From contig JAUSOJ010000094.1 of assembly GCA_030656195.1 (NCBI GenBank), positions 1 to 47,142 on the forward strand: a DNA stretch of 47,142 nt. Reading direction: 5' to 3'. A model generated the notes under the pieces. The model was not told the DNA's origin. It worked only from the letters and a program-made list of their open reading frames with translations, and searched no databases. The position numbers were made by a program, and so were the translations under genes. Below are positions 1 to 47,142 of the stretch, piece by piece. Within the stretch, counting starts at the first letter, position 1. Each line of letters begins with the position of its first letter. Source of the DNA: Lutibacter sp. GTDB lineage: Bacteria; Bacteroidota; Bacteroidia; Flavobacteriales; Flavobacteriaceae.

Positions 1-210
1 AAAACTGAAATTTCGAATCAAAAACTGTTTTATGTTGTTAAGGATCTTCAATTGGTTGGTGTTTTGCTTGTATCAAAGTTTTTATAAAACGCACACAAAA
101 TTACTATAAATAATTATACACTATATGTGTTTAAATAATAATTAACTTATTGGCAATTAATTCCAGAATTTGACAAACTAATATATTGATAGCATAGCTA
201 TTCAAATTAT

Positions 211-1134
211 TTACTGAATAAAAAACAATACAATGCCGCCAAGCGCGATAAAAGCGCCAATTACTTCTTTGACCGTAACTTTTTCTTTATAAAGTAAAAT
301 GGCCGGCGGAATAATTAAAACTGGAATAATGGCCATAATGGTTGAAGCAATGCCGACAGTTGTATATTTTACGGCCAATAATGAGGCGTAAACCCCTAAA
401 AACGGACCAAATATAGAACCAATGACGATAAATTTCATGGAAATGGAATCAGCTACAGCTTGTTTGACTTTTGGCCATCTTTTAATCAAGGTGATTAGTA
501 AAACAAATCCAATTGTTCCTGCAATAATCCTAATTTGGGTTGCTGCAAAAACGTTGTAATCGCCCATTCCATATTTGCTTAAAACCAATCCTAACGCTTG
601 ACCGATGGCTCCCAAAAAGGCGAATAACATTCCTTTGGGAGAAAATGAAAATTGAATTTTTTTGTTTTTGATCCCCAATTTTTCATCATCCAATTTCTTT
701 TTTTCCGTAATCACCATCATAATTCCAAAAATGGTGATAAACATGGCCATCAAAGAAAGGAGATTCATGGTTTCCCCCAAAATAAACCATCCAAAATATG
801 CGGCAATTGGCGCGCTTAACGACATGATTAACATGGAAATTCTTGCGCTGATTAACTCGTACGATTTAAACAAAAAATAATCGCCAAAAACAAAGCCTAC
901 CAATCCCGAAATTGACATCCAAATCCATTGATGGGAAGTGGCATCAAACGGCAAAAACAATCCTCGTGAGAAATAGGAAATGACGGCATAGATGAAAAAA
1001 GCAATGATGAGGCGCAATACGTTGACCGACAAAGATCCAGCTCTTCTGGTTGCTTGTTGAAAAGACAAGCTTGTGGTGGTCCAAAAAACCGCGGTCAATA
1101 AAGCGAATAATTCGCCTAAATGAGATGTTAACAT
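211..1134 (-). CDS. EamA/DMT family transporter
   Basis: 307 aa, about 10 hydrophobic helices, two EamA-like halves (GxxxGxxxxxxxL...LGE pattern). Confidence 0.85.
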   Translation of the reverse strand: MLTSHLGELFALLTAVFWTTTSLSFQQATRRAGSLSVNVLRLIIAFFIYAVISYFSRGLFLPFDATSHQWIWMSISGLVGFVFGDYFLFKSYELISARISMLIMSLSAPIAAYFGWFILGETMNLLSLMAMFITIFGIMMVITEKKKLDDEKLGIKNKKIQFSFSPKGMLFAFLGAIGQALGLVLSKYGMGDYNVFAATQIRIIAGTIGFVLLITLIKRWPKVKQAVADSISMKFIVIGSIFGPFLGVYASLLAVKYTTVGIASTIMAIIPVLIIPPAILLYKEKVTVKEVIGAFIALGGIVLFFIQ

Positions 1135-1316
1135 GAGTAACTTTTACGGCGCTAAAGTACTTAAAACTTCAAGCTAAAAAGATAAAAATAGATAAATTTT
1201 TTTTGTCTTTTTACTGCAAAGATTCATCAGTTTCCGTCTAAAATATTTCAACTTAGCAAATAGCTAAAAACAAAATATAAGTCATAAATTTATGCGGATT
1301 TAAATCATCCCAAAAA

Positions 1317-2237
1317 ATGATAAAAAACACTTTTGAAACCATACGCGAATTTTTAGAATTTGAATTGTTCAGCTTAGGCGAATATACTTTGAGGGCTTAT
1401 ACCATTGTGGCCATTTTCATTGTTTTTCTGATTACCAAAGTGATATTATGGCTCATAAAAACAACGATGTTTCGAAAGCAAAAGCAAAAAAGCCAGGATC
1501 TGGGAAATACCTATGCGCTGTTTCAAATTATTAAATATGTCATTTGGGTGATTGCTTTTGCGTTTTTGCTGGAAACTATCGGAGTAAAAATCACCGTATT
1601 GGTTGCGGGTTCTGCCGCATTGCTTGTGGGAATTGGCCTGGGATTGCAGCAAACATTTAACGATGTTGTATCAGGCATTATTTTGCTTTCGGAAAGATCC
1701 ATAAAAGTGGGCGATGTGCTGGAAATAGATGATGATATTGTACGGATCCAGGAAATTGGCCTGCGAACATCTACCGGCTCAAACCGTGACGAAATCACCA
1801 TCATCATTCCAAATTCATTAATTACCACAAACAAAGTAATCAACTGGAGCCATCAGTCCAAAAAGACGCGTTTTAAAATAAAAGTGGGCGTAGCCTATGG
1901 CAGCGATGTTGATTTGGTGATTAAGGTGTTAACTGAAAGCGCTTTGGAACATTCAGATATCACAGATGAAAGTTTGGTTGACATTCAGTTTTTGGATTTT
2001 GGAGAATCTTCATTGGACTTTCAAGTGTTGTTTTTTAGCGAAAATATTTTTAGGATTGAAAAGGAAAAAAGTGACATCAGAAAAATAATTAACAGAAAGT
2101 TTATAGAGAACAACATCAGTATTCCTTTTCCGCAAATGGATGTGCATTTTAAAAAACGCCCCCTAGCCCCTATTTCGACTAAGCTCAATACAGGCCTCAA
2201 GGGGGGAACCAATGTTGGAGCGGAAAACATAAGTTAA
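1317..2237 (+). CDS. Mechanosensitive ion channel family protein (MscS-type)
   Basis: TM segments followed by MscS core 'AGSAALLVGIGLGLQQTFNDVVSGIILLSERSIKVGDVLEI' and 'IIIPNSLITTNKVINWS'. Confidence 0.92.
   Translation: MIKNTFETIREFLEFELFSLGEYTLRAYTIVAIFIVFLITKVILWLIKTTMFRKQKQKSQDLGNTYALFQIIKYVIWVIAFAFLLETIGVKITVLVAGSAALLVGIGLGLQQTFNDVVSGIILLSERSIKVGDVLEIDDDIVRIQEIGLRTSTGSNRDEITIIIPNSLITTNKVINWSHQSKKTRFKIKVGVAYGSDVDLVIKVLTESALEHSDITDESLVDIQFLDFGESSLDFQVLFFSENIFRIEKEKSDIRKIINRKFIENNISIPFPQMDVHFKKRPLAPISTKLNTGLKGGTNVGAENIS
2157..2215. repeat. Intergenic-type repeat (CCCCCT...AGGGGGG inverted arms) read through as the 3' end of the MscS ORF
   Basis: gccccctagcccctatttcgactaagctcaatacaggcctcaaggggggaacc; complementary C-rich and G-rich arms. 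Confidence 0.55.
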
Positions 2238-2250
2238 AATTTTCATTGTC

Positions 2251-2291
2251 TTACTTCGGTCCCAATAGCTATCGGGATCGGTCTTCGGACT
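2251..2291. repeat. Inverted-repeat element with near-palindrome cccaatagctatcgggat and cggtcttcggac motif
   Basis: Near-palindromic core; tcggtcttcggac is the reverse complement of gtccgaagaccga at about 40648-40660. Confidence 0.55.
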
Positions 2292-2318
2292 TTTTACTAA
2301 AACAACGATCTTAATAAC

Positions 2319-3233
2319 ATGAATTACAATAAAATATTTATAAAAATAAATAAGGAGTTAAGCAAAACGGAAGATTTAGGGGAAGTTGCCACGTACATTC
2401 CCGAGTTGGGCAATGTGGATTCTACAAAATTTGGCGTTCATTTAACCACCATCAACCATAAGCATTACCAGTTTGGAGATGCTGAGGAAAAGTTTTCCAT
2501 TCAAAGTATTGCGAAAGTTTTGTCACTGGTATTGGCATACAAACAGGAAGGTGAAAAATTATGGGAAAGGGTCGGCGTTGAACCTTCAGGCACATCTTTC
2601 AATTCGCTGTTTCAGTTGGAATTTAATAAAGGAATTCCGAGAAATCCGCTCATAAATTCTGGCGCTTTGGTTATTTCCGATATTTTGGTGAGCCATCTTA
2701 AAAATCCGAAAGATGATTTTATTGCATTTGTGAGAAGCATTTCAGGAAATCCCAACATTGATTATTGTTCGAGAATAGCAGAATCGGAGAAAATAACGGG
2801 CCATAGAAATGCCGCTTTAATTAACTTGATGAAATCCTTCGGAAACATTAAAAATGATATTGATGTGGTACTCGATTTTTATTTCAATTTATGTTCCATT
2901 GAAATGACCTGCAGGGAACTTTCTCAGACATTTCTTTTTCTGGCGGACTATGGCGTTAATCCATTCACCAAAGAGCGGGTGATTAGCATCAGCAAATCAA
3001 AACGCGTGAATGCCATTATGCAAACCTGCGGATTTTATGATGAGGCTGGAGAATTTACCTTTAAAGTGGGTTTGCCGGGAAAAAGTGGCGTTGGCGGTGG
3101 CATTGTGGCCATTCTTCCAAAAAAATACAGCATCGCTGTTTGGAGTCCGAGATTGAACAAAAAAGGTAATTCGAGCAAGGGAATAAAATTTTTGGAATTG
3201 TTTACTACAGAAACCGAAATTTCAATTTTTTAA
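2319..3233 (+). CDS. glsA: Glutaminase
   Basis: Beta-lactamase-like serine fold; 'FSIQSIAKVLSLVLAY', 'PRNPLINSGALVISDIL', 'VGLPGKSGVGGGIVAILP' are glutaminase signatures. Confidence 0.93.
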   Translation: MNYNKIFIKINKELSKTEDLGEVATYIPELGNVDSTKFGVHLTTINHKHYQFGDAEEKFSIQSIAKVLSLVLAYKQEGEKLWERVGVEPSGTSFNSLFQLEFNKGIPRNPLINSGALVISDILVSHLKNPKDDFIAFVRSISGNPNIDYCSRIAESEKITGHRNAALINLMKSFGNIKNDIDVVLDFYFNLCSIEMTCRELSQTFLFLADYGVNPFTKERVISISKSKRVNAIMQTCGFYDEAGEFTFKVGLPGKSGVGGGIVAILPKKYSIAVWSPRLNKKGNSSKGIKFLELFTTETEISIF

Positions 3234-3258
3234 AATTTTTATTAGATAAATAAAATAT

Positions 3259-3468
3259 ATGGAAAACAAAAACCTAAGCGGAACGATCAGAAAAAACATA
3301 CAAGCAGGAAAAAAGGTTGAAATTGTGCAGAAAAACCATCAGCGAACGGGCGAATTAACTGAAGGTGCAGTAAAAAGAATCCTCACAAACGCCACAACGC
3401 ATCCGCATGGCATAAAAGTTCTGTTAGAAACCGGAGAAATTGGACGCGTTAAAAATGTTTTGAGTTAA
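3259..3468 (+). CDS. YwbE family protein
   Basis: 69 aa; 'GTIRKNIQAGKKVEIVQKNHQRTGELTEGAVKRILTNATTHPHGIKVLLETGEIGRV' matches the YwbE family pattern. Confidence 0.85.
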   Translation: MENKNLSGTIRKNIQAGKKVEIVQKNHQRTGELTEGAVKRILTNATTHPHGIKVLLETGEIGRVKNVLS

Positions 3469-3489
3469 AGAATTCTTTTTTACTTATTT

Positions 3490-6400
3490 TTATTCTTGTT
3501 TAGAAAACTTTTCAATGAGTTGGAACAATAATTTCCGATCTAAAGGCTTTGTTAAATAAGCATCAAATCCTAGCGCCAGTGCGATTGTTTTATCAGATTC
3601 CATGGCGAAAGCCGAAAGGGCAATAATTGGCAGTGAAGGTCTCAGCTTTTTAATTTCTTTCATGGCTTCATTTCCGTCCATCACCGGCATTTTTATGTCC
3701 ATGAGCACCAATTGAATTTCTGGATGGCTTTGCGCCAATTCCAAGGCTTTTTTACCATTATTGGCTTCCATAATTTTAATATGGGTTGTTGAGAATAACT
3801 CATTGATATACATCATATTGTATTCTTCGTCTTCGGCCACTAAAATGTTTATCTCCTTGTTTTTCACTTCGATTGTTGGTTTTTGATCTTCAATTACAGA
3901 AGAAATTAATGGTATTTTTGACTTTTTAAAAGGTATGGTAAAATAAATTGTTGTTCCATTTTCACACGAATTTAACCAAATTTCTCCATTAAACAATTCA
4001 ACAATTTTTTTGGTGATTGCCAAACCAAGCCCTGTACCTTTATGCTGCTTGCTTAAATTTAGTTCACCTTGGGAAAATCGCTCAAAAATTCTTTGTTGCA
4101 AACTGTCTTCAACCCCAATTCCGGTATCTTTTACATAAAATTGCAGGTTGTTTTCAATCAATTCGTACCCGAATGTAATGCTTCCGGTATCTGTAAATTT
4201 AAACGCATTAGACAGAAGATTTGTAAGCACCTGATTTAATTTTGTTTTATCAGTTTCAATAGAACTTTTATAATTTTCAAGACCTCTCTCACAGCTTAAT
4301 ATTAAATTATTTTCCTTGGCAATTGGTGTGTAAAAGTTCATTAATTCATCGAGCAATTTATTGAGGTTAACACTTTCTAAGTTAAGGGTTTCTAAACCAG
4401 CCTCAATTTTTGAAATGTCTAATATATCATTTACGATGGAAAGTAACCGCTTGCTGCTTTTAATCACAATGTTTGCGTAATCTTTTTGCTTGTCTTTTGT
4501 AATATTTGGATCCAGACACAATTCTGAAAACCCAATAATGCCGTTCATAGGTGTTCTGATTTCATGACTCATATTTGCCAAAAAAGCCGACTTTAGCCTG
4601 TCCGATTCTTTTGCCTGGGCTAAAGCCTGGTTTAATTCGTTTTCAACTTTTTTACGTTGGATGGTGGTGCTAATTTGATCGGCGACAAACTCTAATAAAT
4701 GCACGTCATTTTCATTATAGGCATTTTCATCTTCATAACTTTGCACCACGATTGCCCCAATACATTTTCCTTGAATAAATAAGGGAACACCTACCCAAAT
4801 ATTGGCATATTCCCCTATCAATTCAACCTTTTTTTCTTTGATGAATTCAAAATGTGTTTCCTTATTTAGGATTAATGGTTTTTTTGATTTTATGACATAT
4901 CCTGTTAAAGAATTTTTTGCTGAAAAATCTTCTGCCATCTCTTTCTCATCCACAAAAACTGGTGTGGAAATCATATCAGTTTCTTCATCGTGAAGTGCAA
5001 TAAAAAAATTGCTGGTATCAATTATTTTATGCAATTCATTTCTGATAAATAAACTAAATTCATGAAAATCACCAATGGTCAATGCCGCTTTTGAGATGTT
5101 GTAAAGCACATCTTCCAAAACCTCTTTCTTAACTCTTTCCGTAATATCTGAGATAACCACATGAATGGTAAATCCATCATCTCCTTCATTAATCCTTGTC
5201 AGCGTTATTTCAGTAGGGAAAATATGACCATCGCTGTGTTGTTGATTACATCGGTATCTGTTGCTGCCTTTTTCCAACGCAATTTTCATCATTTCTTCTG
5301 CTTTTAGAAAAGAGCTGGCTCCGTCTGGTTGCCTTACTGGCGAAAGTTGTCCTGGATGTATACTAAAAAGCGTTTTTTTGTCCAAACCAAACATTTTTAG
5401 CGCTGATTCATTGCAGTCCACAAAATGGCCGTCTTTTATAATAAGAACGGCATCCACAGCTTTTTCAAAAATGTCTCTGTATTTTCTTTCAGACTTTTCA
5501 AGTAATTTTTTTGAATTGATGCGATCTGTAACATCATCAACCAATGAAGCTGCGCCAATTACCGCTCCTGAGCAATCTTTTAAGCTCACATTGTACCATT
5601 CGCAAGTGATAATTTTACCGCTTTTGGTTACATTTTCATTGGTGCCTTTATGACCGCTTTTTTGAGTCAATATGTTTTTACGAATTTTGTCCATTTCGAA
5701 AACTAAATCCGGTGAGGTAATCAAATCTTTTATAGGCTTTTCTTTCGCCTCTTCAGCAGAATATCCAAATATACGTTCTGCGGAACTATTCCATTCCAAT
5801 ACATTAAAATCTACATCCCAAATGATGGATGCCAATGGTGTATGATTAAATTGGTCTTTTAATCGTTGATTGCTCTCAAAAAACAAATCATCTGCTTTTT
5901 TGTGTTCTGTAATATCTTCTGAAATTCCTTGAATATGGGTGATTTCATTAACACTATTTCTAACAACATCTAAATTGGCACGAACCCATTTAACTTCCTT
6001 GTTTTTGGTAAAAATTCGGAAAGGTTGAAACTTTAATTCGTCTGATTTTTCGTTTTTCAAAAATTTTATGAATTCCTTACTCACCCATTCCACATCATCT
6101 TTGTGAAGCAATTGGTACAATTTAACGTTACCTGCAAGGAGCTCATGATGTGTATACCCAAATAAATTATGTGAGTTTTCTGAAGTAAAAACAATAGGAA
6201 AATCATGTTTATTTTCACATAAAAAAGCAACCGAGGAACTTTTATTGATAATATTATACGCTGCTTTTATTTTATTGTCTGTTTCTCTTTTATCAGTTGT
6301 TTCATGAAAAAACATGAGTACGCCATCCTGAGATGGAATTATTCTGTTTTCAAACCATTTATTCCATGGCTTATAATAATTTTCAAAACTTAGGGGTTTT

Positions 6401-7569
6401 CCTTTTGTGATAGCTTTTTGGTAATTGTCATAAAATAAATCGCCCTCTTTTTCGGGAAATTCTGTCCAAAGATTCTTTCCTATAAGATGCTGCGCATTTT
6501 TACCCAATAAATCGGCCGCCTTTTCATTTACATAAATGTATTTTGAGTCGCGGTCCAATATCACCAAACCATCTTTAATGCTAGAAAGGGTATTTGATAA
6601 AAAGTTTTTGGTGACCGTAAATTTTTGATCATTAAGAACACGCTCTGTAATATCCTGGCCAATTCCAATAATTTTAACAATACGCTGGTTTTCAATAATC
6701 GCCCTTCTAATTTCAGAGATGTATTTTAATTCCCCGCCCACGGTAATAATCCTGTATTGTAAATGTTGGATAGGGTTTTTCAGAAAAGATTCAATGGAAT
6801 AGTCTAATGTAAATTCCCGATCATCAGGATGCACAAAACCTATAAAAACCTCAATATTTAAAAAATCCTTTCCAGCAACCAATCCCAAAATATTATAGGC
6901 TTCATCGGACCAATGTGATTCGTCGATTTCAAAATTGTGGAACCAGCTTCCGATTTTCGCCAATGACTGTGCTTCTTTGTATCGGTATTCACTCTCAATG
7001 ACAGCTTTTCTTGCTTTTACGTTATCAGTAATATTTTCTATGGATACAATCACATTTTCAAGCGATATTTCACTTCCGGCACTCACTTTATATTTTACCA
7101 AGGCATCAAACTCTTCTCCTTGTAACGTTTTATTAATAGTTTCAATTTCGGTCACGGTCTCTCCAAGAAGAATGGCAACTACCAATTTTGAAAAACCTCT
7201 GTAGGATTTTTTTGCGAAAACCAACTTTAAGTTTTGCAATAATTCCTGTTTAGTATTGGCTTTGTATAATTTTAAAGCAGCATCATTAATGTCTTTAATC
7301 TCAATAAGATCAATTAATTGTTTAATAAATTTTGGATTTTCGGCAATAAATGATTTTATGTCGGTATTCTTTTCTTTGGCGTTTTTTTCAAGAAAAAGTT
7401 TTGCTTTTGAGAAATCCTCAACCCATAAGGCAACTGGCGCTTGCTCAAAAAATGTAAAATACAGGTCTTTATTTAACATGGCTTTTTCATCAAGACTTTT
7501 TAATTTAGGGGTCTCTTCTTCATTATCAACATGTATATTCTTTATGGGATCTAAATGTTCCATTCTCAC
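3490..7569 (-). CDS. Multi-PAS/GAF hybrid sensor histidine kinase with C-terminal receiver domain
   Basis: 1359 aa; repeated PAS/PAC blocks ('DITERV', 'DITEHKKA'), GAF-like region, HisKA 'FLANMSHEIRTPMNGIIGFSEL', HATPase 'GTGLGLAITKKIVELFNGEIW', REC 'LVLMDIKMPVMDGNEAM'. Confidence 0.95.
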   Translation of the reverse strand: MRMEHLDPIKNIHVDNEEETPKLKSLDEKAMLNKDLYFTFFEQAPVALWVEDFSKAKLFLEKNAKEKNTDIKSFIAENPKFIKQLIDLIEIKDINDAALKLYKANTKQELLQNLKLVFAKKSYRGFSKLVVAILLGETVTEIETINKTLQGEEFDALVKYKVSAGSEISLENVIVSIENITDNVKARKAVIESEYRYKEAQSLAKIGSWFHNFEIDESHWSDEAYNILGLVAGKDFLNIEVFIGFVHPDDREFTLDYSIESFLKNPIQHLQYRIITVGGELKYISEIRRAIIENQRIVKIIGIGQDITERVLNDQKFTVTKNFLSNTLSSIKDGLVILDRDSKYIYVNEKAADLLGKNAQHLIGKNLWTEFPEKEGDLFYDNYQKAITKGKPLSFENYYKPWNKWFENRIIPSQDGVLMFFHETTDKRETDNKIKAAYNIINKSSSVAFLCENKHDFPIVFTSENSHNLFGYTHHELLAGNVKLYQLLHKDDVEWVSKEFIKFLKNEKSDELKFQPFRIFTKNKEVKWVRANLDVVRNSVNEITHIQGISEDITEHKKADDLFFESNQRLKDQFNHTPLASIIWDVDFNVLEWNSSAERIFGYSAEEAKEKPIKDLITSPDLVFEMDKIRKNILTQKSGHKGTNENVTKSGKIITCEWYNVSLKDCSGAVIGAASLVDDVTDRINSKKLLEKSERKYRDIFEKAVDAVLIIKDGHFVDCNESALKMFGLDKKTLFSIHPGQLSPVRQPDGASSFLKAEEMMKIALEKGSNRYRCNQQHSDGHIFPTEITLTRINEGDDGFTIHVVISDITERVKKEVLEDVLYNISKAALTIGDFHEFSLFIRNELHKIIDTSNFFIALHDEETDMISTPVFVDEKEMAEDFSAKNSLTGYVIKSKKPLILNKETHFEFIKEKKVELIGEYANIWVGVPLFIQGKCIGAIVVQSYEDENAYNENDVHLLEFVADQISTTIQRKKVENELNQALAQAKESDRLKSAFLANMSHEIRTPMNGIIGFSELCLDPNITKDKQKDYANIVIKSSKRLLSIVNDILDISKIEAGLETLNLESVNLNKLLDELMNFYTPIAKENNLILSCERGLENYKSSIETDKTKLNQVLTNLLSNAFKFTDTGSITFGYELIENNLQFYVKDTGIGVEDSLQQRIFERFSQGELNLSKQHKGTGLGLAITKKIVELFNGEIWLNSCENGTTIYFTIPFKKSKIPLISSVIEDQKPTIEVKNKEINILVAEDEEYNMMYINELFSTTHIKIMEANNGKKALELAQSHPEIQLVLMDIKMPVMDGNEAMKEIKKLRPSLPIIALSAFAMESDKTIALALGFDAYLTKPLDRKLLFQLIEKFSKQE

Positions 7570-7673
7570 ACTCTAAGGGGTTTAATGGGCGTAAAATACA
7601 AATTATTTTGAATTGTTGTTTATTTTGGATTTTAAATATTAAGGAACTTTAAAAAATAACCGATGAATTATTT

Positions 7674-8468
7674 TTAACTATTGAGAAGACTAATTACAAA
7701 ACTTGTACCTTTTTCTAAAGTGCTTTTTGCTGAAATTTTTCCTTTATGAAGTTCTGCAATTTTCTTGGCGAGAGCCAATCCCAAGCCAATGCATTTTTGT
7801 TTATCTTCAGAATACGTATTTACCACATAAAATTCTTCAAAAATATGCGGCAAGTCTGCTTCAGAAATTCCAATTCCTTGGTCGGCGATGGTGGTTTCAA
7901 CCATATTTTTAAGCGCTTCAACTGTAATGGTTATGGTTGAATTTTCATTGGAATAGCGCAATGCGTTGTTTAAAACGGCATTTAAAGCCTGTGTAATTTC
8001 ATCTTTGTCAAGCGTTAAAATAATGCGTTCTTTTGGCTGGTTAAAGACTACCTCAATATTTTTTTTGGCAGTTTCAAATTTAAATTCATTCAACACTTCC
8101 GTCAACAATTCAATATAATTTAACTGTTCCGGTTTTAGGGCGAAATTTGGCGACAGTACCCTTGAATATTTTGAAATGGTGTCGAGAAGAGCCAACGAAA
8201 ATGTTGCGGAATTATTAATAATTTGTATGTGCTTTTCCAATTTTTCTATTGAATAATCGGCAAGGTCTTCAAGCATCATTTCTGAAAAGGAAAATATAAC
8301 ACCAATAGGGTTTTTTAAATTGTGGGTCAGTTTACCAAGAATTTTTGAATTGGATTCAATGGCTGCATTGAGTTCATTGGTTTTACTTTTAAGCTTAAGG
8401 CTAAGATCAATGATTTTTTCTTCCAATTCAGGAATATATTTGTCGGTATTTTTATCTTTTTTCGCCAA
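7674..8468 (-). CDS. Short cytoplasmic sensor histidine kinase (HisKA + HATPase, no recognisable sensor domain)
   Basis: 264 aa; H-box 'LTHNLKNPIGVIFSFSEMMLEDL', N-box 'LNNALRYS', G-boxes 'DQGIGI' and 'GLGLALAKKIAELHKGKI'. Confidence 0.92.
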   Translation of the reverse strand: MAKKDKNTDKYIPELEEKIIDLSLKLKSKTNELNAAIESNSKILGKLTHNLKNPIGVIFSFSEMMLEDLADYSIEKLEKHIQIINNSATFSLALLDTISKYSRVLSPNFALKPEQLNYIELLTEVLNEFKFETAKKNIEVVFNQPKERIILTLDKDEITQALNAVLNNALRYSNENSTITITVEALKNMVETTIADQGIGISEADLPHIFEEFYVVNTYSEDKQKCIGLGLALAKKIAELHKGKISAKSTLEKGTSFVISLLNS

Positions 8469-8609
8469 ACCAAAGTAATTTTAAGTAAATATAATTTTAA
8501 AATAGTTAGGTTCAAATAATTATTTTAAATTTCCTTTAAGTAACTGTAAATGTTTGAGTTTTTAACCAAATATTTCAGCAGTTATTAGGCGATAAAAAGC
8601 AAAGTTTTT

Positions 8610-8625
8610 AAAAGAACGTTCTTTT
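8610..8625. promoter_or_regulatory. 16-bp perfect palindrome upstream of panB (possible operator)
   Basis: aaaagaacgttctttt; followed by tactttta (TAnnTTTg-like) at 8631-8638. Confidence 0.4.
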
Positions 8626-8665
8626 TTCATTACTTTTACCTTCCAAAAGTTTAAACAACAAGAAA

Positions 8666-9484
8666 ATGTCTACAGCTAAAAAAGACTATAAAAGAATTAC
8701 CACCAAAAGTGTGGTGGAAATGAAAAAAAATGGCGAAAAAATTGCCATGCTTACCGCTTATGATTATACAATGGCAAAAATAATAGACAATGCCGGAGTT
8801 GATATTATTTTGGTGGGCGATTCAGCTTCTAACGTGATGGCTGGCCACGAAACTACTTTGCCAATAACTTTAGATCAAATGATTTACCATGCAAGTTCTG
8901 TAGTACGGGCGATTCACAGAAGTTTGGTGGTGGTAGATTTACCCTTTGGGAGCTATCAGGGAAATTCAAGAAATGCGTTGGATTCCTCCATCCGAATTAT
9001 GAAAGAATCGGGCGGACATGCGGTGAAATTGGAAGGCGGAAGCGAAATTAGCGAATCCATCATCAGAATTTTAACAGCAGGAATCCCAGTGATGGGACAT
9101 TTGGGATTGACACCGCAATCCATTTATAAATTTGGAACTTACACGGTAAGGGCGAAGGAAGAGGAAGAAGCCGAAAAATTAATGGAAGATGCTTTATTGC
9201 TCGAAAAATTGGGTTGTTTTGCCTTGGTTTTAGAAAAAGTTCCCGCAAAATTGGCACAAAAAATAGCCGAAAGCATTTCTATTCCGGTTATTGGAATCGG
9301 TGCCGGAAATGGTGTGGACGGACAAGTATTGGTGACGCATGATATGTTGGGAATGACCCACGAATTTCATCCGCGATTTTTGCGCCGCTATATGGATTTA
9401 TATACCGAAATGACCACGGCTTTTGAAAGCTATATTGCCGATGTAAAAAGCAGGGATTTCCCTAGTGACGAGGAGCAGTATTAA
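8666..9484 (+). CDS. panB: 3-methyl-2-oxobutanoate hydroxymethyltransferase
   Basis: '[48 protein letters not shown]', '[20 protein letters not shown]'. Confidence 0.97.
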
Positions 9485-9613
9485 ATGCCTTCCGACAAGT
9501 TAAAAGTTAAATGTTAAAAGTTGAAAATGTTTAATCGTTTATTTGTTTAAAACTTTAACTTTAAAAACTTATAACTAATAACCTATAACATATAACTCCA
9601 AAAAACACCAACA

Positions 9614-10966
9614 ATGAAAGTCCTTCTGATAGACAGCAATCACCCAATTCTGCAAGCTGGTTTGGAAAAACTGGGATGCGTTTGTGAGGAAGATTATTTT
9701 TCATCCAAACAGCAAATTGAAGAAAAGATTTCGGGTTATGATGGCATCGTTATCAGAAGCAGGTTCAACATCGACCATCAATTTTTAGAAAAAGCCACCA
9801 ACTTAAAATTTATTGCCCGCGTTGGTGCCGGCTTGGAAAGCATTGATGTTGAATTTGCCGAAAAAATGGGAATTGAATTAATTTCAGCGCCCGAAGGCAA
9901 CAGAAACGCCGTTGGCGAACACGCGCTGGGAATGATTTTATCCTTGTTCAACAAACTAAAAAAAGCCGATCTCGAAATCAGAGCGGGAAAATGGTTGCGG
10001 GAAGCCAACAGGGGAATTGAGTTGGAAGGCAAAACAGTAGGCATTATCGGCTATGGAAATATGGGAAAAGCCTTTGCAAAAAAACTAAAAGGTTTTGAGG
10101 TTGAAGTAATTTGTTACGACATCAAAGAAGGTGTTGGCGATGAAAATTGCAAACAGGTAACTTTGGATAAATTACAGGAAAAAACGGATGTGTTGAGTTT
10201 GCATACTCCTTTCAATAAATTGTCTCACCATATGATAAATGCACAATTTATCAGTAATTTTAAAAAACCTTTTTACCTCATCAATACAGCTCGGGGCTCT
10301 GCCGTTGTTACCGATGATTTGGTGGAAGCAATGATTGAAAAAAAAATATTGGGCGCTTGTTTGGATGTACTGGAATATGAAAAATTATCTTTCGAAAATC
10401 TGTTTGAAAACGATTCTTTTCCCAAAGCATTTGACTATTTAATTCACGCAGAAAACGTATTGCTTTCGCCACATATTGCAGGCTGGACGGTTGAATCTAA
10501 GGTGAAGCTCGCGCAAACAATTGTTGATAAGGTTGATGCGTTGTTTTTTTCAAAAGAATCAGTAAAAAGGAAAGATGAAATAAAAAGAGTTACAGGCATT
10601 GGCGGACTTTTTTTTAAATCGGATGATCCTGCCAAACTAAAAGATTGGTATAAAAAACACCTTAATTTTAATACTGACGATTGGGGTTCCACTTTTTGGT
10701 GGAAAGACAACAAAGGAAATCCGGCTTGCACGCAATGGAGTCCGTTTAAAAGCGACACCGTTTATTTTTCTCCTTCAACAAAAGATTTTATGTTTAATTA
10801 CAGGGTTGATGATTTAAATTTACTTTTAGATAAGTTAAAACTAGAAGGTGTTGCTGTAATTGGAGAAATTGAAGAATATGATTACGGAAAATTTGGCTGG
10901 ATTTTAGATCCTGAAGGAAATAAAATTGAACTTTGGGAACCAAAAGATGTTGCTTTTTTATCTTAA
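9614..10966 (+). CDS. D-2-hydroxyacid dehydrogenase (PGDH-like) fused to a C-terminal VOC/glyoxalase domain
   Basis: N-terminal Rossmann 'GKTVGIIGYGNMGKAFAKKL', 'NTARGSAVVTDDLVEAM', 'LSPHIAGWT'; C-terminal 'VTGIGGLFFKSDDPAKLKDWYKKHLNF...DPEGNKIELWEP' typical of VOC. Confidence 0.9.
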   Translation: MKVLLIDSNHPILQAGLEKLGCVCEEDYFSSKQQIEEKISGYDGIVIRSRFNIDHQFLEKATNLKFIARVGAGLESIDVEFAEKMGIELISAPEGNRNAVGEHALGMILSLFNKLKKADLEIRAGKWLREANRGIELEGKTVGIIGYGNMGKAFAKKLKGFEVEVICYDIKEGVGDENCKQVTLDKLQEKTDVLSLHTPFNKLSHHMINAQFISNFKKPFYLINTARGSAVVTDDLVEAMIEKKILGACLDVLEYEKLSFENLFENDSFPKAFDYLIHAENVLLSPHIAGWTVESKVKLAQTIVDKVDALFFSKESVKRKDEIKRVTGIGGLFFKSDDPAKLKDWYKKHLNFNTDDWGSTFWWKDNKGNPACTQWSPFKSDTVYFSPSTKDFMFNYRVDDLNLLLDKLKLEGVAVIGEIEEYDYGKFGWILDPEGNKIELWEPKDVAFLS

Positions 10967-11003
10967 AATTTTTGTAAATTTATAGTTACTAAAAATTAAA
11001 ACC

Positions 11004-11291
11004 ATGGAAGTACTAGACGATAATGGGAATGTAATCCCAAAAAGCAGCCAGGAAAGCAAAAGAGTTTTAGCCGGTGTATTGGGAATTTTATTGGGCGTTT
11101 TCGGCATCCATAAATTTGTGCTCGGCTACACCAATGAAGGCATCATTTTACTGTCAATAACCATTGTAACTTGCGGAATTGGCGGTGCGGTAACCAGTAT
11201 TATAGGATTGGTGGAAGGCATTATTTACCTTACAAAATCTGATGAAGAATTTGTTTATATGTACCAAATCAATAAAAAAGCGTGGTTTTAA
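11004..11291 (+). CDS. TM2 domain-containing protein
   Basis: 'VLAGVLGILLGVFGIHKFVLGYTNEGIILL...GGAVTSIIGLVEGIIYL'. Confidence 0.9.
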   Translation: MEVLDDNGNVIPKSSQESKRVLAGVLGILLGVFGIHKFVLGYTNEGIILLSITIVTCGIGGAVTSIIGLVEGIIYLTKSDEEFVYMYQINKKAWF

Positions 11292-11293
11292 TT

Positions 11294-13123
11294 TTATAGA
11301 GAATCTAAAGAAGTTTCCTTTTCTTTATTTTCGTTTTCAAGCGATTTTTCCAGTTCAGCCTGAAGCTCTTCCATCACAGGTTTTACGGTGCTTTCAGGGA
11401 TATCAGCGACCCTAATGTACATCAAGCCGTCAATGGCGTTGTTAAATTTCGGATCCACATTAAACGCCACCAATCGGGCATTTTGCTTCACGTATTTTTT
11501 AATCAATACGGGAATTCGCAATGAACCCGGTTCAATTTCATCAATAATTTTGTCGAATTTGTTCATATCGGCTTGCGTGGCGTCAAAAACAAAATCTTTG
11601 TCGGCATCTTTTAATTTAACTTTATATTCCTTTTTAGGATGAATATACTGCGCCACATAAGGATCATAATAATGAGATTTCATAAACTCAATCATTAACG
11701 ATTTTGAGAAATTTGAAAACTGATTGCTGATACTTACGCCGCCAATTAAATATTTATATTCCGGATATCTTAAAGTTATATGAACAATTCCTTTCCAAAG
11801 CAAAAATAAAGGCATTGGTTTTTGTTGGTACTCTTTAATTACAAAAGCGCGGCCCATTTCAATGGAATTCTCCATCATTAGGTACAATTCGGGTTCAAAT
11901 TTGAATAGCGTGTGTACGTAAAAACCTTCAATCCCGTATTTTTTAAAGATATTTTTTCCCAATCCCATTCGGTAAGCGCCTGCCACTTTGTTGGCTTCAT
12001 TGTCCCATAAAAATAAATGGTGGTAATAACTGTCAAAAGCATCTAAATCTATAGATTCATTGGTGCCTTCGCCCACTTCCCTGAAAGTAATTTCTCGTAA
12101 ACGCCCAATTTCAAAAGTGATATTTGGAATTTGTTTACTCAAGGCAAAAAACACTTCATAGTTTTTACTTTTAAGCAAACGGCCATCCCCATTTCTTAGG
12201 GCTTCCACTTCTAAAATCATTTTGTCAATATTTTTTTGGCTCACAATTTTTTTTGGAGGTTTGGGTATTTTTAAAGAAGGAGCCTTTAATTTTATGGGCC
12301 CTTTCTCAAAAGGATTTGCAAGCATATATGTTTTTTTACGAATGAAATCGCAAAAATCTTGTGTATTATCATACTCTTCCAAGTCTTTTACCGGTATCGG
12401 TTTTCCAATCCTAACTTTAATTACACGGCCTTTTTGCGACAATACTTCGGAAGGTAATTTGGCGGTGCGAAATTTGGAATTAAGCTTGGAAAGAAGATAA
12501 AAGAATCTGCTGTTTCTTGCATGAAAATAAATTGGAATAACCGGCACGCGCGCTTTTTGAATTAATTTAATGGCACTTTCTTCCCAAGGCTTGTCCACAA
12601 TTAATCTTCCGTCCTTATAGGTTGAAACTTCACCTGCCGGAAATACGCCCAAGGCATTGCCATCCCTTAAATGTTCCAAAGCATTTTTTAAACCTGTGAT
12701 GCTTGATTTTTTGTCCTTTCGGTCCTCAAACGGATTTACAGGCATAATAAAAGGCTTCATTGGCTCAATTCTTTGAAGTAAAAAATTTGCAATAATTTTA
12801 TAATCCGGACGGTTCTCAATCAATAATTTTAACAATAAAATACCGTCTATTCCTCCTAGCGGATGGTTGGATACAGTAATAAATGCGCCAGATTTCGGGA
12901 TTCGCCTTAAATCTTCTTCAGGAATTTCAAATTTAATTTGCAAATCACCAAGCAATGCGGTAAAAAACTCCAAGTCTTTTAAATGCTTGTGTTTGTTATA
13001 AATTTTGTTAATGGTGGAAATACGAAGGATTTTCATTAACGTCCAGCCAAAAAATGTGCCAATAAATCCGTATTTATCAAGGTTTACGACTTTTGCAACT
13101 TCTTTAGCTGAAACTAAACTCAT
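11294..13123 (-). CDS. Bifunctional acyltransferase: N-terminal PlsC-like lysophospholipid acyltransferase + C-terminal GNAT/hemolysin-type N-acyltransferase (OlsF-like ornithine-lipid synthase candidate)
   Basis: N-term 'VSNHPLGGIDGILL' (HX4D) and 'GVFPAGEVSTYKDGRL'; C-term 'GAYRMGLGKNIFKKYGIEGFYVHTLFKFEPELYLMMENSIEMGRAFV'. Confidence 0.85.
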   Translation of the reverse strand: MSLVSAKEVAKVVNLDKYGFIGTFFGWTLMKILRISTINKIYNKHKHLKDLEFFTALLGDLQIKFEIPEEDLRRIPKSGAFITVSNHPLGGIDGILLLKLLIENRPDYKIIANFLLQRIEPMKPFIMPVNPFEDRKDKKSSITGLKNALEHLRDGNALGVFPAGEVSTYKDGRLIVDKPWEESAIKLIQKARVPVIPIYFHARNSRFFYLLSKLNSKFRTAKLPSEVLSQKGRVIKVRIGKPIPVKDLEEYDNTQDFCDFIRKKTYMLANPFEKGPIKLKAPSLKIPKPPKKIVSQKNIDKMILEVEALRNGDGRLLKSKNYEVFFALSKQIPNITFEIGRLREITFREVGEGTNESIDLDAFDSYYHHLFLWDNEANKVAGAYRMGLGKNIFKKYGIEGFYVHTLFKFEPELYLMMENSIEMGRAFVIKEYQQKPMPLFLLWKGIVHITLRYPEYKYLIGGVSISNQFSNFSKSLMIEFMKSHYYDPYVAQYIHPKKEYKVKLKDADKDFVFDATQADMNKFDKIIDEIEPGSLRIPVLIKKYVKQNARLVAFNVDPKFNNAIDGLMYIRVADIPESTVKPVMEELQAELEKSLENENKEKETSLDSL

Positions 13124-13154
13124 TCAAGTATAATTGGTTAATTTTAGGGAGCTA

Positions 13155-13162
13155 CAAAAATA
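13155..13162 (-). promoter_or_regulatory. Bacteroidota-type -7 box (TATTTTTG) for the fused acyltransferase gene
   Basis: caaaaata on + strand = TAnnTTTG on - strand, about 32 nt upstream of the start. Confidence 0.5.
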
Positions 13163-13256
13163 CGCAATTTTTTCTCATGAGCCGACTTATATTATCAGTT
13201 ACGGGTGAGTTGGCTCAGGCAATAGCACTCATTTTATTGGCCATAAACCATCTAAC

Positions 13257-14504
13257 TTATTTCATAACCAACTGAACCGTTCCTTTTGTTGCCTGTTTTA
13301 ACAGCACTTCACCTTTTTGTTCAATTTCATCAATGGCCTTTTCAGTTGCGTGCCTTATGGTATACAACAAAACATTTTCTACATAAGTCACTTTATATTT
13401 CGATTTCAGTGCGGTTAAAAAATGTTGAAAATTGTTGAATTTATCTTCAATGCATACCGAAAAACTAATGGCTGAATTTTGAATTAAATTCACTTTCAAT
13501 TTATTGTCGTGTAAAATGCTGAAAATGTCGCTGAGGTTAGATTCAACCATAAATGAAAAATCCAACGCAGAAATTGACACCAGTATTTGATCTTGTTTTA
13601 AAATAAAACAGGGTACATCGGGAATTAAATCAATTCCTTTTCCAACGGTTGTTCCTTTTTCTTCCAGGTTAAAAAAAGAACGGACATAGAGCGGAATGAT
13701 TTTGTTTTCAAGCGGTTTCAACGTTTTTGGATGAATAACCGAAGCGCCGTAAAATGCCATTTCAATGGCTTCGCTGTAAGATATTTGATGCAGTAATTGG
13801 GCATTTTCAAAATAACGCGGATCGGCATTAAGCACGCCGTCAACATCTTTCCAAATGGTCAAACTTTTGGCGTTTAGGCAATGTGCAAATATGGCAGCAG
13901 TATAATCAGAGCCTTCTCTTCCCAACGTTGTGGTATTTCCCTGTGCATCTTCGCCCAAAAATCCTTGGGTAATGTATAATTTATTGGGATTTAAGCTTGA
14001 AATATTTTTGGAAGTCAGTTCCCAATTTACATAAGCATCCCGGTAACTGTCATCGGTTTTTATGTATTCTCGCACATCAATCCACTGATTTTCAATGCCA
14101 ATTTCATTTAAATAAGCGCTCACAATTTTGGTTGAAAGCAATTCACCAAATCCAACAATCTGATCGTAAATAAAGTTATAATCTTTTGATTTGTTTGCGT
14201 TTAAAAACTTGTTTAATTCTTTAAAAAGAACCTCAACTTCCTTAAAAATCGGAGTTAATTTATTTTCGAACAGCGCATTTATGATTGTTGAATGATAATC
14301 CTTTACGAATTCAATATGTTGCAGTAAATCATCGGTTTTATAATGATAGGAATTAATGATTTTTTCAAAAGCATTGGTCATTTTACCCATGGCAGAAATC
14401 ACAATGAGCGTATTTTTAAATCCTTCGTTATTTAAAACGCGTACCACATTTTTTATGCCTTCAGCATCTTTTACCGAGGCCCCTCCAAATTTGTAAATTT
14501 TCAT
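13257..14504 (-). CDS. lysC: Aspartate kinase
   Basis: 'MKIYKFGGASVKDAEGI', 'LGREGSDYTAAIFAHCLNAKSLTIWKDVDGVLNADPR'. Confidence 0.92.
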   Translation of the reverse strand: MKIYKFGGASVKDAEGIKNVVRVLNNEGFKNTLIVISAMGKMTNAFEKIINSYHYKTDDLLQHIEFVKDYHSTIINALFENKLTPIFKEVEVLFKELNKFLNANKSKDYNFIYDQIVGFGELLSTKIVSAYLNEIGIENQWIDVREYIKTDDSYRDAYVNWELTSKNISSLNPNKLYITQGFLGEDAQGNTTTLGREGSDYTAAIFAHCLNAKSLTIWKDVDGVLNADPRYFENAQLLHQISYSEAIEMAFYGASVIHPKTLKPLENKIIPLYVRSFFNLEEKGTTVGKGIDLIPDVPCFILKQDQILVSISALDFSFMVESNLSDIFSILHDNKLKVNLIQNSAISFSVCIEDKFNNFQHFLTALKSKYKVTYVENVLLYTIRHATEKAIDEIEQKGEVLLKQATKGTVQLVMK

Positions 14505-14980
14505 AAAGATTCCAAATAGTTTTTTATGGCTTGTTCATTCATTTGAACCGTTTTCCAATCGTCTAAAATGTGTCCTCCGGTTTTTTTATAAAATTCTATG
14601 GCTGGCGTATTCCAGTCCAACACCACCCATTCTATTCTTTTTACGCCCAAATTATAGCCATATTCAATCACTTTTTTATACAAGGCGCTTCCTATATTCA
14701 ACCCTCTTTTATTTTTTTTGACGATTAAATCTTCCAAATGAATGGTTGGACCTTTCCAGGTTGAATATCTTGGATAAAACAAAGCCATTCCAACAATTTC
14801 TCCCTCAACTTCAGCAACAAAAGTTTTAAACAACGGGTAATTTCCAAAACCGTCTTTTTCTAGGTCGGCTACTGAAATTTCGACGGCATCGGCCTCTTTT
14901 TCAAAATGCGCCAATTCTTTTATCAAGTTTAAAACCAATGGCATGTCATTTATTTTTCCTTCTCTAATGCTAAAATTCAT
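14501..14980 (-). CDS. GNAT family N-acetyltransferase (spermidine/diamine acetyltransferase-like)
   Basis: 'IHLEDLIVKKNKRGLNIGSALYKKVIEYGYNLGVKRIEWVVLDWNTPAIEFYKKTGG'; overlaps the aspartate kinase start by 4 nt. Confidence 0.88.
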   Translation of the reverse strand: MNFSIREGKINDMPLVLNLIKELAHFEKEADAVEISVADLEKDGFGNYPLFKTFVAEVEGEIVGMALFYPRYSTWKGPTIHLEDLIVKKNKRGLNIGSALYKKVIEYGYNLGVKRIEWVVLDWNTPAIEFYKKTGGHILDDWKTVQMNEQAIKNYLESL

Positions 14981-15193
14981 CTGTTTAAACTTTATTTTTT
15001 AGCGGTAACAGCTGCTGTTCGCCATTAATCATTTCCTTGTGTTTCAAAATTTGATATGCTCGTTTCATCTTTCATTTTTATTTTAAATGGTATTGGCTAA
15101 AGTAAAAAATCTTTATCCAAACTATCTCAAAACAAAGGTCTTTTTAAAAATATTTTTTTCGATATTTGCGCAAACAAACAACTACGCGCACCA

Positions 15194-16216
15194 ATGAAAA
15201 ATAACAACCTTACCTTAGGAGAATTTATTATTGAAAACCAAAAACATTACAAATCAACTTCCGGAGAATTTACACGCTTGTTAAGTTCTATCAAACTGGC
15301 CGCGAAAGTTGTTAATTATAAGGTGAATAAAGCCGGTTTGGTTGATATTTTGGGAAATGCCGGCGATATAAATATTCAAGGGGAGAATCAACAAAAATTA
15401 GATGTTTTTGCAAATCAGGTGTTTATGCAAACACTCATCAACCGAGAAATTGTTTGTGGAATTGCCAGCGAAGAAGAAGATGATTTTGTGACCGTAAAAG
15501 GGAAACACGGCACAAACGAAAATAAATATATTATGTTGATGGATCCGCTGGACGGCTCTTCCAACATTGATGTAAACGTGTCTGTAGGAACTATTTTTTC
15601 AATTTACCGTCGTGTTACACCCATTGGAACACCCGTTGAAAAGATCGATTTTTTGCAACGCGGAAATCAGCAGGTTGCTGCCGGTTACGTGGTTTACGGC
15701 ACTTCAACCATGTTGGTTTATACATCGGGACATGGTGTTAACGGATTTACGTTAAATCCGGCAATTGGTTCCTTTTATTTATCGCACCCAAATATGAAAT
15801 TCCCAGATATTGGGAAAATTTACTCTATCAACGAAGGAAATTACGTACACTTTCCGCAAGGCGTTAAAGATTACTTAAAATATTGCCAGGAAGAAAAAGA
15901 CGACAGGCCTTACACATCGCGTTATATTGGTTCGTTGGTTTCTGATTTTCACAGAAATATGATAAAAGGCGGCATTTATATTTACCCAACAAGCTCTATC
16001 GGTCCAAAAGGAAAATTGCGATTGTTGTACGAATGCAATCCGATGGCATTTTTGGCGGAACAAGCCAACGGAAAGGCAAGCGACGGCTACACCAGAATTA
16101 TGGACATTAAACCAACCGAATTGCACCAGCGCGTTCCTTTTTTCTGCGGAAGTATTAAAATGGTGGAGAAAGCAGAAGAATTTATGGCAAAGTATCCTAA
16201 AGACAAGAATTATTAA
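15194..16216 (+). CDS. fbp: Class I fructose-1,6-bisphosphatase
   Basis: '[26 protein letters not shown]', '[18 protein letters not shown]'. Confidence 0.97.
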
Positions 16217-16281
16217 GGCTTTATAACATTTAACAATACAACTATAAACACATTTGATTTTATAAAACGAAAAGGGTTTGG

Positions 16282-16289
16282 TACCTTTG
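16282..16289 (+). promoter_or_regulatory. -7 box TACCTTTG upstream of SOD
   Basis: Exact TAnnTTTG match, about 33-40 nt upstream of the start; TTTG further upstream at 16253-16256. Confidence 0.5.
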
Positions 16290-16315
16290 AGGATATTTAA
16301 GTTTAACTAAAACAC

Positions 16316-16930
16316 ATGATTATGGCCTTTGAATTACCGAAATTACCGTACGCTTTTGATGCGTTAGAACCAAATATTGATGCAAGAACCATGGAAATCC
16401 ACCACGGAAAACATCATGCAGCTTACACCAATAATTTAAACAATGCAATCGCCGGTACCGCTTTAGAAGGAAAATCTATTGAAGCAATTTTATCCGGATT
16501 AGATATGAACAATGCCGCAGTTAGAAATAATGGAGGCGGTTTTTACAACCACGAACTTTTTTGGAATGTGATGTCACCAAACGGCGGCGGAAAACCAACA
16601 GGCGAATTGGCTGCGGCCATTGATGCTGCTTTTGGCTCATTTGAAGCTTTTAAAGATGCGCTTTCTAAAGCTGCAGTTACCCGTTTTGGATCGGGATGGG
16701 CTTGGTTGTGCGTTCACAGTGGCGGAAAAGTGGAAGTTTGCTCTACTGCAAATCAGGACAATACCTTAATGCCGGGCATTGGCTGCGGAGGTTTTCCAAT
16801 TTTAGGATTGGATGTTTGGGAACATGCCTATTATTTGCATTACCAAAACAGAAGACCTGAATATGTTGAGAATTTTTTCAATGTGATTAACTGGGATTAT
16901 GTTTCAAAACTTTATACTGAAAATAAATAA
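16316..16930 (+). CDS. Superoxide dismutase (Fe/Mn family); true start may be 16322
   Basis: '[21 protein letters not shown]', 'FGSGWAWL', '[24 protein letters not shown]'. Confidence 0.96.
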
Positions 16931-16998
16931 TGATTACTGCTTGCTAAAATGAGTTATTCCCAGAAGTTTAACGATATTTAGCAGTCAAATTTTAAACC

Positions 16999-17034
16999 AA
17001 ACCGAGACAAAATTAATTTTGTCTCGGTTTTTTA
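16999..17034 (+). terminator. Intrinsic terminator after SOD
   Basis: Perfect palindrome aaaccgagacaaaatt/aattttgtctcggttt followed by T-run. Confidence 0.85.
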
Positions 17035-17104
17035 ATTTTAAGATACTTTGCGCAATTTTTCTTATTTTTGAAAATCAACGAATTCACCTTTAAAACATAA
17101 ACTT

Positions 17105-19528
17105 ATGGCATTTAAAAAATTATTTTTATTTATTGCATTTTTTACATCAGTAATAACTTTTGCCCAAATTGATTTAAACTATCAAACACCGCATCAGGAC
17201 ATTTTATCCTTGGCGGATGCGCCGATGCCGCCTTCAATGAACATCAATTTTGATGGCACAAAAGCCATTTTAATTTATAGAAATCAATATTCATCTATTG
17301 AAGAGCTTTCGGAAACTGAATTGCGTTTGGCGGGATTGCGTATCAACCCAAAAATCAATAGCGCAAGCAGGGCCAGAAATTTTAACAAAATCAGTGTTTT
17401 TGAGGTAAATACAAAAACGGAAATTCCTATTTCCGGAATGCCTGTAAATCCAAAAATCACAGACATCAGCTGGTCAAATGCCCAGGACAAAATAGCATTT
17501 TTGAATACTACAGAAACTGGTGTCTCACTTTGGGTTATTGACTACAACAAACGAAAAGCCACCAAACTGACAGATGCAAATTTGAATGCCAATATAGGAA
17601 ATCCATTTACTTGGCTGAAAGATGATTCGGGTTTATTGGTGAAATTTTTGCCGGCAAACAGAAAGCCATTAATCAATACTGAAAATGCTGTTCCAGCCGG
17701 GCCAATTATTTCTGTAAATGAAGAAGGCCAAAAAGCGCAAAACAGAACCTATCAAGATTTGTTGAAAAACACCAATGATGAAGCTAATTTTGAAACTTTG
17801 GTGCGTTCTGAACTTTGGAAAGTTTCCTTAGACGGAAAAAAATCTAAGTGGAAAGACGTTTCACTTTACAGAAGCATTTCAACTTCACCCGACGGAAAAT
17901 ATTTCTTGATTACAGAAATGAAAAGACCTTTTTCTTACATTGTTCCGTTTTCAAGGTTTCCAACTTCCTATAACATTTACGACAGTAAAGGAAGTTTGGT
18001 AAAAACCATTGTTGATGTTCCTTTAATTGAGGAACTTCCTCAAGGATTTATGGCGGTGCAAACCGGACCTAGAAATATTTCATGGCGCGATGACCAACCT
18101 GCAACACTTTCTTGGGCTGAAGCACTGGATGGAGGTGATCCGGAAAAGAAGGTCGATTTCAGAGATCAAATTATGTTGCTTGAAGCGCCGTTTACGGCAA
18201 GTCCTAAACCTTTGATAAAAACCAAAATGCGCTATGGAGGCATTGAATGGGGTAACAGCAATTTGGCCATTATAAACAGTTATTGGAGAAATACCAGAAC
18301 GTCACGCACTGAATTTTTTGACCCTTCAAATCCGGCTAAAGAGCCAATTCTTTTTAGCGAACGAAACTCACAAGACAGCTATGGAGATCCGGGAAATTTT
18401 GTGACTGTCAGAAATCAATTCGGCAGAAATGTTTTAGCGGTAAAAGACCAAGCACTTTATCTTGTCGGAGATGGTTTTTCGGCAGAAGGAAAGTTGCCTT
18501 TTGTGGATAAATACAGTTTAAGCGAAAATAAAACACAGCGATTATTTCAGGCTGAAAAAGGAGAAATGTTGGAGAGTATTGTTAGAATGATTGATTTGGA
18601 CAAAGGTATTGTTCTTACCCGTTTAGAAAGCAACAACATATTCCCAAATTTCTACCTTAGAAATATTTTTACAGGCGAATTAAACCAATTGTCGTCATTT
18701 GAAAATCCGTTTAAAGCCATTCAGGATGTTCATAAGGAAGTTATCACTTACAAAAGAGACGATGGTTTAGAACTTTCAGCCACATTGTATTTGCCGGTGG
18801 GTTATGACAAAACCAAAAAAGAAAAAATGCCTATGATTATGTGGGCGTACCCAAGAGAATTTGTTGATGCCGCAAGCGCCTCCCAAGTTACCAGCAGCAG
18901 TAACCAATTTACCTATCCAAGTTATGGTTCGCCTGTATATTGGGTAAATCGTGGCTATGTGGTGTTAGACAACGCCTCTTTTCCTATTGTTGGCGTAAAT
19001 AAAGAAGAACCTAATGACACTTTTTTAACGCAATTGGTTGCTAACGCAAAAGCAGGCATTGATGCCGTAGACGCTTTGGGATATATTGACAGGGAACGTG
19101 TTGCTGTTGGCGGGCATAGTTATGGTGCATTTATGACTGCGAACTTGCTTTCACATTCCAATCTTTTTGCGGCAGGAATCGCCAGAAGCGGCGCTTACAA
19201 CAGAACGTTGACGCCATTCGGATTTCAGGGAGAAGAACGCAATTATTGGGAAGCTCCAGAAATTTACAATGCAATGTCGCCTTTTATGCATGCCAATAAA
19301 ATGAAAACACCAATGCTTTTAATTCATGGAGAGGCTGATAACAACTCAGGAACATTTCCTCTGCAAAGCGAGCGTTACTTCAATGCGTTAAAAGGACTTG
19401 GCGCGCCAGTTAGATTGGTGATGCTTCCAAAGGAAAGCCATGGTTATGCAGGAAGAGAAAGCATTATGCATATGCTTTGGGAACAAGATACTTGGTTGGA
19501 AAAATTTGTAAAGAATAAAGGGAAGTAA
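17105..19528 (+). CDS. Secreted S9 prolyl oligopeptidase family serine peptidase
   Basis: Signal peptide 'LFLFIAFFTSVITFAQ'; nucleophile 'VGGHSYGAFMTANLLSHS'; catalytic 'LIHGEADNN' and 'ESHGYAGRES'. Confidence 0.93.
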   Translation: MAFKKLFLFIAFFTSVITFAQIDLNYQTPHQDILSLADAPMPPSMNINFDGTKAILIYRNQYSSIEELSETELRLAGLRINPKINSASRARNFNKISVFEVNTKTEIPISGMPVNPKITDISWSNAQDKIAFLNTTETGVSLWVIDYNKRKATKLTDANLNANIGNPFTWLKDDSGLLVKFLPANRKPLINTENAVPAGPIISVNEEGQKAQNRTYQDLLKNTNDEANFETLVRSELWKVSLDGKKSKWKDVSLYRSISTSPDGKYFLITEMKRPFSYIVPFSRFPTSYNIYDSKGSLVKTIVDVPLIEELPQGFMAVQTGPRNISWRDDQPATLSWAEALDGGDPEKKVDFRDQIMLLEAPFTASPKPLIKTKMRYGGIEWGNSNLAIINSYWRNTRTSRTEFFDPSNPAKEPILFSERNSQDSYGDPGNFVTVRNQFGRNVLAVKDQALYLVGDGFSAEGKLPFVDKYSLSENKTQRLFQAEKGEMLESIVRMIDLDKGIVLTRLESNNIFPNFYLRNIFTGELNQLSSFENPFKAIQDVHKEVITYKRDDGLELSATLYLPVGYDKTKKEKMPMIMWAYPREFVDAASASQVTSSSNQFTYPSYGSPVYWVNRGYVVLDNASFPIVGVNKEEPNDTFLTQLVANAKAGIDAVDALGYIDRERVAVGGHSYGAFMTANLLSHSNLFAAGIARSGAYNRTLTPFGFQGEERNYWEAPEIYNAMSPFMHANKMKTPMLLIHGEADNNSGTFPLQSERYFNALKGLGAPVRLVMLPKESHGYAGRESIMHMLWEQDTWLEKFVKNKGK

Positions 19529-19796
19529 GCTTTAAATACACAAAAGCACTGTAATAAATATGCTGCATCAATCAAGCAAGTTCAAAATATGCGAATTTTA
19601 GTAATAAGCACCATATTGAATTTTATTGTTGATGCGGCATTCTTAATTGCACCCACCAGAAACTTATATAGGTTATAGAGATTTGAAAAGACCTTGATCT
19701 TGTAAGTTTTATCTTCATTTTCTAAAATTTTTTAACGATAAAAACTTTTCTATTTATTTCCAAGCTTTTTTTATCTTTAGCGGCATAACTAATTTA

Positions 19797-22319
19797 ATGA
19801 CAATGAATAAATTTATTATTTTCTTTTTCTTATCTCTATCCTTTGTTGCCAACGCCCAAACCAATCAATTAAACTTATCTTATTATCTCCCCAATGATGT
19901 GACTTACAACGGCGATATTCCAACGCCAAAAAGCATTATTGGCCATGAAGTGGGTGAATGGCATGTGACCCACGACAAATTGGTGAATTATATGCAGGTT
20001 TTGGCAAACAGCAGCGACAGAATCACTTTTGAAAACAGGGGAACCACGGTTGAAGGAAGACCCTTAATTTTGCTTACCATTACATCACCAAACAACCATA
20101 AAAATTTAGAAAACATCAGGTTGAAGCATTTAAGCATCACTGATGCAAATTCATCTGGTTTGGATTTATCTTCCATGCCGCTTGTGGTAAATCAAGGTTT
20201 TTCCATACACGGCAATGAGCCCAGCGGAAGCAATGCAGCGCTTGCAGTAGCCTATTATTTGGCCGCTGCACAAGGTGCTAAAATTGATGAGTTGCTTAAC
20301 AATACCATTATTCTTTTCGATCCTTCTTTCAATCCCGACGGATTGCAACGATTTTCGTCTTGGGTAAATATGCATAAAAGCCAACATATAAATCCCGATC
20401 CAAACGACCGGGAATTTTCGGAAGCTTGGCCCGGAGCAAGAACAAATCACTACTGGTTTGATATGAATCGGGATTGGTTGCCTTCTCAATTGCCGGAAAG
20501 CAGGGCGAGAATTAAAACCTATCATCAGTGGTATCCAAATATCCTTACTGATCACCACGAAATGGGAACCAATTCCACTTTCTTCTTTCAACCGGGAGTT
20601 CCGTCAAGATCACACCCTTTAACACCTAAAAGCAACCAAAGATTAACTGAAGAAATTGCAGAATTTCACGCCAAAGCTTTAGATAAAATTGGAAGTTTTT
20701 ATTTTGCTGAAGAAAATTTTGATGATTTCTATTATGGAAAAGGATCTACGTTTCCAGATATTCAGGGAAGTATCGGAATTCTTTTTGAACAGGCATCATC
20801 ACGCGGTCATGCGCAAGAAAGCGATAATGGACTGCTCACTTTTCCTTTTACCATAAGAAACCAATTTGTTACGGCATTATCTACCTTGGAAGCGGGTGTT
20901 AAATTGAGAGAAAAACTACTTAATTTCCAAAGACAATTCTTTCAGGATGCCAGAAAGGAAGCAAAAGCCACCGCCATTGTTTTTGGCGACGAAAAAGATG
21001 CGGCAAAGGCCTATCATTTAGCTGAAATTCTTCAGCAGCACCAAATTAAAATTCACGAAATCAAAAATGATTTCACCCAAAATGGCAGAAATTATAAAAA
21101 AGGATACAGTTATATTCTGCCTAAAAATCAAAAGCAATCGCGTTTAATTGAGGCTATTTTTGAAAAAAGAACCTCTTTTCAGGATAGTTTATTTTACGAT
21201 ATTTCTGCCTGGTCATTTCCGCTGGCTTTTAATTTAGATTATAATGAAAACGCACCACTTTCTCAAATGGGAAAAGAAATTTTAGAGTTAAAACCACGCG
21301 CTATTCAGGATATGGCAATTTCCAATTATGCCTATTTAATGGAATGGCACGAATATTATTCTCCAAAAGCGTTAAATCAAATTTTAGAAGCCGGAATTAT
21401 GGCGAAAGTTTCGCTCAAACAGTTTTCTATGGATGGCGTTGATTTCGATTATGGAACCATTCTTATTCCTGTTCAAAATCAAAAATTGTCAGCACAAGAA
21501 TTGATGCAATTGCTTAATAAAGTCGCGCAAGAATCAAATATTTCCATAACGCCGGTTTCAACAGGTTTGGCAAAAGGAATTGATTTGGGAAGCAGTAATT
21601 TTAAAACCATTAAAAAACCAAAAGTGGCCTTGCTTGTTGGTGACGGCATTACTTCTTTAGACGCCGGCGAAATTTGGCATTTGTTTGATCAACGTTACGC
21701 CATGTTAATTACCAAACTGGACCTTCAAGGATTTGGCCGTAAAAAATTAAGCGGTTATACCCACATTATTTTGCCAAAAAGCCGAGACAATGCCTTGGAT
21801 AAAAATAATTCTGAAAAAATTAAAACCTGGATAAAAGACGGCGGTATTTTAATTGGCTATAACAATGCGGCAAACTGGGCCAATGCCAACGAAATAATCA
21901 AACTTAAAATTGAGGAAAAAAAGGACACTGCCAGAAATATTTCTTTTGAAAACCGTATGGATTACCGTGGCGCTAAAGAAATTGGCGGCGCTATTTTTGA
22001 AGCAAAATTAGACCGATCACATCCCGTAAATTTTGGCTATAAAAACAACACACTTCCATTATTTAAAAGCTCAACATTGTTTTTAAAGGCAGATGAACAG
22101 AGTTTTAACAATCCTATTCTTTTTTCGGAAAAACCTTTGTTAAGTGGTTATATTTCTAAAGACAATTTAAAAAAACTGGCAAACACCAGCGCTTTTAAAT
22201 CGGCCAATTTTGGAAGCGGTAAAGTTTTATTGTTTGCTGAAAACACAAACTTACGGGCATTTTGGTTTGGCACCAACAAATTATTGATGAATGCTGTTTT
22301 CTTTGGTGATTTTATGTAA
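19797..22319 (+). CDS. Secreted M14 family zinc carboxypeptidase-like metallopeptidase
   Basis: Signal peptide; 'FSIHGNEPSGSNAALAVAYYLAAA' and 'FDPSFNPDGLQRFSSWVN', 'LTDHHEMGTNSTFFFQPG'. Confidence 0.93.
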   Translation: MTMNKFIIFFFLSLSFVANAQTNQLNLSYYLPNDVTYNGDIPTPKSIIGHEVGEWHVTHDKLVNYMQVLANSSDRITFENRGTTVEGRPLILLTITSPNNHKNLENIRLKHLSITDANSSGLDLSSMPLVVNQGFSIHGNEPSGSNAALAVAYYLAAAQGAKIDELLNNTIILFDPSFNPDGLQRFSSWVNMHKSQHINPDPNDREFSEAWPGARTNHYWFDMNRDWLPSQLPESRARIKTYHQWYPNILTDHHEMGTNSTFFFQPGVPSRSHPLTPKSNQRLTEEIAEFHAKALDKIGSFYFAEENFDDFYYGKGSTFPDIQGSIGILFEQASSRGHAQESDNGLLTFPFTIRNQFVTALSTLEAGVKLREKLLNFQRQFFQDARKEAKATAIVFGDEKDAAKAYHLAEILQQHQIKIHEIKNDFTQNGRNYKKGYSYILPKNQKQSRLIEAIFEKRTSFQDSLFYDISAWSFPLAFNLDYNENAPLSQMGKEILELKPRAIQDMAISNYAYLMEWHEYYSPKALNQILEAGIMAKVSLKQFSMDGVDFDYGTILIPVQNQKLSAQELMQLLNKVAQESNISITPVSTGLAKGIDLGSSNFKTIKKPKVALLVGDGITSLDAGEIWHLFDQRYAMLITKLDLQGFGRKKLSGYTHIILPKSRDNALDKNNSEKIKTWIKDGGILIGYNNAANWANANEIIKLKIEEKKDTARNISFENRMDYRGAKEIGGAIFEAKLDRSHPVNFGYKNNTLPLFKSSTLFLKADEQSFNNPILFSEKPLLSGYISKDNLKKLANTSAFKSANFGSGKVLLFAENTNLRAFWFGTNKLLMNAVFFGDFM

Positions 22320-22359
22320 ATAATATTCAAAAAAGAACGCATTATTAATCGTTTTATAG

Positions 22360-22394
22360 CAAAGATCCATCAAAATTGATGGATCTTTGTTTTT
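22360..22394 (+). terminator. Intrinsic terminator after the M14 peptidase
   Basis: caaagatccatcaa-aa-ttgatggatctttg followed by T-run. Confidence 0.85.
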
Positions 22395-22420
22395 ATAAAA
22401 TTATGGAAAACGAGGTTGTT

Positions 22421-23113
22421 TTAATCAAAATTTAGCGGACCAAAATAATTCATTTGCCTCATAATCCAGTTTTTCCTATTTTCAATGTAACCCGAAGAGC
22501 GGGTCGCTCTGTATTTTCTTGGATTAGGTAAAATGGCGGCTATGGAAGCAGCTTCGTATACGGTAAGTTTGGCCGCTGGTTTTCTAAACCAATGTTGTGC
22601 CGCCGCTTCTGCACCGTAAATGCCATTTCCCATTTCAATGCTGTTTAAATACACTTCTAAAATGCGCTCCTTGCTCCAAAAAACTTCAATTAAAAAAGTA
22701 AAATACACCTCAAATCCTTTACGAACATAGCTTCGTTGAGGCCAAAGAAATACATTTTTTGCCGTTTGTTGCGATATGGTGCTTCCGCCTTTGATGCGTT
22801 TTCTTTTCTTGTTTCTTTCAAATGCTTTTTCAATGGCTTCAAAATCAAAACCTGAATGTTCCATAAATTTTTGGTCTTCGCTTACAATAACGGCCTTGCC
22901 CAAATTCGGGGAAATTTTTTTCATCGAAACCCAATCGTGTTCAAATGGCGCTTTTTCGCCTTTGCCCCATTGCTCCATATTGCGAATAATCATCAACGGC
23001 GTAAAAGGGACGGGAACCCAGCGAAAAACAATCACCGAAAAAACCGAAAGCGCGATAAAAAAAATGACGGCTTTAAAAATCCATTTAAAAAGTTTCGTAA
23101 AAAATCCCTTCAT
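22421..23113 (-). CDS. mtgA: Monofunctional biosynthetic peptidoglycan transglycosylase
   Basis: GT51 motifs 'VIVSEDQKFMEHSGFDFEAIEKAF', 'KGGSTISQQTAKNVFLWPQRSYVRKGFE', 'LEVYLNSIEMGNGIYGAEAAAQHWF'. Confidence 0.96.
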   Translation of the reverse strand: MKGFFTKLFKWIFKAVIFFIALSVFSVIVFRWVPVPFTPLMIIRNMEQWGKGEKAPFEHDWVSMKKISPNLGKAVIVSEDQKFMEHSGFDFEAIEKAFERNKKRKRIKGGSTISQQTAKNVFLWPQRSYVRKGFEVYFTFLIEVFWSKERILEVYLNSIEMGNGIYGAEAAAQHWFRKPAAKLTVYEAASIAAILPNPRKYRATRSSGYIENRKNWIMRQMNYFGPLNFD

Positions 23114-23119
23114 GTTTTT

Positions 23120-23830
23120 TTAATCTTCTAATTGATATTCAATGGTTGAAACAACTCTTACAATTTTAATGTCGGAAGTATTTTGATCCAAATCTGTAAT
23201 AGAAAATAATCCTTGTTGTGCACTTTTAATTTTACTGACTTTAGAATTGGAATCGAGCGCAAATTTTTCGGCCACTTCTCTGGCATTTTTCGTCGCTTCT
23301 TCAATCATTTCAGGTTTCAATTTATTCAATCCCGAAAAACTGTATTGAATAGGTTGCCAAGTATTTTTGGAGCTGATTAAAATTCCTTTTGAAATAAGTT
23401 CCAAAGAATTTGTAAGCGCTTTTTGAAGTTTTTCAATATCGCCGGTTCTCACAGTGAAATCTGAACTTGCAATATATCTGAATTCCCGGTTTTGTTCATT
23501 TCCACCATATAAAGCAGCTTTTGAATCGTTAATGTTTGTGGTGCCGCTATTCAATTCTTTTTCCGTAAAACCTTCCTTCAAAAAAAAGTTTTTGATCTCA
23601 TTGTTTTGTTTTTCCAGGTCGTTTTTCAGCATATTTAAATCGTTCCCGGCAATGGTGATACTAATTGGCCAAACAGCCAAATCGGCCTTTACTTGTTTTT
23701 CCGACAATCCTTTTACTTGAACAGAACGCTCAAATGCTTTTCCGTTTTTATAGGTATTGCCAATAAAGTAACCGGCAACCACTATTGAAATAGCTATGAC
23801 AATTGTTTGAATCCATCCGCTTTTTTCCAT
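23120..23830 (-). CDS. SIMPL domain-containing protein
   Basis: 'FERSVQVKGLSEKQVKADLAVWPISITIAGNDL', C-term 'VRVVSTIEYQLED'. Confidence 0.88.
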   Translation of the reverse strand: MEKSGWIQTIVIAISIVVAGYFIGNTYKNGKAFERSVQVKGLSEKQVKADLAVWPISITIAGNDLNMLKNDLEKQNNEIKNFFLKEGFTEKELNSGTTNINDSKAALYGGNEQNREFRYIASSDFTVRTGDIEKLQKALTNSLELISKGILISSKNTWQPIQYSFSGLNKLKPEMIEEATKNAREVAEKFALDSNSKVSKIKSAQQGLFSITDLDQNTSDIKIVRVVSTIEYQLED

Positions 23831-24003
23831 ATTTTTAATTTTTAAGGATTTTTAAGATGCCCGTTGTTATTATAAAACAACTTTATACAAAAGTATGGCT
23901 TTTTTGAATGTCTTAGATTGTTTGTTTTTAGCAATTTTTAAACAATTCAGCAGAAAAAACGCAAAAAGAAATAGTCACTGTAATGAACAATGAAACAAAA
24001 TAT

Positions 24004-26508
24004 TTAAAAGACTGTTTTTCTTCGTTTCGCCCATTTTACTGCTTCATACCAAATAACAGCCAAAAATCCGATGGCAATACTTATTAGTAATTGTATTGGA
24101 TTTAAGGCTTCAAACTTGAAAAAATTTGCCAATGGCACAACATAAACCAGAAGCCCGGATGTAAAAACAGTAATGCCGATAATAAGCAAAACCAGGTTGT
24201 TTTTGTATTTCATTACCGTAAAAATGGAATAGTAAAATGAGCGGTTCACCAAGGTTAAAAATATATTTGAGGCGATTAAGGCCGTGAAAACCATAGTTCT
24301 CACAATTGCTATATTAAATCCTTGATTTACTGCGTATTGGTAAATAAATAATACGCCAACAGTAATTGCCAAACCTTGTATAATACTGGTCATTAATTCT
24401 TTTCCGTTAAAGAAAGTAAGCGAAAAAGGGCGTGGTTTTTTTTGCATCGCATTTTTTTCCATTGGTTCATTTTCATAAATGATGGAACAGGTTGGCCCCA
24501 TAATTAATTCTAAAAAGATGATATGGACAGGCGAAAAAATTACGGGATAAATCCAACCCAAAGCCAACGGAATAAACACAGTTAAAATGATGGGAATATG
24601 AATGGAAATGATATACTGAATGGCTTTTTTAAGATTGGCATAAATTTTTCTGCCCATTGCAACAGCATCAACCATTTTAGACAAATCGTCTTCCAATAAT
24701 ATCAATGAAGCTGCCTGTTTGGCGATTTCGGTTCCTCTTTTGCCCATGGCAACACCAATATGCGCGGCTTTTAATGCAGGTCCGTCATTTACGCCGTCGC
24801 CGGTCATCGCCACAATTTGGTTTTCGGCTTTAAGAGCGTTGATGATTTTTAATTTAGCTTCGGGGAACATGCGCGTATAAACGTTGGTTTTTAACACTAT
24901 TTTTTGCAATTCGGCATCTGATAATTTCATCAATTCATCACCCGTAACACTTTTTTCACAGCCTTTAAATCCGACTTGTTTGGCAATGGCGGCGGTGGTT
25001 GCTGCATTGTCGCCTGTAATAATTTTTACTGAAATTCCGGCGGTGTAAAAGTCTTCAAAAACAGCTTCAATATTTTTCTTTGGCGGATCGTGAAAAGCGA
25101 CCAAACCTTTAAAATGAAACTTGAACTCTTGCTGGGTTTCGGGAAAATTATTTCCTTCAAAAGTGGCTGCACCTACGCCCAAAACACGATAACCATCGGT
25201 TGCCAAAGTATTAAACGCAGTTTCTATATTTTGTTTTTCGGTTTTTGTAAGCTCGCAAACATTTAAAATCGCTTCCGGAGCGCCTTTTGTGGCAATGATT
25301 CGCTGTCCTGCTTCATTTTCAAAAATATGCGTCATCATTGGCGGAATTCCTTCCAACGGATATTCATGAATCATTTTGTAATTTGGTCTTTCATCGGTTA
25401 AAACGGTGGTTGCATAAGCCTTGTGCAACGCAATTTCCATCGCATCAAAAGCAATGGGTTCACTTGACCACATGGCCAAATTTATAAGTTCTTTTTCTTC
25501 TGCAATTAGTCCGTTTTCAATGGTGGATATTTTTTGTAAGGAAGGTACAAACAGTTTGGCCAGCTTCATTTTGTTTTCTGTGATGGTTCCTGTTTTATCA
25601 ATACAAATTACAGAAGCGCTTCCCAAAGTTTCCACCGTTTTCATTTGTTTTACAATAATTCCCAATTTCATCAATCGCCAAGATCCAAGCGCCATAAATG
25701 TGGTAAAAGCCACGGGAATTTCTTCGGGTAAAATACTCATGGCCAAGGTAAGCGCAATAAGTAAACTGGCAATAATATTGTAGGATTGAAAATAGTTTAT
25801 TCCCCAAACAATGATAAAAATGACGGTTCCTATGCCTACCATTTTTTTTACAAAATTGCCAATTTGCAGCTCCAACGGAGTTTTCTCTTCTTTTATTTTT
25901 TCCAAACTTCCGCCAATTTTTCCCAATTTGGTTTCATTGCCTATGCTGGTTACCGTTGCAATCGCCAATCCGCTGGCAACTGTTGTGCCTTGATAAATGA
26001 ATCGGTCTGGTTTTTTGGCATCTTTGTAAACAGCCAAAGATTCCCCCGTTAAAATGGACTCGTTTACCGAGAAATCATTGGAGTGCACAATGCTGCCGTC
26101 GGCGGCAATTATAAGGCCTTCTTCAACAATTAAGGAATCTCCCACCACCAAATCTTCGGTTTTTATTTCAACCGTTTTTCCGTCTCTAACCACATTGCAA
26201 TTTGGCTGCGTAAAAGTTTTTAATTTCTCCAAGGCATTTCTGCTCCTTGAATCCTGATACAAAGAAATTGCTGAAATAAGCACAATAGCACAAGCCAAAA
26301 AAGTGCCGTCACCACTATTTCCGCTTATAAAATAAATGGAAGAAGTTACTAAAAGCAAAATAACCATAGGTTCCTTCACCAGACTTAAGAAGGTATTTAA
26401 AAACGGATTTTCCTTTTTATATTCCAGTTTGTTTGCGCCAAAATTTTCTCTTGAAATCAGCACTTCTTTTTGGGTCAATCCTTTTATGTTGAAGTTGGTT
26501 ACTGACAT
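24004..26508 (-). CDS. Cation-translocating P-type ATPase (Ca2+-ATPase-like)
   Basis: 'SILPEEIPVAFTTFMALG', phosphorylation motif 'CIDKTGTITENKM', 'MTGDGVNDGPALKAAHIGVAMGKRGTEIAKQAASLILLEDD'. Confidence 0.95.
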   Translation of the reverse strand: MSVTNFNIKGLTQKEVLISRENFGANKLEYKKENPFLNTFLSLVKEPMVILLLVTSSIYFISGNSGDGTFLACAIVLISAISLYQDSRSRNALEKLKTFTQPNCNVVRDGKTVEIKTEDLVVGDSLIVEEGLIIAADGSIVHSNDFSVNESILTGESLAVYKDAKKPDRFIYQGTTVASGLAIATVTSIGNETKLGKIGGSLEKIKEEKTPLELQIGNFVKKMVGIGTVIFIIVWGINYFQSYNIIASLLIALTLAMSILPEEIPVAFTTFMALGSWRLMKLGIIVKQMKTVETLGSASVICIDKTGTITENKMKLAKLFVPSLQKISTIENGLIAEEKELINLAMWSSEPIAFDAMEIALHKAYATTVLTDERPNYKMIHEYPLEGIPPMMTHIFENEAGQRIIATKGAPEAILNVCELTKTEKQNIETAFNTLATDGYRVLGVGAATFEGNNFPETQQEFKFHFKGLVAFHDPPKKNIEAVFEDFYTAGISVKIITGDNAATTAAIAKQVGFKGCEKSVTGDELMKLSDAELQKIVLKTNVYTRMFPEAKLKIINALKAENQIVAMTGDGVNDGPALKAAHIGVAMGKRGTEIAKQAASLILLEDDLSKMVDAVAMGRKIYANLKKAIQYIISIHIPIILTVFIPLALGWIYPVIFSPVHIIFLELIMGPTCSIIYENEPMEKNAMQKKPRPFSLTFFNGKELMTSIIQGLAITVGVLFIYQYAVNQGFNIAIVRTMVFTALIASNIFLTLVNRSFYYSIFTVMKYKNNLVLLIIGITVFTSGLLVYVVPLANFFKFEALNPIQLLISIAIGFLAVIWYEAVKWAKRRKTVF

Positions 26509-26539
26509 AAATAAGGTTTTTTACAGAAAAAAAGGTATT

Positions 26540-26547
26540 CAAATATA
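26540..26547 (-). promoter_or_regulatory. -7 box TATATTTG upstream of the P-type ATPase gene
   Basis: caaatata on + strand, about 32 nt upstream of the start. Confidence 0.5.
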
Positions 26548-26628
26548 CAAAACATATGGCGTTTTTTCTTGGGTTTAATGAAGAAAAACCGATTGAAATT
26601 TAAAGTCTAATCAAAAAGAAGGAAAAAA

Positions 26629-27201
26629 TTAATCTTTAATGCGCTTCATTCTTTTGGGTCCGAACCAAAGCCAAAATCCCGTTACTGTAAAAAGAAATAA
26701 CGCCAAACCCATAATGGTTGTATAAATTACTTTAATTTGACCATCAGAAGTTGCAAAGTAACGGTCTAGAATGGAGCCGTCGTGGATGTTTTCAAAAAAA
26801 TCGGAATGTCTTTTGCCAATGCTCAGCAGGTTTCCAGTTGCGCCATCCAATTGAATTTCCCAATAATGATTTTTAAACACAAACTTTAAGATTCCTTTAT
26901 TTTTTCTGATGTCAATGCGATCAAGTTCTAACGATAAATCAGGTGAAATGGAATCTTGTAGCATAAAATTTGCTTTTTTGTTCAAACTGTCTAAAGGCAA
27001 CCAATCTTTTAAATCGGCAGAGGTTCCTTCAAATGACTTAGGTATAATAAGTCCGTTGCTGTGGTTTTTCCATCCCAATATAATGCCAGAAATTGAGATC
27101 ATAAAAAAGAAAATAAAAAGCAAAGCCCCTGTTGTTCTATGAACTTTTCTAAATTTTCGTATTGTTTTTGCTTGTTGTTTTTTGGAGTTAATTTTTACCA
27201 T
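26629..27201 (-). CDS. PepSY-associated TM domain protein
   Basis: 'RKVHRTTGALLFIFFFMISISGIILGWK', C-term 'TIMGLALFLFTVTGFWLWFGPKRMK'. Confidence 0.85.
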   Translation of the reverse strand: MVKINSKKQQAKTIRKFRKVHRTTGALLFIFFFMISISGIILGWKNHSNGLIIPKSFEGTSADLKDWLPLDSLNKKANFMLQDSISPDLSLELDRIDIRKNKGILKFVFKNHYWEIQLDGATGNLLSIGKRHSDFFENIHDGSILDRYFATSDGQIKVIYTTIMGLALFLFTVTGFWLWFGPKRMKRIKD

Positions 27202-27233
27202 TGAATAAGTCCTCGATCTGTTTAAGCCTATAA

Positions 27234-27914
27234 TTAAATTTTCGCGGCCTTTTCAACACTATTTTTAAATTGAAGTTTTTCATTTGGAATAAATCCTTTC
27301 AACATTAAAACAAAGCCAAAAATCATCAACATAATACCCATTGCCCTTTTTACTTTATAGGTTACTGCCGGCGTTAATTTCTTGATCAATTGTTTGGCCA
27401 GTAAAATTTTGCCAATATCGGTAATAAAATAGCTGGCAATAATCACTGTGAAATAGTTAAAAATTTTGGAGGGATTCATTTGAAGGTTAGAGCCTACAAC
27501 AACAATAAGTCCCAGCCAAAAAGCCAAAACACCAACATTGATAAAATTGAGAAAAAAACCTTTTAAAAACAGTTTTTTATAATTTGTTTTTTCGGGAAGC
27601 ACCAAAGTTTCATCCTGAATGATTCTTTTTTGACTTTTATCCAAATAAGTAACCAGGCCATAAACCAATAAAATAAAACCGCCAATCCAAAATAAACGCG
27701 GATCGTCTTTAATTTCTTCCAAAAGGCTTTTACTGCCATAATAGGCGATCAAAATAAAAACAACATCACCTAAAATCACGCCCAAATCAAATGACAACGC
27801 AGCTCGCGCGCCTTTAATGATACTGGTTTGTATTAACATAAAAAACACGGGACCAATCATAAAGGACAGAAAAAATCCAATCAGTATCGCTTCTTTAAGT
27901 TCGAAAAAGGTCAT
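27234..27914 (-). CDS. LysE family transporter
   Basis: 'AILIGFFLSFMIGPVFFMLIQTSIIKGARAALSFDLGVILGDVVFILIAYYG'. Confidence 0.9.
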   Translation of the reverse strand: MTFFELKEAILIGFFLSFMIGPVFFMLIQTSIIKGARAALSFDLGVILGDVVFILIAYYGSKSLLEEIKDDPRLFWIGGFILLVYGLVTYLDKSQKRIIQDETLVLPEKTNYKKLFLKGFFLNFINVGVLAFWLGLIVVVGSNLQMNPSKIFNYFTVIIASYFITDIGKILLAKQLIKKLTPAVTYKVKRAMGIMLMIFGFVLMLKGFIPNEKLQFKNSVEKAAKI

Positions 27915-27952
27915 AAATTTGGTTTACTAAAATGTGAAAATACTATAAATTA

Positions 27953-29008
27953 TTAAACATTGTCGTAATCGATGGTGATTTTTTGCGTGATTGGATGCGC
28001 TTGACAAGTTAAAATGAACCCGTCTTTTATTTCTGCATCACTTAAAATGGAGTTTTTTTCCATCAATGCTTTTCCATCGGTTACTTTCGCCAAGCAACTG
28101 CTGCAAATTCCGCCTTGGCAAGAATATGGCGCATCCAAACCTTCTTTTAAAGCGGCGGTTAAAATGGTTAATTTTGAATCCATTTCAAAGGTAGTTTCTT
28201 CATCATCAACCAACACGGTAATTTCGCAAGTGCCTTCAAAAGCAATGTGTATTTCATTTTCAGGAACAAGAGGCGGCGTAAACAATTCAAAATGAATGTT
28301 GTTTTTGTCCAAACCATTTTCTGCAAGCGTTTCTTTTAAGATGTCTATCATCATTTCGGGCCCACATAAAAATGCGGCGTCAAAAGAACGGTCTTTAAAC
28401 CTATTTTTAAGGATAAAATTGAGGTTTCCTTTGTCAATTCGTCCAAATAAAGCGTCATTTTTCTGTTCTCTGCTAAATACATATTGCACATTAAATTGCG
28501 TTGGATACGTATTTTGCAACTTATTTATTTCATCATAAAAAATAGTGTCGGCTTCCGTTTTGTTTCCATAAATAAGCGTAAAAGTGCTTTTCGGTTCTTC
28601 CGTCAATACCGTTTTAATCATTGCCATTATTGGGGTAATTCCGCTTCCCGCGGCAACGCCAAGATATTTTTTAGCGTTTGTTGAATCCGATTCCAACATA
28701 AATTTCCCCAAAGGTTTAGCCACTTCCAAAACGTCGCCTTCTTTTAAAATGGTGGTGGCAAAAACAGAAAATGTTCCGTTGTCAACTGCTTTTACGGCAA
28801 TGCGCAACTCGCCGCTGTTTGGCGCGGAACAAATGGAATATGCCCTGCGCAATTCTTCGCCGGCAATGCTTTTTTTGATATTGATATATTGTCCGGCAAT
28901 AAATTTGAATTCCTCTTTTAAATCGGCAGGAATATCAAATAAAACAGAAACCGCATCAGAAGTTTCTTTTTTGAGTTCTTTTATTGTGAGTGGGTGAAAT
29001 TTAAACAT
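27953..29008 (-). CDS. FAD/NAD(P)-ferredoxin reductase with C-terminal 2Fe-2S domain (PaaE/Hcr-like)
   Basis: 'RRAYSICSAPN', 'VAAGSGITPIMAMI', 'CGPEMMID', C-term 'PYSCQGGICSSCLAKVTDGKALMEKNSILSDAEIKDGFILTCQAHP'. Confidence 0.92.
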   Translation of the reverse strand: MFKFHPLTIKELKKETSDAVSVLFDIPADLKEEFKFIAGQYINIKKSIAGEELRRAYSICSAPNSGELRIAVKAVDNGTFSVFATTILKEGDVLEVAKPLGKFMLESDSTNAKKYLGVAAGSGITPIMAMIKTVLTEEPKSTFTLIYGNKTEADTIFYDEINKLQNTYPTQFNVQYVFSREQKNDALFGRIDKGNLNFILKNRFKDRSFDAAFLCGPEMMIDILKETLAENGLDKNNIHFELFTPPLVPENEIHIAFEGTCEITVLVDDEETTFEMDSKLTILTAALKEGLDAPYSCQGGICSSCLAKVTDGKALMEKNSILSDAEIKDGFILTCQAHPITQKITIDYDNV

Positions 29009-29026
29009 GTATAATTTTTAAGATTA

Positions 29027-29034
29027 CAAAAATA
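29027..29034 (-). promoter_or_regulatory. -7 box TATTTTTG upstream of the reductase gene
   Basis: caaaaata on + strand, about 19 nt upstream of the start codon. Confidence 0.4.
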
Positions 29035-29124
29035 GCTAAACTTTAGATAATATTTTTTTAAAAACGTTACATTTACCTCTTTCAAAATATTTATAAATTA
29101 CAATCATTAACAACAACCAACCTA

Positions 29125-30603
29125 ATGATCAAACACTTTATACAATTTGAATGGAAACAATTTTTTCGTTCCTCCTATTGGCAAAAAAGCATTGGCTTAA
29201 ATATATTAATGGCGTTTTTGGCGCTGTATTTTATGTTAACTTTTTTGGCATTGGGCATAAGTTTGTTTCCCATTCTTGATGATCAATTCCCAGATTCTGA
29301 CCCATTATTAATTCTCAACGGATTTCTGTTCTACTGGTTTTTAGCCGATTTGCTGATGCGGTTTTTTCTGCAAAAATTGCCGGTAATGAACATAAAACCG
29401 CTGTTGGTTTTACCCGTAAAAAGAAGTGAAATTTTGCATTATGTGCTGGGGAAATCTGCCGTTTCATTTTTTAATTTTTTACCGCTGTTTGCCGTTATTC
29501 CATTTGGCATTATGCTAATGCTTGAAGAATATGGCACAGCAACCGCTTTGGTTTGGATGGTTACTATGGTTATTTTTACCTTAATCATTAATTTTTTAAA
29601 TATTATTATCGAATCAAGATCGGCTGAAACAGAATTTTCTTTTTTGCCCATTGTGTTGATTGCTTCCGGTTTATTCGCATTAAACTATTTTGAAATTGTT
29701 TCTTTTTCAACCTTGTTGGCAAATGGCATTAACGCCATCGACGCAAATCCGGTATTCATTTTAATTCCGCTGGCCATTTTATGCGTTGTTTATTATCTCA
29801 ACTACACATTTTTAATGAAAAAACTGTATGTTGACGGATCTTTAAAAGCAAAAACACAAACCGCTTCAACAAGCGATATGGCCTGGACGAGAAGGTTTGG
29901 GACCATTGCGCCGTTTTTGCAGCTCGATTTAAAATTATTATGGCGAAACAAAAGGCCGCGCTCTTCCATTTTTATTTTGATTATCGGATTGGCTTATGGC
30001 TTGTTTTTTTACCCAAATCCTATATATAATGGCTTAGAATGGCTCTATGTTTTTGTGGGGATTTTTGTTACCGGAATTTTTATTATCAACTTCGGACAGT
30101 TTATTCCGGCTTGGGACAGCGGTTACTATAAATTGTTGATGAGCCAAAATATTAAGTACAAAGAATACCTGAATTCTAAATATACACTGATGGTGATGAG
30201 CTCTATTATTATGTTTGTGCTAAGCATTCCTTATGTTTATTTTGGATGGAAAATTTTGCTGGTGCATTTTGCGGCGATGGTTTACAATGTGGGCGTAAAT
30301 ACATACATCATACTTTTGGCAGGTTCTTTTAACAGAAAAAAAATTGATTTAACCCAACGCGCTGCTTTTAATTATCAGGGAACCGGCGCCGTTCAATGGC
30401 TGGTGGGTTTTCCGTTGTTGTTTGTGCCGGTTGGACTCTTTTTTGCGCCATACAAGTTTATCGGTTTTGAAGCCGGTGTGGCATTCCTGATTATTTTAGG
30501 CGCAATTGGCATTGTGTTCCATCAAAAAATCATGCGGTTTATTGTGACAAAGTATCTAAATTCAAAATATAAAATGATCAGTGCTTTTGAACAGGACAAT
30601 TAA
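29125..30603 (+). CDS. ABC transporter permease-like membrane protein (DUF5687-type)
   Basis: 492 aa, many TM helices, directly upstream of an ABC ATPase. Confidence 0.8.
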   Translation: MIKHFIQFEWKQFFRSSYWQKSIGLNILMAFLALYFMLTFLALGISLFPILDDQFPDSDPLLILNGFLFYWFLADLLMRFFLQKLPVMNIKPLLVLPVKRSEILHYVLGKSAVSFFNFLPLFAVIPFGIMLMLEEYGTATALVWMVTMVIFTLIINFLNIIIESRSAETEFSFLPIVLIASGLFALNYFEIVSFSTLLANGINAIDANPVFILIPLAILCVVYYLNYTFLMKKLYVDGSLKAKTQTASTSDMAWTRRFGTIAPFLQLDLKLLWRNKRPRSSIFILIIGLAYGLFFYPNPIYNGLEWLYVFVGIFVTGIFIINFGQFIPAWDSGYYKLLMSQNIKYKEYLNSKYTLMVMSSIIMFVLSIPYVYFGWKILLVHFAAMVYNVGVNTYIILLAGSFNRKKIDLTQRAAFNYQGTGAVQWLVGFPLLFVPVGLFFAPYKFIGFEAGVAFLIILGAIGIVFHQKIMRFIVTKYLNSKYKMISAFEQDN

Positions 30604-30653
30604 AATATGGATTGATTAAAAAATTCAACAACTCAACGATTAAACATATAAAA

Positions 30654-31349
30654 ATGATAAAAGCAACAGAACTTTCAAAAAAATACGGCGGGGTAACCGT
30701 TTTAAATATAGCAACTTTAGAAATTCCAAAAGGCCAATCATTTGGATTGGTGGGCAACAACGGTGCAGGAAAAACAACTTTTTTCAATTTGGTGCTCGAT
30801 CTTATCAATCCAACCACAGGAAATGTGGTTAACCATAAAATTCAGGTCAATATTAGCGAAGACTGGAAACCTTTTACGGCTTCTTTTATTGATGAAAGCT
30901 TTTTGATTGGCTATTTAACGCCTGAAGAATATTTTTACTTTATTGGGGAACTTCGCGGAATGAACAAAGCCGATATCGATGTATTTTTAAGTCAGTTTGA
31001 TGAAATTTTCAATGATGAAATTCTGAACAAAAAGAAATATTTAAGAGATTTATCCAAAGGAAACCAGAAAAAGGTGGGTATTATTGCCGCATTGATCGGA
31101 AATCCGGAAGTGATTGTTTTAGACGAGCCTTTTGCGAATCTTGATCCTACAACACAAATAAGATTGAAGAAATTATTGAGGGATTTAACCATTTCCACCA
31201 ACGCAACGCTCTTAATTTCGAGCCATGATTTAGGCCATGTTACCGAAGTTTGTGATCGGATTGTGGTGCTTGAAAAAGGGGAAATAGTGAAAGACTTAAT
31301 CACATCGGCCGAAACGTTGCAGGAGCTGGAAACGTATTTTTCGGTGTAA
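30654..31349 (+). CDS. ABC transporter ATP-binding protein (ORF track extends to 30612; preferred start 30654)
   Basis: Walker A 'GLVGNNGAGKTTFF', signature 'LSKGNQKKVGIIAAL', Walker B 'VIVLDEPFANLDP'. Confidence 0.95.
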   Translation: MIKATELSKKYGGVTVLNIATLEIPKGQSFGLVGNNGAGKTTFFNLVLDLINPTTGNVVNHKIQVNISEDWKPFTASFIDESFLIGYLTPEEYFYFIGELRGMNKADIDVFLSQFDEIFNDEILNKKKYLRDLSKGNQKKVGIIAALIGNPEVIVLDEPFANLDPTTQIRLKKLLRDLTISTNATLLISSHDLGHVTEVCDRIVVLEKGEIVKDLITSAETLQELETYFSV

Positions 31350-31463
31350 CTTAAATTAAATGCATAGATTTTTGTATTTTTACATTCCTTATTGCAATAA
31401 TTTACCAGTGTAATAAGTTAAAGGATTAGTAAAAAAGGCTGAATTTTAATTGGCACCACTTTT

Positions 31464-31552
31464 TGCGTTAAGGATTGAAGTGAAAATCCTTTTTTTGGAT
31501 TTTTTTTCCAAAAAAAGATTGCAACGGAAAGCCTGACCCTTGTGGTAACGCC
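31464..31552 (+). repeat. Structured intergenic element, copy A
   Basis: tgcgttaaggattgaagtgaaaatccttttttt...aaaaaaagattgcaacggaaagcctgaccc..ggtaacgcc; outer arms gcgtta/taacgc; shares blocks with 46273-46425. Confidence 0.75.
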
Positions 31553-31572
31553 AATAACAGTGATTATTTATT

Positions 31573-33789
31573 TTGCGGTTTAAATTTAAGTTTAGAAGTA
31601 AAAAACAATTTCTTTTGAAAAATAGTTTTAAAATCATTGCAGGCTTTTTATTAGCGCTTTTTGTGGCTAATTGTTCCACAAAAAAAGATGCGTTTTTAAA
31701 CAGAAGCTACCACTCGGTATCCACAAAGTACAACGTACTTTATAACGGCCATGAAGCTTTTCGCATCGGTTTGGAGCAATTAAATGCCAATTATGAAGAC
31801 AATTATTGGGAACGTTTGCCTATTGAGCCTTTAAAAGTTGATGAATTGGCGATGCCGGGAATGCAAGCAGATCCCGACAGTTCTCCGCAAGAATTTGAAA
31901 AATCCGAAGAAAAGGCGGTAAAAGCAGTGCAAAAACATTCCATGTTGATTGTACGCGAAGAACGCAACAAACAAATTGATGATGCTTATTTGCTGTTGGG
32001 AAAATCGCGTTATTATTCCAAAAGATTTGTGCCCGCGCTGGAAGCATTTAATTATGTGATCCTTAATTATCCAAAAGCAAATTTAATTAACGAAACCATT
32101 ATTTGGCAGGCAAAAACGCAGGTTCGGTTGCAAAATGAAGAACAGGCGATTAGAAGTTTAATGAATTTGTTAAAAGACAAATCGTTAAAAAGCAATATTA
32201 AAGAAGACGCGCATACCGTTCTTGCAATGGCTTACTTAAATTTAAACAGTTTGCAGCTTGGGATTAACCACCTTAATAAAGCGGTGGTTTCTAGCAATAA
32301 TAAAGAGCAAACAGCCAGAAATTTGTTTATACTGGGGCAACTTTATGGTGAAAAAGGATTGAAGGATTCATCAAATATTGCTTTTCAAAAAGTAATCGAT
32401 CTTAAAAAAGCGCCTTACAAATACAAAATTCATGCGCAGTTGGAAAAAGCCAAGAATTCAACCAATAAATTGGATACTGAAGAAACATTGGCGATTCTAA
32501 AAAAACTGACAAAAGACCGAGATAACAGGCCTTTTTTAGATGAATTGTATTACAGAATTGGCATGATTGAGCAAGAAAGCAGCACGGAAAATGCCATTGC
32601 CAATTTTAAAAAATCGCTGAAATCGAACTCAAAAAACAGCCTTCAAAGAGAACTTTCTTATGAAGCTCTTGGAAATTTATATTTCGACAAGGCGCAATTT
32701 ATGGTTGCCGGAGCTTATTACGACAGTATTTTATACATCACCAACAGCAATAACACAAAACGCGTGCGTCGTTTGTTGCGAAACCGAAATAATTTAAATG
32801 AGGTTATTTTATATGAAAACAGCTCAAAAATAAACGACAGCATTTTAAAGGTTGTTGCCATGGGTGAAGCAGCGCAAATAGCTTTTTTTAGCACACATAT
32901 TGAAAAATTAAAAGCCATTGAAGAAAAACAGGCAAACAAAACAACGTTTAAAAGCGGTTTGTTCAATCCAAATTTAGGCAAATCGGATGTTGGCGAAAAG
33001 TCGGGAAAATGGTATTTTTACAATGTTCAGGCGCTTGGTTTTGGTGAAATTGAATTTAGAAAAATTTGGGGAAACCGTCCTTTGTCAGACAATTGGCGAT
33101 TGGGAGACAAATCTCCATTAAGTTTGGGGAACGACCAAGGTCTTGACCAAAATATGGCAAATATCGATCAGGAAATGCTGGAACTTTCTTATTATTTAGA
33201 TAAAATTCCTTCAGAAAAAGTAAAAATTGACAGTATTGTAACTGAACGCAACACCGCTTATTTTAAATTGGGAATTATTTACAAAGATCAATTTAACGAA
33301 TTGGATTTGGCAAAAGAGAAATTCGAAAAATTAATCACTTTTGATCCAGATTTAACATTGTTGATTCCTGCCAAATATCATTTGTACAAAATTTACGAAA
33401 GTCAGGGCAACGAAAAAGCAATCGCCCTAAAAAACGATATTACTGCCAATTATCCGACTTCAAAATTCGCCAAGATTATTTTAAATCCGAACCAAGCACT
33501 TGAAGAAGATGAAAAAAATGCTGCAGAAACGGAGTATGCGGCAATATATCACGACTATGAAGCAGAAAAATTTGAAAGCGTCATAGAAAAAACCAACCTT
33601 GCGATAGCCAAATATATGGGCGAACCAATTGTTGCAAAACTGGAATTGTTAAAAGCCTTTGCCATTGGAAAAACAGAAGGATTGGTTGCTTTTAAAGAAG
33701 CTTTGGAATTGGTCGCATTAAATTATCCGAATACTGAAGAGGCGAAAAAAGCTTTGGAAGTGATAGAAACCATAAAACTAAAACTATAA
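31573..33789 (+). CDS. porW: Type IX secretion/gliding motility TPR lipoprotein PorW/SprE
   Basis: Lipobox 'LFVANCSTKKD', 'FLNRSYHSVSTKYNVLYNGHEAFRIGLEQL', TPR-rich body. Start codon is TTG at 31573 or 31615; no in-frame ATG is evident before the signal peptide. Confidence 0.85.
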   Translation: MRFKFKFRSKKQFLLKNSFKIIAGFLLALFVANCSTKKDAFLNRSYHSVSTKYNVLYNGHEAFRIGLEQLNANYEDNYWERLPIEPLKVDELAMPGMQADPDSSPQEFEKSEEKAVKAVQKHSMLIVREERNKQIDDAYLLLGKSRYYSKRFVPALEAFNYVILNYPKANLINETIIWQAKTQVRLQNEEQAIRSLMNLLKDKSLKSNIKEDAHTVLAMAYLNLNSLQLGINHLNKAVVSSNNKEQTARNLFILGQLYGEKGLKDSSNIAFQKVIDLKKAPYKYKIHAQLEKAKNSTNKLDTEETLAILKKLTKDRDNRPFLDELYYRIGMIEQESSTENAIANFKKSLKSNSKNSLQRELSYEALGNLYFDKAQFMVAGAYYDSILYITNSNNTKRVRRLLRNRNNLNEVILYENSSKINDSILKVVAMGEAAQIAFFSTHIEKLKAIEEKQANKTTFKSGLFNPNLGKSDVGEKSGKWYFYNVQALGFGEIEFRKIWGNRPLSDNWRLGDKSPLSLGNDQGLDQNMANIDQEMLELSYYLDKIPSEKVKIDSIVTERNTAYFKLGIIYKDQFNELDLAKEKFEKLITFDPDLTLLIPAKYHLYKIYESQGNEKAIALKNDITANYPTSKFAKIILNPNQALEEDEKNAAETEYAAIYHDYEAEKFESVIEKTNLAIAKYMGEPIVAKLELLKAFAIGKTEGLVAFKEALELVALNYPNTEEAKKALEVIETIKLKL

Positions 33790-33811
33790 AATAATACTCA
33801 AAAAGTAAAAG

Positions 33812-34213
33812 ATGATGTTTTTAGAAAAAAAAGTAATTCCGCCCTTATCCTCAGAACGAAATGTGGTGGGAAAAAACACCTCCATCGTTGGTGATATTAA
33901 ATCAGAAGGAGATTTTAGAATTGACGGAAGCCTAGAAGGAACCATAAAAACAGTTGGCCGTGTGGTTATTGGCGCTTTGGGAAGCGTTACAGGCAAAATT
34001 ATTTGCGACAATGCTGATATTGAAGGAACCTTTTCAGGAGAATTGTTGGTGAACAATTTATTGACCTTAAAAGCCACCGCAAAAATTTCGGGAGAAGTGG
34101 CCATCAGCAAATTATTGGTGGAACCGGGCGCCGAATTTAACGCCACCTGCACAATGAAAGGATCCGTGATGGAACTACAAAATGGAAAATCCCAACAAGA
34201 AAAAACAGCTTAA
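33812..34213 (+). CDS. Bactofilin family (polymer-forming) protein
   Basis: 'TSIVGDIKSEGDFRIDGSLEGTIKTVGRVVIGALGSVTGKIICDNADIEGTFSGELLVNNLLTLKATAKISGEV' beta-helical bactofilin repeats. Confidence 0.93.
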   Translation: MMFLEKKVIPPLSSERNVVGKNTSIVGDIKSEGDFRIDGSLEGTIKTVGRVVIGALGSVTGKIICDNADIEGTFSGELLVNNLLTLKATAKISGEVAISKLLVEPGAEFNATCTMKGSVMELQNGKSQQEKTA

Positions 34214-34415
34214 TAATTACATTTACTTTTCCTCAATGGCTTTTCAAATGGGAATTGTTATTGCCGCCGGAACTATTTTTGGTCAGTGGTTAGATACTAA
34301 ATATGTAAATGACTACAGTTTATTCACAATAATTTTTTCACTTTTGGCTGTATTTGCCTCATTGTATTCGGTCATTAAAAAAGTGATTTCAATAAGTAAA
34401 AGTAAAGAGCAATGA
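34182..34415 (+). CDS. AtpZ/AtpI family protein (ATP synthase-associated)
   Basis: 77 aa two-TM protein 'SSMAFQMGIVIAAGTIFGQWLDTKY', immediately upstream of atp genes; overlaps bactofilin by 32 nt. Confidence 0.85.
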   Translation: MENPNKKKQLNNYIYFSSMAFQMGIVIAAGTIFGQWLDTKYVNDYSLFTIIFSLLAVFASLYSVIKKVISISKSKEQ

Positions 34416-34804
34416 ATTCTGATATTAGCAACTTTTTAAAAAGATTTATTCCATTTTCTATATTTCTTTTTTTAATTCATTTTTTTATTGTTTTAAAATT
34501 TTTAAAAAGCGTCACCTTTTTTTATTCAATTTATGCCATTTATCTTTTTCATTCTATTATAACAGCTCTTATTTGCTTTATTATAATTTATATAAATAAA
34601 ATCGCTTCAGATAAAACAGGTTTTGCTTTTATGGCTTTAAGCATTTTAAAAATGTTGGCTGCAATACTGTTTTTAATTCCTTTGATACAATTGGATAAAG
34701 AGCAAAAGTTGGCGGACATTGCTGCTTTTTTTATTCCATATTTTGCCTTTCTTTTTTTTGAATTGACTTTCATCATTAGACTTTTGAACGGATTCAAAAA
34801 ATAG
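34412..34804 (+). CDS. Small four-TM membrane protein, AtpI-like position in the ATP synthase cluster
   Basis: 130 aa hydrophobic ORF overlapping the AtpZ stop by 4 nt; family not certain. Confidence 0.7.
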   Translation: MNSDISNFLKRFIPFSIFLFLIHFFIVLKFLKSVTFFYSIYAIYLFHSIITALICFIIIYINKIASDKTGFAFMALSILKMLAAILFLIPLIQLDKEQKLADIAAFFIPYFAFLFFELTFIIRLLNGFKK

Positions 34805-34812
34805 TGTAAATT

Positions 34813-34848
34813 TTTGACTTTTTTTCTTGAAAAAAAAATGTACTTTTG
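34813..34848 (+). promoter_or_regulatory. Bacteroidota-type promoter for atpB (TTTG ... TACTTTTG)
   Basis: tacttttg at 34841-34848 exactly matches TAnnTTTG; upstream tttg at 34813-34816 with 24-nt spacing, slightly long. Confidence 0.55.
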
Positions 34849-34884
34849 CACCAATTTTTAGTAAGGAAAATTATAATATATAAA

Positions 34885-36003
34885 ATGGTGTCAACTATAA
34901 AACCTATTAAAATATTTTTTTCAGCAATTATAATGTTGTTTTCATTCGTTCAATTTTCTAATGCTCAGGAACTTGGAGCTGAAAATAACGGAGATGTTCA
35001 TCATTCAAATCAAGAGGAAAAAGAGTTTAACGCCTCAGAGTTAATCAATGAGCATATTGGTGACTCTCATGATTTTCATATTGCTGATTGGAAAGGACAT
35101 GCAATTTCAATGCCTTTACCTGTTATTTTATGGTCAAAAAATGGAATAATCACTTTTATGTCAAGTAAATTTCACCATGATAATACAGGTGAGGTTGTTG
35201 TTGAAAAAAATGGAGAAAAGTTTGTTAAAATTCACGAACAAATTTATCAAATTAATGAAGGAGAAAATGCGGTTATTTTAGATAATGAGAACATTCCAAC
35301 AAATGCAAGCAGACCTTTAGATTTTTCAATAACTAAAAACGTATTTTCGATGCTAATGTCAGCAATAATATTAATTTTATTGTTTTCAGCAGTAGCGCGT
35401 TCATATAAAAAGAATAAAAACGCACCAAAAGGAATAGCTGGATTTTTAGAACCTTTAGTGACTTTTGTGCGTGATGACATAGCTATTCCTAATATTGGAG
35501 AAAAAAAATATGCGCGGTATATGCCATATTTATTAACAGTTTTCTTCTTTGTATGGATTAATAATCTAATTGGATTAGTGCCTTTTTTCCCTGGTAGTTC
35601 AAATTTAACAGGTAATATTGTTTTTACAGGAGTTTTAGCGTTTATAACTTTTATAATTACTACGCTTAGTGGAAATAAAAATTATTGGTCTCATATATTG
35701 ATGCCGCCTGTACCAAAGGCTCTTTACCCAATAATGATTCCTGTTGAAATTATAGGAATGCTAACTAAACCATTCGCTTTAATGATACGTTTATTTGCTA
35801 ATATTACGGCGGGACATATTATTATTTTAAGTTTGGTTTCATTAATATTTATTTTTAAAACAGTTGCAATTGCACCTGTTTCCGCTATGTTTGTATTGTT
35901 TATGAGTGTATTAGAGTTGTTAGTTGCAGCTTTACAAGCGTATATATTTACGTTGTTATCAGCGTTATTTATTGGTCAAGCTGTTGCTGAAGACCATCAT
36001 TAA
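34885..36003 (+). CDS. atpB: F0F1 ATP synthase subunit a with signal-peptide-like N-terminus and long extracytoplasmic extension
   Basis: 'LIGLVPFFPGSSNLTGN', 'MLTKPFALMIRLFANITAGHIIILSLVSLIF', 'LLVAALQAYIFTLLSALFIGQAV'; N-term 'IFFSAIIMLFSFVQFSNAQE'. Confidence 0.95.
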   Translation: MVSTIKPIKIFFSAIIMLFSFVQFSNAQELGAENNGDVHHSNQEEKEFNASELINEHIGDSHDFHIADWKGHAISMPLPVILWSKNGIITFMSSKFHHDNTGEVVVEKNGEKFVKIHEQIYQINEGENAVILDNENIPTNASRPLDFSITKNVFSMLMSAIILILLFSAVARSYKKNKNAPKGIAGFLEPLVTFVRDDIAIPNIGEKKYARYMPYLLTVFFFVWINNLIGLVPFFPGSSNLTGNIVFTGVLAFITFIITTLSGNKNYWSHILMPPVPKALYPIMIPVEIIGMLTKPFALMIRLFANITAGHIIILSLVSLIFIFKTVAIAPVSAMFVLFMSVLELLVAALQAYIFTLLSALFIGQAVAEDHH

Positions 36004-36030
36004 AAAGAATTGTTTAATTATTAATTATAA

Positions 36031-36243
<213 letters not shown>

Positions 36244-36253
36244 TTTTTGATAG

Positions 36254-36294
36254 CAAAAAAATATCTGCAACGGTTGGTTGCAGATATTTTTTTA
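36254..36294 (+). terminator. Terminator-like hairpin between atpE and atpF
   Basis: aaaaaaatatctgcaac-ggttg-gttgcagatattttttt: about 17-bp stem, 5-nt loop, T-run. Confidence 0.8.
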
Positions 36295-36333
36295 AATTAA
36301 TTAAACTAAAAGAATTATAAATACATATAAATT

Positions 36334-36822
36334 ATGAATTTAGTAGCACCAGAAAGTTTAGTGTTTTGGACAACAATAATTTTTGTTGCATTGCTTTTTT
36401 TATTAAAAAAAGTAGCGTGGAAGCCAATTTTAGGAGCAGTAAAAGAAAGAGAAGATTCAATCAATGAAGCATTAAAATCTGCAGAAAATGCTCGTAAAGA
36501 AATGCAAAACTTAAATGCCGACAATCTTCGTATTTTAAAAGAAGCACGCATTGAACGCGACGCCATGTTAAAAGAGGCTCGTGAAATGAAAGAAAGTATC
36601 ATTACCGAAGCAAAGGGCGAAGCGCAGGCGCAAGCCACCAAAGTAATTGAGCAGGCAAAATCAGCCATTGAGTCTGAAAAACACGCGGCAATTGCCGAAA
36701 TAAAAAACCAGGTAGCTGAGTTATCCTTGAAAATCGCCGAAAAAGTGATGAGAAGTGAATTATCTGACAAAAACAAGCAAATTAAGCTTGTTGAAGACAT
36801 GTTACAAGAAGTAAAGCTATAA
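36334..36822 (+). CDS. atpF: F0F1 ATP synthase subunit b
   Basis: One N-term TM then charged coiled-coil 'AVKEREDSINEALKSAENARKEMQ'. Confidence 0.95.
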   Translation: MNLVAPESLVFWTTIIFVALLFLLKKVAWKPILGAVKEREDSINEALKSAENARKEMQNLNADNLRILKEARIERDAMLKEAREMKESIITEAKGEAQAQATKVIEQAKSAIESEKHAAIAEIKNQVAELSLKIAEKVMRSELSDKNKQIKLVEDMLQEVKL

Positions 36823-36835
36823 GAATTAATTTCAA

Positions 36836-37387
36836 ATGAACGGATCTAGAGCGGCAATAAGATATGCAAAAGCAATACTAAGTTTTGCACTTGAACAACA
36901 AAAAGAAGTTGAAGTGAACGAAGATATGTTGCTTGTTGCAAATACAATTCAAGAAAGTAAAGAGTTACAGTTATTGCTTAGCAGCCCAGTTTTGAAAACT
37001 GAATTAAAAAAATCAGCTTTAAAAGAAATTTTTGCAAGCAAAACAAGTGCTTTAACCATTGGTTTAATCAATCTATTAATTGACAACAAACGCTTGCCAA
37101 TTTTAGGTGAAGTTGCAAAAAAATATACGTTGATTTATGATTCCTTGAAAGGGATAGAAGTAGCGAAAGTGACTACCGCAATTCCTTTGACTGAAGAGTT
37201 GAATCAACAGGTTTTACAAAAGGTAATTGAAATTACTGGGAAACAAGCAACTATTGAAAGCATCATAAATCCTGATATTATTGGCGGATTCATACTTCGT
37301 ATTGGCGATATTCAATATGATGCAAGTGTGTCCAATAAATTGCGGGTACTGAAAAGACAGTTTGAAAACGAAAGTTTTAGTTCATAA
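36836..37387 (+). CDS. atpH: F0F1 ATP synthase subunit delta
   Basis: 'AAIRYAKAILSFA', 'INPDIIGGFILRIGDIQYDASVSNKLRVLKRQF'. Confidence 0.96.
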   Translation: MNGSRAAIRYAKAILSFALEQQKEVEVNEDMLLVANTIQESKELQLLLSSPVLKTELKKSALKEIFASKTSALTIGLINLLIDNKRLPILGEVAKKYTLIYDSLKGIEVAKVTTAIPLTEELNQQVLQKVIEITGKQATIESIINPDIIGGFILRIGDIQYDASVSNKLRVLKRQFENESFSS

Positions 37388-37427
37388 TTACAATTTAAAA
37401 AGAATTAAGTTTTAAAAAATATAAATA

Positions 37428-39005
37428 ATGGCATCAATAAAACCAGCTGAAGTATCAGCAATTTTAAAACAACAATTGGCGGGATTTGAAGCATCAGCTT
37501 CATTGGACGAAGTTGGAACCGTATTGCAAGTGGGTGATGGTATCGCACGTGTTTACGGTTTGGCAAATGTGCAATATGGCGAGCTAGTTGAATTTGAAGA
37601 TGGAATGGAAGGAATGGTACTTAACTTGGAAGAAGACAATGTTGGGGTGGTATTATTGGGTCATTCAAGAGCAATTAAAGAAGGGTCAATTGTAAAACGT
37701 ACCGAAAGAATTGCTTCATTAAAAGTGGGTGAAGGCATCGTTGGCCGTGTTGTAAACACACTTGGAAATCCAATCGACGGAAAAGGGCCAATTCAAGGCG
37801 AAACTTTTGAAATGCCTTTAGAGCGTAAAGCGCCGGGTGTTATTTACCGTGAGCCTGTGACCGAACCATTGCAAACAGGAATTAAAGCGGTTGACGCTAT
37901 GATTCCGGTTGGCAGAGGACAACGTGAGCTTATTATTGGTGACCGTCAAACCGGAAAATCAACGGTTGCAATTGATACCATCATCAATCAAAAAGAATTT
38001 TACGATGCCGGCGTTCCCGTGTATTGTATTTATGTTGCTATTGGCCAAAAAGGATCAACAGTGGCGAATATCGCAAATTTATTTGAAGAAAAAGGCGCAA
38101 TGGCTTATACCACAATTGTGGCTGCCAACGCTTCTGACCCTGCTTCCATGCAGGTTTACGCTCCAATGGCAGGTGCTGCAATTGGAGAGTATTTTAGAGA
38201 TACCGGCCGTCCTGCGTTAATTGTTTATGATGATTTATCTAAACAGGCAGTTGCTTACCGTGAAATTTCCTTATTGTTACGTCGTCCACCGGGACGTGAA
38301 GCATATCCTGGAGACGTATTTTACTTACACTCCCGTTTGTTGGAACGTGCCGCAAAAGTGATTAATAACGACACGATTGCAGCGCAAATGAATGATGTAC
38401 CGCCTTCATTGGTTGGAAAAATAAAAGGTGGCGGATCTTTAACGGCTTTACCAATTATTGAAACACAAGCAGGTGACGTATCGGCATATATCCCAACAAA
38501 TGTGATTTCTATTACCGACGGACAAATTTTCTTGGAGTCCGATTTGTTTAACTCAGGTGTTCGTCCGGCCATCAACGTAGGTATTTCGGTATCTCGTGTT
38601 GGAGGAAATGCCCAAATTAAATCGATGAAAAAGGTAGCGGGAACTTTAAAATTAGACCAGGCACAATACCGTGAATTGGAAGCGTTTGCAAAGTTTGGAT
38701 CTGATTTGGATGCAGCAACCTTGAATGTAATTGAAAAAGGAAAACGCAACGTTGAAATCTTAAAACAAAATCAGAGTGACCCTTTTAAAGTTGAAGACCA
38801 AATCGCCATTATTTATGCGGGTTCTAAAAACTTGTTGAGAGCGGTTCCTGTTGAAAAAGTAAAGGAATTTGAGCGCGATTTTATTGCTTACTTGAATGCA
38901 AAACACAGAGATGCTTTGGATTTGTTAAAAGCAGGTAAATTAACGGATGAGGTTATTGATACTTTAACCATTGCTGCAAAAGAAATTTCAGCTAAATACG
39001 TTTAA
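37428..39005 (+). CDS. atpA: F0F1 ATP synthase subunit alpha
   Basis: '[24 protein letters not shown]', '[31 protein letters not shown]'. Confidence 0.98.
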
Positions 39006-39011
39006 AAGATT

Positions 39012-39067
39012 TTAGTATTGAGTATTGAGATGATAGTGTTCTCTCAATACTGAATACTCAGTACTAA
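39012..39067. repeat. Inverted minisatellite of AGTATTG heptamers between atpA and atpG
   Basis: ttagtattgagtattgaga ... tctcaatactgaatactcagtactaa. Confidence 0.7.
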
Positions 39068-39080
39068 AAACCAAAAATAA

Positions 39081-39947
39081 ATGGCAAACTTAAAAGAAAT
39101 ACGAAACAGAATTACATCCATTGGTTCAACCATGCAAATTACCAGTGCCATGAAAATGGTATCGGCTGCAAAGTTGAAAAAAGCACAAGATGCAATTACA
39201 CAAATGCGTCCGTATGCCAATAAGTTAACGGAACTTTTACAAAGTTTAAGCGCTACTTTGGAAGATGATATTGAAAATGTTTATGCCGAACAAAGAACCG
39301 TTTCAAAAGTGTTGATTGTTGCGATTACTTCAAACAGAGGTTTGTGTGGCGGATTTAATTCTTCTGTGATTAAAGGCTCTGTAAAACATATTGAAGACCA
39401 TTACCAAGGGAAACAGGTTGATATTTTATCAATTGGAAAGAAAGGATATGATATTTTGTCGAAGAATTTTAATGTTATTGAAAAACATAACGAAATATAC
39501 GACGATTTAACCTTTAACAATGTTGCCGAAATTGCGGAGAGCATTATGGAATTGTTTGCCAAAGGGAAATACGATAAAATTGAATTGGTTTACAACCGTT
39601 TTAAAAATGCAGCCACGCAAATATTAACTTTTGAGCAATTTTTGCCCGTTGAACTTGTTGAAGTTGAAGGCAAAATGAATGTAAGCACCGATTATATTTT
39701 TGAACCAAACAAGGCTGAAATCATATTGCAATTAATTCCGAAATCGTTAAAAACACAGTTGTATAAAGCCATAAGAGATTCTTACGCTTCAGAACACGGA
39801 GCTCGAATGACAGCGATGCATAAAGCAACCGACAATGCAACCGAATTGCGTGATGATTTAAAATTGATGTACAACAAAGCACGTCAGGCCGCCATCACCA
39901 GCGAGATATTAGAAATTGTTGGAGGCGCTGAGGCTTTGAACAATTAG
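39081..39947 (+). CDS. atpG: F0F1 ATP synthase subunit gamma
   Basis: 'MANLKEIRNRITSIGSTMQITSAMKMVSAAKLKKAQ', 'MHKATDNATELRDDLKLMYNKARQAAITSEILEIVGGAEALNN'. Confidence 0.97.
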   Translation: MANLKEIRNRITSIGSTMQITSAMKMVSAAKLKKAQDAITQMRPYANKLTELLQSLSATLEDDIENVYAEQRTVSKVLIVAITSNRGLCGGFNSSVIKGSVKHIEDHYQGKQVDILSIGKKGYDILSKNFNVIEKHNEIYDDLTFNNVAEIAESIMELFAKGKYDKIELVYNRFKNAATQILTFEQFLPVELVEVEGKMNVSTDYIFEPNKAEIILQLIPKSLKTQLYKAIRDSYASEHGARMTAMHKATDNATELRDDLKLMYNKARQAAITSEILEIVGGAEALNN

Positions 39948-40067
39948 GCGAACGATAGAGAGCCAAATTTTACAAAGGCTGAGGCTTTGAACAATTAGGC
40001 GAACGATAGAGAGCCAAATTTCCCAAAGGCGGAAGCCCTTAATAATTAGGAGAAGCTAAACTAGAAT
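39927..40067 (+). repeat. 51-bp tandem repeat of the atpG 3' end: two near-identical copies (39927-39977, 39978-40028) and a diverged third (from 40029)
   Basis: gctgaggctttgaacaattaggcgaacgatagagagccaaattt... twice with 2 mismatches by eye; third copy gcggaagcccttaataattaggagaa... Confidence 0.9.
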
Positions 40068-40098
40068 TCTACCAAAAATTCATTTTATAAAAATTTGT

Positions 40099-40135
40099 AA
40101 AAAGAGTTTATCCACTTCGGATAAACTCTTTTTTA
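40099..40135 (+). terminator. Intrinsic terminator after atpG
   Basis: aaaaagagtttatcc-acttc-ggataaactctttttt. Confidence 0.85.
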
Positions 40136-40175
40136 GTTTGGCATTCAATTTGCAAACTCACAATAAAACAAACCA

Positions 40176-40640
40176 ATGATGAAAAAATTTATAGGTATAG
40201 GATTAGTTACTGCATTGAGTATTGCACTTTTTAGTTGTGTCACTTCAAAAGTAAAAGCGCAAAACCAACATCCTTTTAAGGTATTGGAAGCGACTTATGT
40301 AAACAGTGTTGGTGAGCAACCTGACTTGGTTGAAACTACTATTAAAATCTCCATCAATAATAAGGAAATTCAATTAGACACTGTGTATTTCAGAAATCAT
40401 AAAGCACCCTTAAAACTTGTGGATAGCACTAAAAACTCCATTTTTTTGGGAAGTTTTATAACATCAACAATACTGCACGACTATATTTTACACAGCGATC
40501 CAAAACAGGAATTTGGAAATAAACCACCAGTAACAGTTTCAAAATTGCCTTTTGAAATTAAAGACAATGAAGCTGTTGTGAGTTATTTTTATAAAGACAA
40601 AATCCATTATTACAAAATTTTGGAAGTGAAGGAGGAATAA
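40176..40640 (+). CDS. Hypothetical lipoprotein
   Basis: 154 aa, lipobox 'LSIALFSC'; no family recognised. Confidence 0.75.
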   Translation: MMKKFIGIGLVTALSIALFSCVTSKVKAQNQHPFKVLEATYVNSVGEQPDLVETTIKISINNKEIQLDTVYFRNHKAPLKLVDSTKNSIFLGSFITSTILHDYILHSDPKQEFGNKPPVTVSKLPFEIKDNEAVVSYFYKDKIHYYKILEVKEE

Positions 40641-40720
40641 GTCGGGAGTCCGAAGACCGAAGTCAGAAGTTTTGAAAGTCGGGAGCCGGAAGTCCGAAGC
40701 ACGAAGTTTTGAAAGTAGGG
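40641..40720. repeat. 37-bp tandem repeat, about 2.2 copies (GTCGGGAGTCCGAAGACCGAAGTCAGAAGTTTTGAAA-type)
   Basis: Units start at 40641, 40678 and 40715. Confidence 0.75.
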
Positions 40721-40786
40721 AATTTTCAGCTGTACGACTCTTTTGACCGCACGACCGCAAGACCTTTTTCACTGCACGACTAAAAT

Positions 40787-41764
40787 CTATAAATCTTCAG
40801 CATAAACCAAACCAATCTCTTTTCTTACAGCATCCAATAAAGTAATAAGTTCCAGGCTGTTTTGGTGTGACCATAAAGGGCTTTCAGAGAGGTTCTTTTG
40901 CAAAGATTCATTGCATTCAATAATTTGATGTACAAAGCCAGTTCCCATAATCGGCAATAAAAATTTCTCTTCCTCTTTGCCTTTAACCAAGGAAAAAGAA
41001 CTTGCTTCGTTCCATGGATTGTCGATTATAATTTCTCCTAAAGTGCCGCTTATTTTAGCCTCTCTTTTTGAGTTTGAGTTAAAGCTGCTAAAAAGTACCG
41101 CCTGCGCATTTTTATAATCAAAAATAATAGACACTTGCGAATCGGCACCCGATTCAAAAAAATGGGCCTTGGCTATAATCTTGTCGGGCATTCCTAAGAT
41201 CAAATACGCCAAAAATATAGGATAAATGCCAATATCAAGTATTGATCCACCGCCCAATTCCTTGTCGTAAATACGTTGAATTGAAGGATGAGCCTTGAAG
41301 GAAAAATCGGCATTTAGATACTTTATTTCGCCAATTTCGCCATTCTCAACAAGGTTTTTTATTTTTTTTATGGCAGGCAAAAACCGTGTCCAAAGCGCTT
41401 CCATTAAAAATGTATTGTTATTTTTGGAGGCTTCAATCATCTTAAAAACTTGGTGTTTGTTTATGGCAAAAGGCTTTTCACACAACACCGCTTTTTTATG
41501 TTCCAAAGCTAAAATGGCAATTTGTGCATGGCTGTTATGTGGTGTTGCGATATACACAATATCAATAAATTTAACCTGCAACAATGCTTCATAAGTACCA
41601 TAAAACTTTTTTGAACGATAATTTGTCGCAAACACTTCGGCTTTAGCCAAATCTCTTGATGCAACAGCCTCTAATTCAGCAGTATCCAATAACAATAAAT
41701 TGTTCGCAAATTTTTGGGCGATTTTGCCCAGTCCAATAATTCCCCATTTAATTTTTGTGCTCAA
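40787..41764 (-). CDS. Gfo/Idh/MocA family oxidoreductase
   Basis: 'KWGIIGLGKIAQKFANNLL', 'CEKPFAINKHQV', 'GGGSILDIGIYPIF'. Confidence 0.92.
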   Translation of the reverse strand: MSTKIKWGIIGLGKIAQKFANNLLLLDTAELEAVASRDLAKAEVFATNYRSKKFYGTYEALLQVKFIDIVYIATPHNSHAQIAILALEHKKAVLCEKPFAINKHQVFKMIEASKNNNTFLMEALWTRFLPAIKKIKNLVENGEIGEIKYLNADFSFKAHPSIQRIYDKELGGGSILDIGIYPIFLAYLILGMPDKIIAKAHFFESGADSQVSIIFDYKNAQAVLFSSFNSNSKREAKISGTLGEIIIDNPWNEASSFSLVKGKEEEKFLLPIMGTGFVHQIIECNESLQKNLSESPLWSHQNSLELITLLDAVRKEIGLVYAEDL

Positions 41765-41866
41765 AGTATTAAAATTTAGATGATTAAAATCGATATAAAT
41801 GTAGTTAAATTTTATTTGGCACAGAATTTGAATTTCATATGAAATAACACAAAATACCGATTGATT

Positions 41867-42793
41867 ATGAAGACAATAAAATTACTTTTAGGAACGCTGG
41901 TTATCGGAATGTCGTTCGCTTCCTGTATTGTTGACAACAGCATTGATGAACCTTATTATGTTTCACTTGAAGAAGTTGTGACAGCAAATGATTTGTGGTA
42001 CATAGATTACAATAATACGACTGGCGCAGGAGATGTTCCATTTTTATCGAAAGCCTTCACCATCTCATTTATAAACGGAAAAGTTTATGCCAATAACAAT
42101 TTGGTGGGAATTGGATCTGTAGGAAATGGATACGGTATTCAAATCGGTTTTTACGATACGTTTGACGGGAGTTTAAAAATAAGTCATAACTTAGATGGAT
42201 ATTACAATTTTGATGTCATTCAATTGTCGGTAAACAATATAAAATTACGAGATAATTACAATAAAGTCACCTATAATTTATTGGGATATCAAAAATCCAC
42301 TTTTAATTATGACCAGGTTTTTTATGACAATATTGAATATTTTTTACAGGAATACCGCGCCTGGGAAAAAACCTATACAAGCGCTGCAGGTACAGTAAAT
42401 GCTTTTGATTATGAGAATTTTTTAAAATTCACCCCAGAAAATTTAACAACATTTTATTCGTCCAAAGACAATGTTGGCACACCTATTGCTAATATATATT
42501 GGGATTATGTGGGAGATTATGTGGTGGCCAATGTTCAAGGATATGACAATCTAAAAATTTTAACATTAGATTATGATAATCTGGACAATGAAAAGTTTGA
42601 GCTCACCGTTATTAATGATGGAAAGATTAGTTTGTATCATATAGCTTCTGGCACAACATATCAGTTTACCGGAAGGGGTTACATACAGTACTTAAAACCA
42701 AGTTCAAGTTTGGCAAAAAGCGCCACAGGCGATGAAGGCAGAGCAAGAACAAAAGTATTTAGAGAAACAGAAATTAGAAGAAATTTAAAATAA
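41867..42793 (+). CDS. Hypothetical secreted lipoprotein
   Basis: Lipobox 'GMSFASC'; no family recognised; ORF track start 41861. Confidence 0.75.
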   Translation: MKTIKLLLGTLVIGMSFASCIVDNSIDEPYYVSLEEVVTANDLWYIDYNNTTGAGDVPFLSKAFTISFINGKVYANNNLVGIGSVGNGYGIQIGFYDTFDGSLKISHNLDGYYNFDVIQLSVNNIKLRDNYNKVTYNLLGYQKSTFNYDQVFYDNIEYFLQEYRAWEKTYTSAAGTVNAFDYENFLKFTPENLTTFYSSKDNVGTPIANIYWDYVGDYVVANVQGYDNLKILTLDYDNLDNEKFELTVINDGKISLYHIASGTTYQFTGRGYIQYLKPSSSLAKSATGDEGRARTKVFRETEIRRNLK

Positions 42794-42843
42794 AGTTTGG
42801 TTAGTTGATTTTTGGTTGGTTATTTATAATAACCAATTGAGTT

Positions 42844-42874
42844 AGCCGCTCCCTCATCGGGGCGGCTTTTTTTT
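42844..42874 (+). terminator. Intrinsic terminator after the hypothetical lipoprotein
   Basis: agccgctccc-tcat-cggggcggct followed by T-run. Confidence 0.85.
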
Positions 42875-42903
42875 GTACCTTTATGGTTTGAAAAACAAAA
42901 CAA

Positions 42904-43659
42904 ATGAACCACAAAACAGCTTTTATTACAGGAGCAACTTCAGGAATAGGAAAAGCAACCGCGCAACTTTTTGCAAAAAACAACATACGTTTGGTGCTCT
43001 GTGGCCGCCGTGGAGATCGGCTTGAGCAATTAAAAGATGAGCTGAGCCAAGTTACCCAGGTCACTACTTTGAAATTTGAAGTAAGCAATAGAGAAGCGGT
43101 TTTTAATGCCATTGCATCACTGCCAGATGAATTTAAAAAAATTGATATTCTGATAAATAACGCAGGAAATGCACACGGATTAAGTGCTATTCAGGATGGA
43201 GATATGGACGATTGGGATGCGATGATTGATATCAACGTAAAAGGTTTACTATATGTGTCTAGAGCAATTCTTCCCCAAATGGTGGAACGAAATGATGGCT
43301 TTGTAGTAAATATAGGCTCCATTGCCGGCAAAGAAGTATATCCTAACGGAAATGTGTATTGCGCTTCAAAATACGCTGTAAATGCTTTAAATAAAGCAAT
43401 GCGAATGGATTTAAACCAGCATAATATTCGCGTTTCGGCCATTCATCCGGGCGCGGTGGAAACCGAGTTTTCGGAAGTTCGTTTTAAGGGCGATAAAGAA
43501 AAGGCAAAAAACGTTTATAAAGGATTTAAAGCGCTGCAGCCAGAAGACATTGCCGATATTATTTACTTTGTGGTTACGCGGCCTTACCATGTTAACATAG
43601 AAGATTTAATAGTCTATCCAACGGCGCAGGCAAGTGCCACTATATTGAACCGGGAATGA
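42904..43659 (+). CDS. SDR family NAD(P)-dependent oxidoreductase (YdfG-like)
   Basis: 'AFITGATSGIGKATAQLF', 'INNAGNAHGL', 'YCASKYAVNALNKAMRMDL'. Confidence 0.95.
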   Translation: MNHKTAFITGATSGIGKATAQLFAKNNIRLVLCGRRGDRLEQLKDELSQVTQVTTLKFEVSNREAVFNAIASLPDEFKKIDILINNAGNAHGLSAIQDGDMDDWDAMIDINVKGLLYVSRAILPQMVERNDGFVVNIGSIAGKEVYPNGNVYCASKYAVNALNKAMRMDLNQHNIRVSAIHPGAVETEFSEVRFKGDKEKAKNVYKGFKALQPEDIADIIYFVVTRPYHVNIEDLIVYPTAQASATILNRE

Positions 43660-43669
43660 GGTAAAAGCA

Positions 43670-44809
43670 ATGATTAACAAGCGACTTTTAATAAAAAATT
43701 TGTTGGCCCACAACGATGAAAATAGCTTTTACGACAAGAAGCTGAAAATTTCATTGGAACATAAAGAGGGGAAAGCAAAATTTTTGAAAATCGTTTGCGC
43801 ATTGGCAAATTCGAATCCGGAAAACAACTCATATATCGTAATTGGTGTTGATGATCAGTCAAACCAAATTGAAGGCGTCGATTTTTTTGACGACAGCAAG
43901 ATTCAAAATCTAATGAATTCTTATTTTAACAATCCGCCAAAAATTCAATACGAAAATATTCCATTTCCACGATTGCAAAAGCACAAAGTTGTTGGTTTGG
44001 TCACCATTCATCCTTCAAAAAAAATTGCTTCGCTGAATAAAAATATTTGGAAATATGTTAACGGAACCATTTTTTACAGAAGGGGCAGCAACTCCTTATC
44101 AACGTTGGGAAATTTTGAAATTACAGAATCGAACAAAGACATTGTTGAAGCCATAGAAAAAAACGCCAGCAACAATATTCAGCTCACTTTAGACGGCGTT
44201 TTTGATTTTGTCAACCGTCACAAAAAAGCGTATCACCCAACTTATAAAGTTTTTAATGAGCAAATTGTGCTGTGCTGGGCCGGCGAAAAAAGAGTGGTGA
44301 AAGGTGCTACTTTTTATTCACGCGTTGATATTGAACTGATTAACGAGCAAGTTCGTTTGTTTTATTCGGCTTTGGATGACGTTAAAATTGAATTCGACAA
44401 AAACTCCTTTCGAATTACGGAGTTTGTTTATTTGGGCCTGAAAAAATCCTTCGATTATTATCCCTTGGAAAAAACAGTGATTCATTTCAAAGAAAACGGA
44501 AAATATAACATCGTGAGTGAGCTGTTATTTGATCCGCCACAGTTTGATAAAAAATTATTGCATCACGTATTTAACAGTTGCAATGCTATTTTAGAAAAAC
44601 TAAAAAAGAACTTGCCGCTAACGGAAATTGAATTGACAGATGTTCAGGAAATGCCCACCTATTATTTAATTTGTGTTTTAAATAAAATTCCGAATGCTTA
44701 TATAAAGCTAAAGGAATCGGAACTTTTGCTTAAAAATTTGGAAGACAAAACCGGATACATCAAATACAAAGAAGCGGTTAGAGTTCTCAGAAAAGTGAAG
44801 TATAGTTAA
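43670..44809 (+). CDS. Putative DNA-binding protein with Schlafen/AlbA_2 domain
   Basis: 'ISLEHKEGKAKFLKIVCALANSNPENNSYIVIGVDDQSNQIEGV' and 'IFYRRGSNSLST' resemble AlbA_2 proteins; starts 10 nt after the SDR stop. Confidence 0.75.
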   Translation: MINKRLLIKNLLAHNDENSFYDKKLKISLEHKEGKAKFLKIVCALANSNPENNSYIVIGVDDQSNQIEGVDFFDDSKIQNLMNSYFNNPPKIQYENIPFPRLQKHKVVGLVTIHPSKKIASLNKNIWKYVNGTIFYRRGSNSLSTLGNFEITESNKDIVEAIEKNASNNIQLTLDGVFDFVNRHKKAYHPTYKVFNEQIVLCWAGEKRVVKGATFYSRVDIELINEQVRLFYSALDDVKIEFDKNSFRITEFVYLGLKKSFDYYPLEKTVIHFKENGKYNIVSELLFDPPQFDKKLLHHVFNSCNAILEKLKKNLPLTEIELTDVQEMPTYYLICVLNKIPNAYIKLKESELLLKNLEDKTGYIKYKEAVRVLRKVKYS

Positions 44810-44847
44810 AGGTTAAAATTCTTTTTAAAGGATAAATAAATGATGAA

Positions 44848-46179
44848 TTATCCCTTTAATTTTTTGAACAATTCCAGCGCATAACCATCGGTTAAACTTG
44901 CCACATAACCGCAAATGGATAAAATTCTTAAATACAGGTTTTCTTTTGGTTCCTGCAGACTTTCGGGCAACAAGTTCAAAATTAATTTATCGTAATTTGT
45001 CAATGAATTTTCAAATTTTCGGTTGCTTGCAGATACAAAAACATCCAGTAACGTGGCAATTACGTTATAGCCAACCAATTCTTTTTCAATGACTTCCCTG
45101 CTTTTATATATTTTTTCAACGCTAAGTTTAATGATGTCATTTATTTGTGCTTCATAAACACATTTATCCAATAGGGAATGTGGATATTCCCCTTTTAAAA
45201 TAATTTCCTCCTGCTTTAAAAAAACATTGGCCGCTTCATTGATCAGATTTCCGATGGCCAAGGCGCGGAGGTAACTTAAACGGTCTTTTTTAAATTGCAA
45301 TTGATGGTATTTTTTGGTGTCGATGGTGTCTTTTACCAGTTTTATCAAATATTCGAGCGCAAAATCTTCTTCAATCAATCCAAGGTTGATGCCGTCTTCA
45401 AAGTCGATGATGGTATAACAAATATCATCGGCGGCTTCAACCAAATAAGCCAAAGGATGCCTGTGATAAGTTGAGTTTCCGCTTTTTGAAGCAAGTCCCA
45501 ATTCATTAGCGACGTCTTCAAAACAAGGAACTTCCGACTGGAAAATGCCGTATTTTTTATCGGCTACATGCGTGGTTGGTTTTTTTGGCAGCGACTCTTT
45601 TGGATATTTTATAAAAGTGCCCAATGTGGCGTATGACAGTCGCAAACCACCTTCCATGCCGGATTTGCTTTCGGTTAAAATTCTGAAACCGTTGGCGTTT
45701 CCTTCAAAATCGACCAAATCTTGCCATTGTTTTTTGGTAAGATTTTTTTCATATTGCTGTCCGTTTCCGTGTTTAAAATATTCTCCGATGGCTTTTTCGC
45801 CGCTATGGCCAAAAGGCGGATTTCCAATATCGTGCGCCAAAGCAGCAGTAGCCACAATAGCGCCAAAATCGTTCATGGTAAAACCTTGTTCCACCAAATC
45901 GGGTCTGTTTTTTAGGATTTGTTCGCCAACTCTTCTGCCTAAAGAACGCGCCACAACGCTTACTTCCAAACTGTGGGTAAGTCGCGTATGCACAAAATCG
46001 GTTTTTGAAAGCGGCACTACCTGCGTTTTATCCTGCAAACTTCTGAAGGAATCGGAAAAAATAATTCGGTCATAATCCACTTCAAAACCCAATCGGGTTT
46101 CGTCTTGGTCTTTGCGCAGACGTATTTGTGTATCACCAAATCTTTTGAGCGACAATAATTGGCTCCAGTTCATACCCAT
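44848..46179 (-). CDS. dgt: dGTP triphosphohydrolase (HD domain)
   Basis: 'RLTHSLEVSVVARSLGRRVGEQIL', 'ALAHDIGNPPFGHSGEKAI', 'YLVEAADDICYTIIDFEDGI'. Confidence 0.94.
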   Translation of the reverse strand: MGMNWSQLLSLKRFGDTQIRLRKDQDETRLGFEVDYDRIIFSDSFRSLQDKTQVVPLSKTDFVHTRLTHSLEVSVVARSLGRRVGEQILKNRPDLVEQGFTMNDFGAIVATAALAHDIGNPPFGHSGEKAIGEYFKHGNGQQYEKNLTKKQWQDLVDFEGNANGFRILTESKSGMEGGLRLSYATLGTFIKYPKESLPKKPTTHVADKKYGIFQSEVPCFEDVANELGLASKSGNSTYHRHPLAYLVEAADDICYTIIDFEDGINLGLIEEDFALEYLIKLVKDTIDTKKYHQLQFKKDRLSYLRALAIGNLINEAANVFLKQEEIILKGEYPHSLLDKCVYEAQINDIIKLSVEKIYKSREVIEKELVGYNVIATLLDVFVSASNRKFENSLTNYDKLILNLLPESLQEPKENLYLRILSICGYVASLTDGYALELFKKLKG

Positions 46180-46272
46180 TGTAAAATATTTTAGCGCAAG
46201 ATACTTAATAATTTATATTTTTTTGAGGGCTTATTTTTGAAAATCTGGCTTAGTTCTGGTTAAAATGTCATT

Positions 46273-46425
46273 TGCGTTAGGGATTACTTCACCTCTTATT
46301 TATTTTTTATTGGAGTTCAGTGAACCATGTTTGGAGTGAAAATCCTTTTTTGATTCGCCGATAGGCGAATTAAAAAAGATTGCAGCGAAAAGCCCCACCC
46401 GCCAACTGGCGGGGAACACCCAAAA
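46273..46425 (+). repeat. Structured intergenic element, copy B (with about 42-nt insertion in the first arm)
   Basis: tgcgttagggatt...gagtgaaaatccttttttgattcgccgataggcgaattaaaaaagattgcagcgaaaagccccacccgccaactggcggggaacacc. Confidence 0.75.
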
Positions 46426-46563
46426 CAATAGCTATAAATTGCTGTACTTGTTAGCATTTGATCCATAATCTTAACGTTTAGGTTATAAAACAGTAAACTA
46501 GGATTAACCATTAATTAACATTGGGCGGCTTAATTTGTAGTTCATAAAATAAATAAGAACGCG

Positions 46564-46941
46564 ATGCGATTATTGGTTACTACTTTTTTGATTTTTACCA
46601 GCACTTTTTTATACAGCCAGTCTTTTGAAGTAAGCTCTTTCTTTGCTGATGCTCCAAAAAACGGAAAAATTGAAGGCGTTGTATTGGATAATGAAGTTGA
46701 TCATGAGCCGTTGGCGTTTGCGACAATTACTGTTAAAAATACTGATTTTGAAACAAATTCAGATTTAAATGGTTCTTTTTCCTTCAATTTAAAACCAGGT
46801 AAATACACGTTGGAAGTTGCGTTTTTGGGCTATGCAACCATTGAATTGCGCGATGTTGCCGTTGTTGCCGGAAATACGATATCCATTACCCAAAAATTAA
46901 AAGCGTTGAAGTTGAATGCCGATATTTCACAGGTTAATTAA
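46564..46941 (+). CDS. Stand-alone carboxypeptidase-regulatory-like (CarboxypepD_reg-like) secreted protein
   Basis: Signal peptide then 'GKIEGVVLDNEVDHEPLAFATITVKNTDFETNSDLNGSFSFNLKPGKYTLEVAFLGYATIELRDV'. Confidence 0.85.
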   Translation: MRLLVTTFLIFTSTFLYSQSFEVSSFFADAPKNGKIEGVVLDNEVDHEPLAFATITVKNTDFETNSDLNGSFSFNLKPGKYTLEVAFLGYATIELRDVAVVAGNTISITQKLKALKLNADISQVN

Positions 46942-47071
46942 TTGAATTCCGCTTAACATTAACTTTACCCTTATATCACTTTTTTATAACTTCTAAGTAA
47001 CCTTCTGTTTAATTCAATGCAATTTCTTTGCATCAAACATTAAACAAATAAATTAAACTAAAATTTTACTT

Positions 47072-47142
47072 ATGAAAACTTTTTATTACTTAATTGTATT
47101 GATTTTTATTTCAAATTTAGCCACAAGCTGTGGAAATGGAAA
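47072..47142 (+). CDS. Start of a lipoprotein gene truncated by the window edge
   Basis: atgaaaactttttattac... = MKTFYYLIVLIFISNLATSCGNG, lipobox LATSC. Confidence 0.6.
   Translation, partial: MKTFYYLIVLIFISNLATSCGNG

Follow-up and report, generated by a model that had tools for sequence, protein, structure and literature searches.

The window analysed here, 47,142 nucleotides of Lutibacter sp. DNA (contig JAUSOJ010000094.1), holds a palindromic multi-hairpin element in front of porW/sprE, a gene of gliding and secretion (copy A), and a second copy further along (copy B), and it raises the question of whether such elements are structured RNAs or mobile DNA. The blocks named in the initial annotation of copy A were all found in place, namely the outer arms, an aggatt/aatcct pair (31471-31476 and 31485-31490), a hairpin of a T-run and an A-run, and a gattgcaacggaaagcc block. 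That annotation knew of no name for the element, which proved to be Flavo-1 (Rfam RF01705, class sRNA). The match covers model positions 1-76 with 70.1 bits (E value 1.8e-13), lies above the gathering cut-off of the covariance model (42 bits), and is the sole Rfam match above its cut-off within the window. Copy A is like Flavo-1 in structure and in conserved letters over the full model, while the conserved palindrome exceeds the Rfam model by the outer arms GCGTTA/TAACGC. The sequence GATTGCARCGRAAAGCC, with at most two mismatches, occurs at 86 sites in the host genome, while its reversal, used as a control, occurs at none. The block pattern of copy A is thus far beyond chance. An integron attC site (GTTA/TAAC arms) was also considered, and was dropped by inspection on the orientation of the arms.

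Flavo-1 was published as an RNA: its discoverers regarded it as a likely structured RNA of unknown function, neither cis-regulatory nor a riboswitch (Weinberg et al. 2010, PMC2864571), and it has been listed as one of the most abundant small RNAs (PMC9029176). Here it makes up the core of a DNA insertion, as described below.

Insertion in the porW/sprE leader and at the copy B site

The 5' part of porW was found in 36 genomes, and the leaders were aligned. A continuous leader (...GGTTAGT-AAAAAACAA...) is present in seven close relatives (G005, G021, G002, G026, G023, G014 and G029) and in about 18 more distant members. Since the site is uninterrupted in close and distant members alike, the empty state is ancestral. 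A single insert is found in G000, G001, G009 and G003, and G034 carries a divergent insert at the same 8-mer, with three mismatches in its left terminal repeat (IRL). In the window, 161 bp lie between two copies of GTAAAAAA. The aligned leaders place the insert, in sense, in the porW leader, as had been proposed, but the limits given earlier (31464-31552) fall about 25-45 bp short of the inserted unit on each side. Core alignment alone would misplace the boundary by the same distance; the empty sites gave the correct ends. The porW start also had to be moved: TTG 31573, about 21 nt past the supposed end of the element, gives way to TTG 31615, the probable start in the alignment with relatives, about 63 nt past the core and 10 nt past the right duplication. 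Occupancy of the site (31429-31605; loci L101 and L096) is patchy, G003 (85% identical) being filled and G005 (91%) and G021 (90%) cleanly empty.

The copy A unit contains no gene. Its termini are eroded and are not recognisable by themselves at the terminal-profile threshold; a matching decayed right terminus (IRR) with a GG start, like that of copy A, is carried by G009 (L125). At copy B the blocks do recur in order, from 46274, but the run is interrupted by a 47-nt hairpin module, and because of this nested insert copy B stayed under the RF01705 cut-off in the window scan. Copy B has a dGTPase gene on one side and a divergent SusC-like ORF on the other.

Table 1. Positions of copy A, copy B and the neighbouring porW/sprE gene in the window
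Feature	Position	Strand	Basis
Left target-site duplication GTAAAAAA, copy A	31429..31436		Occurs once where the insert is lacking (7 close relatives, ~18 outgroups)
Whole insert of copy A, 161 bp, IS1595-type MITE (probable), decayed termini	31437..31597	+	Relatives without insert; 8-bp direct repeat on both sides
IRL copy A, decayed, GGCTGAATTTTAATTGGCACCACT	31437..31460	+	Set by insertion boundary; alone below profile threshold
Flavo-1 (RF01705) match	31460..31542	+	70.1 bits; full palindromic core 31461-31553
Outer arm GCGTTA	31465..31470	+	Pairs with 31546-31551; covaries between copies
Outer arm TAACGC	31546..31551	+	Pairs with GCGTTA 31465-31470; covaries between copies
IRR copy A, decayed, TTCTAAACTTAAATTTAAACCGCA on minus strand	31574..31597	-	Set by insertion boundary
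Right target-site duplication GTAAAAAA, copy A	31598..31605		Second GTAAAAAA bounding the insert
porW/sprE, probable TTG start 31615	31615..33789	+	NF052312 T9SS_PorW_SprE, 727 bits; start from leader conservation
Whole insert of copy B, 218 bp	46247..46464	+	Empty site in G026 (L260); both termini above 99% null threshold; imperfect target duplication AAAATCT/ATAATCT
IRL copy B, GGCTTAGTTCTGGTTAAAATGTCA	46247..46270	+	Terminus above 99% null threshold
Extra hairpin module ACTTCACC...GTTCAGTGAACCATGTTT, 47 nt, nested in left arm of copy B	46286..46332	+	Sequence inspection; module recurs in other copies
IRR copy B, GGATCAAATGCTAACAAGTACAGCA on minus strand	46440..46464	-	Terminus above 99% null threshold

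Terminal repeats and an IS1595-family partner

An inverted-repeat consensus was obtained from GG-initial sequences common to the flanks of several other copies. In nine less decayed copies the full unit measures about 170-350 bp and is bounded by 24-bp imperfect terminal inverted repeats (GGCTAAGTTCTATTTAYAACAGCA), with Flavo-1 inside, starting immediately past the left terminus. Up to 45 matches to the terminal pattern were found in a genome, G001 and G034 showing bursts, versus 0 for the reversed pattern. A search for inverted terminal pairs that was blind to duplications returned four Flavo-1-bearing units, three of them with perfect 8-bp duplications (AAATCATT, CAATTGCA and TTTTATTT). More loci with perfect 8-bp duplications (AAAAATAC, ATAAATAC, TTATTTTC, ACAATAAA, ATAAAAAG and TTTATTTT) came from lists that admitted only loci with 6 or 7 matching duplication bases or more. 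Perfect 8/8 target duplications are present at nine distinct sites in G000, G001, G003, G009 and G034. IS1595 elements generate 8-bp target duplications.

The left terminus was scanned once over 84,980 species genomes, and the matches were Lutibacter-type loci together with two contigs from a Cyclobacteriaceae-labelled MAG. Past this same IRL, these contigs (L362/L365) show the first part of a transposase that runs off the contig. A third contig of the MAG (L378) overlaps by 87 identical bases, continues with the remaining 309 transposase residues, and ends in the inverted terminus GGCTAAGTTCTAATATTGACAGCA, which was found without being a search target. The partner IS, assembled in this way across two contig ends, encodes an IS1595-family transposase (NF033547, 159.7 bits, cut-off 75, E value 9.2e-47; PF12762, 50.7 bits, above cut-off). 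The autonomous partner was not found in the 38 genus genomes searched, and for the transposase fragment no relative turned up among the genus genomes, 396 genomes of the order, plasmids or viral contigs. The IS1595 copies of the genus itself (PF12762 in 12 genomes) were rejected as the source of the MITEs, as the full one has other ends. This unrelated full IS1595-family element (G001, L341, ~1064-2023) ends in TTGAGGTCGCTATTT and is bounded by the 8-bp duplication AAGTTTAA.

Given units with matching terminal inverted repeats, target duplications and Flavo-1 inside, together with an IS1595 partner, we conclude that IS1595-type MITEs carry Flavo-1 in this genus. Copies A and B are very probably such MITEs, with the Flavo-1 palindrome as their interior, moved in trans by an IS1595-family transposase. 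Copy A inserted into the porW leader as a piece of 161 bp and duplicated 8 bp of target. Having no gene, it was most likely mobilised in trans by a DDE transposase of this family, which would recognise the 24-bp terminal repeats GGCTAAGTTCTATTTAYAACAGCA/GGYTTAATTCTAATAAGAACAGCA; that the partner found here moves the MITE is inferred from sequence. The Flavo-1 hairpin may be kept as a DNA palindrome rather than for any need of an RNA at each site.

The units share with the IS1595 family (ISXO2-like DDE transposases) the GG-initial terminal repeats, the AT-rich 8-bp duplications and a partner IS with matching ends; they differ in having no transposase and in a palindromic core of their own that the partner IS lacks. 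Like bacterial MITEs they are short, non-coding and multi-copy, with terminal inverted repeats, a target duplication and a matching autonomous IS. Unlike them, they have a registered RNA family as their core, with inner hairpins that are exchanged and nested. Copy B and nine other sites have clearly recognisable terminal repeats, and those of copy A are decayed. Copy A has the perfect GTAAAAAA duplication and empty counterparts, whereas the duplication at copy B is imperfect and its site is empty in G026. Against the IS1595-type MITE interpretation stand the decayed termini of copy A, the patchy porW occupancy (G003 filled, the closer G005 empty), and an autonomous IS known only from a MAG labelled Cyclobacteriaceae and not from the 38 genus genomes. 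In addition, a recognisable terminus (above the 99% null level) is found in only 9 of the 46 host-genome copies (~20%) and in none of the 11 copies of G019. The IS1595 vehicle therefore accounts for the window copies and the G001 and G034 bursts, but not demonstrably for all Flavo-1.

The initial annotation had suggested a REP-like mobile palindrome as one possibility. Mobility held up, in the form of a MITE of IS1595 type bounded by terminal repeats and target duplications, whereas the likeness to REPs did not. A REP/REPIN moved by a RAYT (TnpA-REP) transposase would also be an interspersed, palindromic, multi-copy intergenic element, and Flavo-1-rich genomes mostly also have RAYT/IS200-type genes. 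However, among about 20 RAYT-like loci, those flanked by palindromes each have a different one (GCGCGGATTTGCAATCCGTGCC, CGAAGTCTCCCGACTTCG and others) and never Flavo-1, and several Flavo-1 carriers have no RAYTs. The window units also differ in ends, in enzyme and in the 8-bp target duplication, and long terminal inverted repeats with such duplications do not fit. An origin of Flavo-1 from RAYT/REP systems, highly improbable on these grounds, was rejected from the flanks of the RAYT-like genes. The RAYT-like genes of the genus (L232-L251, L165 and L092) each have their own REP palindrome, and more than one family can occur in the same genome.

Covariation, strand preference and the RNA interpretation

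The initial annotation had proposed a check of covariation. Across 56 Flavo-1 cores, double changes were seen in 12 of the 17 pairs, with 98 double-changed cells versus 23 ± 4.5 after shuffling and 91% paired versus 29-41% with slid partners; the shuffle control can be inflated by relatedness, the slid control not in that way. Pair 12-87, for example, is GC in 41 cores, CG in 7, UA in 7 and unpaired in one, with rare intermediates. This very strong covariation would be expected of a functional structured RNA (an sRNA or a 5' leader element) that had spread through its usefulness. Template switching in DNA replication, however, generates hairpins that bear double changes of this kind and preserves them (PMC8794818), and it could also uphold the covariation of Flavo-1.

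G-U outnumber A-C intermediates by 10 to 4, as selection on an RNA would have it, but the bias is not significant (p 0.18) and is 4 to 4 at the outer stem, so that neither strand is clearly preferred. Relative to assigned neighbours, Flavo-1 lies 52 times in sense and 25 times in antisense between co-directional genes, 25 times between convergent and 26 times between divergent genes (crude ORF calls, orthologous sites included); the excess of sense copies favours an RNA, the mixed orientation does not. Of the Flavo-1 matches in F. psychrophilum, some run in sense and others in antisense to transcripts, and many show no transcription (PMC9723704). The RNA fold of copy A reaches a z of only -2, and whole copies were gained together with target duplications. 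To our knowledge, no function of Flavo-1 has been found in 15 years.

Also in favour of an RNA is an orthologous copy inside an operon, with the membrane-fusion gene on one side and, starting only a few nt further on, the RND-pump gene on the other; it is kept in six genus members (G006, G012, G019, G027, G028 and G035) with flank identity down to about 66%. The loci concerned are L192 (4567-4658), L088, L090, L080, L081 and L079, and some of the genomes with this copy are very poor in Flavo-1. Retained over such divergence, this copy may have been co-opted. Taken as an explanation of the family at large, a functional RNA appears distinctly unlikely to us, and Flavo-1 may be more aptly regarded as a family of mobile DNA than of RNA genes.

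Flavo-1 cores outside the IS1595-type MITEs

The element had been expected to be multi-copy and scattered in Flavobacteriaceae, and so it is: 46 matching pieces were found in the host genome by blastn and at least 63 matches by covariance model, and counts in 37 genus genomes (covariance model, capped at 65 per genome) range from none or one up to over 60. Flavo-1 is also present in some other families of the order. In G019, nine near-identical cores have unrelated flanks; neither common flanks nor target duplications were found around the copies of this burst.

Such copies are what one would expect if the core were mobile by itself via another enzyme and IS1595 MITEs were a later vehicle. Constant core ends (TTTGCGTTA...TAACGCCCA) where the MITE ends are missing, the presence of Flavo-1 without this terminal repeat in other families (G040, G048 and G053), and a MITE (L352) with identical terminal repeats but no Flavo-1 arms point the same way. 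On the other hand, short AT-rich termini are quick to decay, and neither an enzyme nor a target duplication nor an empty site was found for any core-only copy, so we consider this possible but on the unlikely side. Still more tentative is the thought that the core might be a new, independently mobile DNA hairpin, with strict Watson-Crick arms due to template switching or a hairpin-specific enzyme, which would swap and nest loop hairpins, ride IS1595 MITEs in some lineages and spread without them elsewhere.

Flavo-1 hairpins do nest inside hairpin loops. The 46286-46332 module of copy B recurs elsewhere, as part of the left arm in the G001 copy A and in G000 L035 and as part of the right arm in the G003 copy A. 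Depending on the copy, this module, ACTTCACC...GTTCAGTGAACC..GTTT, thus occupies either the left or the right arm (46286-46332; L035, L094 and L101). In some genomes the central hairpin of Flavo-1 is swapped at the same site for another palindrome, CGTCATTGCGAG...CTCGCAATGACG (L124 vs L002; L327; L326; L338; G034 porW leader, L098). In other families, represented by G048 (L193-L198) and G040 (L199-L201), the Flavo-1 end AGCTCC adjoins an A-run and a terminator-like hairpin, an arrangement that looks like a different vehicle or target preference. Five Flavo-1 copies of G048 have about 260 bp upstream in common; a short ORF from this conserved leader into Flavo-1 was dropped as a peptide gene, being absent from frame-breaking copies.

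If many Flavo-1 copies are the cores of MITEs, annotation pipelines call transposable elements RNA genes, and strong covariation alone would be insufficient as proof of RNA. With transposase and ends both defined, the function of Flavo-1 could then be put to the test. The insertion directly upstream of porW/sprE and the fixation in the RND operon provide a natural test of the effects of insertion on expression.
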